64,000 nt of DNA, from assembly GCF_006547145.1 (NCBI RefSeq), contig NZ_CP041244.1:186001-250000 (forward strand), given 5' to 3'. The translations under genes and the position numbers were made by a program. The DNA is from Actinomadura sp. WMMA1423 (lineage in GTDB: Bacteria; Actinomycetota; Actinomycetes; Streptosporangiales; Streptosporangiaceae). The notes below the pieces were generated by a model. It had not been told where the DNA came from. It did no database searches and saw only the letters and a list, made by a program, of their open reading frames with translations. Shown here piece after piece: positions 1-64,000 of the stretch (its first letter is position 1; every line of letters begins with the position of its first letter).

Positions 1-692
1 GCCCGGCGGCCCTCCCGCTCCAGCACCATCATCGCCACCAGCGACAGCCCCGCGCCGCCGATCAGCATCAGGTGCGTCGGCCCCCACAGCGTCACGTCCT
101 GCCCGAAGATGCGGTGCCACACGTCGTCGAGGGGGAACCCCAGCAGCGCGTAGAAGCCGGCGCCCGCCAGCAGCACCCCGCCCACCGGGGCGTGCCAGTC
201 CCGGGTGATCCGCACCGATGCCGCGCCGGGGCGCTCGCCCTTGGGCAGCACCACGGCCAGCACGCCGGAGGTGAAGATCCCGAACAGTCCGATCAGGATG
301 GGGTAGTGGGCGATGTTGGCCAGCGGCCCCTCGTCCCGGCCGTGCGAGATGTGCAGGGAGATGTCCCAGTACATCCCGAGGAGCGCGACCATCAGCGACA
401 CCATCGCCACCGGGATCGGCAGCGCCGCCCACCCGGGGGTGCCGCGGCCCGGGCCCCGCGCCGCCACGTCCGCCGCGCGCGCCAGCACCGTGACGCGGCC
501 GCTGCGGTGCCCCCACCCGAGCACCAGCAGCGCCGCCGTCAGGACGCCTGCGGCGCCCGAGGCGATGAGGATCTGGTCCAGCGCCGCGCCGCCCGCCGGC
601 CTGGCGGGCGCCCCGGCGGCCAGCCGCGCCGCGATCCCCGCGCCGGCGCCGCCGATCCGCGCGCCCGTGCCCGTCACGTGCTCCAACACCAC
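1..692 (-). CDS. Multi-pass membrane protein, 3' end cut by window
   Basis: Reading the minus strand from a GTG at 692 gives about 230 codons that run off the left edge, so the C-terminus is missing. A GGGAG sequence just upstream supports this start. The protein has a Gly/Ala-rich N-terminus, then several hydrophobic segments (LIASGAAGVLTAALLVLG, IPVAMVSLMVALLGMYWD, YPILIGLFGIFTSGVLAVVL). A charged motif, MYWDISLHISHGRDEG, follows one membrane segment and looks conserved-family-like. It is divergent from a cupredoxin-like lipoprotein and a second membrane protein, which suggests a shared copper or respiratory role; that link is inference. I do not recognise a named family with confidence. 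The plus-strand open frames over this region are low-complexity shadows. Confidence 0.72.
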   Translation of the reverse strand, partial: MVLEHVTGTGARIGGAGAGIAARLAAGAPARPAGGAALDQILIASGAAGVLTAALLVLGWGHRSGRVTVLARAADVAARGPGRGTPGWAALPIPVAMVSLMVALLGMYWDISLHISHGRDEGPLANIAHYPILIGLFGIFTSGVLAVVLPKGERPGAASVRITRDWHAPVGGVLLAGAGFYALLGFPLDDVWHRIFGQDVTLWGPTHLMLIGGAGLSLVAMMVLEREGRR

Positions 693-826
693 TGCTCCCT
701 CGCCGCAGGAACCGGGACGACCCGCTTCCGCCGGGACGACCCCCTGCCCGGAGTATGTCACTTTCCAATGTGTCATTGTCTAGTGTCACAATCTGTGGTG
801 TGCGACACCGGGACGGAAGGGGAGCC

Positions 827-1270
827 ATGCGGCGGGCACGAACGGGAGCGGTCACGACGGCGGTCACGACGGTGCTGGCGGCGGTACTGACGGCGGCGGC
901 CGGGTGCGGGGAGCCCGCGCCCGAGGCCTCGCCGAGCGCCCGGACCTCCGCCCCCTCCGGAGCGGGACCGAGCGCGTCCGGGCCCGCACCGGGCGCGTCC
1001 GGGCCGTCCGCCGTCCGGATCGCCGTCACCGTGACCGGCGGGAAGGCGCACACCGCGCACCGCCGCGTGAAGGTGCCGCGCGGCGCGGCGGTCGAGATCA
1101 CCGTCACCGGCGACACCGCCGACGAGTTCCACCTGCACGGCTACGACCGCGAACTGGAGCTCGCCCCCGGACGGACCGCCGTCCTGCGGTTCACCGCCGA
1201 CACCCCGGGCGTGTTCGAGGCCGAGCTGCACCACTCCGGCGCCCGCGTCCTCGAACTCCAGGTCGGCTGA
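827..1270 (+). CDS. Cupredoxin-like lipoprotein
   Basis: A 147-residue secreted lipoprotein. The ATG at 827 follows GGAAGGGGAG, which favours it over the upstream ATG at 755. The N-terminus has basic residues, a hydrophobic stretch and a lipobox ending in AAGC, so the mature protein should be anchored outside the membrane. A Ser/Pro/Ala-rich linker follows. The C-terminal ~80 residues resemble an EfeO-type cupredoxin domain, with FHLHGYD and a late GVFEAELHHSG strand supplying candidate histidine ligands. Such domains bind copper or act in metal or electron transfer; here that is inferred from fold resemblance. It is followed 3 bp later by a membrane protein, so the two are probably co-transcribed. 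Confidence 0.82.
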   Translation: MRRARTGAVTTAVTTVLAAVLTAAAGCGEPAPEASPSARTSAPSGAGPSASGPAPGASGPSAVRIAVTVTGGKAHTAHRRVKVPRGAAVEITVTGDTADEFHLHGYDRELELAPGRTAVLRFTADTPGVFEAELHHSGARVLELQVG

Positions 1271-1273
1271 CCC

Positions 1274-2578
1274 GTGCACGTGCTCGCCCACGGGCTCGGC
1301 GGCCGCACCGACCTGCCCCTGGACGCCGTCGCCGCCATCGCCGGCGGGGGCCTGGCCGTCGCGGCGTCCTTCCTCGCCCTCACCGCCGCGTGGAAACGGC
1401 CCCGCCTCCACCCCGGCGCCGGCCGCCCGCTGCCGCCCGCACTCGCCCGCCTGCTCGACGCGCCCGCCCTCACCGCCGCCGGACGCGCCCTCGCCCTGGC
1501 CGCGACAGCCCTCGTCGTCGCCGTCGCGTTCGCCGGGCCGCCCTCCGACACCCGCAACCTCGCGCCCTGGGCGCTGTACGTGACGTTCTGGGTGGGCCTC
1601 GTCCCCGCCAGCGTCCTACTCGGGCCCGTGTGGCGGCGCGTCAACCCCCTGCGGACCCTGCACGCCGCGCTCTGCCGCGCCACCCGCACCCCGCCCTCAG
1701 GGCGCCGCGCCCTGCCCGAACGGGTCGGCTACTGGCCCGCCGCGGCCTGGCTCACCGGGTTCGTCTGGCTGGAACTGGTCGCACCGCACCGCTCCGACCC
1801 GCGCCTGGTCGGCGCCCTCGTCCTCGCCTACGCCGCCTGCAACCTCGCCCTGGCCTGGTGGTTCGGCCGCGACTGGTTCACCCGCGGGGACGGGTTCGAG
1901 GCCTACTCCAGCCTCCTGGCCCGGCTGTGCCCGATCGGACGGCGCGGCGACGGCGCCCTCGTCCTGCGCACCCCGCTGACCGGCATCATGAAGGGCGACC
2001 CCGAACCCGGCCTCACCGCCACCGCCTGCGTGCTGATCGGCTCGACCGGGTTCGACGGCGTCACCCGCACCACCTACTGGCGCGACAACGTCGACCCCTC
2101 CAGCGTCCCCGCCGGAACCCTGGGCCTGGCCTGCGCCGTCGGCGCCGTCGCGGCCCTGTACGTAGCGGCGCTGCGGCTCAGCGCGCGGCTGACCGGCCAG
2201 GACCCGGCCACCCGGGCGGGGCCCGCGCGGTTCGCCGCGACCCTGCTGCCGATCGCCCTCGGTTACACCGTCGCCCACTACTTCTCGTTCTTCGTCCTGG
2301 AAGGCCAGACCACCGCCATCCTCGCCAGCGACCCCTTCGGGACGGGACTGAACCTGCTCGGCTCCACCGGCAACCGCGTCGACTACGGCCTCGCCGGACC
2401 GACCCTCGTCGCGCAGGTGCAGGTCAACGCGATCGTCCTCGGCCACATCGCCGGAACCATCGCTGCGCACGACCTCGCCCTGCGCGGCCCCGGCCGGGCC
2501 GCGCGCGGACAGCTCCCCATCGCGGCCGTCATGATCGCCCTCACCTGCGCCGGCCTGTTCGCCCTGCTGAGCGGCTGA
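1274..2578 (+). CDS. Polytopic membrane protein
   Basis: A 434-residue integral membrane protein starting at a GTG 3 bp after the cupredoxin-like gene, so translation is probably coupled. I count about eight or nine hydrophobic segments, for example AVAAIAGGGLAVAASFLALT, LALAATALVVAVAFAGP and GQLPIAAVMIALTCAGLFAL. Between them are soluble loops with conserved-looking charged motifs (RRVNPLRTLH; YWRDNVDPSS). No catalytic motif or named domain is recognised. The neighbouring lipoprotein and the divergent membrane protein suggest a membrane complex, perhaps connected with copper or respiratory assembly, but this is inference. Confidence 0.75.
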   Translation: MHVLAHGLGGRTDLPLDAVAAIAGGGLAVAASFLALTAAWKRPRLHPGAGRPLPPALARLLDAPALTAAGRALALAATALVVAVAFAGPPSDTRNLAPWALYVTFWVGLVPASVLLGPVWRRVNPLRTLHAALCRATRTPPSGRRALPERVGYWPAAAWLTGFVWLELVAPHRSDPRLVGALVLAYAACNLALAWWFGRDWFTRGDGFEAYSSLLARLCPIGRRGDGALVLRTPLTGIMKGDPEPGLTATACVLIGSTGFDGVTRTTYWRDNVDPSSVPAGTLGLACAVGAVAALYVAALRLSARLTGQDPATRAGPARFAATLLPIALGYTVAHYFSFFVLEGQTTAILASDPFGTGLNLLGSTGNRVDYGLAGPTLVAQVQVNAIVLGHIAGTIAAHDLALRGPGRAARGQLPIAAVMIALTCAGLFALLSG

Positions 2579-2628
2579 CCGCAGGGGTGGACGGCGCGGC
2601 GGCGGCGCACCCATCGGCGACCGGTTCC

Positions 2629-2634
2629 TAGAGT
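2629..2634 (+). promoter_or_regulatory. Leaderless -10 element for PPOX gene
   Basis: TAGAGT lies 7 nt upstream of the ATG at 2642 with no Shine-Dalgarno between them. This is the usual actinobacterial leaderless arrangement and places the transcription start at or next to the start codon. Confidence 0.55.
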
Positions 2635-2641
2635 GGCGGGC

Positions 2642-3112
2642 ATGGCTCCTTCGATCGCCACCGCGAACCGCGTCGACCGTTCCGAACTACTGGAGTTCCT
2701 GCGCCCCCGCCACCACGCGCTGCTGTCCACCGCCCGCTCCGACGGGCGGCCCCAGATGTCGCCCGTGACGTGCGGGGTCGACGAGCAGGGCCGCATCGTC
2801 ATCTCCACCTACCCCGAACGGGTCAAGGCCCGCAACGCCCGCCGCGACCCGCGCGTGTCGGTGTGCGTGCTGTCCGACGACTTCAACGGCCCCTACGTCC
2901 AGGTGGACGGCACCGCCGAGGTCATCGACATGCCCGAGGCGGCGGACGCCCTCGTCGACTACTACCGCTGCATCGCGGGGGAGCACCCCGACTGGGACGA
3001 GTACCGGGAGGCGATGCGGCGCCAGGACAAGTCCCTCATCCGCGTCACCATCGAGAGGTGGGGGCCGATCGCGACCGGCGGGTTCCCCGCCCGCCTGGCC
3101 CCCGGCGACTAG
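2642..3112 (+). CDS. PPOX-class F420-dependent oxidoreductase-like protein
   Basis: A 156-residue split-beta-barrel protein of the pyridoxamine-phosphate-oxidase-like superfamily. The N-terminal part, HHALLSTARSDGRPQMSPVT, followed by a VISTYPERVKARNARRDPRV segment, is typical of the F420-binding actinobacterial branch. The C-terminus reads IERWGPIATGG. Such proteins reduce substrates with F420H2 or bind flavin; the substrate cannot be told from sequence. The ATG at 2642 lies 7 nt after a TAGAGT element at 2629-2634, indicating a leaderless transcript, and this decides against the earlier in-frame GTG at 2633. It is convergent with the UvrA-like gene, with only 9 bp between stops. Confidence 0.85.
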   Translation: MAPSIATANRVDRSELLEFLRPRHHALLSTARSDGRPQMSPVTCGVDEQGRIVISTYPERVKARNARRDPRVSVCVLSDDFNGPYVQVDGTAEVIDMPEAADALVDYYRCIAGEHPDWDEYREAMRRQDKSLIRVTIERWGPIATGGFPARLAPGD

Positions 3113-3121
3113 CGCCGCCGA

Positions 3122-5446
<2,325 letters not shown>

Positions 5447-5464
5447 GGCCGCCACGCTAGGCAC

Positions 5465-5491
5465 CAATGAGGCCAGAAACTGGCCTCATTG
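5465..5491. promoter_or_regulatory. Perfect palindromic operator between uvrA-like and WYL genes
   Basis: Two perfect 11-nt arms, CAATGAGGCCA and TGGCCTCATTG, flank a 5-nt spacer GAAAC. The element begins 18 bp upstream of the UvrA-like start and ends 16 bp before the WYL start, so it overlaps both promoters. A homodimeric regulator binding here could repress or activate both genes. Confidence 0.8.
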
Positions 5492-5507
5492 TCCGCATAC
5501 TGGGGGC

Positions 5508-6461
5508 ATGTCGTCCGAACGTCTGCTGCGGCTGCTGTCGCTGCTGCAAACCCGCCGGGAATGGAGCGGGCCCGAGCTGTGCGACCGCCTGGGCGTCAGC
5601 GCGCGGACCGTCCGCCGCGACATCGAGCGGCTTCGCGGCCTCGGCTACCCGGTGCACGCCTCGCTCGGCGCGGCCGGCGGCTACGTGCTGGAGGCCGGCG
5701 CCGCGATGCCCCCGCTGCTGCTGGACGACGAGGAGGCCGTCGCGATCGCCGTCGGGCTCCGCACCGCCACCGGGGGTGCGGTCGAGGGCATCGCCGAGGC
5801 GTCGGTGCGCGCCCTGGCCAAGCTCGAACAGGTCCTGCCCGCGCGGCTGCGGCGCCGCGTCACGGCACTGCACGCCGCCACCACGACTCTGGGCGACCCG
5901 CCCGCCGGGCCGGTCGCCGACCCCGAGACCCTGACGGTGCTGGCCGCCGCGTGCCGCGACCACGAGCGCGTCCGCTTCACCTACCGCGACGGCGCCGAGC
6001 GGGAGACCCGGCGCCTGGCCGAGCCGCACGGCCTGGTGTCGGCGGGACGGCGCTGGTACCTCGTCGCGTTCGACACCGGCCGCGACGACTGGCGGATCTT
6101 CCGCGTCGACCGTGTGTCCGGCCCGCTGCCGACCGGCGTCCGGTGCCCGCCGCGCGAGCTGCCCGCCGCCGGCACCGCCGAGTTCGTCACCCGCTTCCTG
6201 GCCGGGACGCAGCCCGCGACGCGGGCGGTGCTGCTCGTGCACGCCTCCGCGCGGGAGCTGGCGGACCGTTTCCGCGTGACCGGCGCGGAGGTCGAGCCGG
6301 TCGACGAGAGCACCTGCGTGCTGCGCACCGCCGCCGACTCCCTGGAATGGACGGCGCTGCGCATCGCCTACCTCGACATCGCCTTCGAGATCCGCGAGCC
6401 CGCCGAGCTGCGCGGCCGCGTCGCGGCCATGGCGGAACGCCTCGCCCGCGCCGCCCGCTGA
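5508..6461 (+). CDS. WYL-domain HTH transcriptional regulator
   Basis: A 317-residue YafY/WYL-type regulator. Residues ~1-60 form a winged HTH (RLLRLLSLLQTRREW, then LGVSARTVRRDIERLRGLGY). A WYL domain follows around residues 140-230, with GRRWYLVAFDTGRDDWRIFR as the core, then a C-terminal WCX-like extension. WYL proteins often sense nucleic acid or DNA-damage-related ligands. The ATG at 5508 follows a CATACT -10-like hexamer by 6 nt, so the mRNA may be leaderless. The divergent UvrA-like gene and the intervening palindrome make it the likely local and autogenous regulator. Confidence 0.9.
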   Translation: MSSERLLRLLSLLQTRREWSGPELCDRLGVSARTVRRDIERLRGLGYPVHASLGAAGGYVLEAGAAMPPLLLDDEEAVAIAVGLRTATGGAVEGIAEASVRALAKLEQVLPARLRRRVTALHAATTTLGDPPAGPVADPETLTVLAAACRDHERVRFTYRDGAERETRRLAEPHGLVSAGRRWYLVAFDTGRDDWRIFRVDRVSGPLPTGVRCPPRELPAAGTAEFVTRFLAGTQPATRAVLLVHASARELADRFRVTGAEVEPVDESTCVLRTAADSLEWTALRIAYLDIAFEIREPAELRGRVAAMAERLARAAR

Positions 6462-6521
6462 CGCCGCCCGCAGGCCCCTCCGGGGGCGGTTCGAGGGCGG
6501 CGCCGAGACGGCCCGCCCTAC

Positions 6522-6538
6522 CTGACAGAAGGTGTCAG
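6522..6538. promoter_or_regulatory. Inverted repeat upstream of VOC gene
   Basis: CTGACA, spacer GAAGG, TGTCAG form a perfect 6-nt-arm inverted repeat 47 bp before the VOC start codon, within the probable promoter. It is a candidate operator for a dimeric regulator, possibly the adjacent WYL protein, although its sequence differs from the palindrome at 5465-5491. Confidence 0.4.
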
Positions 6539-6585
6539 CTTCCTCTGGAAACCTGAGGGCGTACCGACCACGAAGGAGCCGAAAT

Positions 6586-6957
6586 ATGCCCGGTATCGCG
6601 GAATTCGCCGCCGTCAGCATCGACTGCCCAGAACCGCCGGCGCTCGCCGCGTTCTACGCGGCGGTGACCGGAGGCGAGGTCACCTACGACACCCCCGAGG
6701 CATCCGCCGTCAAGCTGCCGGGCGGCATGGACGTCTACTTCCAGGGCGTCGCCGGTCACCGGCCCCCGACCTGGCCCGAAGGGGACCGGCCCCAGCAGTT
6801 CCACCTCGACTTCTACGTCGACGACCTCGACAAGGCCGAGGAGACGGTCACCGGCCTCGGCGGCGGCAAGCCCGACTTCCAGCCCGGCGGCGACCACTGG
6901 CGCGTCCTCACCGACCCCGCAGGCCACCCGTTCTGCGTCTGCGTCCGCCAGAACTGA
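6586..6957 (+). CDS. VOC-family (glyoxalase-like) protein
   Basis: A 123-residue single-module vicinal-oxygen-chelate protein. The N-terminal beta-alpha unit SIDCPEPPALAAFYAAVTGG and the C-terminal WRVLTDPAGHPFCVCVRQN are typical of small actinobacterial glyoxalase-like proteins. FHLDFYVDDLDKAEE marks the second beta-alpha repeat. Family members bind a metal and catalyse isomerisation, dioxygenation or fosfomycin/bleomycin-type resistance; the substrate here is unknown. The ATG at 6586 is preceded by AAGGAG at a good distance, which rules out the upstream in-frame start at 6532. Confidence 0.87.
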   Translation: MPGIAEFAAVSIDCPEPPALAAFYAAVTGGEVTYDTPEASAVKLPGGMDVYFQGVAGHRPPTWPEGDRPQQFHLDFYVDDLDKAEETVTGLGGGKPDFQPGGDHWRVLTDPAGHPFCVCVRQN

Positions 6958-7066
6958 CCCTCCGCCCGGCGGTCGGCCGAGTCGCGGCGCACCGCCCTGA
7001 CCGGCCGCCGCATGAGGACGACCTGCCGCAAACCGGCGCGCCCGACGCCCCTCGGCGGCCGGCGCG

Positions 7067-8443
7067 CTAGGCGAGGACCCGCACCGGCAGGCCGCCGCGC
7101 GGGCGCATCGCGGTCACGCTCGTCGGCGTGGCGGCGGTGGAGACCAGGGACAGCCGGGTGCGGCGCAGCAGGCACGCCAGCATCGTCTTGATCTCCACCG
7201 TCGCCAATGTCGAGCCGATGCACCGGTGCGGGCCTCCGCCGAACGGCAGGTACGTCGCGGGCGTGGTCGGCCGGTACAGCGCCGACGACCGGTCCCACCG
7301 CTCGGGCCGGAACCGGCCCGCCTGCGGCCACACCTCCGGCATCCGGTGGGTGACGAACGGCGAGTAGAACACCATCGCGCCCGCCGGGACCCGGTGCCCG
7401 CCGTAGGAGAAGTCCTCGACCGGGACGCGGGCGCTGAGCACGGCGGGCGGGAAGAGCCGCAGCGTCTCGTTCACCACCCCGTCCAGGTACTCCAGCGCGG
7501 GCAGGTCGGCGGCCTCGACCGGCCGGTCGCCGACCACCTCGGCCACCTCCCGCCGCGCCCGCTCCTCGGCCTCCGGGTGGGCCAGCAGCGCGTACACCGC
7601 CCACGCCATCGCGGCGCTGGTGGTGTCGTAGCCGGCCGAGATGAGGCTGATGACCTGGTCCTGGAGCTCCTGGCGGGTCAGGCCCGCGCCGTCCTCGTCG
7701 CGCGAGGCCAGCAGCATCCCCAGCACGTCGTCGTACTCGCCGCCCTCGCGCAGCCGCCGCTCTATCTCCTCGTCCACCCGCCGGGCGACCAGCGCGCGGG
7801 ACGCCGCGACGCGCCGCATGTAGGGGTTGGGCACCGACCGCAGCACCATCTGCAGCACGAAGTTGCGGTCCACGGCGGCGAGCGCGTCCTGCAGCCGCCG
7901 CCCGATCACCTCGCTGTCGGCGGCGAGCCGGTCCCCGAACAGCACCTCGACGGTGGAGCGGCGGATGACCCCGCGCAGCTCGGCGTAGGCGTCCAGGGTC
8001 TGCCCGGGGCGCCAGGTCTCCAGCGCCGCGTCGGTATTGGCCGCCATCCGCTCCACGTACCCGCCGACGCGCCGGTGGTGGAACGCCGGCTGGACGAGCC
8101 GTCGCCGCCGCCGGTGGTCGGCGCCGTCGCTGACGATCAGCGCGGTCTCGCCGTTCACCGGCACCAGCAGGTCGAACGCCTCACGCCAGCGGAACAGGCC
8201 CGAGTTGGCGAACACGAACGCGTTGGCGTCGGGGCCGAACAGGTGCACGAACGGCATCCGGCGCGTGCCGACGACGGCGACCGGGCCCGCCGCCGCGTGC
8301 AGGCGCAGCAGGCTCGCGCACGGGTTCAGCGTGAACCCGATCCCGTGCCGGACCGTCAGGGAGAGGGAGGGGCCCCGCGCCGCCGCGACGGCCGCGCGGG
8401 CCTTGCCGGGACGGGGCGCGCGTACCGGGATGTCGGGTGCCAC
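7067..8443 (-). CDS. Cytochrome P450
   Basis: A 458-residue class I bacterial P450. It has the I-helix oxygen-activation motif (SAGYDTTS), the K-helix ExxR (ETLR), a PERF-like FRPERWD and the haem-thiolate loop [10 protein letters not shown], with Cys as fifth ligand. It is soluble and must take electrons from a ferredoxin encoded elsewhere. The GTG at 8443 ([10 protein letters not shown]) gives a normal P450 length; the open frame continues upstream, but that part overlaps the divergent IclR promoter. Substrate is unknown. It is divergent from an IclR regulator that may control it. Confidence 0.92.
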
Positions 8444-8504
8444 GGGCCCAACTATGGCACGCCCCGGCGAGTCGCGGGCCGGACCCGATGGGAGGATGGG
8501 ACAC

Positions 8505-9281
8505 GTGACGGACGACCGCGCGGAAGGGACCCACCGGCCGAAGCCGGGCACGCAGACGGTGGACCGCTGCGTGGCGGTGCTGCGCTCCTTCGAGGACGCC
8601 GCCCGGCAGACCCCCACCGAGGTCGCGCACCACCTCGGCCTGTCGGTCAGCACCGCGCACCGCATCGTGCGCGCCCTGCACGACACCGGGATGCTCGCGC
8701 AGGACCCCGCGACCGAGCGGTACTTCCTCGGCCCCACCACCGCCATCCTCGGCCGCCTGGCGCTGGAGCGGATGGGCGCGACCCTGCTGCAGCCCGAGCT
8801 GACCGCGCTGCGCGACGGGACGGGCGAGGCGGTGAGCCTCGGCGTGCGGGCGGGCGACGAGGTCGCGGTGCTGCTGCACCTGCCCTCGGTGCATCCGCTG
8901 CGCTACGACCAGCCGCCCGGCGACCGCAACCCCATCCACACGTGCGCGATGGGCAAGGCGCTGCTGGCCTTCGACGACGACCCGATCGCGATGGACGAGC
9001 CGTTCGCCCGCCACACCCCGGCGACCCTCACCACCCGCGCCGCGCTGGAGGCCGACCTGCGGGGCGTCCGCGAGCGCGGCTACTCCCTCAACGACGAGGA
9101 GCGCCTCGCCGGCGTCCGAGCCGTGGCCGCGCCGGTCCGCGACGGCGGCGGGCGCGTGTTCGCGGCCGTCGCGCTGCAGGGCCCCTCGGTGCGGTTCGGC
9201 GACGAGCGGCTGCCCGTCCTGGCCGAGGCCGTGCTGGCCGCCGCAGGACGCCTCACCGACCTGCACCGCCACCTGTCCTAG
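8505..9281 (+). CDS. IclR-family transcriptional regulator
   Basis: A 258-residue regulator with an N-terminal winged HTH ([20 protein letters not shown]) and a C-terminal IclR effector domain containing [10 protein letters not shown] and RGYSLNDEE, both family-typical. IclR proteins usually control catabolic operons in response to small aromatic or carboxylic ligands. GTG at 8505 is chosen because GGAGG at 8491-8495 is well spaced for it, whereas the in-frame ATG at 8496 overlaps that site. It is divergent from the P450, which is its most likely target, and converges with the LysR gene. Confidence 0.92.
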
Positions 9282-9310
9282 CGCCCCGGCCGCCCGGCGG
9301 GTCGAGCCGT

Positions 9311-10213
9311 TCAGCTCGGGGCCGCCTCGGCGGGGGAGGCCGCCAGCTCGTCCAGCAGCGCCGCGACCGCCGGGGGCCGCGGGCCCGCCGGGACGACCGC
9401 GCTGATGCGGCGGCCGCCGACGCCGCGCACGTCGGGTACCGCGACGCCCGGCTCGGTGTGCAGGCCGAGCGCCAGCGCGGGCAGCGTCGTCACCGCCAGG
9501 CCCCGCGCGACCAGCCGCTGGATCGCGACGTGGTCCTCGGTGGCGAACGCGATGTCGGGAGTGAACCCGGCCCTGCGGCACGCCCACCGCAGGTGGTCGC
9601 GGCACCGCGCGCAGCCCGACGCCCACGTCTCCCCGGCCAGGTCCTCCAGGCGCGGCCGCTCCGCCGACGCCACCGGATGCGCGGCCGGGACCAGCAGCCG
9701 CAGCGGGTCGTCGCGCAGCACGACCTCCCGGAACCGCGAGTCGGTGTCCGGCGGCGCGGACGCGTGCCGGAACACCACCGCGATGTCGGTGTCCCCGGCG
9801 CGCAGCAGCGCCATCGCCTCGGGCGGCTCGGCGTCGACCAGCGTGACCGACACCCCCGGCGCGCGGGCGCGCAGCCGGGCCAGGGCGTCGGGCAGCAGCC
9901 CGCCCGCCGCCGTCGGGAACACCGCCACCCGCACCCGCCCGGCGCGCAGCCCCGCGACCGCGGCGATCTGCTCCTCGGCGTCGTCCATGCGGGCCAGGAC
10001 GTCCTCGACGTGCTCCACCAGGATCCGGCCCGCCTCGGTCAGCCGCACGCCGCGGCCGTGCCGGACCACCAGCGGGGTGCCGACCTCGGCCTCCAGCCGC
10101 GCGATGTGGTGCGACACCGCGGGCTGGGTGTAGGAGAGGGACCGGGCGGCGGCGGTCATCGAGCCGAGCCGGGCCACCTCGCGCAGGATCCGGCCCCGGT
10201 GCAGGTCCAGCAT
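9311..10213 (-). CDS. LysR-family transcriptional regulator
   Basis: A 300-residue LTTR. Residues ~1-60 are the HTH ([20 protein letters not shown], then [12 protein letters not shown]) followed by the linker helix. The C-terminal periplasmic-binding-like effector domain contains [16 protein letters not shown], a local Cys cluster. It is divergent from a class V aminotransferase with a short T-N11-A palindrome between them, so that gene is the likely target. Confidence 0.92.
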
Positions 10214-10224
10214 CCCCGCAAGGT

Positions 10225-10239
10225 ATCAACGGAACTGAT
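10225..10239. promoter_or_regulatory. Candidate LysR box
   Basis: ATCA and TGAT flank ACGGAAC, giving the T-N11-A pattern that LTTRs recognise. It lies 12 bp upstream of the LysR start and about 60 bp before the divergent aminotransferase. Confidence 0.45.
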
Positions 10240-10297
10240 GGGCCGCCAAGAAAACCGTACTTTGTGCTATGGCCCGGCGGTGCCCCACGATCGGGGC

Positions 10298-11356
10298 ATG
10301 AGCCTTTCCCTGCGGGACGCGCAGCGCGAGTTCGGCGCCGGCGTCGCCTTCCTCAACACCGCCACCTACGGTCTGCCGCCGCGCGCCGCGCACGAGGCGA
10401 TGCTGGCGACCGAGCGCGACCGGGCCGCCGGGGTGCTGGCCCCCGGCGCGCTCGACGAGGCGGTGACCAGGTCCCGGGAGGCGTTCGCGCGGCTCCTCGG
10501 CGTCCCCGCCGAGCGGGTCGCGTGCGGCCCGCAGGTCTCCTACTTCACCGGGCTGGTCGCGGCGTCGCTGCCCGCCGGCGCCGAGGTGCTCGTCGCCGAC
10601 GGCGACTTCACCTCGCTGCTGTTCCCGTTCGCCGCCCGCCCGGACCTGGGCGTGCGGTCCGTCCCGCTGGAGCGCCTCGCCGAGGAGGTCCGCGCGGGCA
10701 CCGGCCTGGTCGCGGTGTCGGCGGTGCAGTCCGCCGACGGCCGCATCGCCCCCATGGACGGCCTCCTCGACGCCGCCCGCGCGCACGGCGCACGCGTCCT
10801 GCTGGACGCCACCCAGGCCGCCGGCTGGCTCCCGCTGCCCGCCGACCGCGTCGACTGGCTGGTCGCCGGCGGCTACAAGTGGCTGCTCGGCCCGCGCGGG
10901 ACCTGCTTCCTGGCCGGCACCCGCGAGGCCCTGGACGCCCTGCCCGCCATCGGCGCCGGCTGGTACGCCGGCGCCGACATCTGGGACTCCATCTACGGGC
11001 TGCCGCTGCGGCTGGCCGACGACGCCCGCCGCCTGGACCTGTCCCCGGCGTGGCAGTGCTGGGCCGGGCACGCCCCGGCGCTGGAACTGCTGGAACAGGT
11101 CGGGATCCCCGCCGTCCACGACCACGACGTCGCGCTGGCGCGCCGGTTCGCCGCCGGGCTCGGCCTCCCGCCGGGCGACTCGGCCATCGTGTCGGTGCCC
11201 GTCCCGGACGGCACCGCCGACCTGCTGCGCCGGGCCGGGGTGATCGCCACCGTCCGCGCCGGGCGGCTGCGCTGCGCCTTCCACCTCAGCACCACCGAGG
11301 CCGACGTCGACAAGGCCGTCGGGCTGCTCGCCCCGCTCGTCCGCGCCGCCGGGTGA
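10298..11356 (+). CDS. Class V PLP-dependent aminotransferase/desulfurase-like protein
   Basis: A 352-residue fold-type I PLP enzyme of the IscS/kynureninase superfamily. Diagnostic features are [13 protein letters not shown] near the N-terminus, the cofactor-binding DATQAAGW, and [11 protein letters not shown] carrying the Schiff-base lysine. No conserved C-terminal catalytic Cys loop typical of cysteine desulfurases is evident, so an aminotransferase, lyase or epimerase role is as likely. The ATG at 10298 is the first that keeps the family N-terminus; the open frame upstream is antisense to LysR and P450. It is probably regulated by the divergent LysR protein. Confidence 0.87.
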
Positions 11357-11426
11357 AGTTCTTACAAGGTTCGAACAAGGTGCCTTGACCGGCCCTTCCA
11401 GGCGGTCCCGGCCGCGCCCCGCGCCC

Positions 11427-11432
11427 TACGTT
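11427..11432 (+). promoter_or_regulatory. Leaderless -10 element for epimerase operon
   Basis: TACGTT is followed by 7 nt and the ATG at 11440, with no Shine-Dalgarno. This marks the likely promoter for the seven-gene operon. Confidence 0.5.
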
Positions 11433-11439
11433 CGTGCGC

Positions 11440-12465
11440 ATGAACGTACTGCTCACCGGGTCGGCCGGATTCATCGGCTCGCACATCGCCGAGGCCCTGA
11501 CCGCCGCGGGCCACCATGTGCGCGGCCTGGACCTGCGCCCCGACGGGCTCGGCGGCCCCGCCGCCGACGTCCGCGACGCCGCGGCGGTCGCGCGGCGGCT
11601 GGAGGGCGTCGACGCCGTCTGCCACCAGGCCGCCAAGGTCGGCCTCGGTGTGGACGTGTCCGACCTGCCCGACTACACCTCCGTCAACGTGCAGGGCACC
11701 GCCGTGCTGCTGGCCGAGATGGCCCGCGCCGGCGTCGGCGCCCTGGTGCTGGCCTCCTCGATGGTCGTCTACGGGGAGGGCGCCTACACCTGCGCCGCCC
11801 ACGGCCTCGTGCGCCCCGGACCCCGCCCCGAGGAGGCCCTGCGCGCCGGGCGGTTCGAGCCGCCGTGCCCGGCGTGCGGGCACCCGCTGGCTCCCGGCGC
11901 CGTCGGCGAGGAGACCCCGCCCGGCCCCCGCAACGTCTACGCCGACACCAAACTCGCCCAGGAGCACCTCGCGGCGTCCTGGGCGCGCTCGACCGGCGGG
12001 TCCGTCGCCGCGCTGCGCTACCACAACGTCTACGGGCCGCGGATGCCGCGCGACACCCCCTACGCGGGCGTCGCCGCGATCTTCCGGTCGCGGCTCATGG
12101 ACGGGCTGGAGCCGCTGGTGTTCGAGGACGGCGCGCAGCGCCGCGACTTCGTCCACGTCCGCGACGTCGCCCGCGCCAACGTGCTGGCGCTGGAGCGGGC
12201 CGCCGCCGGGCCCCCCGAGCCCGGCGGGCTGCGCGCCTACAACATCGCCAGCGGCGAGCCCCGCACCATCGGCGACATGGCGGCCGCGCTGTCGGGCGCG
12301 TTCGGCGGGCCGCGGCCCCGCGTCACCGGCGGCTACCGGCTGGGGGACGTCCGCCACATCGTCGCCCGGCCCGACCGCGCCCAGCGCGAGCTGGGCTTCT
12401 GCGCGGCGGTGACGTTCGCCGAGGGCATGGCCGAGTTCGCCCGGCCGCCCGTCACCAGTTCGTAA
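11440..12465 (+). CDS. NAD-dependent sugar epimerase/dehydratase
   Basis: A 341-residue extended SDR. The Rossmann motif GSAGFIGSHIAEAL is at residues ~7-20 and the catalytic Tyr/Lys pair is in YADTKLAQE. RYHNVYGPRMP and DFVHVRDVARAN are typical of UDP-glucose/GDP-mannose epimerase-like enzymes. A CPACGHPL segment mid-protein resembles a zinc half-site and is unusual for the family. It acts on a nucleotide sugar in the cytosol; the sugar is unknown. ATG at 11440 is preferred over GTG 11434 because of the leaderless -10 placement. It heads an operon with two transferases, a methyltransferase and a molybdoprotein. Confidence 0.88.
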   Translation: MNVLLTGSAGFIGSHIAEALTAAGHHVRGLDLRPDGLGGPAADVRDAAAVARRLEGVDAVCHQAAKVGLGVDVSDLPDYTSVNVQGTAVLLAEMARAGVGALVLASSMVVYGEGAYTCAAHGLVRPGPRPEEALRAGRFEPPCPACGHPLAPGAVGEETPPGPRNVYADTKLAQEHLAASWARSTGGSVAALRYHNVYGPRMPRDTPYAGVAAIFRSRLMDGLEPLVFEDGAQRRDFVHVRDVARANVLALERAAAGPPEPGGLRAYNIASGEPRTIGDMAAALSGAFGGPRPRVTGGYRLGDVRHIVARPDRAQRELGFCAAVTFAEGMAEFARPPVTSS

Positions 12466-12489
12466 GGGTCGTTCCCCCGTCACCGAAAG

Positions 12490-12495
12490 TAGCGT
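12490..12495 (+). promoter_or_regulatory. Leaderless -10 element for GT2 gene
   Basis: TAGCGT is followed by 7 nt and the GTG at 12503. It could give an internal promoter within the operon. Confidence 0.5.
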
Positions 12496-12502
12496 CCGAG
12501 CT

Positions 12503-13171
12503 GTGATCGATGTCGTTCTTCCGTGCCTCAACGAGGCCGAGGCGTTGCCCTGGGTCCTGACCCGGATGCCCGAGGGGTTCCGGGCCCTGGTGGTCGACAA
12601 CGCCTCCACCGACGGGTCCGCGCGCGTGGCCGCGGCCCACGGCGCCCGCGTCGTCCCGGCGGCGCAGCGCGGCTTCGGCGCCGCCTGCCACGCCGGGCTG
12701 CGCGCCGCCGAGACCGAGGTCGTGTGCGTCATGGACGCCGACGCCTCCCTCGACCCCGCCGAACTGCCCCGCCTCACCGCGCGGCTCGGCGACCTGGAGG
12801 CCGCCGGGCATCGCGGCCTGGTGCTCGGGCGGCGGCGCCCGACCGGGCGGGGCGCGTGGCCGCCGCACGCCCGCCTCGGCAACGCCGTGCTGGCCCGCTC
12901 GCTGAACCGGCGCGCCGGGACCCGGCTGCACGACCTCGGCCCCATGCGCGCCGCCCGCCGCGAGGCCCTGCTCGACCTCGGCCTGCGGGACCGCAGGTTC
13001 GGCTACCCGCTGGAGATGGTGCTGTCGGCCGCCCGCGCCGGGTGGCGCATCGACGAGATCGACGTCGCCTACCGCCCCCGCACCGGCGCCTCCAAGGTGA
13101 CCGGGACGCTCGGCGGAACGGTCCGCGCCGTCCGCGACATGCGCCGCGTCCTCGCGGAGGTCGCCCGATGA
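12503..13171 (+). CDS. Family 2 glycosyltransferase
   Basis: A 222-residue GT-A enzyme. It begins DVVLPCLNEAEALPWVL and has the nucleotide-binding DNASTDGSA and the metal-binding DADASLDP, the hallmarks of DPM/dolichyl-phosphate-mannose-synthase-like GT2 proteins. There are no membrane segments, so it is cytosolic or peripheral. A C-terminal basic stretch, YRPRTGASKVTGT, is typical of polyprenyl-phosphate transferases. The next gene overlaps its stop (ATG at 13168), indicating translational coupling. Confidence 0.88.
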   Translation: MIDVVLPCLNEAEALPWVLTRMPEGFRALVVDNASTDGSARVAAAHGARVVPAAQRGFGAACHAGLRAAETEVVCVMDADASLDPAELPRLTARLGDLEAAGHRGLVLGRRRPTGRGAWPPHARLGNAVLARSLNRRAGTRLHDLGPMRAARREALLDLGLRDRRFGYPLEMVLSAARAGWRIDEIDVAYRPRTGASKVTGTLGGTVRAVRDMRRVLAEVAR

Positions 13172-13827
13172 GCGGCGCGCCCGACTCCGGAGCGGCCGAT
13201 GTCGTCGTCATCGCCAAGGAGCCCGTCCCCGGCCGGGTCAAGACCCGCCTGACCCCCGCCTACACCCCCGCCGAGGCCGCCGCGCTCGCCGAGGCGTCCC
13301 TGCGCGACACCCTCGCCGCCGTCGCCGCCGTGCCGGCGGCCCGCCGCATCCTCGCGCTCGCCGGCGACCCCGGGCCGTGGCTGCCGGACGGTTTCACCGT
13401 CCTCACCCAGCGCGGCGGCGGCCTGGACGAGCGCCTCGCCCACGCCTTCGACGACGCCTACGCCGGCCGCCCGCTGGTGCTGATCGGCATGGACACCCCG
13501 CAGGTCACCCCCGCGCTGCTCGACCGCGCCCGCCGCGGCCTCGGCCGCGGCGACGCGGTGTTCGGGCCCGCCCGCGACGGCGGGTTCTGGCTGCTCGGGC
13601 TGCGGCGCCCCCGCGCGGCGCTGCTGCGCGGCGTCCCGATGTCGCGCCCCGACACCGGCGCGGTCCAGCTCGCCAGGCTGCGCGCCGCCGGGCTGCGGAC
13701 CGCGGCGCTGCCCGAGCTCACCGACGTCGACACCCCCGCCGACGCCGCGGCCGTCGCCGCGGCCGCGCCGGGGACCCGCTTCGCCGCCGCCGTGCGCGCC
13801 CTCGGCCACCGGACCGTCCCGGCATGA
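13168..13827 (+). CDS. TIGR04282-type (DUF2064) nucleotidyl/glycosyltransferase
   Basis: A 219-residue GT-A-like protein. IAKEPVPGRVKTRLTPAYTP is the characteristic N-terminal motif, with LIGMDTPQV as the DxD-like site and FGPARDGGFWLLGL as the third signature. Members of this family (DUF2064) sit in arsenosugar-type or uncharacterised sugar clusters. It overlaps the preceding GT2 and the following methyltransferase by 4 bp each, so all three are translationally coupled. The specific donor and acceptor are unknown. Confidence 0.88.
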   Translation: MSGAPDSGAADVVVIAKEPVPGRVKTRLTPAYTPAEAAALAEASLRDTLAAVAAVPAARRILALAGDPGPWLPDGFTVLTQRGGGLDERLAHAFDDAYAGRPLVLIGMDTPQVTPALLDRARRGLGRGDAVFGPARDGGFWLLGLRRPRAALLRGVPMSRPDTGAVQLARLRAAGLRTAALPELTDVDTPADAAAVAAAAPGTRFAAAVRALGHRTVPA

Positions 13828-14456
13828 TCGGCGAACTGTACGAGGAGGCGCTGCAGGGCCGCGCCCCGGTGGAGATCGAGCACGCCGACGGGCGCCGCCG
13901 CCCGCTGCCCGTGCGCGACTGGCTGGCCGTGCGCCCCGGCGACGGCGGGCTCCTGGACCGCTGCCGGGGCGCCACCCTGGACGTCGGCTCCGGGCCGGGA
14001 CGGCTGACGGTCGCGCTCGCCCGTCGCGGCCTGCCCGTCCTCGGCATCGACCTCGCCCCCTACGCGGTCGCGCTGACGGTCGCGGCGGGCGGCCCGGCCC
14101 TGTGCCGGGACGTGTTCGGCCGCGTCCCCGGCACCGGGCGCTGGCGCACCGTGCTGCTCGCCGACGGCAACATCGGCATCGGCGGCGACCCCGCCGCGCT
14201 GCTGCGCCGCGTCCTGGCGCTGCTGGCGCCCGGCGGGCAGGTGCTGATGGAGGTCGGGCCGCCCGGCTCGGCGTCCCGGGTGGAGCCGCTGCGGCTGCGC
14301 TCGGACCGGTCGGTCGGCGAATGGTTCACCTGGGCGCACGTGTCCGCCGACGCCGTCACCGGGCTGGCCGCCGGCTGCGCCGCGACCGTGGCCGAGTTCT
14401 GGGAGGAGGCGGACCGATGGTTCGTCGCGCTGCGCTCCGGGGACGCGCTCTCATGA
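13824..14456 (+). CDS. Class I SAM-dependent methyltransferase
   Basis: A 210-residue Rossmann methyltransferase. The SAM-binding motif I is LDVGSGPGRLTVALARRG at residues ~53-70, followed by the acidic GIDLAPYAV. DGNIGIGGDP and APGGQVLMEVGPP are later motifs that recur in the same conserved actinobacterial cluster. It overlaps neighbours at both ends through ATGA junctions. The acceptor is presumably a product of the two upstream transferases or the epimerase; this is inference. Confidence 0.87.
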   Translation: MIGELYEEALQGRAPVEIEHADGRRRPLPVRDWLAVRPGDGGLLDRCRGATLDVGSGPGRLTVALARRGLPVLGIDLAPYAVALTVAAGGPALCRDVFGRVPGTGRWRTVLLADGNIGIGGDPAALLRRVLALLAPGGQVLMEVGPPGSASRVEPLRLRSDRSVGEWFTWAHVSADAVTGLAAGCAATVAEFWEEADRWFVALRSGDALS

Positions 14457-15622
14457 GCCCCGCGACCGACGAACGCGAGCCGGCGCGGCGCGGGCCGGCC
14501 GGCCCGGCCGGCGTGCTGCGCGCGGTCCCGGGGCGGTTCACCAGCCGCCTGCACGACGAGCGGATCGCCTCCTGGCTCGGCATCGCCCTCGGCGCCAGCG
14601 TCCTGGTCTCCTTCGGGACCGGGCTGGTCAGCCACTTCATGCAGCAGCCGGCCGGGTGGATGCAGTGGCCGTCGCGGCCGGTGAACCTGTACCGGGTCAC
14701 CCAGGGCGTGCACGTCATCGGCGGCCTGGCGACCGTCCCGCTCCTGCTGGCCAAGCTCTGGACGGTGTACCCGCGGCTGTGGCAGTGGCCGCCGGTGCGC
14801 TCGCTGGTCCACGGCGCGCAGCGGCTGCTGGTGTTCGTCCTGGTCGGCGCGGCGCTGTTCCAGTTCGTCACCGGGGTGCTGAACGTCGCCTACTGGTACG
14901 CGTTCCGGTTCTACTTCACCAGCGCCCACTACTGGACGGCCTACATCCTGGTCGGGGCGCTGGTCGTCCACGTCGCCGACCAGTGGGCCAAGGCGCGCCG
15001 CACCGTGATGACCCGTCCGCAGGACGCGGTCGGGCGCCGCGGCTTCCTGCTGACGGTCGCCGGCGCGAGCGGGGTCGTCGCGCTGACCACGGTGGGGGAG
15101 GCCGTCACGCCGCTGGCGCCGCTGGCGGTGCTGGCGCCCCGCCGCCCCGGCACCGGGCCGCAGGACGTCCCGGTCAACAAGTCGGCCGCCGCGACCGGCG
15201 TCACCGCCCAGGCCCTCGATCCCGGCTGGCGGCTCACCGTCACCGGCCGCGTCGCGCGGGAGGTCACCCTGTCCCTGGCCGACCTGAAGGCGCTGCCGCA
15301 GCACACCGCGCGGCTGCCGATCTCCTGCGTCGAGGGCTGGAGCGTCGAGGCGTCCTGGCGCGGCGTGCGGCTGCGGGACGTGCTGCGCCTGGCGGGCGTC
15401 GCCGACGACGCGCGGGTGCGCGTGGAGTCGCTGGAACGGTGGGGCCGCTACCGCACCTCGCAGGTCGACCCGCCGCACTGGCGGGACCCGCTGACGCTGC
15501 TGGCCCTCGGCATGAACGGCGCCCCCCTCGCCCTCGACCACGGCCACCCCTGCCGCCTCATCGCCCCGAACCGCCCCGGCGTCATGCAGACCAAGTGGGT
15601 CCACCGGCTGGTGGTCTCGTGA
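14453..15622 (+). CDS. Membrane-anchored molybdopterin-dependent oxidoreductase
   Basis: A 389-residue protein with an N-terminal cytochrome-b-like membrane half and a C-terminal sulfite-oxidase-fold (Oxidored_molyb) half. Hydrophobic segments include WLGIALGASVLVSFGTGLVS, a segment before AQRLLVFVLVGAALF, and TAYILVGALVVHVADQW; histidines in VIGG and HYWT regions could bind haem. The second half has PISCVEGWSVEASWRGV, in which Cys is the expected molybdenum thiolate, and RLIAPNRPGVMQTKWVH at the end. A pair of arginines (GRRGF) near residue ~190 precedes a hydrophobic stretch. It probably sits in the membrane with the cofactor domain outside. Substrate is unknown. Confidence 0.87.
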   Translation: MSPATDEREPARRGPAGPAGVLRAVPGRFTSRLHDERIASWLGIALGASVLVSFGTGLVSHFMQQPAGWMQWPSRPVNLYRVTQGVHVIGGLATVPLLLAKLWTVYPRLWQWPPVRSLVHGAQRLLVFVLVGAALFQFVTGVLNVAYWYAFRFYFTSAHYWTAYILVGALVVHVADQWAKARRTVMTRPQDAVGRRGFLLTVAGASGVVALTTVGEAVTPLAPLAVLAPRRPGTGPQDVPVNKSAAATGVTAQALDPGWRLTVTGRVAREVTLSLADLKALPQHTARLPISCVEGWSVEASWRGVRLRDVLRLAGVADDARVRVESLERWGRYRTSQVDPPHWRDPLTLLALGMNGAPLALDHGHPCRLIAPNRPGVMQTKWVHRLVVS

Positions 15623-16110
15623 ACGCGCGGACCGGGCGGAAGGCGGCCGTGTGGAAGGCGACCGCGTACACGGGGGGCCTGGCGCTCATCGCCTTCGGGC
15701 TGAACGGGATCGTGGAGGAGGTCCCGTTCGCCGAGTGGGCGAAGTGGTTCGCGGGGGCGGCGGTCCTGCACGACGCCGTCCTGGTCCCGGCGGTGCTGGC
15801 CGCGGGCGCGCTCACCGGCCTCGTGCCCGCGGGGCAGCGGCGCGTCGTGCGCGCCGCGCTCGTCGTCGGCGGCTGCGTGACCGCGGTCGCGATCCCCGTC
15901 GTGCTGGCCTACGGGCGCCGCGCCGACGAGCCGTCCCGCCTGCCGCTGCCCTACGGCCGCAACCTGGCGATCGTGCTGGGCTTCATCGCCGCCGCGGCGG
16001 CCCTCGCCGTCGCGGCCCGCGCGCTCACCGCGCGCCGCGCCGCCGGGCGCCGGAGGCACGGGGGAGCGACGCGCGCGCCGCGGCCGCCGCGGAAGGAGAC
16101 GGGACGATGA
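15619..16110 (+). CDS. Small membrane protein
   Basis: A 163-residue protein with about four hydrophobic segments (GGLALIAFGLNGIV, AAVLHDAVLVPAVLAAGALT, ALVVGGCVTAVAIPVVLA, LAIVLGFIAAAAALAVAARA). Starts at GTG 15619, overlapping the molybdoprotein stop by 4 bp. The C-terminal ~25 residues are basic and Arg-rich, as in a cytoplasmic tail. No named domain is recognised. Tight coupling suggests it partners the upstream molybdoprotein or the downstream membrane enzyme. Confidence 0.75.
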   Translation: MNARTGRKAAVWKATAYTGGLALIAFGLNGIVEEVPFAEWAKWFAGAAVLHDAVLVPAVLAAGALTGLVPAGQRRVVRAALVVGGCVTAVAIPVVLAYGRRADEPSRLPLPYGRNLAIVLGFIAAAAALAVAARALTARRAAGRRRHGGATRAPRPPRKETGR

Positions 16111-17519
16111 CGCTCACCGAGGCGCACGGCCGGGTGGAGGCCGCCGAGCCGCGCAGGCGCGGCCGGTCCGCGTGGGTCGCCGTCGCCGTCTGGGCGGCCG
16201 GGATCGCGGCGGCGTTCGCCGTGGGCTGGTACCTGCGCCGCGCGGGCCTGTCCACCGAGGACCGGCTGCCCCCGCTGCACGCGCGGGCGCGGGGGTGGCC
16301 GCCGGGCTGGGGACTGCTGCCGGCACCGGCCCTGGCGGCCCTGGCCGTGGCCGGCCTGCCCGTGCTGGCGGCCCGGCTGCCGTGGCGGGCGCTGCCGCCG
16401 GTCGCGTGGGCGTCCGCCGCCGCGTGGACGGTGGCGCTGGCCGCCTCCGACGGGTGGGGCGCGCTCGCCGCGCCGCTGGACGCGCCGACCGAGTACCCGG
16501 CGGGCCTGGCGCAGGTGCGCCCCGACCCGCTGGAGTGGCTGCGGACCTTCACCGAGCGGCTCGGCGGCTACACCACGCACGTGCGGGGGCATCCGCCGCT
16601 GCCGATGCTGGTCCTGTGGGCGCTGGAGAAGGCCGGGCTCGGCGGCACCGGATGGGCGGCGGCGCTCGTCATCGCGGCCGGGACGTCCTCGGTGGCCGCG
16701 ATCGCGGTCACGGTGCGGTGCGTGGCGGGGGAGCGGGCCGCGCGGGCCGCGGTGCCGTTCCTCGTCCTGGCGCCCCTGGCGGTGTGGGTCGCCACGGCGA
16801 TGGACGCGTTCTTCCTCGCGGTCGGGGCGTGGGGGACGGCCCTGCTCGCGCTCGCCGCGCGGGGGGCGGGCAGGCGGGCGCTCGTCCCGGCGGTGGCGGG
16901 CGGGCTGCTGCTCGGGTGCCTGCCGTATCTGAGTTACGGGCTGCTGCCGCTGTTCGCGGTGCCGCTCGCGGTCGTGCTGCTGCGCCGCCCGCGGCCGCTG
17001 GTGCTCGCGGCCGCCGCCGCCGGGCTGGCGGTCGCCCCGGCCGCGTTCACGCTGCTGGGGTTCTGGTGGCCCGACGGCGTCCGCGCCACCCTGGACACCT
17101 ACCTGGTCAGCCGCGGGTCGGCGCAGCGCTCCTACGCCTACTTCCTGTTCGGCGACCTTGCGGTGCTGGGGCTGCTGACCGGTCCGGCGGTGGCGCACGC
17201 GCTGCCGCGCACGGCGGCCCTGCTGCGGCGGCGCGCGCTCTGGCGGGACCCGCTCGGGCGGGGCGCGCGGCGGCGGGAGGCCCCGCCCGCGGCGGCGGTG
17301 GCGGTGCTGGCGGGCGCGGCGCTGCTCGGCGTGCTGGTCCTGGACCTTTCCGGTGTCACCCGCGGCGAGGTCGAGCGGATCTGGGTGCCGTTCGCCGCCT
17401 GGGCGGTGCTCGCCGCCGCCGTGGACCGCTCCCCTTCCGGGGCGGGGACGCGGGGGTGGCTGGCGGCGCAGGCGGCGACCGCGCTGGCCGTCCAGGCGCT
17501 CGTGCTCTCCCCCTGGTGA
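16107..17519 (+). CDS. Integral membrane protein, glycosyltransferase-like topology
   Basis: A 470-residue polytopic protein with roughly 10-12 membrane segments, starting at ATG 16107, which overlaps the preceding stop and follows GGAAGGAG. After the first membrane helix a long loop carries GGYTTHVRGHPPLPML. This resembles the lumenal catalytic loop of GT-C or PMT-like transferases but lacks a clear DxD, so the assignment is tentative. It ends the run of coupled genes that begins at 11440, and could attach or export the sugar-derived product made upstream. Confidence 0.75.
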   Translation: MTLTEAHGRVEAAEPRRRGRSAWVAVAVWAAGIAAAFAVGWYLRRAGLSTEDRLPPLHARARGWPPGWGLLPAPALAALAVAGLPVLAARLPWRALPPVAWASAAAWTVALAASDGWGALAAPLDAPTEYPAGLAQVRPDPLEWLRTFTERLGGYTTHVRGHPPLPMLVLWALEKAGLGGTGWAAALVIAAGTSSVAAIAVTVRCVAGERAARAAVPFLVLAPLAVWVATAMDAFFLAVGAWGTALLALAARGAGRRALVPAVAGGLLLGCLPYLSYGLLPLFAVPLAVVLLRRPRPLVLAAAAAGLAVAPAAFTLLGFWWPDGVRATLDTYLVSRGSAQRSYAYFLFGDLAVLGLLTGPAVAHALPRTAALLRRRALWRDPLGRGARRREAPPAAAVAVLAGAALLGVLVLDLSGVTRGEVERIWVPFAAWAVLAAAVDRSPSGAGTRGWLAAQAATALAVQALVLSPW

Positions 17520-17565
17520 GGGCCCGCGCGGCCATGATTCGGCGGGCGGCGAAGCGATACCGCGT

Positions 17566-17571
17566 TAGCGT
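17566..17571 (+). promoter_or_regulatory. Leaderless -10 element for DUF6058-like gene
   Basis: TAGCGT is followed by 6 nt and the ATG at 17578, with no Shine-Dalgarno. Confidence 0.5.
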
Positions 17572-17577
17572 CCGCGC

Positions 17578-18180
17578 ATGAGCGACCCCGATCTGAAGGA
17601 GCGGCTGGCCTCGCGGTTCCGGGAGGTCAACGGCGACCACCCGATGACCGCGGCCGACGACGCCTACGTCACCGCGTGGTTCACCGACCTGGAGGGCCTG
17701 TGCCGCGCCGAAGGCCGCGACGCCGGCGAGGCGCGGCGGCTGATGCTGGAGGGCCGGCTGCCGCTGCCCGGCTACCTGCGCTCCGACGGCGCCGAGATGG
17801 TGCCACCGGACCTGTTCGGCCTCGCCGACCAGGCGGGCGGCCTCGACGCGCTGGAGGAGTGGTTCCGCGCGCACTGGGACGACGAGACCGCCGCCGGGCA
17901 GGAGTGGGCCGCCTACCTGTCGGGCCAGTACGTGTGCCTGCGCTCGGTGACGCCCCGGACGATCCAGTACAAGGACGCCCTGGTCACCGCGATCGAGGCG
18001 GCGCCGGGCGAGCCGGACGCGGGGACGCCTGCCTGGACCCGCCGGCTGCACGCGCTGATCGACGAGCTCGACGCGCTGGAGCCGCCGTTCACCGCCTACG
18101 ACCGGCTCCGGTTCGCCGGCCCGGTGTCGCGGGACCTGTGCATCGACGCCATGCGCGCCCGCTACCCGCGCGGCGCCTGA
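17578..18180 (+). CDS. DUF6058-like protein
   Basis: A 200-residue soluble protein. The segments DHPMTAADDAYVTAWFTDL and LMLEGRLPLPGYLRSDGAEM resemble DUF6058, a family reported near some natural-product clusters. No catalytic motif is obvious. It is probably leaderless. It converges with the SDR gene and shares a hairpin with it at 18182-18203. Confidence 0.72.
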   Translation: MSDPDLKERLASRFREVNGDHPMTAADDAYVTAWFTDLEGLCRAEGRDAGEARRLMLEGRLPLPGYLRSDGAEMVPPDLFGLADQAGGLDALEEWFRAHWDDETAAGQEWAAYLSGQYVCLRSVTPRTIQYKDALVTAIEAAPGEPDAGTPAWTRRLHALIDELDALEPPFTAYDRLRFAGPVSRDLCIDAMRARYPRGA

Positions 18181-18181
18181 A

Positions 18182-18203
18182 CCCGCCGCGATCCCGCTGC
18201 GGG
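18182..18203. terminator. Bidirectional hairpin between convergent genes
   Basis: CCCGCCGCG and CGCTGCGGG pair at 8 of 9 positions around ATCC. It lies between the convergent stops at 18180 and 18206. There is no U-tract, as is usual in actinomycetes. Confidence 0.4.
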
Positions 18204-18205
18204 CT

Positions 18206-18970
18206 TCACCAGGGCACGGGCCCGTCGTCGTCGAAGAACCCGCCGGTCGGCCCGTCGCCCTCCAGCGTGGCGAGCCGGATCGCGATGGCGGCGCCCTGCG
18301 CGGCGGTGCGCGTGGTCGTCCGGCCGGTGGCGCGGGTGAACTCCGCGGTGAAGTCGGTCGCGCACGCGCCGGGCGCTGCGGCGTTGACCAGGATCCCGGT
18401 GTCCCGCAGCCGCTTGGCGTACTGGATCGTCAGCATGTTCAGCGCCGCCTTGGACGCCGGGTAGGCCGCCGAGCTCGGCACTTCCCAGAAGTAGTGGCCC
18501 GGATCGGTCATGGCGGCCATCGAGGCCGTCCCGCTGGAGACGTTCACGATCCGCGCCGCCGGAGCCCGGCGCAGCAGCGGCAGCATCGCGTTGGTCACCC
18601 GGATCACGCCGAACAGGTTGGTGTCGAACACGCGGCGCACGACGTCCATGTCCGCCTCGTCGGGGAGGTGCAGCGCGCCGCCGGAGATGCCGGCGTTGTT
18701 GACCAGCACGTCCAGGCGCCCGGGGGAGGCGGCGATCGCGCGGGCCGCCGCCTCGACGGCGGCGGGGTCGGTGACGTCGAGGGCGACGGCGCGGGCGTCG
18801 TGCCCCGCCTCCCGCAGCGACGCGGCCGCCTTCTCACCGGGATCGGGGTCGCGGGACCCGATGAGGACGGTCATGCCGCGTGCGGCGAGCCCTTCGGCGA
18901 CGGCGTGTCCGATGCCCTTGTTGGCCCCGGTCACCAGGGCGGTCTTGGTGTGCTCAGTCGTGGTGCTCAT
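18206..18970 (-). CDS. Short-chain dehydrogenase/reductase
   Basis: A 254-residue classical SDR. TGANKGIGHAV is the NAD(P)-binding motif, NNAGISGGA the structural motif, and a Ser (NVSSGT) with YPASK forms the catalytic set. The C-terminus FFDDDGPVPW is typical of a carbonyl-reductase-like subgroup. A 71-bp gap separates it from a divergent LysR gene carrying a T-N11-A palindrome, so it is probably LysR-controlled. Confidence 0.9.
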   Translation of the reverse strand: MSTTTEHTKTALVTGANKGIGHAVAEGLAARGMTVLIGSRDPDPGEKAAASLREAGHDARAVALDVTDPAAVEAAARAIAASPGRLDVLVNNAGISGGALHLPDEADMDVVRRVFDTNLFGVIRVTNAMLPLLRRAPAARIVNVSSGTASMAAMTDPGHYFWEVPSSAAYPASKAALNMLTIQYAKRLRDTGILVNAAAPGACATDFTAEFTRATGRTTTRTAAQGAAIAIRLATLEGDGPTGGFFDDDGPVPW

Positions 18971-19028
18971 GGCTCGAAGCCCACCACCGGCGGCGGCGCG
19001 GGGGCCAACACCGATCCCGCCGCGATCA

Positions 19029-19043
19029 ATACCCTGAGGGTAT
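19029..19043. promoter_or_regulatory. LysR-box palindrome overlapping LysR start codon
   Basis: ATACCC, TGA, GGGTAT form a perfect palindrome that fits T-N11-A and overlaps the ATG at 19042. TACCCT within it is also placed 6 nt before that ATG, as a leaderless -10, so binding would block the regulator's own transcription and translation start. Confidence 0.6.
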
Positions 19044-19899
19044 GGATGTGGTGGAGACGCGGGAGCTGACCTACTTCCTGGCGGTGGCGCGGGAACTGCA
19101 CTTCGGCCGGGCGGCCGAGCGGCTCGGGATCGCCCAGCCGCCGCTGTCGCGGGCGATCGGCCGGCTGGAGCGGCGCCTGGGCGTGAGGCTGCTGGAGCGC
19201 ACGAGCCGGCGGGTGACGCTCACCCCGGCGGGCGAGACCCTGCTGGCCGAGGGCGGCGCCGCGCTGGAGGCCGTCGCCGCGGCGGTCCGCCGGACGCGCC
19301 GCGCCGGCGCGGCCGGGCCCCGGCTCGTCCTGGCGATGAAGCCCGGCGGGGACGGCGGCGGCCTGCTGCCCGCGATCCTGGACGCCTACGAGCGCGAACC
19401 GGAGGCGCTGCCGGTGGAGATGCTGTTCGGGTACGGGGCGGCGGACGCGCTGCGCGACGGCCGCGCCGACGCCGCCCTGCTGTACACGCCGCGCCAGGAC
19501 GCCGCGGGGCTGGCCACCGAGCCGCTGATGGAGGAGCGGCAGGTGCTCGTCGTGGCCAGGGGGCACCGCCTGGCAGGCCGCGCCGAGGTGTCGATGGCCG
19601 ACCTGGAGGGCGAGGTCCTGCCGCGCCGCCCGCACGACCCCGGCCCCGGCGACGGGCCGGTGGTCGGTGACGGCGGGCAGCTGATGCAGCTCATCGCGCT
19701 CGGCCGGATGGTCGCGGTGCTGCCGGAGTCGATGCGCGGGCTGCTGCGCGACGATCTGGCGGCGGTGCCGGTCCGCGACGCCGCCCCGACCACGCTCGTG
19801 ATCGCCTGGCCCGAGGCGTCCCGGTCCCGGGCCCTGGCGGCGTTCGTGCGCTCCGCGACCGCCGCCGCGACCGCGTTCACCGGTTCTCATCTGCCCTGA
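19042..19899 (+). CDS. LysR-family transcriptional regulator
   Basis: A 285-residue LTTR. Its HTH is ELHFGRAAERLGIAQPPLSR followed by AIGRLERRLGVRLLERTSRR. The effector-binding domain is intact to the C-terminus. It is divergent from the SDR gene. A palindrome at its own start codon suggests negative autoregulation together with control of the SDR. Confidence 0.9.
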   Translation: MDVVETRELTYFLAVARELHFGRAAERLGIAQPPLSRAIGRLERRLGVRLLERTSRRVTLTPAGETLLAEGGAALEAVAAAVRRTRRAGAAGPRLVLAMKPGGDGGGLLPAILDAYEREPEALPVEMLFGYGAADALRDGRADAALLYTPRQDAAGLATEPLMEERQVLVVARGHRLAGRAEVSMADLEGEVLPRRPHDPGPGDGPVVGDGGQLMQLIALGRMVAVLPESMRGLLRDDLAAVPVRDAAPTTLVIAWPEASRSRALAAFVRSATAAATAFTGSHLP

Positions 19900-20012
19900 T
19901 AGAGCCGCGAAAAAGATTCCGGAGAAAGCCGCGGCGGAATGTCGATTCGTGGACCGGCCGTGCGACGCGTCAGTGAAAGGCCGATGAGACACCGCACGGA
20001 AGGACCCCCGCC

Positions 20013-20489
20013 ATGAGCGCCCAGACCCACACCGCCGCGAACACCGCCACGCGCGTCACCGCCGCCCGCGTCACCGCCGCCCGCCCCGCCTCCCACGCCT
20101 CCGGCGGGGACCGCCGCACGCTGCGCAACGCGCTGTGGGGCGCGCAGATCCTGCTCGCCGCGTTCCTGCTCATCGCCTCGGCGCTGCCGAAGTTCGCCGG
20201 GCAGGCCGACGCGGTCCGGACCTTCGAGGAGATCGGCTGGGGGCAGTGGTTCCGGTACGCGACCGGGGCCGTCGAGGCCGCCGGCGCAATGGGGCTGGTT
20301 GTCCCGCGGCTGGCCGGGCTCGCCGCGACCGGGCTGATCGGGCTGATGGCCGGGGCCGTCCTCACCCAGCTGCTGGTGCTGGAGCCGGCGTTCGCGCTGC
20401 TGCCCGCGGCCTTCGCGGTCGTGTTCGCCGCCGTCGCCTGGGACCGCCGCGCCGAGTCCCGCGCGGTGCTGCGCTCGCTGAAGCGCTGA
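20013..20489 (+). CDS. DoxX-family membrane protein
   Basis: A 158-residue protein with four hydrophobic segments (ILLAAFLLIASALPKFAG, YATGAVEAAGAMGLVVPRLA, GLIGLMAGAVLTQLLVLE, LLPAAFAVVFAAVAW), matching small DoxX/DoxD-like proteins. AAFLLIASALPKFAG is the family N-terminal motif. The Thr/Ala-rich N-terminus is variable. GGAAGGA precedes the ATG at 20013. A strong hairpin follows. Confidence 0.85.
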   Translation: MSAQTHTAANTATRVTAARVTAARPASHASGGDRRTLRNALWGAQILLAAFLLIASALPKFAGQADAVRTFEEIGWGQWFRYATGAVEAAGAMGLVVPRLAGLAATGLIGLMAGAVLTQLLVLEPAFALLPAAFAVVFAAVAWDRRAESRAVLRSLKR

Positions 20490-20504
20490 CAAGGCGCCTC
20501 CGCG

Positions 20505-20547
20505 CGGCGGACGGCCCGGACCCCGCGGGGTTCCGGGCCGTCCGCCG
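20505..20547 (+). terminator. Hairpin terminator after DoxX gene
   Basis: Perfect 16-nt arms (CGGCGGACGGCCCGGA and its complement) with an inner CCCC-GC-GGGG stem are followed by TTT. It also lies downstream of the convergent gene ending at 20573. Confidence 0.8.
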
Positions 20548-20572
20548 TTTCGCTTGCGCGGATGGGCGCCCG

Positions 20573-21535
20573 TCAGCCGTCCCCGGGCAGCAGGGCGCGC
20601 AGTTCGGCGGTGAGGGCCTCGGCCTCCTCGGGGCGCCCGTGGTAGGCGGCCGGGGTGCTCTGGAACAGCTCGACCCGCCATTCGCCCATGAGCTGGGACG
20701 CGGTGAGCGTCTGCACCGCGTTGGCGGCGGGGTTCAGGTCGGCCGAGCCGGGCGGGACCATCCCGGCGACGGCGCGCAGCACGGCGGCGCCGGGGGCGAT
20801 CAGCCGGACGTCGCGCACGAGGCCGACGTAGCGGGCGGTGGGATGGCCGGCGAAGATCCGGTCCAGCTGCGCGGCGATCCGCTCGCGGCCCGCGTGCAGG
20901 GTGCCGTCGAACCCGACCGCCTCGCCGTCGGCGCGGAACGGGGCGGCGAACGCGGCGCCGTCGCGGGCGTTCCAGCCGTCCAGGACGCGCCGGTACAGGG
21001 CGCGGACGGCCTCCAGCGCGCCGAGCCGCTCGGCGTAGCGGTCGTGGTGGACCTGCCAGCGGGCGGTGGTCCAGTTCGGCCAGTCGACACGGGCGCCGCC
21101 GAGGGCCTCGGAGAGGTAGTCCAGGTGCAGGTGCCAGCCGGCGAGTGTGCGGATCAGGAACTCGCCGGGCAGCTGGACGTCGCTGGTGAACACCAGGTGC
21201 GTCCCCCCGTCGGCGGGCGCGAGCTCCCAGCGCAGCCGGCCGTGCAGGTCGGAGTCCAGCTCCAGCAGCCGCGGCGGATCGAACGCGGTGACGGTGCCGC
21301 GCGCGGTGGCGTCCTCGGCGGCGTCGCCGGCGTTGAGCCAGCGCAACTCGAACTTGCCGCCCGCGGCGGGCTCCAGGACGGCCTCGGCGAGCCAGGCCGA
21401 CAGCTCGGCGGGGTCGGTGAGGGCCTTCCAGACGCGTTCGGGCGGGTGGCGCAGGCGGCGTTCGAAGCGCAGCAGGGCGCGCCCGTCGCGGTGGGTGGCG
21501 GTGCCGTCGGGTGCGTGCGCGTCGCCGGTGCTCAT
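20573..21535 (-). CDS. SRPBCC (AHSA1) - NTF2/SgcJ-like fusion protein
   Basis: A 320-residue two-domain protein. Residues ~20-165 are an AHSA1/CalC-type SRPBCC domain (RFERRLRHPPERVWKALTDP, then WHLHLDYLSEAL). Residues ~185-310 resemble a SgcJ/EcaC NTF2-like domain (ALYRRVLDGWNARDGAAFAA; GRERIAAQLDRIFAGHP). Both folds form hydrophobic ligand pockets, so it may bind or transform a lipophilic small molecule. ATG at 21535 is chosen; the open frame upstream is antisense to the KAS III gene. It is convergent with DoxX and downstream of the KAS III gene in the same direction. Confidence 0.83.
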   Translation of the reverse strand: MSTGDAHAPDGTATHRDGRALLRFERRLRHPPERVWKALTDPAELSAWLAEAVLEPAAGGKFELRWLNAGDAAEDATARGTVTAFDPPRLLELDSDLHGRLRWELAPADGGTHLVFTSDVQLPGEFLIRTLAGWHLHLDYLSEALGGARVDWPNWTTARWQVHHDRYAERLGALEAVRALYRRVLDGWNARDGAAFAAPFRADGEAVGFDGTLHAGRERIAAQLDRIFAGHPTARYVGLVRDVRLIAPGAAVLRAVAGMVPPGSADLNPAANAVQTLTASQLMGEWRVELFQSTPAAYHGRPEEAEALTAELRALLPGDG

Positions 21536-21648
21536 CTCGCCTCGCCCTTCCTCGGTCGGGTGCCCGGACGCGCGGGCGCCGCCGTCGGGGCCGCCCGCGC
21601 CCACCGAACATAGCCGGAACCGCATATAACTGGCAAGGCATGGAATGG

Positions 21649-22719
21649 TCAGGCGGGCTCCGCGCCGGGCGGCCAGGTCAGCAGGGTGTGGCCCCAGGTC
21701 AGGCCCGCGCCGAACCCGGCGAGCAGCACCAGGTCCCCCGGCCCGATCCGCCGCGTCCGGACGGCCCGGTCGAGGGCGTAGGGGATGCTGGCGGCACCGA
21801 TGTTGCCGACCTCGTCCCCGACGATCGCCAGCTGGGCCGGGTCCAGCCCGGCGTCCCCGGCCAGCGAGGCGACCAGCCGCGGGTTGGGCTGGTGCGGGAC
21901 GACCAGCGCCAGGTCCGCGGGCTTGACCCCGGCACCCTCGGTCGCCTCGGCCACCAGCCGCGGGAACACCTCGGTGATGAAGTCGCGGACCGCGCGCCCG
22001 TCCATGTGGATGGTGTGGCCGAGCGCGGCGAGGGTCTCGGCGCTGGCGGGCAGCCGGCTGCCGCCCGCGGGGATGAGCACGTCGTCGACGCCCGAGCCGT
22101 CCGAGCCCAGGGTGATCGGGCCGATGCCGTGCGCGGCCGGGGCGGGGCCGACGACCGCGGCGGCCGCGCCGTCCCCGAACAGCGCGGCGGTGGCGCGGTC
22201 GGCGCGGTTGAGGAACCGGGAGTACACCTCCACCCCGATGACCAGCGCGTAGGAGGGCGCGCCGCGCTGGGTGGCCAGCCAGCCGATCGCGGTCTGCAGC
22301 CCGAACACGAACCCGGTGCAGGCGGCGGAGATGTCGAACGCGGCGGCGCGGCGGGCGCCCAGCATCGCCTGCACGCGGCAGGCGGTCGAGGGGGCGATCA
22401 CGTCGGGCGTGGAGGTGCCGAGCACGATCAGGCCGAGGTCGGCGGCCCGCAGCCCGGCCGCCTCCAGCGCCTTGGCGGCGGCGGCCGCGGCCAGGTCGGA
22501 GGCGGCCTCGCCGGGCGCGACGACGTGCCGCCGCCTGATCCCGGTGCGGCGCTCGATCCAGTCCGGTTCCAGGCCCAGCGAGCGCGACAGGTCCTCGCTG
22601 TGCGCGACCTCGCGGGGCAGGTGGGCGCCGGTCCCGAGGATCGTCCACCCCCGCCCGCCGTCCCACGCCGCCCGGCCGTCGTCCGCCCGGGGCCGCCGTC
22701 GCGCGTCAGGCACGGTCAT
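21649..22719 (-). CDS. 3-oxoacyl-ACP synthase III (KAS III) homologue
   Basis: A 356-residue FabH-like thiolase-fold enzyme. The active-site Cys is residue ~134 in DISAACTGF, His is in VPHQPN and Asn in GNIGAAS, so the Cys-His-Asn triad is complete. It condenses an acyl-CoA starter with malonyl-ACP in fatty-acid or secondary pathways. ATG at 22719 is preceded by GGGAGG at good spacing; the in-frame start at 22740 is not. It is divergent from a malonyltransferase-like gene and an acyl-CoA oxidase, which suggests a dedicated short pathway rather than housekeeping fatty-acid synthesis. Confidence 0.9.
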   Translation of the reverse strand: MTVPDARRRPRADDGRAAWDGGRGWTILGTGAHLPREVAHSEDLSRSLGLEPDWIERRTGIRRRHVVAPGEAASDLAAAAAAKALEAAGLRAADLGLIVLGTSTPDVIAPSTACRVQAMLGARRAAAFDISAACTGFVFGLQTAIGWLATQRGAPSYALVIGVEVYSRFLNRADRATAALFGDGAAAAVVGPAPAAHGIGPITLGSDGSGVDDVLIPAGGSRLPASAETLAALGHTIHMDGRAVRDFITEVFPRLVAEATEGAGVKPADLALVVPHQPNPRLVASLAGDAGLDPAQLAIVGDEVGNIGAASIPYALDRAVRTRRIGPGDLVLLAGFGAGLTWGHTLLTWPPGAEPA

Positions 22720-22828
22720 ACGTCCTCCCTGTCGCCCCATTGGCGGGTTGTCAGTCCCATCCCATAAGTGAATAATCCCATTTCAGGGTTTGGGTCCATA
22801 ACCGAGCACTAAGCGGCCGTTGGCGTAA

Positions 22829-22848
22829 AAGGAAAGGCAGCCTTCCTT
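22829..22848. promoter_or_regulatory. Imperfect inverted repeat upstream of AT gene
   Basis: AAGGAAAGGC and GCCTTCCTT form near-perfect arms just upstream of the SD (AAGGAG, 22855-22860) in an AT-richer 148-bp divergent intergenic region. It could be an operator or 5'-UTR hairpin. Confidence 0.3.
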
Positions 22849-22867
22849 CAAGGTAAGGAGACCCCGC

Positions 22868-23899
22868 GTGCCCGAATCTCCATTCCGTCCGGCCGAAAAG
22901 CGCGCACCCGGCGACAAGTGCGCCTTCCTGTTCCCCGGCACCGGCTCGGCGGGAGTCCCCGACCTGCCCGCCCTCGCCAGGTCCGGCCCCGGCGCCGCCC
23001 TCGCGGTCTCCGACGTCCTGGACGCCGTTCAGGAGGGCCTGCCGCGGCACGGATGGCCGAATCTGCGCTCGATCCTGATGGACGACCCCGGCGGCTACCG
23101 GGAGGCCGCCCGCACCCCCGGCGTCGCCCAACTCGCCGGGTACACCGCATCCGTCGCCGTGGACCGCGCCATGCGCGCGCAGGGCGTGCACCCCGCGTTC
23201 GCGGTCGGGCAGAGCTTCGGGGAGATCGCCGCGCTGGTGTGCGCGGGCGCGTTCTCGATCGCCGACGGCGCCCGCATGGGCGTCGCCGCCGTCGGCGTCC
23301 TGGCCCGGCACGGCGGGGGCGGCGGCATGGGCCTGCTGGAGGCCGGCGAGGACCGCACCCGCGCCTGCGTCGACGCCGCGGGCGCCCCGGAGGTGGTCGT
23401 GGCGTGCCTGAACGCCCCGCAGGTCACGGTCGTGTCCGGACCCGACGGGCCGCTGGAGGACGTCCTCGAGGCCGCGCGCGGCCAGGGCGTGAACGCCGTG
23501 CGGCTCGCCGTGCCCTACCTGTCCCACCATCCGGCGATGGCCGGCGCCGACGACGAGTGGTACGCCATGATCCGCGGCTTCCCGCAGCGGCCGCTGGAGG
23601 TGGCGGTCCACTCCCCGGTCCGCGGCCGCGCCTACCGCGACGACGACGACCTGCACCGCGCCATGGCCGACTGCATCGTCAAACCCGTCCGGCTCCCGGA
23701 CGCGCTGCGCGCCGTGCACGCGGCGGGCGCGACGGTGTTCGCCGAGGCCGGCGCCGGCAACGCGCTGTGCCAGTGCGCGCGGCTGACCGTCCCGGGCGTG
23801 CGGACGCTGGCGCCGCTGCGCGACCGGCCCCGCCACGGCCTGACCGGCAAGGCCGCCCCCGGCGTCACCCCCTCCGGCGACCGAAAGGACCCCTCGTGA
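22868..23899 (+). CDS. FabD/AT-like acyltransferase
   Basis: A 343-residue malonyl-CoA:ACP transacylase-fold protein. FLFPGTGS opens the domain. The nucleophile Ser (~116) lies in GQSFGE, the usual GHSxGE with His changed to Gln. The second catalytic histidine is probably in YLSHHPAMAG, and AGAGNALCQ closes the fold. It would load an acyl group on an acyl-carrier protein, but no ACP gene is visible nearby. The GTG at 22868 has an AAGGAG site 7 nt upstream. Its stop overlaps the next start (GTGA), so it is co-translated with the acyl-CoA oxidase. Confidence 0.85.
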   Translation: MPESPFRPAEKRAPGDKCAFLFPGTGSAGVPDLPALARSGPGAALAVSDVLDAVQEGLPRHGWPNLRSILMDDPGGYREAARTPGVAQLAGYTASVAVDRAMRAQGVHPAFAVGQSFGEIAALVCAGAFSIADGARMGVAAVGVLARHGGGGGMGLLEAGEDRTRACVDAAGAPEVVVACLNAPQVTVVSGPDGPLEDVLEAARGQGVNAVRLAVPYLSHHPAMAGADDEWYAMIRGFPQRPLEVAVHSPVRGRAYRDDDDLHRAMADCIVKPVRLPDALRAVHAAGATVFAEAGAGNALCQCARLTVPGVRTLAPLRDRPRHGLTGKAAPGVTPSGDRKDPS

Positions 23900-25689
23900 G
23901 CATCGACGACCTGCGCCGGTTCGTGCACGGCACCTCTCTGGACGCCAAGGCGCGCGCCCGGCTGGAGGAGGCCGTCCCCGAGGAGTTCTTCACCGTCCCC
24001 GGCGGGCTCACCGCCCCCGAGCGGCACGCGCTCACCTACGAGCGGCTGCGCCGCGCCGGGCTGGCCGCGCCGCCCGCGAGCGAACTGCTGGCCGACCCCC
24101 CGGCGCTGTGCGCCCTGCTGGAGCGCGCCGCGATCGCCGACCCGCCGCTGTTCCACCTGATGCTGCTGCACTACACCCTCGCGCTCGGCCCGATCCTGCG
24201 GTTCGGCGAAGGGCAGGAGGGGACGCGGCCGGTCCGCGAGTCCCTGGAGTCGATGGCCTCGTTCGGGACGCTTCTGATGACCGAGGTGGGGCGCAGCAAC
24301 AGCCACCTGTCGCCCCGCACCGTCGCCCGCCACGACCCCGCCACGGGCGGGTTCGTGCTCAGCACGCCGGACGTGCGGGCCGCCAAGTTCCCCACCAACA
24401 CCGCCCACCCGGAGCTGCCCAAGACCGCCGCCGTCTACGCGACCCTCGTCCACGGCGGCGAGGAGCGCGGGGTCTTCGTGTTCGCGGTGCCGCTGCGCGG
24501 GCCCGGCGGAGCCGTCCCGCCCGGCGTGCGGATCGTGCCGGCGCCGGAGACCACCGGCCTGCAGGTCGACTACGCCGCCGTGCTGCTGGAGGAGGTCCGC
24601 GTCCCCTACGAGGCGTGGCTGCGCGACGGCGCGGGCATCGGCGCCGACGGGGCCTTCCACGACCCGCACGGCCCGGCGGCGGCGCGGCTGACCCGCTCGA
24701 TGGGCATCGCCCCGCCGGTGTGGCGGGCGGTGATCTCCGCCTCCGCCGCGATCACCCGGGCGTCCGCCGGGATGCTGCTGGCGCACTCGGCGGGCCGCTC
24801 CACCCTCGGGCGGCTGGCCCCGCGCCGGCCGCTGACCGACTACCGCAACCAGCAGGAGGCGGTGCTGGGCGCGCTCGCCTCCGCCTACGCCCTCACCGCC
24901 GTCGCCGCGCACGCCACCGCCCCGCGCCCCTCCCCGGACGCGGCCGCGGGAGGAGACGCGGGCGCCGGCCCGGCGACGGCGTGGGCGCCGTGGTCGGCGG
25001 TCGACCGGGACCTGGCGCTGCTGAAGGCGGCCGCGACCGCCCAGGCGCAGGAGACGGTGTCGGCGTGCCGGGTGCACAGCGGCGCGCCCGGCTTCGCCGC
25101 CGTCGAGCGGCTCAACGCCTACCGGGGCCTGACGCACGCCTACCAGAACGCCGGCGGCGACAACGAGCTCATCCGCTACGACACCGCCCGCGCGATGGCC
25201 GACCTGGACCGCTACGCCCCGCCCGGCCCCGAGCTCGGGCCGCCCGACGACGGCGACCTGGACTCCCCGGCCGTGTGGCTGTTCCTGGCCCGCGACGCCG
25301 AGCGCCGCATGCGCGACCGGCTCGCCGGCCGGGTCGAGGCGGCCCTGGACGGCGGCGAGGACGCCTTCACCGCCTGGAACGGCAACCTGGCGCTGGCCGC
25401 GCGGACCGCCGACGCCTGCGCCGACCGGGTCGTCCTGGAGATCCTGGCCGCGGCCGCCGGGGACGGGCCCCGGGCGCTCGGGCCCGTCCTGCGCCTGCAC
25501 GCCCTGGACCGGCTGGAGCGCCGCGCCTCCGCCCTGCTCAACGAGGGGGTCGTCCCGCCCGGGTTCCTGGACGAGGTGTGGGCCGCACGGCGCCGCACCT
25601 GCGACGAGCTGGCGCCCCGGGCGCAGGAGCTGGCCGCCGCGTTCGAGCTGCCCGCCCCGGTCGCCGCGCCCGCCGCGTTCCTGCCCTGA
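23896..25689 (+). CDS. Acyl-CoA oxidase/dehydrogenase-family flavoenzyme
   Basis: A 597-residue protein with the acyl-CoA oxidase layout: N-terminal helical domain, central beta domain (MTEVGRSNSHLSPRTVARHD; KTAAVYATLV) and long C-terminal helical domain. HSGAPGFAAVERLNAYRGL and NAGGDNELIRYDTAR occupy the region of the FAD-binding and catalytic segment. It would introduce a double bond into an acyl-CoA or acyl-ACP with flavin. GTG at 23896 overlaps the AT stop. With KAS III and AT it suggests synthesis of a modified short acyl chain; this is inference. Confidence 0.85.
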   Translation: MSIDDLRRFVHGTSLDAKARARLEEAVPEEFFTVPGGLTAPERHALTYERLRRAGLAAPPASELLADPPALCALLERAAIADPPLFHLMLLHYTLALGPILRFGEGQEGTRPVRESLESMASFGTLLMTEVGRSNSHLSPRTVARHDPATGGFVLSTPDVRAAKFPTNTAHPELPKTAAVYATLVHGGEERGVFVFAVPLRGPGGAVPPGVRIVPAPETTGLQVDYAAVLLEEVRVPYEAWLRDGAGIGADGAFHDPHGPAAARLTRSMGIAPPVWRAVISASAAITRASAGMLLAHSAGRSTLGRLAPRRPLTDYRNQQEAVLGALASAYALTAVAAHATAPRPSPDAAAGGDAGAGPATAWAPWSAVDRDLALLKAAATAQAQETVSACRVHSGAPGFAAVERLNAYRGLTHAYQNAGGDNELIRYDTARAMADLDRYAPPGPELGPPDDGDLDSPAVWLFLARDAERRMRDRLAGRVEAALDGGEDAFTAWNGNLALAARTADACADRVVLEILAAAAGDGPRALGPVLRLHALDRLERRASALLNEGVVPPGFLDEVWAARRRTCDELAPRAQELAAAFELPAPVAAPAAFLP

Positions 25690-25832
25690 GGGCCGCCCGC
25701 GCGGGGAGAAACGGCACGCCACGCCCCGAATTCGCCAAGGAGGCGGGGGAACCGACGCAAGGTGGCTACCGTTCTCGTTAGACAGACCGCACGCGGGTGA
25801 TGGCGCCCGCAGCCGATACGGAGGTAGACACA

Positions 25833-26408
25833 GTGGGAGTCAGTCTGAGCAAGGGCGGCAACGTCTCGCTGACCAAGGAGGCCCCCGGACTGACCGCCGT
25901 CGTGGTCGGACTCGGGTGGGACGTGCGGACCACGACCGGCGCCGACTTCGACCTGGACGCCAGCGCCCTGCTGTGCTCGGCGGAGAACAAGGTCCTGTCG
26001 GACCAGCACTTCGTGTTCTTCAACAACCTCAAGAGCCCCGACGGCTCGGTCGAGCACACCGGCGACAACCTCACCGGCGAGGGCGAGGGCGACGACGAGG
26101 CGATCAAGGTGAACCTGGCGGCCGTCCCCGCCGAGGTCTCCAAGATCGTGTTCCCGGTGTCGATCTACGACGCCGACGGCCGCCAGCAGAGCTTCGGCCA
26201 GGTCCGCAACGCCTTCATCCGCGTGGTGAACCAGGCCGACAACAGCGAGATCGCGCGCTACGACCTGTCGGAGGACGCCTCGACCGAGACCGCGATGGTG
26301 TTCGGCGAGCTCTACCGCAACGGTGCCGAGTGGAAGTTCCGCGCGGTGGGCCAGGGCTACGCCTCGGGCCTGTCGGGCATCGCCTCCGACTTCGGGGTCA
26401 ACGTCTGA
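25833..26408 (+). CDS. terD: TerD-family protein
   Basis: A 191-residue TerD-domain protein, the usual length. It opens [19 protein letters not shown], with [10 protein letters not shown] and the Ca2+-binding SIYDADGR-type acidic loops. TerD proteins are calcium-binding stress proteins associated with tellurite, phage or envelope stress. GTG at 25833 with GGAGG at 25820-25824 is chosen over the upstream ATG at 25797. No other ter genes are in the window. A very strong hairpin follows, so it is probably monocistronic. Confidence 0.92.
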
Positions 26409-26416
26409 TCCGCCCG

Positions 26417-26464
26417 CACGCGAAACGGGGCGCCCCCATCGCCGGGGGCGCCCCGTTTCGCGTG
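26417..26464 (+). terminator. Long perfect hairpin after terD
   Basis: Two perfect 21-nt arms (26417-26437 and 26444-26464) flank the 6-nt loop ATCGCC. It lies between the convergent terD and RidA genes and should act in both directions. Confidence 0.85.
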
Positions 26465-26491
26465 CTGCCCGGTCCCCGGGCGGCGGAAGGG

Positions 26492-26911
26492 TCAGCCGGC
26501 GGGGACGACGGCGAGGGCCTCGATCTCCACGAGGAAGTCGTCGCGAACCAGGCGCGACACCTCGACCAGCGACGCGGCGGGGGCGACCCGCTCGGGGACG
26601 AACTCGGCGCGGACGGCCCGCACGACCCCCACGCCGCTCACGTCCCGCAGGAAGTATCCGAGCCGCACGACGTGCTCCCAGCGGGCGCCCGCGGCGGTGA
26701 GCGCGGTCTCCAGGTTGGCGAACACCTGCTGGGTCTGGGCCTCCAGGTCGCCGGGGCCGACCAGGTTCCCGGCCGAGTCCAGCGGTATCTGCCCGCTGAG
26801 CACCACCAGCCGGCCGGGCACGTCGACCGAGACGGCGTGGCTGTATCCGGGGCCGGGCGCGAGGCCCGGCACGTCGATCTGGCGGTTGGCGGGGCGCGGT
26901 TCGTCGTCCAT
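26492..26911 (-). CDS. RidA-family protein
   Basis: A 139-residue YjgF/RidA-fold protein. SHAVSVDVPGRLVVLSGQIP and the Arg of the VEVSRLV region near the C-terminus are the expected features. RidA proteins hydrolyse reactive enamines/imines. The ATG at 26911 is used. It begins 7 bp after the upstream acyl-CoA synthetase stop, so both probably share a transcript and act on linked metabolites. Confidence 0.9.
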   Translation of the reverse strand: MDDEPRPANRQIDVPGLAPGPGYSHAVSVDVPGRLVVLSGQIPLDSAGNLVGPGDLEAQTQQVFANLETALTAAGARWEHVVRLGYFLRDVSGVGVVRAVRAEFVPERVAPAASLVEVSRLVRDDFLVEIEALAVVPAG

Positions 26912-26918
26912 CACAAGA

Positions 26919-28673
26919 TCACGATACCGGCGGGCGGTCGAGCAGCTCCTCGCGCAGCCGGGTCTTGAGGATCTTCCCGCCGGGGTTGCGGGGCAGGCCC
27001 TGCTCGCGGAACCAGTAGTGCGCGGGGATCTTGAACGCGGCGATCCGCCCGTCCAGGAACTCCTCGATGTCCCGCTCGGACACCGCGGTGCCGGGCCGCG
27101 GGACGACGACCGCGCCGACCTCCTCGCCGAGGACCTCGTGGGGGACGCCGATCACGGCGCAGTCGGCCACGGCCGGGTGCTCGTAGAGGGCGGCCTCGAC
27201 CTCGGCGCAGTAGATGTTCTCTCCGCCGCGGATCAGCATGTCCTTGGCGCGGTCGACGATGTAGACGAACCCGTCGGCGTCCAGGCGGGCCAGGTCGCCG
27301 CTGTGGAACCAGCCGTCCACGAACGCCGCGGCGGTCGCCTCGGGCTTGTTCCAGTAGCCCTTGATGACGTTGGGCCCCTTGATGAGCAGCTCGCCGACCT
27401 CGCCGGTCGGCAGGTCCTCTCCGCCGGGCCCGACGACCCTGACGTCGCAGACCGCGACGGGCGGGCCGACGCTCTCGGGCCGCTCCAGGTAGTTCACGCC
27501 GCCGTTGTAGGTGGTGACCGAGGAGGTCTCGGTCAGGCCGTAGCCGTTGCCGGGCATCCGCTCGGGAAGCCGCTCCTTGATCTTGTCGACGAGGGCGGGG
27601 GCGGCCGGCGCGCCGCCGTAGCTGACGCCGGTGAGGCTGGAGGTGTCGTAGTCGCCGAAGTCGGGGGAGGTGAGGACCTGCCAGGCCATCGTCGGCACGC
27701 CGCCGAACCCGGTGACGCGCTCCCGCTCGATCAGCTCCAGCGCAGTGCGGACGTCCCACCTGTACATCAGCACGACGGTGCCGCCCTGCAGGGCGCTGGT
27801 CACCAGGACCGAGTGGCAGCCGGTGGCGTGGAAGAACGGGACGCTCAGCAGCGTCACGCGCGGCTGCGGCGCGGCGAGCTCCTCGACGGTGCGTCCGGCG
27901 CGCACGCCCGCCGACATGATCCCGTAGGCGAGGGCGACGGGGTTGCCGGCGATGTTGCGGTGCGTGCCGAGGGCGCCCTTGGGACGGCCGGTGGTGCCGG
28001 AGGTGTAGAAGATCGTCGCGTCGTCCTCGGGGTCGAGGGGTACCTCGGGCAGGACGGCCGCCTGCGGGTCGCCGCCGTCGCCGACGATCTCCTCGAACGC
28101 CTCCATGCCCTCCGGGACGGGGCCGTCGGCCCGCGCGACCAGGCACGACACGCCCAGCTGCGGCAGCACGGCGGCGAGCCGGTCGGCGCGCTCGGTGTCG
28201 GCGACCAGGATCCTGGCGCCGCTGTCGGCCAGCCCGTACTCCAGCTCCCCGGCGCTCCACCAGGCGTTCAGCGGGACCACGACGGCGCCGGCGACGGCGG
28301 CGCCGAAGAACGCCACCGACCACTCGGGGTAGTTGCGCATCGCGATCGCGACCCGGTCGCCCTTGGCGATCCCGTACCGGTCGACCAGCAGCCGCGCGAA
28401 CGCCGCCGCCCGCGCGTAGTGCTCGGCGAAGGTGACCCGGTCGTCCTCGTAGACGAGGAAGTCCTTGCCGCCTTGGGCGCGGGAGATCTCCAGGATGTCG
28501 CGCAGGGTCGGCGGGGCGTTCTTCCACACGCGGGTCCGCACGCCGCGGATCGTCGCCTCGGCCATCTCGAACAGCTGGCCCGGCGCCGTCATCGCCGCCC
28601 TGACCTCGGCGATGCCCGGCAGCCGCCGCCCGGTGTCCTGCCCGTCCCGGCCCTGCTCGTCCCGGTCCTGCAC
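26919..28673 (-). CDS. Acyl-CoA synthetase (AMP-binding family)
   Basis: A 584-residue ANL-superfamily adenylate-forming enzyme. Motifs in order are IFYTSGTTGRPKGA (P-loop), YGLTETSSVT, GWFHSGDLARLD and the catalytic lysine in NPGGKILKTRLR near the C-terminus. It activates a carboxylic acid to acyl-CoA. The first ~55 residues precede the conserved core. The RidA gene follows 7 bp later. Substrate is unknown. Confidence 0.92.
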   Translation of the reverse strand: MQDRDEQGRDGQDTGRRLPGIAEVRAAMTAPGQLFEMAEATIRGVRTRVWKNAPPTLRDILEISRAQGGKDFLVYEDDRVTFAEHYARAAAFARLLVDRYGIAKGDRVAIAMRNYPEWSVAFFGAAVAGAVVVPLNAWWSAGELEYGLADSGARILVADTERADRLAAVLPQLGVSCLVARADGPVPEGMEAFEEIVGDGGDPQAAVLPEVPLDPEDDATIFYTSGTTGRPKGALGTHRNIAGNPVALAYGIMSAGVRAGRTVEELAAPQPRVTLLSVPFFHATGCHSVLVTSALQGGTVVLMYRWDVRTALELIERERVTGFGGVPTMAWQVLTSPDFGDYDTSSLTGVSYGGAPAAPALVDKIKERLPERMPGNGYGLTETSSVTTYNGGVNYLERPESVGPPVAVCDVRVVGPGGEDLPTGEVGELLIKGPNVIKGYWNKPEATAAAFVDGWFHSGDLARLDADGFVYIVDRAKDMLIRGGENIYCAEVEAALYEHPAVADCAVIGVPHEVLGEEVGAVVVPRPGTAVSERDIEEFLDGRIAAFKIPAHYWFREQGLPRNPGGKILKTRLREELLDRPPVS

Positions 28674-28850
28674 GCGCGCCTCCCGCGGGGGTGACGGCGC
28701 TCCGCCGGGGCGGCCCGTCCGCCGAACACGATTCGGTGCGCCGTGCCGGAGAATCTATGGCCCGCGTCACACGCGGGTCAACGCCCCGGCGGCGCGGGGC
28801 CCCGGGCGAACCGGTCCGCTCGAACGGTCCTGGGGAAGATCCCTGCCTGC

Positions 28851-28856
28851 GACAAT
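28851..28856 (+). promoter_or_regulatory. Leaderless -10-like element for HAD gene
   Basis: GACAAT is followed by 6 nt (GGGGGC) and the ATG at 28863. Confidence 0.35.
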
Positions 28857-28862
28857 GGGGGC

Positions 28863-29642
28863 ATGAGCGAGCGCAAGCCGATCGAGTACTGGCTGTCGGA
28901 CATGGACGGCGTCCTGGTCCACGAGGGCCGCCCCGTCCCCGGCGCCGAGGAGTTCGTCCGCCGCCTGTCGGCGTCGGGGAAACCGTTCCTCATCCTGACC
29001 AACAACTCGATCTACACGAGGCGGGACCTGTCGGCCCGCCTGGCGGCCGCCGGGCTGGCCGTCCCGGCGGAGTCGATCTGGACCTCGGCGCTGGCCACCG
29101 CCCGGTTCCTGGCCGACCAGCGGCCCGAGGGCTCGGCCTACGTGATCGGTGAGGCCGGGCTGACGACGGCGCTGCACGAGGCCGACTTCGTCCTCACCGA
29201 CATCGACCCCGACTACGTGGTGCTCGGCGAGACCCGCACCTACAGCTTCTCCCAGATCACCCGCGCGATCCGGCTGATCGAGGGCGGCGCCCGGTTCGTG
29301 GCGACCAACCCCGACCCGATCGGCCCGTCCCCGGAGGGCTCGCTGCCGGCGTGCGGCGCGGTCGCCGCGATGATCACCCGCGCGACGGGGGTGGACCCCT
29401 ACTTCGTCGGCAAGCCGAACCCGCTGATGATGCGCACGGCGCTGAACGTGGTCGGCGGGCACAGCGAGAGCACCGCGATGATCGGCGACCGCATGGACAC
29501 CGACATCGTCGCCGGGGTCGAGGCCGGGCTGGAGACGATCCTGGTGCTGACCGGCGTCACCCGCAAGGAGGAGATCGCCCGGTTCCCCTTCCGCCCGCAC
29601 CGCGTCGTGGCGTCCATCGCCGACCTCATCGACCTGGTCTGA
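28863..29642 (+). CDS. HAD-IIA family hydrolase (NagD-like)
   Basis: A 259-residue HAD phosphatase with [13 protein letters not shown] (motif I, DxD), ILTNNS (motif II), a C2 cap, GKPNPLMM (motif III Lys) and [10 protein letters not shown] (motif IV). This is the NagD/phosphoglycolate-phosphatase-like group, acting on small sugar or nucleotide phosphates in the cytosol. ATG 28863 fits family N-termini; the upstream in-frame start does not. Confidence 0.92.
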
Positions 29643-29684
29643 CCCGGGCCCGGTGCCCGGGGCGGCCGTAGACTCGCAGGCGCC

Positions 29685-30308
29685 ATGCGCACGATCAGAC
29701 AGGGCGGCTCGCTGGAGCTGGAGGTCCGCAGGTCCCGGTTCGTCTGCACGCTCGCCCGCGCCGCCGACGAGGCCGAGGCGGCGGCGTTCATCGCCGGGCA
29801 CCGGCGCGCGCACCGCGACGCCACCCACAACTGCACCGCCTACGTCGTCGGCGAGCACGGCGAGATCACCAGGACCAGCGACGACGGCGAGCCGGCCGGG
29901 ACGGCGGGCGTCCCGATGCTGGAGGTGCTGGTGCGGCGCGGGCTGACCGGCACGGCCGCGGTCGTCACCCGCTACTTCGGCGGGGTGAAGCTCGGCGCGG
30001 GCGGCCTGGTGCGCGCCTACGGGCAGGCCGTCGCCGGTGCCGTCGACGCCGTCGGCGTGGTGGAGCTGCGCCCGGTGGTGACGGTCACCGTCGCGGTGGA
30101 CCACGCGCTGGCGGGACGGTTCCTGGGCGAGCTGCACGCCCGGGGGCACCAGCCCGGCGGCGTCCGCTACGGGACGGGCGTGGAGGCCGACGTGGCGGTG
30201 CCCGTCCCGGAGCTGGAGGCGTTCGAGGCGTGGGCCGCGGAGGTCACCGCCGGGCGCGCGTCGGTGCGTCGCGGCGCGCCCGGCCACATCGAGGTGCCCG
30301 TCCCGTGA
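29685..30308 (+). CDS. YigZ/IMPACT-family protein
   Basis: A 207-residue UPF0029/IMPACT protein. SRFVCTLARAADEAEAAAFI, then HNCTAYVVG, DDGEPAGTAGVPML and VVTRYFGGVKLGAGGLVRAY are the conserved core. The C-terminal part is a DUF1949-like ferredoxin fold. Function is linked to translation or stress responses but poorly defined. It converges with the hydrolase gene. Confidence 0.92.
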   Translation: MRTIRQGGSLELEVRRSRFVCTLARAADEAEAAAFIAGHRRAHRDATHNCTAYVVGEHGEITRTSDDGEPAGTAGVPMLEVLVRRGLTGTAAVVTRYFGGVKLGAGGLVRAYGQAVAGAVDAVGVVELRPVVTVTVAVDHALAGRFLGELHARGHQPGGVRYGTGVEADVAVPVPELEAFEAWAAEVTAGRASVRRGAPGHIEVPVP

Positions 30309-30313
30309 CCGGC

Positions 30314-30331
30314 CCGCCCGCCGGCGGGCGG
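30314..30331. terminator. GC hairpin between convergent genes
   Basis: CCGCCCGCC is directly followed by its exact complement GGCGGGCGG, between the stops at 30308 and 30349. There is no loop, so this is a palindrome rather than a classic hairpin; it may still terminate. Confidence 0.35.
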
Positions 30332-30348
30332 CCGGGCTCCGGGGCCGC

Positions 30349-31140
30349 TCAGCTGCTGAGGAACTCGGCCAGGGCGGGTGCGAGCACCGCGGGGTCGACG
30401 TCGTGGGTCTGCCCTTCCAGGGTGCGGTGCGTCCCGGCGGGCAGGTGCGCGGCGGTGAGGCGCGCGATGTCGCGCATCCATGAGGGGCTGTCGCCGCCGT
30501 CCAGGACCAGGGCCGGGACGGTGACGCGGCCGAGCAGGTCCTCCGGCAGCACGCCCCCGGTCGCCGCGTCGTCCATGACGGCCGAGTCGTAGGCGAGGGT
30601 GGGGGCCAGCGCCTCCAGCGCGGGCCACATGGGCGCGCCCCGCATCTGCCGGATCATCTCCTCCGGCATTCCGACGGTGGTCATGAACAGGGCGAGGGCG
30701 TCCCCGCGGCGCCCGTCGGCCAGCAGGCCGGTCAGCTCGGTGCTGTAGCCGCGGGCGTGGGTGATCCGCTCGTCGTGGGCGGGGTTGAAGGGCGGCTCGA
30801 ACAGCGCGAGCCGGGTGATGGGCAGGCCGTGCGCGGCGGCGCGCAGCGCCAGCGCGGCGCCGGACGACATCCCGTACACCGCGGCGGACCCGCCGGCGGC
30901 CTCGATGACGGCGGCCAGGTCCTCGATCTCGCGTTCGACGGCGTAGGGCGGGGTGTCGCCGCTGTCGCCGCGTCCCCTCCGGTCGTAGGTGAGGACGGTG
31001 TGGTGCGGGGCGAGCAGCCCGGCGAGCGCGGCCCCGGAGCCGCGGTCGTTGAGGGCGCCGCCGACATGGACGAGGGCGGGCCCCGCTCCGGTCCGCTCGA
31101 CCGCGATGCGGGTGCCGTCCTTGGAGTGCGTGGTTTCCAT
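30349..31140 (-). CDS. Alpha/beta hydrolase
   Basis: A 263-residue alpha/beta-fold hydrolase. The oxyanion region is VHVGGALNDRGSG, the nucleophile elbow GMSSGA, the acid LDGGDSPSW and the histidine QTHDVDP. It is likely an esterase or non-haem-peroxidase-like enzyme of unknown substrate. ATG at 31140 is preceded by GGAAGGAA; the in-frame start at 31218 would add a basic low-complexity tail. Confidence 0.87.
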   Translation of the reverse strand: METTHSKDGTRIAVERTGAGPALVHVGGALNDRGSGAALAGLLAPHHTVLTYDRRGRGDSGDTPPYAVEREIEDLAAVIEAAGGSAAVYGMSSGAALALRAAAHGLPITRLALFEPPFNPAHDERITHARGYSTELTGLLADGRRGDALALFMTTVGMPEEMIRQMRGAPMWPALEALAPTLAYDSAVMDDAATGGVLPEDLLGRVTVPALVLDGGDSPSWMRDIARLTAAHLPAGTHRTLEGQTHDVDPAVLAPALAEFLSS

Positions 31141-31252
31141 GAAGGGTTCCTTCCCAGGTGGGCGGCCTTGTCGGGCCGTTCTGCCCAACCGACGAACGCG
31201 CCGCCCCTGAACGGACACCTTCCGGGAACGAGTTTTCCGCGCGTCCGTGCCC

Positions 31253-32551
31253 TCAGGTGCGCGGGGCGGTCTCGGCGAGGCGCCGGGCCAGGTAGCGGCG
31301 CTCGGCGGTGTCGGAGGCCAGGTCCAGGGCTCGGCGGTAGGCGTCGGCGGCCTCGGCGTCGCGGCCCATGCGGCGCAGCAGGTCGGCGCGGGTGGCGGGC
31401 AGCAGGTGGTAGCCCTCCAGGGCGCCGGAGCGCTCCAGGTCCTCCACCAGGTCCAGGCCGGCGGCGGGGCCGTCGGCCATGCCGACCGCCACCGCCCGGT
31501 TCAGCCGCACCACCGGGGACGGGACGAGCGCGGCGAGCTCGTCGTACAGCAGGGCGATCTGGGGCCAGTCGGTTGCGGCGGCGTCGGGCGCGGTGGCGTG
31601 GCAGGCGGCGATGGCGGCCTGCACCAGGTAGGGGCCGGGGGCGGGCCTGCCGGATGCGGGCCGCAGGGCGTCCTCCAGCACGGCGACGCCCTCGGCGATC
31701 TCGGCGGCGTCCCAGCGGGAGCGGTCCTGGTGCTCAAGGGTGACCAGCGTTCCGCCGGCGTCGGTGCGGGTGCCGGCGCGGGCGTCGTGCAGCAGCATCA
31801 GGGCCAGCAGGCCGCGCGCCTCGGGCTCGCCGGGCAGCAGCGAGGCCAGCAGCCGGGCGAGCCGGATCGCCTCCCCGCGCAGCGCGCCGCGCCGCGGTTC
31901 GCCGCCGGTGGCGCCGTACCCCTGGTTGAACATCAGGTACAGCACGCCGAGGACGGCGGTGGTGCGTTCGGCCAGCAGGCCGGGCGGCGGGACGCGGTAG
32001 GGGACGCGCGCGTCGCGGATCTTGCGTTTGGCGCGGGTGATCCGCTTGGACATCGCCGCCTCCTCGACCAGGAACGCGCGGGCGATCTCGGCGGTGGTGA
32101 GCCCGGCGAGCGCCCGCAGGGTGAGGGCGACGCGGGCGTCCAGGCGCAGCGCGGGGTGGCAGCAGGTGAAGATCAGCCGCAGCCGGTCGTCGCCGAAGGA
32201 GTCCGGCTCGGCCGGCTCGGGCGGCTCGGCCGGGCGGGCGGCCTGGGCGAGCCTGCGGGCGCCGGCGGCATCGCGGCGCAGCCGGTCCACGGCGCGGTTG
32301 CGGGCGGTGGTGGTCAGCCACGCGCCCGGCCGGGACGGGACGCCGTCGCGCGGCCAGCGCTCCAGCGCGGCGGCGAAGGCGTCCTGGGCGCACTCCTCGG
32401 CCAGGTCCCAGTCGCCGGTCACCCGGATCAGCGTCGCCACGACCTGGCCCCACTCGGCGCGGAAGGCCCGCGCGACGGCGTCCGCGGCGCCGCCCTCCCG
32501 CGTTCCGGTGGTCGTGCACGCCGGGCGGGGCGCGGGCGGGGCGCCGGTCAC
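31253..32551 (-). CDS. ECF sigma factor with C-terminal TPR-like extension (ECF42-type)
   Basis: A 432-residue sigma factor, far longer than a minimal ECF. Region 2 is EWGQVVATLIRVTGDWDLAE with ECAQDAFAAALERWP; region 4 is LRALAGLTTAEIARAFLVEE with MSKRITRAKRKIRDA. Beyond residue ~200 is a ~230-residue helical part with TPR-like repeats. This architecture and the adjacent DGPF protein fit group ECF42, which has no anti-sigma factor. GTG 32551 overlaps the stop of the upstream DGPF gene (GTGA), so they are translationally coupled. Confidence 0.92.
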   Translation of the reverse strand: MTGAPPAPRPACTTTGTREGGAADAVARAFRAEWGQVVATLIRVTGDWDLAEECAQDAFAAALERWPRDGVPSRPGAWLTTTARNRAVDRLRRDAAGARRLAQAARPAEPPEPAEPDSFGDDRLRLIFTCCHPALRLDARVALTLRALAGLTTAEIARAFLVEEAAMSKRITRAKRKIRDARVPYRVPPPGLLAERTTAVLGVLYLMFNQGYGATGGEPRRGALRGEAIRLARLLASLLPGEPEARGLLALMLLHDARAGTRTDAGGTLVTLEHQDRSRWDAAEIAEGVAVLEDALRPASGRPAPGPYLVQAAIAACHATAPDAAATDWPQIALLYDELAALVPSPVVRLNRAVAVGMADGPAAGLDLVEDLERSGALEGYHLLPATRADLLRRMGRDAEAADAYRRALDLASDTAERRYLARRLAETAPRT

Positions 32552-32898
32552 GCGGTCCCGGCAGCGGGTTCCTCGACGGGGCGGATCTCGATCTGGCCGA
32601 GGGCGGCCCACGGGTGGCGGGCGGCGATCTCGACGGCCTCCTCCAGCCCGTCGCACTCGATGAGGGAGAACCCGCCGATCTGGTCCTTGGTCTCGGCGAA
32701 CGGCCCGTCGGTCAGCAGCACCTCGTCCCCGCGGACCTTGACGGTGGTGGCCCGGTGGGCGGGCGCGAGCCCGGCGCCGCCGCGGATGACGCCGCGCCGC
32801 TCCATCTCCCGCGACCAGCCGCCGCAGCCGGTGGCGGCGGCCTGCTCGGGGTCGGTGCCGGCGGTCTCGTCGCCGCAGATCATCAGCACGTAGCGCAC
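32548..32898 (-). CDS. YCII/DGPF-domain protein
   Basis: A 116-residue YCII-related protein. VRYVLMICGDE opens the fold and LLTDGPFAETKDQIGGFSLI contains the DGPF signature. DGPF proteins are the genetic partners and often targets of ECF42 sigma factors. GTG at 32898 has GGAGG 6 nt upstream; the in-frame start at 32988 is discounted. It is the first gene of the two-gene operon with the sigma factor. Confidence 0.92.
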   Translation of the reverse strand: MRYVLMICGDETAGTDPEQAAATGCGGWSREMERRGVIRGGAGLAPAHRATTVKVRGDEVLLTDGPFAETKDQIGGFSLIECDGLEEAVEIAARHPWAALGQIEIRPVEEPAAGTA

Positions 32899-33089
32899 GG
32901 TGTCCTCCGCTGACCGGGGTGCCCTTGGAACCGGCACCCGTCCGTACCGCAGCATCCCAGACCCGGTCGCGGGCCGCTCGTTGACCAATGCGCGCGAAGC
33001 CCCAGAATGTCGAGAATGGGCACTGCACTGCGGTCCGCAGCGGCGCCGCGGCGGGACGACGGGTCGGGCACCGGGACGCGGGCGGGCCG

Positions 33090-33857
33090 GTGACGGGGCT
33101 GGGGCCGGGCGTGGTGGCGGGGCTGGTGCTGCTGGCGGTGGCCGCGGGCGTCGGGATCACGGCGGTGGGGCCGGGCGGGGTGCTGGTCACCGCGGGGCTG
33201 GTCGCGCTGACGCCGCTGTCCCCGGCGCAGGTGGCGGGCACGGCGCTGGTCACCAACGTCGCGACGGGCGTGCTGGGCACGGCGGTGTACACGCGGTCGG
33301 GCCAGTTGCGCGATCCGGGGACGCGGCGGACGGCGCTGCTGCTGTGCGCGGGCGCGGTCGCCGGGACGCCGGCGGGGGTGCTGCTGAACGGGCTGGTGAC
33401 GGGCCGGGTGTTCGGTGTGCTGCTGGGGGCGCTGGTCGCGGTGGCGGCGGTGCTGGTGCTGGTCCGCCGTCCGGGCGGGCCGGAGGCACCGGCGGGCACG
33501 CCGATCTCCCCGGCTGTGGTCGTCGCGGTGGGCGCCGGGGTCGCGGCCGCGGGCGCGATGTTCGGGATCGGCGGGCCGATGCTGTGCGTGCCGCTGCTGG
33601 TGGGCCTCGGGGTGCCGGTGCTGCCCGCGCTGGCGGCGGCGCAGGCCCAGTCGGTGGTGATCGCCGGTGCGGGGACGGCCGGGTACGTCACGGCGGGCGC
33701 GGTCGACTGGCCGCTGGCCGCGCTGGTGGGCGTCCCCGAACTTGCGGGAGTGCTGGCCGGCTGGATGATCGCCCGGGCGGTGCCGGCGGGGGCGCTGAGG
33801 GGAACGCTGGTGGTGAGCCTGCTGGCATTGGCGCCCTACGTGGCCCTGCGCGGCTGA
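33090..33857 (+). CDS. TauE/SafE-family (TSUP) membrane transporter
   Basis: A 255-residue protein with about eight hydrophobic segments. GVGITAVGPGGVLVTAGLVA and a second GAMFGIGGPMLCVPLLVGLG show the internal repeat typical of TSUP proteins, which export or import sulfite, sulfonates or similar anions. GTG 33090 starts just before the first helix; the longer frame from 32988 adds a polar tail. It is divergent from the DGPF gene. Confidence 0.87.
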   Translation: MTGLGPGVVAGLVLLAVAAGVGITAVGPGGVLVTAGLVALTPLSPAQVAGTALVTNVATGVLGTAVYTRSGQLRDPGTRRTALLLCAGAVAGTPAGVLLNGLVTGRVFGVLLGALVAVAAVLVLVRRPGGPEAPAGTPISPAVVVAVGAGVAAAGAMFGIGGPMLCVPLLVGLGVPVLPALAAAQAQSVVIAGAGTAGYVTAGAVDWPLAALVGVPELAGVLAGWMIARAVPAGALRGTLVVSLLALAPYVALRG

Positions 33858-33987
33858 CCGGGGCCGGGGGAGCGGGCGTTCCGGCTGTTCTCAGCCGTGG
33901 TGCAGGGGATGCCTGGCGTACGTCACCGGGATCGATCTGGCTCCGCCGCTGACGCTGGAGCGGATCCGGTCTTTTCGGCCCTGATGG
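33858..33987. other. Intergenic region with short protein-like tail
   Basis: This gap between the transporter and the GlxA-type gene holds one open plus-strand frame whose last ~22 codons, ending at 33984, look protein-like (LAYVTGIDLAPPLTLERIR). It has no start or recognisable family. It may be a gene remnant or chance. Confidence 0.2.
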
Positions 33988-34950
33988 TCAGGGGCGGGAG
34001 CGCAGGCGGCGGAGCATGCGGGCGTCGGTGAAGCCGACGGCGCGGGCGGCGGCGTCGGTGGTGGCCCCCTGCCCGATGAGGTGCTCGGCGCGTTCGAGCC
34101 GCAGCTCCTGCTGGTAGCGCAGCGGGGTGAGGCCGGTGGCGGCGGTGAAGCGGCGGGTGAGGGTGCGTTCGCTGACGCCGGCCTCGGCGGCCAGGGCGTG
34201 CAGGGGCAGGGCGCGGGTGTAGCGGGCGTCGATGAGGTCCTGGGCGCGGTGGACGGCGTCGCTGACGTGGGCGCGGTGCCGCAGCAGGGCGCTGGCCTGG
34301 GGTTCGTCGCCGTTGCGGCGCGCGTACACGACCATGGCGCGGGCGGTGCGCGCGGCGGCGGCGGGGCCGTGCCGGGAGGCGACCAGGTGCAGGGCGAGGT
34401 CGATGCCGGAGGCGATGCCGGCGGAGGTGATGACGCGGCCGTCAGTGACGTACAGCACGTCGCGGACGACGGCGGCGCGTGGGTGGCGGCGGGCCAGGGC
34501 GTCCTGGAGCTCGTGGTGGGTGGTGCAGCGGCGCCCGTCCAGGAGGCCGGCGTGGCCGAGGGCGAACGCCCCGGCGCAGACGCTGGCGACGGTTCCGCCG
34601 GCGGCGTGGTGGCCGGCCAGGCGGCGGGCGGCGTGGGCGGAGACGGGCGGGGCGTGGGGTTCGCCGGTGCCCCAGCGCCATCCGGGGACCAGGAGGATGT
34701 CGTCCGCGGTGAGGGACGGCCAGGCGGTGGGGGCCTGGAGGGGGACGCCCTGCGCCGTCGGCACGGTGGCGGGTGCGCCGGCGGCGGCCTCGGGCGCCGC
34801 CTCCTCGTCCCGCCGGTCGCCGGGGAGGTCGGCGACGTAGGCGAGCCGGTAGGGCAGGCCGGCGTCGGCGGCGGTGCCGAACACCTGGGCGGGCCCGGCC
34901 AGGTCGAGCAGGTGGAGGCCGGGCACGAGCAGGAAGGCGACGCGGGTCAC
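33988..34950 (-). CDS. GlxA-family AraC transcriptional regulator (DJ-1/PfpI + HTH)
   Basis: A 320-residue protein. Residues ~1-180 are a DJ-1/PfpI-like domain (VAFLLVPGLHLLDLAGPAQV; SVCAGAFALGHAGLL, with the nucleophile-elbow Cys). Residues ~220-320 are an AraC HTH (LHALAAEAGVSERTLTRRFT; PLRYQQELRLERAEHLI). GlxA regulators sense small metabolites. The isochorismatase-like gene ends 8 bp upstream of its start and is probably co-transcribed. Confidence 0.92.
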   Translation of the reverse strand: MTRVAFLLVPGLHLLDLAGPAQVFGTAADAGLPYRLAYVADLPGDRRDEEAAPEAAAGAPATVPTAQGVPLQAPTAWPSLTADDILLVPGWRWGTGEPHAPPVSAHAARRLAGHHAAGGTVASVCAGAFALGHAGLLDGRRCTTHHELQDALARRHPRAAVVRDVLYVTDGRVITSAGIASGIDLALHLVASRHGPAAAARTARAMVVYARRNGDEPQASALLRHRAHVSDAVHRAQDLIDARYTRALPLHALAAEAGVSERTLTRRFTAATGLTPLRYQQELRLERAEHLIGQGATTDAAARAVGFTDARMLRRLRSRP

Positions 34951-34957
34951 GATCCGG

Positions 34958-35551
34958 TCAGCCTACCGGGGTGGGGGCGAGGTCGTCGACGGAGGCGATC
35001 TCGGCGAACCGCCGCGCCAGGGCGTACTCGGTGCGGGCGATGATCTGGTCGACGGGCAGGGTGGCGGGGTCGGCGAGGATCTCGGCGAGGGGGCGGCCGG
35101 GCGGGGCGTCGCGGTGCTCGATGGGGAAGGTGGCGGTGGCGTCGGTGACGAAGGCGACCTTGTAGCCGAGGTCGGCGGCCAGGCGGGCGGTGGTCTCGCA
35201 GCACTGCTCGGTCTGGATGCCGCAGACGACGACCTCGCCGACGCCGCGCTCGGTGAGCCACTGCTGCAGGCCGGTGGTGGTGAAGGCGTTGCGGGAGGTC
35301 TTGGTCATGACGGGCTCGCCGGCGGCGGGGGCCAGGCCGTCCATGAGGCGGACGTGGCCGAGCGCGGGGTCGAAGGCGTTCCCGGTGCCGGGCTCGGCGT
35401 GCAGGACCCACACGACCAGGTCGCCCGCGGCGCGGGCGGCGGCGGCCAGGCGCTGCGCGCGGGCGGCGATGTCGGGGGCCGAGACCGCCTCCCAGTTGGG
35501 GCGGCGGCGGAAGGACTCTTGGACGTCGATCACGAGGAGCGCTCGGTTCAT
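34958..35551 (-). CDS. Isochorismatase-like cysteine hydrolase
   Basis: A 197-residue hydrolase with the catalytic triad Asp9 (LLVIDVQ), Lys84 (VMTKTSRNAF) and Cys117 (GIQTEQCCE). The family includes nicotinamidases and N-carbamoylases; the substrate is not evident. It lies directly upstream of the GlxA-type regulator, a recurring pairing in which the regulator controls the hydrolase. Confidence 0.92.
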   Translation of the reverse strand: MNRALLVIDVQESFRRRPNWEAVSAPDIAARAQRLAAAARAAGDLVVWVLHAEPGTGNAFDPALGHVRLMDGLAPAAGEPVMTKTSRNAFTTTGLQQWLTERGVGEVVVCGIQTEQCCETTARLAADLGYKVAFVTDATATFPIEHRDAPPGRPLAEILADPATLPVDQIIARTEYALARRFAEIASVDDLAPTPVG

Positions 35552-35732
35552 GGGTTCGATCCTGGCCGGGCGCGGCGCCCTCGGGGAGGCACCATCGCGG
35601 CGGGATGCGGAACGATCCGGTCACCAGATCGCGTCGCGCCCGGGTAAAGGTTCCCCGGCGGGGGAGGGAGGGGGTGTTCTGGGCGGGAATCCCCCGAGGT
35701 GAGGGGGTCTGCACGAGTGAGGGGGACTCGGC

Positions 35733-37007
35733 ATGGGCGGAGGCGGCAGGGGGCACGCGCCGGGCGTCAGCATGGGGGTGGAGGAGGAGTTCCTGCTGGT
35801 GGACGCGGCGTCGGGGCAGTGCCTGGCGAACGCCGAGGACGTCCTGGAGCGCGCCGGGCCGCACCGGTGGCGCGAGTCGGGCGGCTCGTTCCACACCGAG
35901 CTGCTGGGCTCGCAGGTGGAGTCGGTGACCGGGGTGTGCCACGACCTGGCGGGCCTGCGCGCCCAACTGCGTTACGGGCGGGCCCGGCTGGCCGGGGCGG
36001 CGCGCGCGGAGGGCGCGCTGCTGGTGTCGTCGGGGACGCCGGTGCTGGGCGGCGACCCGCCGGCCGCCGCGCGGGGCGAGCGGTTCGCCGCGATCGTGTC
36101 CGCCTACGGCGACGTGGTCGAGGACTACCAGGCGTGCGGCTGCCACGTGCACGTCGGCGTCCCGGACCGGGAGGCCGCGGTCGGGGTGGTGAACCATCTG
36201 CGGCCGTGGCTGCCGGTGCTGGTGGCGCTCGCGGCGAACTCGCCCTTCGACCGCGGCCGCCCCACCCGCTACGCGGCGCGCCGGATGGTGGAGATGGCGC
36301 GGTTCCCCGGGGCGGGCGTGCCGCCGTGGTCGGCGTCGGCGTCCGAGTGGGACGCGCGGGTCGCGGCGCTGGTGGAGTCGGGCGCGCTGGTGGACCGGGC
36401 GATGACGTTCTGGCTGGCGCGGCCGTCGCCGCGCTGGCCGACGGTGGAGGTGCGGGCGGGGGACGCGGCCGCGACCGCGGACGAGGCGGTGCTGCAGGCG
36501 GCGCTGGTGCGGGGCCTGGTCGGCGCCGCGCTGGCGGAGCTGGCGCGGGGCCGGGAGGCGCCGCGGCTGGACGGGCAGGTGTGCGCGGCGGCGCTGTGGA
36601 ACGCGGCCCGGCACGGCCTGGGCGGCGCGATGGTGGACCCGGTGACGCGGCGGGCCGTCCCGGCGTGGCGGCTGGTGGACGCCATGGTCGCCCGCGCGGC
36701 CCCGGCCCTGGAGGAGGCCGGCGACCTGGACACGGTGACCACGCTGGTGGAGGGCGTGCGCCGGGCGGGGACGGGCACCGACCGGCAGCGCCGCGCGGCG
36801 CGGCGCGGCGGCCCGCGCGCGGTGGTGGGGATGCTGGCCCGCCAGACCGAGTCGGGCGGGCTGGCCGCGGGTGCGGGGCCGGGCACGGCGGGCGGGCCGC
36901 TGGGCGGCCCCGCCGAGGGGCCGGGTGAGCCGCCGGGTGCCGCACCAGGGGAGGAACCGGGCGTATGGGACGCGAGTGAGCGGGTACCGGAGCCGGACGC
37001 CCCCTGA
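35733..37007 (+). CDS. Carboxylate-amine ligase (YbdK/GCS2 family)
   Basis: A 424-residue ATP-grasp-related glutamate-cysteine-ligase 2 family protein. MGVEEEFLLVD, then GCHVHVGVPDREAAV and RWPTVEVRAGDAAAT are the core motifs. It joins an acid to an amine with ATP; true substrates of this group are often unknown. The C-terminal ~55 residues are Gly/Pro-rich. The 181-bp upstream region holds repeated GTGAGGGGG tracts and probably the promoter. It opens a four-gene operon with an iron enzyme, a methyltransferase and a CDGSH protein. Confidence 0.88.
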   Translation: MGGGGRGHAPGVSMGVEEEFLLVDAASGQCLANAEDVLERAGPHRWRESGGSFHTELLGSQVESVTGVCHDLAGLRAQLRYGRARLAGAARAEGALLVSSGTPVLGGDPPAAARGERFAAIVSAYGDVVEDYQACGCHVHVGVPDREAAVGVVNHLRPWLPVLVALAANSPFDRGRPTRYAARRMVEMARFPGAGVPPWSASASEWDARVAALVESGALVDRAMTFWLARPSPRWPTVEVRAGDAAATADEAVLQAALVRGLVGAALAELARGREAPRLDGQVCAAALWNAARHGLGGAMVDPVTRRAVPAWRLVDAMVARAAPALEEAGDLDTVTTLVEGVRRAGTGTDRQRRAARRGGPRAVVGMLARQTESGGLAAGAGPGTAGGPLGGPAEGPGEPPGAAPGEEPGVWDASERVPEPDAP

Positions 37008-37021
37008 CGACGGAGGAGAAA

Positions 37022-38194
37022 ATGACCGTTCAACAGGAACGACCGCCCTCCCGCGGCCCCGCCGCGGGCCTCGGCCCTCCGGGCCCGGCGGGCGGCTTCA
37101 CGCCCGGCCCCGCACCCGCATCCGTGCGGGCGCGCGCGGACCGGCCCCCGGTACTGCCCGAGCCCCGCGGGCCGCTGTCACGAGCCGTGACGGCCATCTT
37201 GGCCTCGGGCCCGCCCCCGGGCCCCCACGACGACCCCGCGGACGCGCCGCGGACCGCCGGCCTGGTCGCCGAGGCGCGGTCCGTCGACCCCTACGGCGAC
37301 GACCTGCAACTGGCCCTGCACACCTGCTACGAGCTGCACTACCAGGGATTCGCGGGCGTGGACCCCGACTGGGAGTGGAACCCGGACCTGCTGCGGCTGC
37401 GCGGCGCGATGGAGGAGGTGTTCCTGGCGGCGCTGCGCCGCGACGTGTGGCGGGCGGGCGGCGACGCGGCGGCCCGGGACGTCCAGGGCGCGCTGGAGGA
37501 ACTGCTGGTCGAGCCGGTCGACGCGCACGGCGTCTCCCACCATCTACGCGACGAGGGCACCGGGTGGCAGATGCGCGAGTACGCGGCGCTGCGGTCGGTG
37601 TACCACCTGAAGGAGGCCGACCCCCACGCCTGGGTCATCCCCCGGCTGCGGGGACGCGCCAAGGCGGCGCTAGTGGCGGTGGAGAACGACGAGTTCGGCG
37701 GCGGCCGGCCGGAGATGACGCACCAGGGCCTGTACGCCGACCTCCTGGACGACCTGGGCCTGGACCCCTCCTACGGCGCGTACGTGGACGCGGCGCCGGC
37801 GGTGATGCTGGCGACGGTGAACATGATGTCGCTGTTCGGGCTGCGGCGCTCGCTGCGGGCCGCGCTGGTGGGCCACTTCGCCGCGGCGGAGATCACCACG
37901 GCGCCGGCCGCACGGCGGATGGCGCGGGCCCTCGAGCGGCTGGGCGCCGGCCCCCGGGCCCGGCTGTTCTACACCGAGCACATCGAGGCCGACGCCGTCC
38001 ACGAGCAGGTGCTGCGCCACGAGGTGATCGGCGGGCTGCTGGAGGCCGAGCCCGGCCTCGCCGGGGACGTGGTGCTGGGCGTGCGCGCGACGGGCCTGCT
38101 GGAGGACCGGCTGGGCGGCCGTCTGCTGGACGGCTGGCGGGCGGGCCGCTCGGCGCTGCGGCGCCCGCTCGCGGACGCGCCGGCGGCCGGGTGA
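37022..38194 (+). CDS. Iron-containing redox enzyme (haem-oxygenase-like)
   Basis: A 390-residue protein of the haem-oxygenase-like diiron oxidase type. After a ~55-residue Pro/Gly-rich leader, CYELHYQGFAG supplies candidate Glu/His ligands. A central ENDEFGGGRPEMTHQGLYAD and a late TEHIEADAVHEQVLRHE add the acidic and histidine residues expected for the metal site. Relatives oxidise, desaturate or cleave amino-acid or fatty-acid substrates. ATG 37022 follows GGAGGA and is 14 bp after the ligase. The adjacent CDGSH protein could supply electrons; that is inference. Confidence 0.87.
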   Translation: MTVQQERPPSRGPAAGLGPPGPAGGFTPGPAPASVRARADRPPVLPEPRGPLSRAVTAILASGPPPGPHDDPADAPRTAGLVAEARSVDPYGDDLQLALHTCYELHYQGFAGVDPDWEWNPDLLRLRGAMEEVFLAALRRDVWRAGGDAAARDVQGALEELLVEPVDAHGVSHHLRDEGTGWQMREYAALRSVYHLKEADPHAWVIPRLRGRAKAALVAVENDEFGGGRPEMTHQGLYADLLDDLGLDPSYGAYVDAAPAVMLATVNMMSLFGLRRSLRAALVGHFAAAEITTAPAARRMARALERLGAGPRARLFYTEHIEADAVHEQVLRHEVIGGLLEAEPGLAGDVVLGVRATGLLEDRLGGRLLDGWRAGRSALRRPLADAPAAG

Positions 38195-38211
38195 AGAGAG
38201 AAGAGGGGGCG

Positions 38212-38913
38212 ATGATGCTTTTCAGGCTGCCGGGGGTGTACCGGCCGCAGGCCGACACCTCGCTGCTGACCCGGGCGCTGCTGGCGTCGCTGGCGCGGGC
38301 GGGGGCCCCCGCGGGGGCGCGGGTCCTGGAGCTCGGCACCGGCACGGGCGCGGTGGCGCTGGCCGCGGCGCGGGCCGGGTGCGAGGTCGTCGCGGTGGAC
38401 GCCTCGGCGCAGGCGGTGATGGCGGCGCGGGTGAACGCGCGGATGCGGGGCCTGCCGCTGCGGGTGCTGCGCGGGGACCTGTTCGCGCCGGTCGCGGGGG
38501 AGGAGTTCGACGTGATCGTGGCCAACCCCCCTTACGTGGTGGGGGATGTCGACCCGGCGTCGGTGCGGGGCCGGGCGCGAGCGTGGGAGGCGGGGCCGGA
38601 CGGCCGCGTGCTACTGGACCGGATCTGCGCGCAGGCGCCGGGCCATCTGAGCCCTTCGGGGACGCTGCTGGTGGTGCATTCGGCGCTGAACGGGGTGGCG
38701 GCCACGCTGGTGGGGCTGCGCGAGGCGGGGATGCGGGCGTCGGTGGTGGCGCGGCACCGCGAGCCGTTCGGGCCGGTGATGCGGCGCCGCGCGGACGCGC
38801 TGTGGTCCCGGGGCCTGCTGCCGGCCGGGCAGGCGCACGAGGACCTGGTGGTGGTCCGCGCGGACCGGGTCGGGGAGGAGGCGCGCGATGACCGCGACCG
38901 GGCGGCGGCCTGA
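38212..38913 (+). CDS. HemK-like SAM-dependent methyltransferase
   Basis: A 233-residue methyltransferase. SAM motif I is VLELGTGTGAVALAAARAG, followed by VVAVDASAQAV. The DVIVANPPYV motif (NPPY) is typical of HemK/PrmC-type N- or small-molecule methyltransferases. It starts at ATG 38212 after a GAGGGGG site, 17 bp after the iron enzyme. Its last 26 bp overlap the CDGSH gene. The substrate is likely the pathway intermediate, not a release factor, given the operon. Confidence 0.88.
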   Translation: MMLFRLPGVYRPQADTSLLTRALLASLARAGAPAGARVLELGTGTGAVALAAARAGCEVVAVDASAQAVMAARVNARMRGLPLRVLRGDLFAPVAGEEFDVIVANPPYVVGDVDPASVRGRARAWEAGPDGRVLLDRICAQAPGHLSPSGTLLVVHSALNGVAATLVGLREAGMRASVVARHREPFGPVMRRRADALWSRGLLPAGQAHEDLVVVRADRVGEEARDDRDRAAA

Positions 38914-39166
38914 GGCGCCCGCCGCGGCGTCCGCGGACCCGGCCGGCCAGGCGGGTCCGCCCGCCGGCGGCGCGGGTGGCCGGGAGCGGCGGCGGGTGCG
39001 GATGGTGCCGGGCGGGCCGGTGCTGGTGGAGGGCCCGGTGGAGGTCGTGATGGAGGACGGGACCACGGCGGTGTCGGACCGGTGGCTGGTCGCGCTGTGC
39101 GCGTGCCGCCGCAGCCGCTCCTTCCCGTTCTGCGACACCAGCCACCGTCGGCGCCGCCGCGACTGA
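38888..39166 (+). CDS. CDGSH iron-sulfur domain protein
   Basis: A 92-residue protein with a C-terminal CDGSH-type [2Fe-2S] site: Cys71, Cys73, Cys82 and His86 in CACRRSRSFPFCDTSH. The three-Cys, one-His spacing is exact, with Thr replacing the usual Gly. The N-terminal ~30 residues are low-complexity. CDGSH proteins transfer electrons or clusters. It overlaps the methyltransferase by 26 bp and ends the operon. Confidence 0.88.
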   Translation: MTATGRRPEAPAAASADPAGQAGPPAGGAGGRERRRVRMVPGGPVLVEGPVEVVMEDGTTAVSDRWLVALCACRRSRSFPFCDTSHRRRRRD

Positions 39167-39207
39167 CCGGGGCCGGAGCGCGGCGGTGACCGGGCGTCGC
39201 CCCGCGA

Positions 39208-39248
39208 AACGCGCCGCCCCGCGGCGGTGTGCCGTGGGGCGGCGCGTT
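39208..39248. terminator. Hairpin downstream of CDGSH operon
   Basis: Perfect 13-nt arms, AACGCGCCGCCCC and its complement, enclose a 15-nt loop. It lies between the convergent stops at 39166 and 39320 and can serve both strands. Confidence 0.6.
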
Positions 39249-39319
39249 CGGTAGCGCCTTCGTGGTGGCGCGTTCGTGGTGGCGCCGCGCCGAGTGGTGG
39301 CGGCGTGTGGCGGCGGGTG

Positions 39320-39571
39320 TCAGCCGCCGAGGCTGTCCAGCGCGGTGTCCAGGCGCTGGGCGAGGGCCTCGATCTGCTCCTCGTTGGCGCCGGTGTCGAG
39401 TTCGGCGATGACGGCGTCCCTCGTGGTGATCACCATGGCGTCCTCGGGGCCGTCGCCGCGCCCGGGGTCGCCGGGGACGACGGCGGCGCGGCCCCCGACG
39501 ACGACGAGCGCGGCGCCGCGGTCGGTGGAGGCCAGCAGGGTGTGCAGGTGCTCGGATGTGATCGTCGGCAT
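39320..39571 (-). CDS. Small hypothetical protein
   Basis: An 83-residue acidic protein, probably real because GGAGG is well spaced before its ATG and its codon use is normal. It has a beta-rich start (SEHLHTLLASTDRGAALVVV), a middle motif DAMVITTRDAVIAELD and a helical end (IEALAQRLDTALDSL). No family is recognised. It is downstream of the epimerase on the same strand, but the 70-bp gap suggests its own control. Confidence 0.6.
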   Translation of the reverse strand: MPTITSEHLHTLLASTDRGAALVVVGGRAAVVPGDPGRGDGPEDAMVITTRDAVIAELDTGANEEQIEALAQRLDTALDSLGG

Positions 39572-39646
39572 CGGGTGACCTCCGGATCGGTCTGGTCGCG
39601 GGAGCTGTCGGACTGGGGGGCGGACGTGGGGTGTCGGCGTGGGGGG

Positions 39647-40723
39647 TCAGGGGCGTTGGCCGGCGCCGGTGCCGATCTCGCGGCCGCGCAGCCGTCCGCC
39701 GGTGCCCGGGGACAGCGGCGGGGTGTCGCGGCCGGCACCGGTGCGCAGCCCCTCCAGGAACTCGCCGATCGCCTCGCGGGAGGTGTGCCGGGGCGTCCAG
39801 CCGAGTTCCTCGCGGGCGCGGGCGGTGTCCATGAGCGGGATCTGCAGGGCCAGGTCGAACAGGCCGGGCGAGGCGGGCACCAGGTGCAGGCCCCAGGCCG
39901 CGGCGAGCGCGGCCCGCACGCCCCGCGCGGGCATCCGCACGATCCGGGCGCCGAGCAGGTCGGCGAGTTCGGGGGCGTCCAGGACGGGTTCGGCGGCGAG
40001 GTTGAACGCGCCGCGGGCCTCGCCGGTGGCGGCCAGGCGGAAGGCCTGCCCGGCGTCGGCGGAGTGCAGGACCTGCAGCCGCAGGCCGGGCAGGTCCGGC
40101 ACGACCGGGATGAGGCCGGGGCGGGCGAGCCGGCCGGGCAGCAGCGGCCCGGCGAACAGGCGGCGCTGCTCGCTGGCGCTCTGCCGTTCGAAGACGAACC
40201 CGGGCCGCAGCCGCACGACCCGGCATCCGGGGTCGGCGGCCTCGAAGGCGTCCAGGAGCCGCTCGACGTAGGCCTTCTCGCGGCTGTAGGCGGCCCCGGG
40301 CCACCCGTGGGTGGGCCAGGACTCGTCGACCGCGCGGTCCTTGGGGCCGGGGGAGTAGGCGCCGACGGACGAGGAGTACACCAGCGCGGGCACGCCCGCG
40401 CGGGCGGCGGCGTCGAACACCCGGGCGCTGCCGACGGCGTTGGAGTCCCAGGTGACCGTGGGCCGGTGGGTGGGCTGGAACAGCCACGCCAGGTGGACGA
40501 CCGCGTCGGCGCCGCGCATCAGCGGGACCAGGTCGGTGTCGGTGACGTCGGCCTCGGCCCATCGCAGCTTGCCGGTCCCGCCGGGGTCGGCCTCGCGGGC
40601 GGCCTCGGGGCCGGGGTCGCGGCGGGCGAGCCCGACGATCTCGGTGACGGCCGGGTCCGCTGCGAGCGCGCGGACGGTGCTGGTTCCGATGTTGCCGGTG
40701 GCGCCGGTGACGACGACGCGCAT
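39647..40723 (-). CDS. NAD-dependent epimerase/dehydratase
   Basis: A 358-residue extended SDR with VTGATGNIGTSTVRAL, the Tyr/Lys pair in YSREKAYVERLL and RLRPGFVFE. The C-terminal ~40 residues are low-complexity. It resembles actinobacterial SDRs of uncertain function, possibly sterol/flavonoid-reductase-like. ATG 40723 (MRVVVTG) is chosen; the start at 40750 adds nine residues. No partner gene indicates its substrate. Confidence 0.88.
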   Translation of the reverse strand: MRVVVTGATGNIGTSTVRALAADPAVTEIVGLARRDPGPEAAREADPGGTGKLRWAEADVTDTDLVPLMRGADAVVHLAWLFQPTHRPTVTWDSNAVGSARVFDAAARAGVPALVYSSSVGAYSPGPKDRAVDESWPTHGWPGAAYSREKAYVERLLDAFEAADPGCRVVRLRPGFVFERQSASEQRRLFAGPLLPGRLARPGLIPVVPDLPGLRLQVLHSADAGQAFRLAATGEARGAFNLAAEPVLDAPELADLLGARIVRMPARGVRAALAAAWGLHLVPASPGLFDLALQIPLMDTARAREELGWTPRHTSREAIGEFLEGLRTGAGRDTPPLSPGTGGRLRGREIGTGAGQRP

Positions 40724-40843
40724 GGCGGTCTCCCCCTCGTCGGCGGTCACCCGCGGGGTCGTCCCCGCAGGTGGACGGCCCCATTCCCGTCCCGCGCCGA
40801 TGTATGCCCCGCCGCCGCCCCGCCCGGGAGCGGCGTCGCGGTG

Positions 40844-41623
40844 TCAGGCGGGCTGGGCTTCGCCGGGGCGGCAGTGCAGGCACGGCCGGTAACCGGCGGC
40901 CCGCGCGGCGGCCAGGTCGCGGAACCCGCGCCGGTGGCCGGGGGTGATCCGGCGGGCGTCCCCGCACGTCGGGTAGCACACGATCCCGGTGGTGTCGGAG
41001 CCCACCAGCCGCACGCCGCGCCTGGCCAGCTCGGTCACCTCGTCGACGTCGACGTCCTCGGCGCGCAGCAGCCGCTCCTTGGCGTCGGCGCCGAAGACGT
41101 AGTCGCCGAGCGCGCCGTCCGAGCGGGTCACGCGGTGGCAGGGGATCAGCAGCGGGACGGGGTTGCGGCCCAGCGCCGACCCGACGGCGCGGACCGCCTT
41201 GGGCCGCCCCGCCTGCCGGGCCACCCACGCGTACGGGCGGGTCTGCCCGCGCGGGATCCGCGCGGCGGCGCGCAGCACGGCGGCCTCGAAGTCGCTGAGG
41301 CCGCGCAGGTCCAGCCGCAGCGCGCCGAGCCGGCCGGTGCGCAGGGCGGGCACGAGCCCGGCCGGGGGGCGCTCGGCGGGCAGCAGGGGCCGGGCGAAGC
41401 GGGCGCGGAACGCCGCGGCGAACTCCCGCTCGTCCATCCCGGCGCGCAGGTAGGCGACGCCGTGGTCGGTGAAGGCGGCCTGGAGGTCCTCCAGCGGGCC
41501 GGGGACGTGGACGCGGCGGGCGGCGATGCGGTCCAGCAGGGCCGCGGGCGCGTCGGTGGCGAGCCCCGCCAGCTCGCCTGCCAGCGGGTCGGGCGCGCCG
41601 CCGGCGGGGTCGGTGCGGTTCAT
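40844..41623 (-). CDS. Ogt-Ada fusion, reversed domain order
   Basis: A 259-residue DNA-repair protein. An N-terminal part (~1-100) leads into the Ogt/AGT active site IPCHRV with Cys162, which takes methyl groups from O6-methylguanine. The C-terminal domain is an Ada zinc knuckle with Cys216, Cys220, Cys248 and Cys251 (TTGIVCYPTC; YRPCLHCRPG), the residues that bind zinc and accept phosphotriester methyls in Ada. Classical Ada has the zinc domain first and an AraC domain; here the order is reversed and the AraC part is absent. Its ATG overlaps the sigma-factor stop, so it is coupled to it. Confidence 0.9.
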   Translation of the reverse strand: MNRTDPAGGAPDPLAGELAGLATDAPAALLDRIAARRVHVPGPLEDLQAAFTDHGVAYLRAGMDEREFAAAFRARFARPLLPAERPPAGLVPALRTGRLGALRLDLRGLSDFEAAVLRAAARIPRGQTRPYAWVARQAGRPKAVRAVGSALGRNPVPLLIPCHRVTRSDGALGDYVFGADAKERLLRAEDVDVDEVTELARRGVRLVGSDTTGIVCYPTCGDARRITPGHRRGFRDLAAARAAGYRPCLHCRPGEAQPA

Positions 41624-42354
41624 CGGTGGCCCCCTTTCTGCTCGGTGTGGGCTGCGGTCGGGTCGGGCGTGCTGTCGGCTGCTGTGCTGTCGGCTGCTGT
41701 GCTGTCGGGTGGTGTGCTGTCGGGTGGTGTGCTCTCGGGGGCGGCGCGCAGGTCGCGCAGGCGGGCCAGGCCGCGGGAGATGTGGGACTTGACGGTGCCC
41801 TCGGGCAGGCCCAGGACGGCGGCGATCTCGGCGACGGGCAGGTCGGTGACGTGCCGCAGCACGACCGCGGCGCGCTGCTGGTGGGGCAGGAGGGCCAGCA
41901 GCCCGGCCAGTTCCCGGCCGGTCTCGTGGCGGGCGGCGGCGTCCTCGACGCCCTCGCCGGGGTCGGGCGGGTCGGGGGCGTCCTCGATGGGGCCCGGCTG
42001 CGGGCGCCGCGCGGCCGAGCGCAGGCTGTTGCGCCACACGTTGGCCAGGATCGTCAGCAGCCAGGCCCGCGGCCGCAGCGCGGTCATCCGCCGCGCGTCG
42101 TAGCCGGCCAGCGCGCGGTAGGCGCGCAGGAACGCCTCGGCGGACAGGTCCTCGGCCTCGGCCCACCGCCCGCACAGCCGCAGGGCGGTGGAGAACACCG
42201 GCGCCCGGTACGCCTCGTACAGGGCGGCGAACCCCTCGTCGAGGTCGCGTGCGAGGGCGGCGGCGACCCGCGCGCCTGCCGTGTCGCCCGCGCCGCCGCC
42301 CCCGTCGTCGTCGGTGGCGGGGTCGTGGGTGAGAGCTTCGTCCGTAACCGTCAC
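41620..42354 (-). CDS. ECF sigma-70 factor
   Basis: A 244-residue sigma factor. Region 2 is FAALYEAYRAPVFSTALRLC with AEDLSAEAFLRAYRAL; region 4 is LLALLPHQQRAAVVLRHVTD with LPVAEIAAVLGLPEGTVKSH. The C-terminal tail is a Thr/Asp/Pro-rich repeat encoded by a 15-bp tandem repeat. No anti-sigma gene is adjacent. The stop overlaps the repair gene ATG (ATGA), so sigma and Ogt-Ada are made together, which suggests an alkylation-responsive regulon; this is inference. Confidence 0.88.
   Translation of the reverse strand: MTVTDEALTHDPATDDDGGGGAGDTAGARVAAALARDLDEGFAALYEAYRAPVFSTALRLCGRWAEAEDLSAEAFLRAYRALAGYDARRMTALRPRAWLLTILANVWRNSLRSAARRPQPGPIEDAPDPPDPGEGVEDAAARHETGRELAGLLALLPHQQRAAVVLRHVTDLPVAEIAAVLGLPEGTVKSHISRGLARLRDLRAAPESTPPDSTPPDSTAADSTAADSTPDPTAAHTEQKGGHR
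41669..41740 (+). repeat. 15-bp tandem repeat in sigma-factor tail
   Basis: Two copies of GTGCTGTCGGCTGCT are followed by two of GTGCTGTCGGGTGGT and a degenerate fifth. They encode DST(A/P)(A/P)-type repeats. The unit is a multiple of 3, so copy-number change would keep the frame. Confidence 0.85.
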
Positions 42355-42442
42355 ATCCGTTCAACACCGCCGTGACCGGCCCGGTTGCGGCCGCGCCCGT
42401 GCGGCGCGGACGGCGCGCGCGGTGCCCGGGCGGTGCGGGCGG

Positions 42443-43108
42443 TCAGCCGAGCCAGCCGGGGCGGATCATCCCCGTCTCGTAGGCCAGCACCACCAGCTGC
42501 GCCCGGTCGCGGGCCCCGAGTTTGGCCAGGATACGGCTGACGTGGGTCTTGGCGGTGGCGGGCGACAGGACCAGCCGCCCGGCGATCTCCTCGTTGGACA
42601 GCCCCGCCGCGACCAGCTCCAGCACCTCGCGCTCGCGGTCGGTGAGCGAGCTGAGCTCGGCGGCGGGCGGCGGCGCGGAGACCCGGGAGGCGAACTCGGC
42701 GATCAGCCGCCGGGTCACCGTGGGCGCCAGCAGCGCGTCGCCGCGCGCCACCACCCGCACGCCGTGGATCAGCTCGGTCGGCTCGGTGTCCTTGACCAGG
42801 AACCCGCTGGCCCCGGCCTTGAGGGCGCCGTAGACGTAGTCGTCCAGGTCGAACGTCGTCAAGATCACCACCCGGACGTCGGCCAGCCGCGGGTCGGCGA
42901 TGATGCGCCGGGTGGCCTCCAGCCCGTCCAGGACGGGCATGCGGACGTCCATCAGCACCACGTCGGGCCGCGCCTCGCGGGCCCGCGCGACGGCCTGGTC
43001 CCCGTCCCCGGCCTCGGCGACGATCTCGATGTCGTCCTCGCCCTCCAGGATCGACCGGAACCCCGCCCTGACCAGTGTCTGGTCGTCGGCCAGCATCACC
43101 CGGATCAC
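42443..43108 (-). CDS. NarL/LuxR-family response regulator
   Basis: A 221-residue regulator. The receiver domain has MLADDQTLVRAGFRSILE, the phospho-acceptor Asp in VLMDVRMPVLDG and a late VKDTEP lysine. The C-terminal LuxR HTH is LTDREREVLELVAAGLSNEE. GTG 43108 follows GGAGGAGGAC and overlaps the kinase stop, so it pairs with that kinase. Confidence 0.93.
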   Translation of the reverse strand: MIRVMLADDQTLVRAGFRSILEGEDDIEIVAEAGDGDQAVARAREARPDVVLMDVRMPVLDGLEATRRIIADPRLADVRVVILTTFDLDDYVYGALKAGASGFLVKDTEPTELIHGVRVVARGDALLAPTVTRRLIAEFASRVSAPPPAAELSSLTDREREVLELVAAGLSNEEIAGRLVLSPATAKTHVSRILAKLGARDRAQLVVLAYETGMIRPGWLG

Positions 43109-44496
43109 GCGTCCTCCTCCATTCTGCCCTCTCCGCCCATGTCGCCCTCTCCGTTCGCTCCGGGCGGTTCGGCTGCGGCGTCCAGGGGCAGCCGCGCCCA
43201 CACCCGGAACCCGCCCGCCGGGCCCGGCCCCGCGGTCAGCTGCCCGCCGACCGACGCCGCCCGCTCCCGCATGCCCCGCACCCCGTTGCCGTCCGCGGCC
43301 CGCCCGGCCGGCCCGGCGCCGTCGTCGTCCACCCGCACGACCACCTCGCCGGGGAACAGCCGCACCTCGACCGTCACCGCCGCGGCCCCCGAGTGGCGGA
43401 CGGCGTTGGTCAGCGCCTCCTGCACGATCCGGTACCCCGCCAGCCCGACCGGCGCCGGAAGGTCCTCCAGCGCCGCCGTCCCCGGCGAGCCCGGTTCGGG
43501 CAGGTCGCCGGCCCGCCGCACCGCCAGCCCGGCCGCGGCGGTCTGGTCCAGCAGCTCACCGACCCGCGCCAGCGACGGCGGCGGCGCGGGCGGCCGGTCC
43601 GCCGCCCCGGCACCCGGGTCCGCGGCGTCGACCTGCCGCAGCACGCCGAGGACGCCGCGCAGCTCCCGCAGGGTCTCCTTGCTGGCCGCCTTGATCGCCT
43701 CCAGCGCCGCGTAGGCGCGGGCCGGATCGTCGCGGCGGTGCAGCGCCGCGCCCGCCTGCACGTTGATCAGCGAGATCTGGTGCGCCAGGACGTCGTGCAG
43801 CTCCCGCGCGATGCGCAGCCGCTCGGCGACCGCGCGGCGCCGCGCCTCGTCCTCGCGGTCGCGCTCGGCCGCGGCGGCGCGCCGCTCGGCGGCCTCGGCG
43901 AGCGCGCGGCGGCCGCGCACGTACTGCCCGACCGCCACGGTGACCAGCAGCCCCAGCGACAGCGACGCCACGCTGCGCGCGTCGGTGACCGCGTCGGGGT
44001 CGCCGCCCCCGCCGCGCACCGACGCCGCCGCCAGGAAACCGGCGTTGACGACGATGACCGCGCCCAGCGGCACCGCCAGCCGGCACTCCACGGCCGCGTT
44101 GAACAGCGCCAGCCACAGCACGACCGCGACGGGCCCGTCCGGATACCCCAGCGGGTAGTACAGCGGCGGCACCGCCACCGCGACCACCAGGACCGCGACC
44201 GGGTGGCTGCGCCGCCACGCCAGCGCAGCGGCCGCCACCGTGATCAGCGCCAGCCCGCCCGGCCACAGGGGCCGGTCCCCGGGCTTGACCGCCGCCTCGC
44301 TCATCACCACCGCCACCGCCAGGACCGCCGCCGCCAGCAGGGCGTCGGCCACCCGCCCCCGCGGCCGCAGCGGCACGCCCGCGATCCGCCCGGCGATCCC
44401 GCCCGGCGGCGCGGCGCGGGGCGCGGCCGCGTCAGCGCCGCGCTCCGGTCCGCCCGGACCGGAGGGGCGCCGGGGCCGCCGCGGGGTCGCTGTCAC
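43105..44496 (-). CDS. Sensor histidine kinase (HisKA_3)
   Basis: A 463-residue NarX/DesK-type kinase. About five membrane segments lie in residues ~50-185, then RIARELHDVLAHQISLINVQ carries the phosphorylated His. The HATPase_c part has ALTNAVRHS and DDDGAG with GNGVRGMRERA. The GTG at 44496 lies 6 nt after TACGGT on the minus strand, so it is probably leaderless. It feeds the response regulator that it overlaps. Confidence 0.92.
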   Translation of the reverse strand: MTATPRRPRRPSGPGGPERGADAAAPRAAPPGGIAGRIAGVPLRPRGRVADALLAAAVLAVAVVMSEAAVKPGDRPLWPGGLALITVAAAALAWRRSHPVAVLVVAVAVPPLYYPLGYPDGPVAVVLWLALFNAAVECRLAVPLGAVIVVNAGFLAAASVRGGGGDPDAVTDARSVASLSLGLLVTVAVGQYVRGRRALAEAAERRAAAAERDREDEARRRAVAERLRIARELHDVLAHQISLINVQAGAALHRRDDPARAYAALEAIKAASKETLRELRGVLGVLRQVDAADPGAGAADRPPAPPPSLARVGELLDQTAAAGLAVRRAGDLPEPGSPGTAALEDLPAPVGLAGYRIVQEALTNAVRHSGAAAVTVEVRLFPGEVVVRVDDDGAGPAGRAADGNGVRGMRERAASVGGQLTAGPGPAGGFRVWARLPLDAAAEPPGANGEGDMGGEGRMEEDA

Positions 44497-44502
44497 GCGC
44501 CA

Positions 44503-44508
44503 ACCGTA
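44503..44508 (-). promoter_or_regulatory. Leaderless -10 element for kinase gene
   Basis: On the minus strand TACGGT is 6 nt before the GTG at 44496, with no Shine-Dalgarno. Confidence 0.45.
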
Positions 44509-44612
44509 GTTCAGCCGCGCCCCGTCCCGCGCCCCAACGAAGATCATCACGGGGTGGGGCGGGACGGCCGCACCCCTGACTTTCGTCGGTAACGGACCAG
44601 ATCAACGGCCAG

Positions 44613-44618
44613 TAGCGT
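44613..44618 (+). promoter_or_regulatory. Leaderless -10 element for second kinase gene
   Basis: TAGCGT is 7 nt before the GTG at 44626. Confidence 0.5.
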
Positions 44619-44625
44619 GAACCCC

Positions 44626-46443
44626 GTGACCGACACCGCGGCCCCCGGTCCGCCCGCACCCCCGCCGACCGCCTCCGCCCGCCTGCGCGCGCTGGTCCGC
44701 CGGCCCTCCCGCGCGGCGCTGGTCAGGGACGTCCTGCTGTACGCGGTCCTGGCGCTCCCGGTCGCGGTCGGCATGGCGTCCCCGCCGCAGCCCGCGCGGG
44801 CGTCGTGGTGGCTCCAGGCCGCCGGGCTCGCCCTGCTCGCCGCCGCCGTCGCCGCCGGCCGCGCCTGGCCCGCCCCCGCCCTGCTCACCGTGATCGCGCT
44901 GACCGCCGTCCACGGCAACTTCGTGTTCGCGATGCCCGTCCTGGCCTACCTGGCGGGCCGGCGCAGCGGCCGCGCGCGGCCGCTGCTGTGGGGATTCGCC
45001 GGCGTGTTCGTCGGCGGGGCGCTGCTGTCGACGCTGCGCGGCATGGACGTCACCGCATGGTTCCCCTCCACCGTCTGGCTCGTCCTGCTCGGCGTCCTCC
45101 CCTGGCTGGTGGGCCGCTACTGGCGCCAGTACCAGGAACTGCTCAGCGCCGGCTGGGAACGCGCCGAGCGGCTCGAGCACCAGCAGCGCATCGTCGCCGA
45201 GCGCGAACGGCTCCGCGAGCGCGCCCGCATCGCCCGGGACATGCACGACTCCCTCGGCCACGAACTCGCCCTGATCGCCGTGCGCGCCGGAGCGCTGGAG
45301 GTCGCGCCCGGCCTCGGCGACCGGCACCGCGCCGCGGCCGCCGAGCTGCGCACCGGCGCCGCCGACGCCACCGACCACCTCCGCGAGATCATCGGCCTCC
45401 TCCGCGACGACCCCTCCGAACCCTCCGAACCCGTCGAACCCGCAGGCGCGGCGGCCGGGGGAGGGGGACCGGGCCCCGCGCCGGTGCGGCCCGCGCGCGA
45501 GAGCATCGGCGACCTGGTCGACCGCGCCCGCGCCTCCGGCGTCCCCGTCCGCCTCACCGGCGACGCCCCGGCCGGACTCGCGCCAATGGCCGCGCTCACC
45601 GCGCACCGCGTCGCGCAGGAGGGCATCACCAACGCCGCCAAGCACGCCCCCGGCGCCGCCGTCACCGTCGCCCTCACCCGCCCCGCCCCCGGCGCGCTCA
45701 CCGTCACGGTCGCCAACGAACCCCCGCCGGGCGGGCCGCCGCTGCTGCCGTCCGGCGGGCGCGGCCTGATCGGCCTCACCGAACGCGTCCGCCTGCTCGG
45801 CGGGACCCTGCACGCCGCACCCACCCCCGACGGCGGCTTCCGCGTCACCGCCGACCTGCCCGCCGCGCCCCCCGCGCCCCCCGCGCACCCGGACGGCCGG
45901 GCGGCCGGGGCGCCCCCGACCGCGCGGGACGCGCTGCGCACCGCCCTCGGCCTGGCCCCGCCCCCGGCCGCCGCGCTCCCCGCACCGGCTCCCGCCTCAG
46001 GACCCGCCGAGGGGGAGTGGCCCTCGGAATCGGCCCGGCACCTGGCCCGCGAGCGCCGCCGGGTCCGCCGCGGCCTGATCACCGCGATCGCCGCCCCCAC
46101 CGCCCTCATGGCGCTCCTCGGCGCCGTCATGGCCGGCTACCACGTCTTCGCCACCCTCAACTCCGTCCTGCGGCCCGCCGACTACGCCGCGCTGACCGTC
46201 GGAACCCCCCAGCACCTGGCCGAACAGGCCCTCCCGCCGATGCAGACCCCCGACGCCGGCACCGTCCGCTCCGCCGTCCCCGAACCGGCCCGCGCCGACT
46301 GCCGCTACTACCGGCCCGACACCAACGTGCTCGGCGTCGGCCGCATCTACCGGCTCTGCTTCGCCGGCGGCCGCCTCACCGCCAAGAACGCCTACGACAC
46401 CCACCTGCTCACAGACCGCCGCGCCGGCCGGGAGGACCAGTGA
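44626..46443 (+). CDS. Sensor histidine kinase with extra C-terminal membrane domain
   Basis: A 605-residue HisKA_3 kinase. Four or five N-terminal membrane segments precede RIARDMHDSLGHELALIAVR (phospho-His) and a HATPase_c with EGITNAAKHA and SGGRGLIGLTERVR. The catalytic core ends near residue 430. A further helix, ITAIAAPTALMALLGAVMAG, at ~480-500 then leads to a ~100-residue outer domain with two Cys (DCRYYRPDTN and YRLCFAGG). This tail is not part of usual kinases. GTG 44626 is chosen from the leaderless -10. It overlaps its response regulator. Confidence 0.9.
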   Translation: MTDTAAPGPPAPPPTASARLRALVRRPSRAALVRDVLLYAVLALPVAVGMASPPQPARASWWLQAAGLALLAAAVAAGRAWPAPALLTVIALTAVHGNFVFAMPVLAYLAGRRSGRARPLLWGFAGVFVGGALLSTLRGMDVTAWFPSTVWLVLLGVLPWLVGRYWRQYQELLSAGWERAERLEHQQRIVAERERLRERARIARDMHDSLGHELALIAVRAGALEVAPGLGDRHRAAAAELRTGAADATDHLREIIGLLRDDPSEPSEPVEPAGAAAGGGGPGPAPVRPARESIGDLVDRARASGVPVRLTGDAPAGLAPMAALTAHRVAQEGITNAAKHAPGAAVTVALTRPAPGALTVTVANEPPPGGPPLLPSGGRGLIGLTERVRLLGGTLHAAPTPDGGFRVTADLPAAPPAPPAHPDGRAAGAPPTARDALRTALGLAPPPAAALPAPAPASGPAEGEWPSESARHLARERRRVRRGLITAIAAPTALMALLGAVMAGYHVFATLNSVLRPADYAALTVGTPQHLAEQALPPMQTPDAGTVRSAVPEPARADCRYYRPDTNVLGVGRIYRLCFAGGRLTAKNAYDTHLLTDRRAGREDQ

Positions 46444-47108
46444 TCCGGACATTGCTCGCCGACGACGAGGCGATGATCCGCGCGGGCGTGCGCGCGATCC
46501 TGACCGCCGACCCCGGCATCGAGGTGGTCGCCGAGGCCGCCGACGGGCGCGAGGCCGTCGAGCTGACCCTGCGGCACCGGCCCGAGGTCGCCCTCCTGGA
46601 CATCCGCATGCCCCGCCTGGACGGCCTCGCCGCCGCCGCCGAACTGCGCCGCGCCGCACCCGCCACCGGCGTCATCATGCTCACCACCTTCGGCGAGGAC
46701 GAGTACATCGCCCGCGCCCTGGCCGGCGGCGCCGGCGGCTTCCTGCTCAAGTCCGGCGACCCCCGCGAGCTGATCGCCGGGGTCCGCGCCGTCGCCGGCG
46801 GCGCCGCCTACCTGTCCCCGAAGGTCGCCCACCGCGTCATCACCCGGCTCGGCGGCGGCCGCCTGGAGGGCCGCGCCCGCGCCAGCCGGCGCGCCGCCGC
46901 GCTCACCCCCCGCGAACGCGACGTGCTGGCGCTGCTCGGCGCGGGCCTGTCCAACGCCGAGATCGGCGCGCGCCTCCACGTCGTCGAAGGCACCGTCAAG
47001 GCCTACGTCAGCGCGATCCTGACCCGCCTGGACCTGCGCAACCGCGTCCAGGCCGCCGTGCTCGCCTACCAGGCAGGCCTCGTCGACGACCCCGACGACA
47101 CCCCCTGA
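46440..47108 (+). CDS. NarL/LuxR-family response regulator
   Basis: A 222-residue regulator paired with the kinase just upstream. Receiver: TLLADDEAMIRAGVRAILTA, Asp in ALLDIRMPRLDG, then FLLKSGDP. HTH: LTPRERDVLALLGAGLSNAE with VEGTVKAYVSAIL. GTG at 46440 overlaps the kinase stop. It converges on an ABC exporter operon that may be a target. Confidence 0.93.
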   Translation: MIRTLLADDEAMIRAGVRAILTADPGIEVVAEAADGREAVELTLRHRPEVALLDIRMPRLDGLAAAAELRRAAPATGVIMLTTFGEDEYIARALAGGAGGFLLKSGDPRELIAGVRAVAGGAAYLSPKVAHRVITRLGGGRLEGRARASRRAAALTPRERDVLALLGAGLSNAEIGARLHVVEGTVKAYVSAILTRLDLRNRVQAAVLAYQAGLVDDPDDTP

Positions 47109-47125
47109 CCCGCCCCGGGGTCAGG
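47104..47125. terminator. Hairpin overlapping both convergent stops
   Basis: CCTGACCC, loop GCCCCG, GGGTCAGG form a perfect stem. It includes the response-regulator stop and the permease stop, which lie 12 bp apart. Confidence 0.6.
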
Positions 47126-47933
47126 CGTCGCGGCGGCGCAGCACCACCACCCCGCCGCACAGCGCCGCCGCCGTCCACGCCGCCAGGATCGCCAGCCCCA
47201 CCGCCTGCGGATACGGGCCGCCCCCGGACATGAAGTACCGGCCGGCGGTGCTGGGCATCGAGTCCGTCACCCGCCGCGCGAGCCCCGCCTCGTCCCCGGC
47301 GCCCAGCAGCATCGGCGCCACCATCAGGAACAGGAACGCCGCCGTCAGCGACGCCGCCGTGCTGCGCAGCACCGCCCCGACCGCCAGCACCAGCACGGCC
47401 ACCAGCGCCAGGTACACCCCGGACTGCAGCGCGTCGGCCGCGAACTCCCCGGCGCGCAGCCGCCCCCACCACCCGAGGGCCGGACCGGCGACCACGGTCC
47501 CGGCCGCGTTCAACACGACCCCGAGCGGGAACGCCACCGCCGCGACCACCGCCGCCTTGGCGCCCAGCATCCGGCCCCGCGGCGGCACCCACTGCAGCGT
47601 CGCCCGGATGCTGCCCGTCGCGTACTCGCCGGTGACCACCAGGATCGCCAGGGCCAGCACCACGAACTGGACCATGTCCAGCGCCCCGACCGCCACGCCG
47701 CTCACCGACACCACGCCCATGTCGTCGCCGGGCAGCGCGTTGGTGTTGTTGGACACCGTCGAGGTCGCCAGCGTGAACGCCATCACCGCCATCAGCGCCA
47801 CCGCCGACGCCAGCCCCCACCAGGTGGACCGCACCGACCACAGCTTCGTCCACTCCGCGGCGACCGCGCCGCGCCACCCGCCGCCCCTGGCCGCCCGGGC
47901 GCCGCCGCCCGTCCGGACTCCGGTGACCGCCAT
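47121..47933 (-). CDS. ABC transporter permease
   Basis: A 270-residue ABC-2-type permease with six hydrophobic segments. AAEWTKLWSVRSTWW is the usual N-terminal amphipathic start, and TGEYATGSIRATLQWVP is a common ABC-2 motif. It is paired with the ATPase whose stop lies 3 bp upstream. Together they form an exporter, probably for lipids, drugs or peptides. Confidence 0.9.
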   Translation of the reverse strand: MAVTGVRTGGGARAARGGGWRGAVAAEWTKLWSVRSTWWGLASAVALMAVMAFTLATSTVSNNTNALPGDDMGVVSVSGVAVGALDMVQFVVLALAILVVTGEYATGSIRATLQWVPPRGRMLGAKAAVVAAVAFPLGVVLNAAGTVVAGPALGWWGRLRAGEFAADALQSGVYLALVAVLVLAVGAVLRSTAASLTAAFLFLMVAPMLLGAGDEAGLARRVTDSMPSTAGRYFMSGGGPYPQAVGLAILAAWTAAALCGGVVVLRRRDA

Positions 47934-47936
47934 CGC

Positions 47937-48854
47937 TCAGACCCCCGTCCCCGCCGCCGCGCCGAACTCCACGCTCGCGCCCGTCAACTCCATGTACGCC
48001 TCCTCCAGGGACGCCTGCACCGCGCCCAGCTCCAGCACCGGCGCCCCCGCCTCGAACGCGACCAGCCCGACGCGCTCCACGGCCAGCCCCGCCACCCGCA
48101 GCTCCTCCTCGCCGACGCGCCGCACCCGCCCGCCCGCGTCCACCAGCCGCTCCGCCAGCGCCCGCGCGCGGGGGCTGCGGACCCGCACCTCGTTCCCCGA
48201 CCCCGCCGCGATCACCTCGGCCATCGGCGCGTCCGCCAGCAACCTGCCCTTGCCGATCACCGCCAGCCGGTCCGCGGTCAGCTGCATCTCGCTCATCAGA
48301 TGCGAGGAGACGAACACCGTCCGGCCCTGCGCCGCCAGCGACCGCATCAGCCGCCGCACCCACAGCACCCCGTCCGGATCGAGCCCGTTGACCGGCTCGT
48401 CGAACATCAGCACCCCCGGATCGCCGAGCAGCGCGCCCGCGATCCCCAGCCGCTGCCGCATCCCCAGCGAGAACGTCCCCGCCCGCCGGCCCGCGACCGC
48501 CTCCAGCCCCACCATCCCCAGGACCTCCTCCACCCGGCCCCGCGCGATCCCGTTGCTGCGCGCCATCGCCAGCAGATGCGCCCGCGCCGGCCGCCCCGGA
48601 TGCACCGCCCCCGCGTCCAGCAGCGCGCCCACCTCCCGCAGCGGATGCCGCATCTCCGCGTACCGGCGGCCCCCGACCAGCGCCTCGCCCGCGCTCGGAC
48701 GGTCCAGGCCCACCACCATGCGCATCGTGGTGGACTTCCCGGCGCCGTTGGGGCCGAGGAACCCCGTCACCTTGCCCGCCGCCACCTCCAGCGACAGCCC
48801 GTCCACCGCCGTCCTGTCCCCGAACCGCTTCGTCAGGCCCCGCAACACGATCAT
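47937..48854 (-). CDS. ABC transporter ATP-binding protein
   Basis: A 305-residue ABC ATPase. Walker A is GPNGAGKST, signature FSLGMRQRLGIA, Walker B VLMFDEPVNGLDP and H-loop SSHLMSEM. The C-terminal ~80 residues are a DrrA/CcmA-like extension. ATG 48854 (MIVLRGL) with GGAAGGGA is used; the longer upstream frame is low-complexity. It forms an exporter with the permease and may be controlled by a nearby two-component system. Confidence 0.92.
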   Translation of the reverse strand: MIVLRGLTKRFGDRTAVDGLSLEVAAGKVTGFLGPNGAGKSTTMRMVVGLDRPSAGEALVGGRRYAEMRHPLREVGALLDAGAVHPGRPARAHLLAMARSNGIARGRVEEVLGMVGLEAVAGRRAGTFSLGMRQRLGIAGALLGDPGVLMFDEPVNGLDPDGVLWVRRLMRSLAAQGRTVFVSSHLMSEMQLTADRLAVIGKGRLLADAPMAEVIAAGSGNEVRVRSPRARALAERLVDAGGRVRRVGEEELRVAGLAVERVGLVAFEAGAPVLELGAVQASLEEAYMELTGASVEFGAAAGTGV

Positions 48855-49053
48855 CAAGGTCCCTTCCGTCCTGCCGTCCCGAGCGACGCTAGGCAGCGGG
48901 GAAGGAGCCCCGCACCGGGCGGACGCCATCGCCGGCCCCCGACCTTCGTCCAGAACCCGGCACCCCGGACGGCGCAACGCGAACGGGCCGCCCCGGGCGG
49001 CGCCGAAGCACCACCCCGGACGGCCCGCGAAACCCGGCCCGCCGATCGAGCGG

Positions 49054-49815
49054 CTAGGGGAGGGGACCGCGCCGCGGCGGCACACCGCCCATCACGTCGG
49101 GCATCGTCACCGACGCGTCGTCCATCGGCGCGGCCGCGCCGGCCATCGGCGCCGCCGCGGCCCGCGGCCTCGGCGTCCCGAGCGGCACCCCGAGGCCCGG
49201 CCCCCGCACAGCGGACGGGCCCGGGCCCAGCAGCACCGCGCCCACCGCCACGCCCCGCATCGCCTCCACCAGCGGACGCAGCGCCAGAACCAGAACCAGC
49301 GCCACCGCGGGCGCCACCACGACGCCCACCAGGTACCCCGCCGCGACGTCATGCGGATAATGCACGCCCACGAACACCCGCGAGAACGCCATCAGCGCCG
49401 CCAGCGGCAGCACCAGCGGCGCCATCGCCCGCCACGCCACCACGATCGCCGCCGCCGACGCCGCCGCGATCGTCGCGTGGTTGCTCGGGAACGACCAGTC
49501 GCCCTGCGCCGGGCACGCCGCGATGTGCACCGCCCCCGCCACCGCGCGGCACGGCCGCTCCTCCTGGATGAAGCTCTTGGACACCTCGCTCACCAGATAC
49601 GCCGACACCATCGCGAACGGCGCCGCGAGCGCCAGCCCCATCGCCCGCGCGTCCAGGCCCCGCGCCCGCAACCAGCCCACGACGAACAGCACCGCGAACA
49701 GCAGCAGGCCACCGTCGGTGCCCACGTCCGCCGCCGAATGCACCCACGAAGGCGTGCCCTGCGCGAACTCGGTGATCTCCCGGTACAGGTCCGCGCTGAA
49801 ATCCGGCGCTCCCAT
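49054..49815 (-). CDS. PAP2-family phosphatase
   Basis: A 253-residue membrane phosphatase. The signature motifs are KSFIQEERPCR (KX6RP), PSNHA (SGH-type motif with Asn) and SRVFVGVHYPHDV (SRX5HX3D). These are the catalytic residues of lipid or undecaprenyl-PP phosphatases. The C-terminal ~55 residues are Pro/Ala-rich. ATG 49815 is preceded by GAGGGAGAG. DedA lies 110 bp away on the same strand; both concern membrane lipids. Confidence 0.88.
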   Translation of the reverse strand: MGAPDFSADLYREITEFAQGTPSWVHSAADVGTDGGLLLFAVLFVVGWLRARGLDARAMGLALAAPFAMVSAYLVSEVSKSFIQEERPCRAVAGAVHIAACPAQGDWSFPSNHATIAAASAAAIVVAWRAMAPLVLPLAALMAFSRVFVGVHYPHDVAAGYLVGVVVAPAVALVLVLALRPLVEAMRGVAVGAVLLGPGPSAVRGPGLGVPLGTPRPRAAAAPMAGAAAPMDDASVTMPDVMGGVPPRRGPLP

Positions 49816-49925
49816 GCTCTCCCTCACGCTCGCAGCGGCTTGTGCCCTTCATCTGTCAGACACCCGAAAGACCGCTGATGTTCACTCTCCGGCCATGGAG
49901 GGTTAAGCCTTTCACCTTAGAGGGA

Positions 49926-50603
49926 TCACTCGCCGGGCAATGGCCCCACTCGCACACCCGGCCCCCGCTCGACCGCCCCGCGCCCCGCCCGCCCCGCCTC
50001 CCCGGCACCACGGCGCCGTCGGCGCGCCAACCGCACGCCCTCCACCGCCGCCGTCACCCCCAGCGCCAGCCCGAGCCCGACCGCCACGCCCTTCAGCGGA
50101 TCGTCCTCGAACGCCACCCCGCCCACATATCCGAGCAACGCCCCGTACACGCCCCACGACACCGCCGCCACCGCCGCGAACAGCGAAAACGACCGCAGCC
50201 GGAACCCGACCGCGCCCATCGTCACCGTCACCGCGGTCCGCCCGCCCGGCACGTACCGCGCCACCACCAGGATCAGCCCGCCCCGCTCGGCCAGCGTCCG
50301 CCGCGCCCACCCCAGCGCCCCGTGCCGCCGCGTCCCCGGCCGGGCGCCCCGCACCAGCCGCCCGCCCGCCCGGCGCCCCACCAGATACGACACGTGGTCA
50401 CCGACGAACGCGCCCAGCGCAGCCGACACCACCACCGGCGCCAACTCCGGCTGCCCCGACGCCGCGTACACACCCGCGGTGATCACCATGCTCTCGCTCG
50501 GCACCACGGGGAAGAACCCGTCGACCGCCGCCACCGCGAACAGCACCAGATAGAACCACGGCGACGTCACCGCCGTGTCGACCACACCCATCAGCTCGCC
50601 CAT
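49926..50603 (-). CDS. DedA-family membrane protein
   Basis: A 225-residue SNARE-associated/DedA protein. FFPVVPSESMVITAGVYAAS, then GAFVGDHVSYLVGRRAG and VARYVPGGRTAVTVTMGAVG are the conserved acidic and Arg/Pro motifs. DedA proteins flip undecaprenyl phosphate or other lipids. The C-terminus is Arg/Gly-rich. It lies upstream of the PAP2 gene in the same direction, and both could act in undecaprenyl recycling. Confidence 0.9.
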   Translation of the reverse strand: MGELMGVVDTAVTSPWFYLVLFAVAAVDGFFPVVPSESMVITAGVYAASGQPELAPVVVSAALGAFVGDHVSYLVGRRAGGRLVRGARPGTRRHGALGWARRTLAERGGLILVVARYVPGGRTAVTVTMGAVGFRLRSFSLFAAVAAVSWGVYGALLGYVGGVAFEDDPLKGVAVGLGLALGVTAAVEGVRLARRRRRGAGEAGRAGRGAVERGPGVRVGPLPGE

Positions 50604-50822
50604 GTGACGACGCTAAGTAACCGGCCCCCTCCGGCGGATCCCGCGAAAGGCCCTGTTCACCCCCCACTTTCGGCAGGGGGAACGCCCGCACCCTCAGAGC
50701 CAGGGACGACCCCGCCCTCACCCGCGAGGACCACCGCCGCACCGCCCGGCCCCGCCCCGGACACCGCCGCCGGCGGAAAACCGCTCGCGCCCCGCCCGCA
50801 CCTGCACCACACTTCACACCCT

Positions 50823-51461
50823 GTGGGACACCTGCACATCTTCGACATGGACGGCACCCTGCTGACCGGCACCACCGCCAACCTCGAGATCGCCCGCCAC
50901 CTCGGCACCCTCCCCGAACTCCGCGACCTCGAGGACCGCTTCGCCGCCGGCACCCTCGACACCCGCGGCTTCTCCACCGAGATCCACCGCCTGTGGCGCC
51001 ACCTCACCCCCGCCGTCGTCGCCACCGCCTACCGCGCCGCCACCTGGCTCACCGGCATCACCGACGTCTGCGCAGACATCCGCGCCCGCGGCGAGCACTC
51101 CGCCGTCATCACCATGTCGCCCGACTTCTTCGCCCACCACCTCCGCGGCCACGGCTTCGACCACGTCATCGCCTCCAGCTTCCCCCCGATGCCCTTCACC
51201 GGCACCCTCGACCCCGCCGGCATCCTCACCCCCGACGACAAGGTCCGCATCGCCGACGACCTCCTCGCCCGCCACCGCCTCACCACCGCCGAATGCACCG
51301 CCTACGGCGACTCCATGTCCGACGCGCCCCTGTTCCGCCACCTCGCCAACACCGTCGCCGTCAACGCCGACCACCACCTCGCCGACATCGCCGCCCTCGA
51401 CTACCGCGGCACCGACCTCACCGCCGCCTACACCCTCGCCCGCACCCTCCACCCCACCTGA
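50823..51461 (+). CDS. HAD-IB family phosphatase (SerB-like)
   Basis: A 212-residue HAD hydrolase. Motif I is HIFDMDGTLLTG, motif II the SAVITMS region, and motif IV AYGDSMSDAPLF. The cap and core match phosphoserine-phosphatase-like proteins. GTG at 50823 (VGHLHIF) is the closest start to motif I; a long upstream frame is low-complexity. It acts on a small phosphomonoester, not identified. Confidence 0.87.
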   Translation: MGHLHIFDMDGTLLTGTTANLEIARHLGTLPELRDLEDRFAAGTLDTRGFSTEIHRLWRHLTPAVVATAYRAATWLTGITDVCADIRARGEHSAVITMSPDFFAHHLRGHGFDHVIASSFPPMPFTGTLDPAGILTPDDKVRIADDLLARHRLTTAECTAYGDSMSDAPLFRHLANTVAVNADHHLADIAALDYRGTDLTAAYTLARTLHPT

Positions 51462-51523
51462 CCTCGACAAACCACCCAGAACAGTCGGCGTGCCGCCCCT
51501 CGCCCGCCCCCACCCCCGCATGA

Positions 51524-51529
51524 CACGAT
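51524..51529 (+). promoter_or_regulatory. Leaderless -10-like element for AraC gene
   Basis: CACGAT is 7 nt before the GTG at 51537. Confidence 0.3.
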
Positions 51530-51536
51530 CACACAC

Positions 51537-52007
51537 GTGACCAGCAGACCCGCCGCACCCCACCACCTGCGCGACCTCGCGCGACTGCGCCGCATCCGCG
51601 ACCGCATCGACCGCGAGTACGACCGCCCCCTGGACGTCGAAGCACTCGCACGCGGCGAGAACATGTCCGCCGGACACCTCAGCCGCCAATTCCGCCAGGC
51701 CTACGGCGAATCGCCCTACTCCTACCTCATGACCCGCCGCATCGAACGCGCCATGGCCCTCCTGCGCCGCGGAGACCTCACCGTCACCGAAGTCTGCTTC
51801 GCCGTCGGCTGCTCCTCACTCGGCACCTTCAGCACCCGCTTCACCGAACTCGTCGGCATGCCCCCCAGCACCTACCGCCGCCAAACCGCCGACACCGGCC
51901 CCGCCTCCTCCGGCACCGCCGCAGGCGTCCCCTCCTGCCTGGAAAAACAGGTCACCCGACCGATCAGGAATCGAGAAGCGCCCCCCGCACCGCCACCCCT
52001 AGCCTGA
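51537..52007 (+). CDS. Small AraC-family HTH regulator
   Basis: A 156-residue regulator with only the DNA-binding part. Two HTHs are visible: DVEALARGENMSAGHLSRQF with RQAYGESPYSYLMTRR, then GDLTVTEVCFAVGCSSLGTF. The tail contains KQVTRPIRNREA, which looks like a family-specific extension. It lies 79 bp upstream of a UvrA-like gene in the same direction and probably controls it. Confidence 0.88.
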   Translation: MTSRPAAPHHLRDLARLRRIRDRIDREYDRPLDVEALARGENMSAGHLSRQFRQAYGESPYSYLMTRRIERAMALLRRGDLTVTEVCFAVGCSSLGTFSTRFTELVGMPPSTYRRQTADTGPASSGTAAGVPSCLEKQVTRPIRNREAPPAPPPLA

Positions 52008-52086
52008 CCAACGTCCACCCGCACCCCAACCGCACCACCGATCGGGTAGACAGATCCCACTGCCGCGCCCGACACCTGGAGACACG

Positions 52087-54474
<2,388 letters not shown>

Positions 54475-54488
54475 CCCGCACACCACGA

Positions 54489-54516
54489 CGGCCGCGCAGG
54501 ACACCCTGCGCGGCCG
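54489..54516 (+). terminator. Hairpin terminator after UvrA-like gene
   Basis: CGGCCGCGCAGG and CCTGCGCGGCCG form a perfect 12-bp stem with ACAC loop, 14 bp after the stop and between convergent genes. Confidence 0.75.
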
Positions 54517-54541
54517 CCCCCTTCACCGACCCCCGACCACC

Positions 54542-55606
54542 TCAACCACCCCGCCGGCGCTCCACCGGACCCAGCAGCGGATGCACCCGCATCGCCGCCT
54601 CCAACTCACCCGGCAACTCATCGCGATACCGCCCCAGCGTCGACAGATCCGCATGCCCCAGCACCCGCCGCACCGCATCCATGTCCGTCGCCGCCGCCAG
54701 CAGATGCGTCGCCGTCGTATGCCGCAGCCCATGCGGCGTCACACTCCGCCGCCGCCCCGCATCCACCCGCTCCAGCACCCGGTCGATCACCCCCTGAACA
54801 TCACCCCGCGCCAACCGCCGCCCCCGCCACGACAACAACAGCGCCTTCGGCTCCCGCCCCCGGTCCAGCACCACCCGCCCCTCCGCCAGATACGCGTCCA
54901 GCACCTCCGCGACAGGCCGGGGGAGCGGCACATCACGCGTCCGCCCACCCTTACCGAAGATCCGCCAATACCGCGTCCCCCCGTTGACGAAGAAGTCCTC
55001 CACGTTCGCCGCCGTCAACTCCGACACCCGCGGCCCCACCGCCGCCAGCAGCAACACCACCAGACCGTCACGCAACTCCGTCCGCTGATCCGGACGCCGC
55101 CGCACCACCCCCGCACCCGGCGCCTCCACCAGATCCCGCGCCGCCCCCAGCAACCCCTCCGCCTGCTCCACCGTCAACGCACGCCGCTCAGCCCGCAGCC
55201 CGCCCCGCTCCTTCGGACGCACCGTCACCACCTGCATCGGATTCAGCTGCACCCACCCCGCCACCACCGCATGCCGGAAGAACGCCGACACCGAACGCCG
55301 GAACCGCGCCTGCGACGCCGCACTCTGCGACGGCGCACCCCCCGCCCCCGCGACCCGCGCCCCCCGGCGCCGCCGCTCATCGGGCTTGCGCGCGAACCTG
55401 AGCAGAACCTCATCGACGTCCTCACCCGTCAGATCGTCCAGCACCCGGTCCGCACCCGCCAGCGCCGCGAACGTCACCACATCACGCACGTACACCTCGG
55501 CCGACGACGGCGCCAGCGCACCCGTCGACGCCTTCGCACGCACCATCTCCGCATAGCGGTCCGCACACTCGGCCACGGACACGCGCTGAACATCGGCAGG
55601 ACGCAC
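54542..55606 (-). CDS. Tyrosine recombinase/integrase
   Basis: A 354-residue XerC/D-like recombinase. Residues ~1-130 are a SAM-like core-binding domain. The catalytic domain has all expected residues: Arg in VGPRVSELTAAN, Lys in FGKGGRTRDVPL, HxxR in HGLRHTTATH, His in LGHADLSTLG, and Tyr in GRYRDEL. GTG 55606 lies 7 nt after a minus-strand TAGCGT, so it is leaderless; the longer upstream frame is antisense to the divergent gene. It is not adjacent to an excisionase or tRNA. It could serve an element or gene inversion. Confidence 0.9.
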   Translation of the reverse strand: MRPADVQRVSVAECADRYAEMVRAKASTGALAPSSAEVYVRDVVTFAALAGADRVLDDLTGEDVDEVLLRFARKPDERRRRGARVAGAGGAPSQSAASQARFRRSVSAFFRHAVVAGWVQLNPMQVVTVRPKERGGLRAERRALTVEQAEGLLGAARDLVEAPGAGVVRRRPDQRTELRDGLVVLLLAAVGPRVSELTAANVEDFFVNGGTRYWRIFGKGGRTRDVPLPRPVAEVLDAYLAEGRVVLDRGREPKALLLSWRGRRLARGDVQGVIDRVLERVDAGRRRSVTPHGLRHTTATHLLAAATDMDAVRRVLGHADLSTLGRYRDELPGELEAAMRVHPLLGPVERRRGG

Positions 55607-55613
55607 CCGCGCG

Positions 55614-55619
55614 ACGCTA
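55614..55619 (-). promoter_or_regulatory. Leaderless -10 element for recombinase gene
   Basis: On the minus strand TAGCGT is 7 nt before the GTG at 55606. It is only 25 bp from the divergent -10 at 55645. Confidence 0.55.
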
Positions 55620-55644
55620 CCCCCCGCCACCGACAGAACCCCCG

Positions 55645-55650
55645 TAAGAT
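55645..55650 (+). promoter_or_regulatory. Leaderless -10 element for divergent gene
   Basis: TAAGAT is 7 nt before the ATG at 55658. Confidence 0.55.
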
Positions 55651-55657
55651 CGACAAC

Positions 55658-56116
55658 ATGGGGGAGAGGGAACTGTTCGACCAGGTCGGCGAGATCATCC
55701 GAGGATCCACCCCGCCCGCCCTCGGCCGCCCCCACGTCCAGGTACGCCACAACGGCGTCAAAGCCTGGTTCGGCGACCCCGCACCCCAGCGCGAGCACTA
55801 CGAGGCCCAGATCATCCCCGCCGCCATCGCCCCCGGCGCCCGCCACCACGCCATCGAGATCGGCTTCCACGCCGAACACCGCGACGAACCCGACAACCAG
55901 GCCGCCCTCACCCGCCTCCTCGCCACCGAGACCGCATGGCGCCCGGGCCTCGGCGACGAACCCCGGACCGGCGCCTTCCTCGGCCGCGACACCTGGCGCC
56001 GCATCTCCGAGACCTGGCCCGACACCGACCTCACCGCCCCCGACATCCCCTTCGACATCGGCGTCCGCCTCGTCGACTACATCCGCGCCCTGGAACCGCA
56101 CCGCCGGCGGGTATGA
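55658..56116 (+). CDS. Hypothetical protein divergent from recombinase
   Basis: A 152-residue soluble protein. It starts GERELFDQVGEIIRGSTPP and has KAWFGDPAPQREHYEAQIIP with HHAIEIGFHAEHRDEPDN, and ends near a TWRRISETWPDTD region. It has no known catalytic motif that I recognise. The promoter is leaderless and shared face-to-face with the recombinase, so the two may be co-regulated. Confidence 0.7.
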   Translation: MGERELFDQVGEIIRGSTPPALGRPHVQVRHNGVKAWFGDPAPQREHYEAQIIPAAIAPGARHHAIEIGFHAEHRDEPDNQAALTRLLATETAWRPGLGDEPRTGAFLGRDTWRRISETWPDTDLTAPDIPFDIGVRLVDYIRALEPHRRRV

Positions 56117-56153
56117 CCCCGGACACGCGCACACCCGACACGGGGGAGGGGCC

Positions 56154-56864
56154 GTGCTCATCGGCACATCCGGATGGCAGTACACCGACTGGCGCGACGT
56201 CCTGTACCCGCCCGGCCTCGCACAGAAGCGCTGGCTGCGCCACTACGCCGACACCTTCGCCACCGTCGAGAACAACAACGCCTTCTACCGCCTCCCCGCA
56301 CGCGAGACCTTCGAGCAGTGGCGCGACCACACCCCGCCCGGCTTCGTCATGGCGGTCAAGGCCAGCCGCTACCTCACCCACATGAAGCGCCTCAAGGACC
56401 CGGCCGAGCCGGTCGAGCGCCTCATGAACGCCGCCCGCGGCTTGGGGGACAGGCTCGGCCCCGTCCTGCTCCAGCTCCCGCCCACCCTGCAGGCCGGCAC
56501 CGACCGCCTCGCCGAGTGCCTGCGCAGGTTCCCGGACGACGTCCGCGTCGCCGTCGAACCCCGCCACCCCTCCTGGTGGACCGACGAGACCCGCCGGGTC
56601 CTGGAGCACCACGGCGCGGCCCTGTGCTGGGCCGACCGCCTCGGCGAGGCGCAGACACCCCTGTGGCGCACGGCCGACTGGCTCTACATGCGCTTCCACG
56701 AAGGCCCCGCCGAGCCCTGGCCGGAGTACGACGACGAGACCCTCCAGCGCCGGGCGGACGAACTCGGCGGGGGAGGGGACGGCTACGTCTACTTCAACAA
56801 CGACCCGGGCGGCGCCGCCGTCCGCAACGCCCTGCGCTTCACCGAACTCACCCGCAAGTCATGA
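56154..56864 (+). CDS. DUF72 (YecE) family protein
   Basis: A 236-residue DUF72 TIM-barrel-like protein. LIGTSGWQYTDWRDVLYPPG opens the family, with NNAFYRLPARETFEQWRDHT, RYLTHMKRLKDP, VAVEPRHPSWW and YVYFNNDPGGAAVRNAL. Biochemical role is unknown, although related to sugar-isomerase folds. GTG at 56154 matches the family N-terminus. Confidence 0.9.
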   Translation: MLIGTSGWQYTDWRDVLYPPGLAQKRWLRHYADTFATVENNNAFYRLPARETFEQWRDHTPPGFVMAVKASRYLTHMKRLKDPAEPVERLMNAARGLGDRLGPVLLQLPPTLQAGTDRLAECLRRFPDDVRVAVEPRHPSWWTDETRRVLEHHGAALCWADRLGEAQTPLWRTADWLYMRFHEGPAEPWPEYDDETLQRRADELGGGGDGYVYFNNDPGGAAVRNALRFTELTRKS

Positions 56865-57195
56865 CGCCCGGGGGAGCGGACCCGTGGACCACGGCACTCT
56901 CCGCGGAATGGCACCTCGACCCGGGCGTCAGCGCCAGCCGCACCTCGTCGCCGCCACTGTCGTCGACGAAGCGCCCAGCGCCTCGTCGCCCGGGCTGCCG
57001 GAACCAGTTGGGCACGGCGGGCAGACCGTCGGTGAGCTTGCGCGAGACCAGGTGCGGCGGCCCGAGCTCCTCGGGCACGTCATTGAGTAAGACGAACATC
57101 TCCACCTGACGAAAGGCCGGCGCCGTGCTGGGAACCAGAAGGGTGGGATTGAGGTAGTCGCGATGAAACCAGACAGAATCCAGCTTCTGTCTGGT
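56848..57195 (-). pseudogene. Fragment of phytanoyl-CoA dioxygenase (PhyH) family gene
   Basis: Reading the minus strand from 57195 to about 57001 gives a PhyH-like interior: FHRDYLNPTLLVPSTAPAF with the HxD iron motif, then FVLLNDVPEELGPPHLVSR and LTDGLPAVPNW. A stop (TAA at 57196-57198) lies immediately upstream. Nothing PhyH-like remains after NWF; the frame runs on to a stop at 56848 as unrelated residues. N- and C-terminal catalytic parts, including the second His, are missing. It is a remnant in the 472-bp gap between the DUF72 and NTF2 genes. Nothing else recognisable is seen in that gap. Confidence 0.7.
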
Positions 57196-57197
57196 TT
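57166..57197. repeat. Perfect palindrome at the PhyH fragment edge
   Basis: AAACCAGACAGAA, loop TCCAGC, TTCTGTCTGGTTT form 13-nt perfect arms at the 5' end of the remnant. The stem is AT-richer than the surroundings. It may be an operator, a recombination scar or a hairpin, and its function is unknown. Confidence 0.7.
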
Positions 57198-57336
57198 AAG
57201 GCGAAAAGGGGTAACAGTCTCGAGCGGAGGAGCGCGAGCGTCCACTCGACGCATTATGTGGGAGGTCATCGCCGCGGGGCTGAGGGCGCTGGCAGGGTTG
57301 CGTGCTTAACCGAACTCGCATCCACGGAGGCCGACC

Positions 57337-57774
57337 ATGCCCGGAACGACGACGCCGATCAGCACGCGCGCCGTGGTGGAGGAGTTGCTCCGCAGGATCG
57401 GTGAAGGCGACCCCGAGCAGATCGCCGCCATGTACGCCGAGCACAGCGACTGGAAGCTGGACTGGCCCGAGGCGGAGCACGGCCGCGCCGCCACACCCTG
57501 GATCCGGCACCGCTCCAGCCGCGCCGACGCCGCCGCGCACTACCGGCAGATCGCCGAACACCACGTGCCCGAGACGGCGGACACGCAGGTCGAGCGCATC
57601 CTGGTGGACGGCGATGACGCGGTGATGCTGGGCGAGATCCGGTTGACGGCCCGATCGACCGGGCGCGCCTATCGCGCCCGGTTCGCCCTCCACCTCACGG
57701 TCGAGGACGGACTCGTCGTCCGGCACCACGTCTACGAGGACAGCCTCGCCGTCGCCCGAGCCTTCACGCCCTAG
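57337..57774 (+). CDS. SnoaL/NTF2-like protein
   Basis: A 145-residue NTF2-like protein. VVEELLRRIGEGDPEQIAAM, then WPEAEHGRAATPWIRHRSSR and VEDGLVVRHHVYEDSLAVAR match ketosteroid-isomerase-like/SnoaL proteins. It may bind or transform a small molecule. ATG 57337 has GGAGG upstream. Adjacent genes give no pathway. Confidence 0.85.
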   Translation: MPGTTTPISTRAVVEELLRRIGEGDPEQIAAMYAEHSDWKLDWPEAEHGRAATPWIRHRSSRADAAAHYRQIAEHHVPETADTQVERILVDGDDAVMLGEIRLTARSTGRAYRARFALHLTVEDGLVVRHHVYEDSLAVARAFTP

Positions 57775-57805
57775 GAGAACCGTTCCGCCGACGGCGGAGT
57801 CGGGT

Positions 57806-57811
57806 CAGACT
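57806..57811 (+). promoter_or_regulatory. Leaderless -10-like element for GNAT gene
   Basis: CAGACT is 6 nt before the GTG at 57818. Confidence 0.3.
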
Positions 57812-57817
57812 GGTCCG

Positions 57818-58327
57818 GTGGATGATCAAGCTTTGCCGTGCCTGGCGCCGCCGACGACGGCGGTGCGCGAATCGTTCCTGGCCGGGGAGAGGGCCGACCA
57901 TCTGGCGTCCGGCGACCCGATGGACTGGCTGGACGAGGCCTACCGCGACTTCGACGCGTTCGTGGCGGGCAGGCGCCAGGTGCAGGAGCGCTGGGGCGTC
58001 CCGTCCTCGACGTTCTGGTACGTCTCGGGCGAGCACTACATCGGGACGCTCATCGTGCGGCATCGCCTGACACCGGAGCTCGAGGAGGTCGGAGGGCACA
58101 TCGGCTTCCACGTCGTGCTCCCGTGGCGGCGGCAGGGCCACGCCACGCGGATGCTGGCGGCCGGTTTGACCGAGTGCCGCAGGCTCGGCCTGGAACGCGT
58201 CCTGCTGACGTGCGACGCCGACAACGAGCCTTCCCGGCGGGTCATCCTCGCCAACGGCGGCGTCCACGACGGCCGCGCCCGCGGCGAGGCCCGCTTCTGG
58301 ATCGACCTCGCCGGCGGCGGCACGTGA
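57818..58327 (+). CDS. GNAT-family N-acetyltransferase
   Basis: A 169-residue acetyltransferase. The acetyl-CoA-binding region is HVVLPWRRQGHATRMLAAGL (RxxGxA-like), followed by LLTCDADNEPSRRVILANGG. The N-terminal half has STFWYVSGEHYIGTLIVRH. The acceptor is unknown. The GTG at 57818 is supported by leaderless spacing. Confidence 0.88.
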   Translation: MDDQALPCLAPPTTAVRESFLAGERADHLASGDPMDWLDEAYRDFDAFVAGRRQVQERWGVPSSTFWYVSGEHYIGTLIVRHRLTPELEEVGGHIGFHVVLPWRRQGHATRMLAAGLTECRRLGLERVLLTCDADNEPSRRVILANGGVHDGRARGEARFWIDLAGGGT

Positions 58328-58382
58328 ACCGGCCGCGGACGCGCCGATCGCCACCCTCTCTCCGGGGTTCGATCGTTGGTCG

Positions 58383-58396
58383 ATAATGAACATTAT
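58383..58396. promoter_or_regulatory. AT-rich palindrome upstream of DinB-like gene
   Basis: ATAATG, AA, CATTAT form a perfect palindrome about 20 bp before the start, in the promoter position. It is striking in such GC-rich DNA and is a candidate operator. Confidence 0.5.
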
Positions 58397-58416
58397 GTTA
58401 AGTAGAGGTGATGCGC

Positions 58417-58983
58417 ATGGTCCCGGACCGGTTCGTCCGCGCGCTGGACGTCTTCGAGCGGGTGCTCGCCGCGGTGCCCGCGGACCGGTGGCTCTCCCCC
58501 TCGCCGTGCGAGGGCTGGGCCGCCGTCGACGTGGCCGGGCACGTCACGGCCGGGCTGCTGGTGGTCGAGATGCGGGCCGCCGGGCGTGAGCTGCCCGAGG
58601 AAGACCCCGACTGGCGCGAGGTCGCCGGCGCGGACCCTGTGGCGTCGTGGCGGCGGGTGCGGGCCCGCATGGCGGCCGAGCTCACTCCGGAGGCGCTGGC
58701 GCGGCCGGTGCGGCTCGCCCTCGGGTTGGAGATGACGCTGAGCGAGTGGCTGGAGGGATATCCGCTGGAGCTGCTGGTCCACTCGTGGGACTTGGCGGAG
58801 GCCACGGGTCAGTCGGTCGTGTTCGACGCCGATCTGGTCGGTCCGGCGCTGGCGACGGCGCGGCGTATGGCGTCCGGGGGCCGTGAGGCGGGCATGCTCG
58901 GCCCCGAGGTCGCCGTCCCGGAGGGCGCCGACGACCAGACGCGGCTGCTGGCGCTCTTCGGCCGCTCCCCCGCTGGCGTCTGA
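58417..58983 (+). CDS. TIGR03086/mycothiol maleylpyruvate-isomerase-like (DinB fold) protein
   Basis: A 188-residue DinB-superfamily protein. RALDVFERVLAAVPADRWLS, then SPCEGWAAVDVAGHVTAGLL and ELLVHSWDLAEATGQ are the family signatures, with histidines for metal binding. Such proteins may use mycothiol. Three in-frame starts occur (58408, 58411, 58417). I chose ATG 58417 because GAGG at 58405-58408 is 8 nt upstream and GAGGTGAT is an extended anti-SD match that includes the first two. An AT-rich palindrome precedes it. Confidence 0.82.
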   Translation: MVPDRFVRALDVFERVLAAVPADRWLSPSPCEGWAAVDVAGHVTAGLLVVEMRAAGRELPEEDPDWREVAGADPVASWRRVRARMAAELTPEALARPVRLALGLEMTLSEWLEGYPLELLVHSWDLAEATGQSVVFDADLVGPALATARRMASGGREAGMLGPEVAVPEGADDQTRLLALFGRSPAGV

Positions 58984-59077
58984 GACAGGCGCGGATCATT
59001 ACGGAGAGTGACAGTTCGGGGCTGATCGGTGCTTCTTCCCCGCCGTTTTTCTGATGCGCGGGACGGCGGGCGGCGGT

Positions 59078-59083
59078 TAGAGT
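59078..59083 (+). promoter_or_regulatory. Leaderless -10 element before the MFS gene
   Basis: TAGAGT is 6 nt before an ATG at 59090. Translation from that ATG ends at a TGA after five codons, in the MFS frame. Confidence 0.45.
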
Positions 59084-59182
59084 GCGGGCATGCGCCGACG
59101 ACATTGATCTTCACCTGAGGCGGGGCTCGCGCGGAGGCTGTACGGCTACGCGTTCCTCGAGGACCTCGTTCTTCTGTACCCG

Positions 59183-60268
59183 GTGTACGCGGTGCTGTTC
59201 GCCGACGCCGGGCTCTCCCCCGCCGCGATCTCGTCGCTGTTCGTGATCTGGTCGGTCACGACGTTCGCGCTGGAGTTGCCGTCCGGTCTGTGGGCGGACG
59301 TGTTCTCGCGGCGCTTGCTGCTGGTGGCCTCTCCCCTGCTGGCGGGTGCGGGGTTCGGGCTGTGGGCGTTCTTTCCCTCGTATCCGGTGTTCGCGCTGGG
59401 GTTCGTGCTGTGGGGTGCGGGGTCGGCGCTGCGTTCGGGGACGATGCAGGCGCTGGTGTACGAGGAGCTGGAGCGGGTGGGGGCGCCGGACGCCTACGCG
59501 CGGCTGATCGGGCGTTCTGAGGCGGTGTCGCTGCTGGCGGTGGTGGTGGCGTCCGCGGTGGCGTCGCCGGTGCTGGCGGCGTGGGGGTACCGGGCGCTGG
59601 GTGCGGCGAGTGTGGCGGCTTGCGTGGGGTGTGCGGTGGCGGGGTGGTTCCTGCCGGAGTCCAGGGGCGGCGGCGAGGGCGCGGCGTCGCTGGGGTCGGT
59701 GGTGCGCCTGGGGTGGGCGCAGGTGCGGGGTGAGCCGGCGGTGCGGTGGGCGCTGGTCCTGGTGGTGGTGTTGGAGGGTGTGACGTCGCTGGATGAGTAC
59801 GTGCCGCTGCTGGTGGGGTCGACGGGTGTGGCGGCGTCGGCGGTGCCGTTGCTGGTGTTGGTGGTGACGGTCGGTGACGCGGTGGGCGGTTGGTCGGCGG
59901 GGCGGGGTGTGCGGTGGCTGGCGCCGGTGCTGGGGGTGGGTGCGGTGTGTCTGGCGGTGGGGTGCCTGGGTGGCCGTCCGGGTGGGTTGGTGCTGGTGGC
60001 GGCTGCGTTCGGGGTGTTCCGGTGGGCGATGGCGGCGGCGGACGCGCGGTTGCAGGAGCGGGTGGGTGACGGTGCGCGGGCGACGGTGACGTCGGTGGCG
60101 GGGTTCGGGGCGGAGGTGGTGGCGGTGCTGGTTTACGCGGGGTATGCGGTGGGGTCGCGGTGGGCGGGGGCGGGGGTGCTGATGGGTGCGGCGGCGGTGC
60201 CGTACGCGGTGGTGGCGGTCGTGCTGGGGTTGGGGGCGTGGCGGGGCCGAGTACATCCGGAGGCGTAG
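59183..60268 (+). CDS. MFS transporter, 5' end interrupted or re-annotated
   Basis: A 361-residue MFS protein when started at the first in-frame GTG. It has 11 to 12 hydrophobic segments and the family loop GLWADVFSRR between helices 2 and 3. The reading frame upstream (59108-59182) contains RRLYGYAFLEDLVLLYPVYA, which is the rest of the first membrane helix, but no start codon. An ATG at 59090, 6 nt after TAGAGT, is in the same frame but is followed by TGA at 59105. So either the 5' end is broken, a non-standard start is used, or a five-codon leader is translated first. Codons here end mostly in G, unlike genes at 52-56 kb. Confidence 0.75.
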   Translation: MYAVLFADAGLSPAAISSLFVIWSVTTFALELPSGLWADVFSRRLLLVASPLLAGAGFGLWAFFPSYPVFALGFVLWGAGSALRSGTMQALVYEELERVGAPDAYARLIGRSEAVSLLAVVVASAVASPVLAAWGYRALGAASVAACVGCAVAGWFLPESRGGGEGAASLGSVVRLGWAQVRGEPAVRWALVLVVVLEGVTSLDEYVPLLVGSTGVAASAVPLLVLVVTVGDAVGGWSAGRGVRWLAPVLGVGAVCLAVGCLGGRPGGLVLVAAAFGVFRWAMAAADARLQERVGDGARATVTSVAGFGAEVVAVLVYAGYAVGSRWAGAGVLMGAAAVPYAVVAVVLGLGAWRGRVHPEA

Positions 60269-60386
60269 GCGGCGGGTGGGCGCTACGCGAAATGCGCATG
60301 GCGGTTGAACGCTCTCGCCGGATTCGCGGGGGGCGGGTTCGGGCCGAGGATCGTGGGGTCGTTGCGGATCGATTCTTGGGGTGCTG

Positions 60387-61637
60387 ATGGGTGCGGGCTC
60401 GCTTGAGCTGGCGCGGGTGCAGTTCGCGTTGACGGCCGGTACGCATTTCCTGTTCGTGGCGTTGACGCTGGGTTTGGCGACGCTGGTGGCGTTGACGCAG
60501 ACGCGGGCGACGGTGTCGGGCAGTGCGGTGCATGCGCGGATGGTGCGTTTCTGGGGGCAGTTGTACGTCATCAACTATGCGGTGGGGATCGTCACCGGGT
60601 TGGTGATGGAGTTCCAGTTCGGGTTGAACTGGTCGGGGCTGTCGCGGGTGACGGGGAACGTGTTCGGTGCGCCGCTGGCGCTGGAGACGATCGTGGCGTT
60701 CTTCGTGGAGTCGACGTTCCTGGGGTTGTGGATCTTCGGGTGGGGCCGGTTGAACCGGTGGGTGCATCTGGCGTTGATCTGGGTGGTGACGTTGACGGCG
60801 TATCTGTCGGCGTATTTCGTGCTGGTGGCGAACGGGTGGCTGCAGCGTCCGGTGGGGTTCGTGATGGTGGACGGTGTGGCGCGGCTGGACGACGCGGGGG
60901 CGTTGCTGGCGAATCCGACGGCGGTGCTGGCGTTCTTCCATGTGCTGTTCGGGGGTCTGCTGACGGCGGGGTTCTTCATGGCGGGGGTGAGCGGGTTCCA
61001 TCTGCTGCGGCGGACGGCGGAGGTGGAGTTCTTCCGGCGGTCGATGCGGATCGGGTTGCTGGCGGTGATGGTGTCGGTGATCCCGGTGGTGGTGTTCGGG
61101 GGGACGCAGTTCCGGTACGCGCAGCCGACGAAGCTGGGGGGTCGCAAGGCGGCGGCCGCGGTGGCGGACTTCACGGCGCGGTTCGGTCCGGACGACTACC
61201 GGGCGCCGGTGCTGGCGGGGGTCGGCGAGGCATTGATGATGACGATGTGGTTGTTGATGCTGCTGGTCGCGGTGGTGGCGTTCGTGAAGTTCCCGTTCGG
61301 GCGGTGGCTGGTGCGGGGGCGGGTGTTCCACGTGCTGATGATCGCGGCGGTGCCGCTGCCGTATGTGGCGATGGTGGCGGGGTGGGTGTTCCGTGAGGTG
61401 GGGCGGCAGCCGTGGATGGTGTACGGGGTGCTGAAGACGCGGGACGCGGTGTCGCCGGGTGTGGGGTCGGGGGCGGCGGCGGTGTCGTTCGCGGTGTTCT
61501 CGGTGCTGTTCGCGGGGTTGCTGGTGGTGAACGCGTGGCTGCTGGCGCGGTTCGCGCGGCGGGGGCCGGAGGGGGTGGGGCTGGGTGCCTCTCCCCCGGT
61601 GGAGCCGGCCGCGCCGGTGATGAGCCCGACGTTCTGA
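60387..61637 (+). CDS. cydA: Cytochrome bd ubiquinol oxidase subunit I
   Basis: A 416-residue CydA. ELARVQFALTAGTHFLFV includes the first conserved His, QFGLNWSGLSRVTG and the GRQPW motif are present, and the Q-loop is short, as in Gram-positive and actinobacterial oxidases. It carries haems b558, b595 and d with CydB and reduces O2 using menaquinol. ATG 60387 gives a normal N-terminus; GTG 60381 is an alternative. A 118-bp upstream region has no recognised Rex or ResD site. It starts a cydA-cydB-cydD run. Confidence 0.93.
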   Translation: MGAGSLELARVQFALTAGTHFLFVALTLGLATLVALTQTRATVSGSAVHARMVRFWGQLYVINYAVGIVTGLVMEFQFGLNWSGLSRVTGNVFGAPLALETIVAFFVESTFLGLWIFGWGRLNRWVHLALIWVVTLTAYLSAYFVLVANGWLQRPVGFVMVDGVARLDDAGALLANPTAVLAFFHVLFGGLLTAGFFMAGVSGFHLLRRTAEVEFFRRSMRIGLLAVMVSVIPVVVFGGTQFRYAQPTKLGGRKAAAAVADFTARFGPDDYRAPVLAGVGEALMMTMWLLMLLVAVVAFVKFPFGRWLVRGRVFHVLMIAAVPLPYVAMVAGWVFREVGRQPWMVYGVLKTRDAVSPGVGSGAAAVSFAVFSVLFAGLLVVNAWLLARFARRGPEGVGLGASPPVEPAAPVMSPTF

Positions 61638-61650
61638 CAGGAGCCTGGTG

Positions 61651-62394
61651 ATGGATTTGCTCGCGGTGGTGTTGCTGGCGGTGTTCTCGGCCGGGTACCT
61701 GGTGCTGGCGGGTGCCGATGTCGGGGTGGGGATGCTGCTGCCGTGGCTGGGGCGGGACGGGCGGGAGCGGCGGTTGGTGATCGCGTCGTTCGCGCCGTTC
61801 TTCCTGGGCAACGAGGTGTGGCTGGTGGCGGCGGCGGGGCTGGTGGCGGGTGCGTTCCCGGGGCTGGAGCACGGGTTGGTGGAGGAGTTGTATCCGCTGT
61901 TCTCGGTGCTGCTGGTCGGGTGGGTCGTGCGGGACACGGGGTTGTGGCTGCGGGGCCGGGTGGACGCGGCGGCGTGGCGTGGTCTGTGGGACGGGGCGAT
62001 CGTGGCGGGGAGTTGGGCGCTGGCGCTTTCGTGGGGGGCGGTGCTGGGGTCGGTTCTGGCCGGTGGCGGGCTGGGTGTGGGCAGCGTGCTGGGGTTGCCG
62101 CTGGCGTTGCTGTTCGCGTGGCATGGTGCGGGGTTCGCGCGGTGGCGGCTGCCGGTGGGGCTGGCGGAGCGCGCGGGGCGTGTTCCGTCCCGGTACGGGT
62201 TGTCGGCGCTGGTGCTGGCGGGGGCGCCGGTGGTGGCCGGGGTGCAGGTGGAGTGGTCGGAGGTCGTGGCCGAGGGTGCGGGGCTGACGATGACGGCGGT
62301 GGTGACGGTGGTGGTGCTTCCGTTGCTGCTGGCGTCGCAGGCGCTGGTGTGGTGGACGTTCCGGGGGCGGGTGGAGTCGCCCTCGTACCTGTAG
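61651..62394 (+). CDS. cydB: Cytochrome bd oxidase subunit II, short form
   Basis: A 247-residue CydB, against ~330-380 in most families. It has DLLAVVLLAVFSAGYLVLAG with GADVGVGMLLPWLGRD and FFLGNEVWL, then 6 to 7 hydrophobic segments, and ends WWTFRGRVESPSYL. The start and end look family-complete, so it seems internally shortened rather than truncated. AGGAG precedes the ATG at 61651, which is 13 bp after cydA. Confidence 0.85.
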   Translation: MDLLAVVLLAVFSAGYLVLAGADVGVGMLLPWLGRDGRERRLVIASFAPFFLGNEVWLVAAAGLVAGAFPGLEHGLVEELYPLFSVLLVGWVVRDTGLWLRGRVDAAAWRGLWDGAIVAGSWALALSWGAVLGSVLAGGGLGVGSVLGLPLALLFAWHGAGFARWRLPVGLAERAGRVPSRYGLSALVLAGAPVVAGVQVEWSEVVAEGAGLTMTAVVTVVVLPLLLASQALVWWTFRGRVESPSYL

Positions 62395-62403
62395 GCGGTC
62401 GTG

Positions 62404-64000
62404 GTGAGGGGTGTGGAGCGGCGTCTGCTGGGGTTGGTTCCTCGGCGGGTGGTGGTGCTGGTGGGGGTGCTGGCGGCGGGGCAGGGTGTTCTGCTGGTGG
62501 TGCAGGCGGAGCTGCTGGTGCGGGCGGTGGCGGGTCTGGACGCGGGGCCGCTGCCGTGGCTTGCGGGGGCGGTGGCCGGGCGGGCGGTGCTCGCGTGGGT
62601 GTCGGGGTTGGTGGCGGGTGGGGCGGCGGCGCGGGTGAAGCGCGGTCTGCGGGGGGCGCTGCTGGGCCGGCCGGCGGGTGAGGCGGGGGCGCGGGTGACG
62701 TTGCTGACCCGGGGTTTGGACGGGGTGGATCCGTTCTTCACGGGTTATGTTCCGCAGCTGGTGGCGGCGTGCGTGGTGCCGGTGGTGGTGCTGGCGCGGT
62801 TGGCGGCGGTGGACTGGGCGTCGGCTCTGGTGGTGGCGGTGACGGTTCCTCTGGTGCCGGTGTTCGGTGCGCTGGTGGGGATGCGGACGGCGGAGCTGAC
62901 GGGGCGGCAGTGGGGGCTGCTGCACCGGCTGGGCGGGCATTTCCGGGATGTGGTGGCGGGGCTGGGGACGTTGCGGGCGTTCGGGCGGGCCGGTCATCAG
63001 TCGGCGGTGGTGCGGGAGCTGGCGGGTGAGCATCGGCGGGCGAGTGTGCGGGCGTTGCGGGTGGCGTTCCTGTCGTCGCTGGTGCTGGAGCTGGTGTGTG
63101 CGCTGTCGGTGGCGTTGGTGGCGGTGCCGGTGGGGTTGCGGTTGCTGGGCGGGGAGATGGCGCTGGCGGCGGGGCTGCTGGTGCTGGTGTTGACGCCTGA
63201 GGTGTTCCTGCCGTTGCGGGCGTTGGGGCAGCGTTTCCATGCCAGTGCGGAGGGGGTGGCGGCGGCGCGGGAGGCGTTCGCGGTGCTGGACGCGCCGGCG
63301 GGTTCGCGGGGCGGTGGCGGGGTGGTGCCGGGTGAGGGGGCGCCGGAGATCGTGCTGGAGGAGGTGACGGTCCGGTATCCGGGGGCGGCGGGTGCGGCGT
63401 TGGACCGGGTGTCGTTGCGGGTGGGGCCGGGTGAGCGGGTGGCGGTGGTGGGGCCGTCGGGTGCGGGCAAGTCGACGCTGCTGCTGGTGCTGGCCGGGCT
63501 GGTGTCCCCTGATTCGGGGCGGGTGCTGGTGGACGGGGTGGATCTGTCGGATCTGGATGTGGGGGCGTGGCGGGCGCGTGTGGGGTGGGTGCCGCAGCGG
63601 CCGCACCTGTTCGCGGCGTCGGTGGCCGACAACGTCCGGTTGGGTGATCCGGGTGCCGGGGCGGGGCGTGTGGAGGAGGCGGCGCGGGCGGCGGCGATGG
63701 ATTTCGTCGGGGAGCTGCCGGAGGGGTTGGAGACGGTGCTGGGTGAGGGGGGTGCGGGGTTGTCGGCGGGGCAGCGGCAGCGGTTGGCGATCGCGCGCGC
63801 GTACCTGTCGGGTGGGCCGGTGATGCTGTTGGACGAGCCGACGGCGCGGTTGGATCTGCACAGCGAGCGGGTGCTGGTGGAGGCGGCGGCGGGTTTGCTG
63901 GCGGGGCGGACGGCGGTGGTGGTGGCGCATCGTCCGGCGCTGCTTGGGGTGGTGGACCGGGTGGTGCGGTTGGAGGGCGGCCGGTTGTGCGGGCCTGCGG
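62404..64000 (+). CDS. CydD-like ABC transporter, 3' end cut by window
   Basis: About 532 codons from GTG 62404 to the window end, with no stop. Six hydrophobic segments in residues ~1-290 (VVVLVGVLAAGQGVLLVVQA; YVPQLVAACVVPVVVLARLA) precede the ATPase domain. That domain has Walker A GPSGAGKST, LSAGQRQRLAIARA and VMLLDEPTARLD. CydDC exports cysteine or glutathione and is needed for cytochrome bd assembly. GTG 62401 is an alternative start. In some actinobacteria CydD and CydC are fused; the cut prevents telling. Confidence 0.88.
   Translation, partial: MRGVERRLLGLVPRRVVVLVGVLAAGQGVLLVVQAELLVRAVAGLDAGPLPWLAGAVAGRAVLAWVSGLVAGGAAARVKRGLRGALLGRPAGEAGARVTLLTRGLDGVDPFFTGYVPQLVAACVVPVVVLARLAAVDWASALVVAVTVPLVPVFGALVGMRTAELTGRQWGLLHRLGGHFRDVVAGLGTLRAFGRAGHQSAVVRELAGEHRRASVRALRVAFLSSLVLELVCALSVALVAVPVGLRLLGGEMALAAGLLVLVLTPEVFLPLRALGQRFHASAEGVAAAREAFAVLDAPAGSRGGGGVVPGEGAPEIVLEEVTVRYPGAAGAALDRVSLRVGPGERVAVVGPSGAGKSTLLLVLAGLVSPDSGRVLVDGVDLSDLDVGAWRARVGWVPQRPHLFAASVADNVRLGDPGAGAGRVEEAARAAAMDFVGELPEGLETVLGEGGAGLSAGQRQRLAIARAYLSGGPVMLLDEPTARLDLHSERVLVEAAAGLLAGRTAVVVAHRPALLGVVDRVVRLEGGRLCGPA

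Follow-up and report, generated by a model that had tools for sequence, protein, structure and literature searches.

A conserved actinobacterial gene cassette pairing a heme-oxygenase-like diiron oxygenase with a CDGSH iron-sulfur protein, a candidate N-oxidation system

In the 64,000-nucleotide stretch of the Actinomadura sp. WMMA1423 genome analysed here (the window), an operon of four genes encodes a carboxylate-amine ligase, a heme-oxygenase-like diiron oxygenase (HDO), a methyltransferase and a CDGSH [2Fe-2S] protein, and HDOs of this subfamily are associated with CDGSH genes far beyond chance. We propose, at roughly even confidence, that the operon is an uncharacterised actinobacterial N-oxygenase cassette in which the CDGSH protein, the methyltransferase and an optional ligase serve one metabolite. 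The initial annotation held that this combination is not tied to a defined product, which is still the case within the literature searched. The features of the locus are:

35552..35732, no strand: putative promoter region, assigned by position only, separating the operon from the divergent isochorismatase-family gene
35733..37007, + strand: YbdK/GCS2-type carboxylate-amine ligase, 424 aa, optional fourth cassette member
37022..38194, + strand: HDO of family PF14518, 390 aa, predicted ligands E198, E224, H234, E290, H320, D324 and H327
38212..38913, + strand: HemK2/MTQ2-type SAM methyltransferase, 233 aa, NPPY at residues 105-108
38888..39166, + strand: single-motif CDGSH [2Fe-2S] protein, 92 aa, motif CDTSH, cluster ligands C71, C73, C82 and H86
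39208..39248, no strand: probable operon terminator, an inverted repeat of 18 nt around a 5-nt loop, lying between convergent genes

The ORF coordinates confirmed the tight packing described initially (spacers of 14 bp and 17 bp, then a 26-bp overlap), supporting the view that the four genes form one transcription unit, and Pfam and NCBIfam profile matches bore out the family assignments of all four. Shine-Dalgarno-like purine runs lie upstream of the HDO, methyltransferase and CDGSH genes, and the inverted repeat, with arms that are 94% complementary, starts 41 nt after the last stop codon; it was not listed by a terminator scan requiring a T-run, and a scan for sigma-70-like promoters between 34900 and 39700 found none. 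The long disordered tails singled out in the initial annotation did not hold up as a feature. For residues 1-40 of the HDO, the AlphaFold2 model gives block means of 56-60 in pLDDT, consistent with disorder, and the ligase C-terminal tail beyond about residue 373 is of low complexity; because similarity of the ligase tail is limited to some close Actinomadura relatives, we place the tails outside the conserved system, and with conservation so confined they were ruled out as a functional element. Four flanking genes were likewise rejected as cassette members. Among the 80 nearest loci (the best 80 of at least 560 stretches confirmed by tblastn, and closest relatives only), matches near the HDO were found in 11 for the downstream 83-aa gene, 11 for the downstream epimerase, 7 for the upstream isochorismatase gene and 9 for the upstream AraC-type gene, nearly all in Actinomadura and including a few weak or distant matches. 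Epimerase homologues are also present in loci L035, L139, L156 and L192.

PF14518 (1e-54) is the only Pfam family matched by the 390-aa HDO; the C-terminal cupin domain that SznF proper possesses was not found by Pfam, and the protein ends soon after the HDO domain. Sequence-profile comparison retrieved SznF (2.5e-20), HrmI (1.4e-18) and RohS (5.8e-17), all N-oxygenases, followed by BesC (5.5e-4). The AlphaFold2 model (pLDDT 91.9) shows the heme-oxygenase-like helical fold, with Z scores of 25-33 to these three N-oxygenases: 32.5-33.1 for HrmI, 24.6-28.3 for SznF and 27.2-27.7 for RohS, in each case over nearly the whole model, whereas CADD, UndA, BesC and PolF gave Z 13-20 over residues ~145-390 only. 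HrmI and RohS, which come closest among solved structures (Z about 33 for HrmI and 27-28 for RohS) and also match strongly by profile, share 17-19% identity with the window HDO, and SznF about 20%.

The seven predicted ligand positions are invariant in 104 HDO sequences (the window protein, 17 of the 80 nearest loci and 86 of 90 others, with L041, L107, L143, L157 and L169 left out). E198 aligns with a Glu of RohS (LTEAQ) and of SznF (LSEAS), the latter being the fourth carboxylate that we take to be numbered E189; the residue is F in HrmI. Thus HrmI, an N-oxygenase, lacks the seventh ligand that the window HDO has, and this ligand is not diagnostic. The SznF metal ligands named in the available text of PMC11705231 (E215, H225, E281, H311, D315 and H318) align with E224, H234, E290, H320, D324 and H327, so that the 3 His and 3 carboxylate positions of HDOs are present by sequence alignment, as is the SznF-type fourth carboxylate position, and the seven-ligand pattern and its spacing are identical to those of SznF.

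Among solved structures, the modelled HDO is therefore nearest to the N-oxygenases HrmI, SznF and RohS, and FlcD follows closely. This carbon-excising enzyme reached Z 24.9-25.5, level with the lower SznF rows, and a Foldseek E value of 4.5e-6 against 2.6e-6 for RohS, which means that the common fold is no proof of N-oxidation. A C-oxidising enzyme catalysing desaturation, C-C cleavage or carbon excision in the manner of FlcD, BesC or MboA would also agree with the many C-centred reactions among known HDOs (per the accessible part of PMC13108848), and a ligase neighbouring the HDO is reminiscent of MboA, whose substrate is a peptide. We nevertheless regard such an enzyme as quite unlikely: N-oxygenases top both the sequence-profile and the structure rankings, FlcD is missing from the profile list at E 0.001, and the SznF-type seventh ligand is invariant in the HDO set. 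From its profile matches and predicted structure, the window HDO probably oxidises a nitrogen of a small molecule. The iron enzyme of the initial annotation thus stands as an oxygenase, but its proposed oxidation or cleavage of an amide seems less likely than N-oxidation given this grouping with N-oxygenases.

Genome comparison ties this HDO to two of its neighbours. The methyltransferase and the CDGSH gene are near the HDO in all 77 uncut loci of the nearest 80 (of at least 560); in L015, L026 and L055 the contig ends 75-654 bases beyond the HDO match. The methyltransferase is beside the HDO in 79/80 (score at least 200 in 77), which is a raw count, as are those given below for the ligase and sigma factors. 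In 25-26 of the 80 the methyltransferase-CDGSH pair is convergent to the HDO, indicating that the link survives rearrangement. A sample of 197 genomes of the class contained 97 PF14518 matches of at least 156 bits, taken as the subfamily (weaker ones, at most 128 bits, were excluded), in 95 genomes; a CDGSH gene lay within 5 kb of 81 of the 97, in all four possible relative arrangements (37, 29, 10 and 5). With at most 33 CDGSH candidates scored per genome, 82 genomes held both genes, 13 the HDO only, 33 the CDGSH gene only and 69 neither (Fisher p 4e-15), and 77 of the 82 had a single CDGSH match; second CDGSH rows of G309, G316, G335, G346, G359 and G368 were left out, leaving genome counts unaffected. 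Across 296 genomes of the phylum, CDGSH was found in 38 of 50 HDO-positive genomes versus 58 of the 246 counted as HDO-negative (p 4e-12), the latter including eight whose HDO matches were weak; all CDGSH candidates were scored for 50 genomes and at most 22 per genome otherwise. The synteny search suggested initially, for which no co-occurrence beyond chance was named as the adverse outcome, thus revealed strong synteny instead, and co-occurrence in class and phylum lends strong backing to the initial suggestion that the iron enzyme is served by the CDGSH protein.

The CDGSH protein is not obligatory for the HDO, which some lineages retain in its absence, a weak point of the proposed reading: among HDO-positive genomes, CDGSH was undetected in 12 of the 50 from the phylum and 13 of the 95 from the class, and it occurs in 33 of the 102 class genomes without the HDO subfamily. 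Most genomes of family f85 are without CDGSH yet keep an NPPY-type methyltransferase adjoining the HDO, and among the f85 neighbours identified, which are only some of them, no alternative redox partner is conserved beside the HDO. In deeper branches the HDO is followed by a glycosyltransferase-like gene and not by the methyltransferase (19 loci), suggesting that the substrate may differ between clades; an HDO-glycosyltransferase fusion, suggested by overlapping open frames, was rejected, as the frames are separate in 19 loci inspected for fusions. The quick tree has 114 rows covering 26 of the 80 nearest loci, with L041, L143, L157 and L169 absent and L153 forming a long branch. The 40 extra loci were chosen by hand and are non-random, 16 having been picked for having no CDGSH within 5 kb of the HDO, and L169 duplicates L115.

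The CDGSH protein matches PF09360 once (9.7e-17) and carries a single CDGSH motif, reading CDTSH, with 3 Cys-1 His ligation; C71, C73, C82 and H86 are invariant in 134/134 aligned sequences. In the window protein the His ligand is followed directly by a basic residue (H86-R87), and type 4 CDGSH proteins are described as having Lys or Arg at this place, as common in Actinobacteria, and as belonging to a protein class of which most prokaryotes carry one type (PMC3174974, accessible text). RsCISD and type 4 CISD likewise have a single motif with 3 Cys-1 His ligands; the window protein differs in its CDTSH motif and in a gene tied to one HDO subfamily, whereas no partner enzyme is named in the available part of PMC3174974. 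Our literature search found no paper linking CDGSH proteins to HDOs. In 56 HDO-CDGSH pairs the net charge of the HDO is negative in 56/56 and that of the CDGSH protein, all those compared being HDO-linked, positive in 51/56.

The genomic coupling of HDO and CDGSH fits cluster donation as well as electron transfer. Cluster transfer is a property of mitoNEET proteins, and this fits a CDGSH protein acting as an Fe-S or iron donor, or as a redox sensor, that assembles or switches a labile HDO diiron centre and donates no electrons. Diiron clusters are indeed labile in many HDOs, as stated in the accessible text of PMC13108848, but an assembly factor need not be bound to one HDO, and MboA depends on the Fe-S reductase MboB when it carries out its second oxidation, which sets a precedent for a partner that donates electrons; we consider the donor or sensor role rather unlikely. 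MboA/MboB of mangotoxin biosynthesis also combines an HDO, a dedicated Fe-S redox partner and peptide-forming ligases, with an acidic region on the HDO and a basic patch on the partner (PMC13185094), comparable to the acidic HDO and basic CDGSH protein here. The two systems differ in that MboB is a flavin and Fe2S2 reductase, MboA makes an alkyne at a 3H/3C site (3H/4C positions in the window HDO), and its ligases are freestanding amino acid ligases from an ATP-grasp screen, not GCS2 (PMC13185094).

The methyltransferase scores 114.5 bits with TIGR00537 (cut-off 87), the HemK2/MTQ2 model, and has the NPPY motif, with N105, P106 and P107 in 100/100 aligned sequences and Y108 in 99. The name HemK2/MTQ2 designates a family of protein methyltransferases, and HemK and N6AMT1 are the solved relatives. 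A protein could thus be its target (a release factor, the HDO or the CDGSH protein), leaving the ligase, missing from most phylum-wide loci, as a passenger and HDO plus CDGSH as the only functional pair. This seems distinctly improbable to us, as the methyltransferase is near-constant beside close relatives of the HDO, f85 repeatedly shows another NPPY-type methyltransferase next to the HDO, and the ligase linkage recurs in other gene orders and with ligases of other lineages (L121 and L141, compared with the window type).

The ligase matches GCS2 (PF04107, 1e-38, 133.8 bits, cut-off 21), NF010041 (346.4 bits, cut-off 332) and TIGR02050 (227, cut-off 176.4), sharing this domain and these models with the YbdK family; the solved relatives are 1r8g and 1tt4. 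A ligase gene is found no more than 2.5 kb from the HDO in 37 of the 80 nearest loci (of the remaining 43, 3 are cut upstream) and in 5 of 50 phylum-wide loci. The ligase is thus optional in the cassette, and its initial placement as an obligatory first step does not stand. In a tree that includes 22 of the 38 ligases found in the nearest loci along with 20 hand-picked unlinked ones, and whose backbone is poorly resolved, the window ligase falls in a 22-row clade (SH-aLRT 99) consisting solely of HDO-linked GCS2 proteins; these account for 22 of the tree's 30 HDO-linked ligases. On a Kitasatospora plasmid a dimethylargininase gene sits between ligase and HDO; no match to it was found at E 1e-6 in 170 loci scanned, so it was rejected as a general member and is a single-case lead.

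From the gene arrangement, families, ligand conservation, predicted fold and genomic coupling observed, we infer a mechanism of four steps, their order and a putative type of substrate. The HDO would bind diiron(II) through seven protein ligands (3 His and 4 carboxylates, SznF-like), activate O2, and hydroxylate, or oxidise further, a nitrogen of a small amine, guanidine or amide. Each turnover would leave the cluster diferric; the basic CDGSH protein would dock on the acidic HDO and re-reduce the diiron centre one electron at a time, making it, as we propose, a dedicated redox partner. The NPPY methyltransferase may methylate a nitrogen of the same molecule, as SznE readies the SznF substrate, and the YbdK-type ligase, where present (window included), may form a carboxyl-amine bond, probably gamma-glutamyl. 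SznE/SznF of streptozotocin biosynthesis likewise combines a methyltransferase with an HDO N-oxygenase (accessible parts of PMC11705231 and PMC13108848), but SznE is by its description there an arginine-guanidino methyltransferase, unlike the HemK2-like enzyme here, and the window cassette has the CDGSH protein and the YbdK ligase in addition. For HrmI or RohS, no CDGSH partner is described in the portions of the literature covered.

A role in stress protection, in which the CDGSH-fed HDO uses up O2 or peroxide, or produces a small protectant, under drying or oxidative stress with methyltransferase and ligase as accessories, appears fairly unlikely. DtpC, an Acinetobacter baumannii HDO co-transcribed with katE, protects dried cells and needs its predicted metal ligands (PMC13232832). 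This distant HDO works in oxidative-stress survival and counts as a weak point for the N-oxygenase reading, but the second spacing of its residues E143, H153 and H232 is 79, against 86 or 93 in the window HDO. Of 170 loci scanned, 12 have sigma-B-type factors within ~5 kb and 9 have SRPBCC proteins within 6 kb; the Kitasatospora plasmid locus has CsbD, STAS and SpoIIE genes nearby, and a Streptomyces plasmid locus sigma factors. Such genes are near a minority of loci, in raw counts, and the recurring methyltransferase and ligase point toward a metabolite.

CDGSH (mitoNEET-type) proteins are widespread, and bacterial members have no assigned partner in the parts of the literature covered; here gene order and presence/absence tie one bacterial group to a single subfamily of oxygenases, so that two small proteins would suffice to test its role directly, a rare opening into what bacterial mitoNEET-like proteins do. 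Somewhat more tentatively than for the cassette as a whole, we suggest that a diiron N-oxygenase has the single-motif CDGSH protein as its dedicated electron donor; across much of the class Actinomycetes, type 4 CDGSH proteins would then serve mainly to power one conserved N-oxidation pathway, with a product that is N-methylated, in some lineages glutamylated, and perhaps arginine-derived, the last suggested by the dimethylargininase gene of the Kitasatospora plasmid copy. If so, this would be a second kind of dedicated HDO redox partner, MboA/MboB having been called possibly the first dedicated HDO redox pair in April 2026 (PMC13185094), and an N-oxidised metabolite would be expected from a large proportion of actinomycetes, as about half of the class genomes sampled (95/197) carry the HDO subfamily. 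By gene order and pI, SCO0759-SCO0761 are expected to be the Streptomyces coelicolor counterpart of the cassette; SCO0759 is listed in a table with 'predicted 1 transmembrane domain'.

The initial annotation had described a four-gene operon whose combination of families was not known to be tied to a defined product; our ORF calls reproduced its coordinates, gaps and overlap exactly, and Pfam and NCBIfam matches confirmed the families of all four genes. The genes and their flanks are as follows, with bracketed counts for flanking genes giving matches near the heme-oxygenase-like diiron oxygenase (HDO) among the best 80 of at least 560 HDO stretches confirmed by tblastn.

33988-34950, strand opposite to operon: AraC/DJ-1-family gene, upstream flank (9/80)
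34958-35551, strand opposite to operon: isochorismatase-family gene, upstream flank (7/80)
35733-37007, plus strand: carboxylate-amine ligase, GCS2/YbdK (Pfam and NCBIfam)
37022-38194, plus strand: HDO, PF14518 (Pfam)
38212-38913, plus strand: methyltransferase (MT), HemK2/MTQ2 (TIGR00537, above cut-off)
38888-39166, plus strand: CDGSH [2Fe-2S] protein, PF09360 (Pfam)
39208-39248: inverted repeat, 18-nt
39320-39571, strand opposite to operon: 83-aa gene, downstream flank (11/80)
39647-40750, strand opposite to operon: epimerase gene, downstream flank (11/80)

The four ORFs are spaced by gaps of 14 bp and 17 bp and an overlap of 26 bp, and the inverted repeat closes the unit. Since the flanking genes lie on the opposite strand and the repeat follows, the unit consists of these four genes; HDO-neighbour matches to the flanking genes came nearly all from Actinomadura.

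Among the best 80 loci, an MT was found near the HDO in 79 (score at least 200 in 77), a CDGSH gene in 77 and a ligase within 2.5 kb in 37. The CDGSH-less loci L015, L026 and L055 are truncated, their contigs running on for 654, 454 and 75 bases beyond the HDO match, respectively, so that both MT and CDGSH are present in 77/77 uncut loci. All four genes share one strand, as in the window, in 12/80 loci, and ligase and HDO stand with a convergent MT-CDGSH pair in 23/80; inversion of this pair against the HDO, seen in 25-26/80, indicates that the association is independent of one fixed operon.

Because the best 80 loci are biased to close relatives, wider samples were used. The phylum sample comprised 296 genomes. 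HDO matches occurred in 58 of them, strong in 50 and weak in 8, the latter being counted as negative; CDGSH was present in 38/50 HDO-positive versus 58/246 other genomes (Fisher p 4e-12). Fifty loci from 48 of the phylum genomes were fetched: CDGSH lay within 5 kb of the HDO in 32 and an MT (score at least 200) was present in 15, with ligases (up to 2.5 kb away) and glycosyltransferase-like genes in 5 and 11, respectively. Among the 26 genomes listed for the window's class in this sample, CDGSH was found in 19/19 HDO-positive and 0/7 HDO-negative ones. The class sample, which overlaps the phylum sample, held 197 genomes with 97 HDO-subfamily matches in 95 of them; here CDGSH was present in 82/95 HDO-positive versus 33/102 other genomes (p 4e-15), as a single match in 77 of the 82 genomes having both. 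It lay within 5 kb of 81/97 HDO matches, in four arrangements: downstream of the HDO in the same orientation in 37 cases and in the reverse orientation in 29, and upstream of it in 10 and 5 cases, respectively. By chance about 0.2 neighbours per 97 would be expected, on a simple calculation with a 10-kb target and a genome size of several Mb. Grouping of CDGSH with the HDO beyond chance is thus borne out by the uncut loci and by both samples. The 13/95 class genomes with HDO and no detected CDGSH, and the 33/102 with CDGSH and no HDO of this subfamily, count against strict coupling. In several genera (g201, g202, g4, g12 and g9) the listed species include some that carry the two genes together and some that lack both, a pattern in favour of joint gain or loss.

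In an HDO tree of 114 rows built by a quick method, the window HDO fell within a 50-row clade (SH-aLRT 100) in which 45 rows carry the MT, and the minimum state changes over the whole tree were 7 for CDGSH, 14 for MT and 13 for ligase. In deeper actinobacterial branches the HDO is often paired with a glycosyltransferase-like gene with weak or absent Pfam matches (19 loci, 15 with CDGSH: L119, L122, L124, L125, L128-L130, L136, L138, L140, L145, L174-L178, L181, L182 and L193); in 18/19 this gene is encoded on the HDO strand, with its midpoint ~0.9-1.4 kb downstream. Distant phylum members L121, L139 and L141 have ligase, MT and CDGSH in other gene orders, as does L137 for ligase and MT without CDGSH. 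Ten loci of family f85 (L156-L165) carry an HDO without CDGSH beside a different NPPY-type methyltransferase with very weak family matches; L172, also from f85, has CDGSH instead.

The ligase is an optional member of the cassette. In a tree of 30 HDO-linked and 20 unlinked ligases (50 rows), 22 linked ones including the window's formed one clade (support 99) without an unlinked member, and the linked ligase of L109 grouped with four unlinked ones (support 100). Deep HDO-linked ligases did not group with unlinked paralogues of their own genomes, in a poorly supported part of the backbone, and ligases 3.6-5.6 kb from the HDO (L080, L130, L186) fell elsewhere, so that coupling to the HDO probably arose more than once.

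Residues E198, E224, H234, E290, H320, D324 and H327 of the window HDO are invariant in 104 aligned sequences. The fourth carboxylate of the N-oxygenase SznF, presumably E189, aligns with E198, where RohS likewise has Glu, whereas HrmI has Phe. The six SznF metal ligands named in PMC11705231 align with E224 to H327; seven metal-binding residues are described for the SznF HDO (PMC10849742) and a 3H/4C ligand set in a review (PMC13108848). The AlphaFold2 model (pLDDT 91.9) is good except over residues 1-40. By sequence profile, Foldseek and VIA-align alike, the N-oxygenases HrmI, SznF and RohS rank first, but carbon-excising FlcD is close behind in structure (Z 24.9-25.5 versus 24.6-28.3 for SznF), level with the lower SznF rows.

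Family models identify the window ligase as a YbdK-type enzyme. The MT keeps NPP in 100/100 aligned sequences and the Tyr in 99, NPPY being a motif of N-methylating enzymes. The CDGSH protein keeps C71, C73, C82 and H86 in 134/134 sequences, and in the window a basic residue follows the His, as reported for type 4 (PMC3174974). Net charge was negative for the HDO in 56/56 HDO/CDGSH pairs and positive for CDGSH in 51/56, counted on linked pairs with no control set. MboAB may be the first characterised case of an HDO with a redox partner dedicated to it (PMC13185094); HDO and CDGSH, if a redox pair, would be different from it and widespread. At L216:1004-2842 (same genome, contig 1, ~9.222-9.224 Mb), a ferritin-like domain (PF12902) is followed by two CDGSH motifs in one frame; such a natural fusion of CDGSH to an iron protein of a different type would fit a redox role for CDGSH.

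The cassette also occurs on plasmids of Streptomyces (L219) and Kitasatospora (L221, NZ_CP108290.1) and can thus move. These copies may belong to stress islands, L219 standing beside sigma-B-type factors and L221 beside STAS, SpoIIE and CsbD genes. A stress role is a serious alternative, as stress-type regulators surround some of the loci and DtpC, a distant HDO, protects dried cells (PMC13232832). At L221:2896-6954, ligase, dimethylargininase, HDO, CDGSH and HemK2-type methyltransferase lie together, which hints at a methylarginine-related substrate; dimethylargininase had no match in 170 loci scanned. We rate the find as a new HDO subfamily and a new cassette within a known enzyme superfamily. 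A full-text literature search, with most subscription journals and bioRxiv preprints outside its coverage, returned no paper joining CDGSH with HDOs, none on CDGSH with biosynthetic gene cluster and Streptomyces, and none in which carboxylate-amine ligase, iron-containing redox enzyme, CDGSH or heme oxygenase-like occurs together with another of these four. Among the papers listed by broader searches, none links CDGSH to HDOs as judged from titles, opening lines of abstracts or term counts.

Many Streptomyces HDO-MT-CDGSH loci adjoin a gene for a secreted subtilisin-inhibitor-type protein, a family recognised by eye (27/80 best loci, 26 of them with the gene 2.0-2.6 kb downstream). PMC2000904 lists the following as down in a Streptomyces coelicolor bldA mutant: SCO0759, a hypothetical protein with one predicted transmembrane domain; SCO0760, a probable methyltransferase with a predicted pI of 10.9; and SCO0762, a protease inhibitor precursor. 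Judged by gene order and methyltransferase pI (10.4 in the window), SCO0759-SCO0761 are probably this cassette, which would place it in a laboratory strain. SCO0760 was almost unchanged between two growth stages (PMC6135851), and SCO0761 is named as a qRT-PCR target (PMC5826349). The Actinomadura genome itself holds two more PF14518 genes 3 kb apart (contig 1, 5162739-5166270; L002, L003, L217), which, given their low scores (72-79 bits), probably represent other HDO subfamilies.
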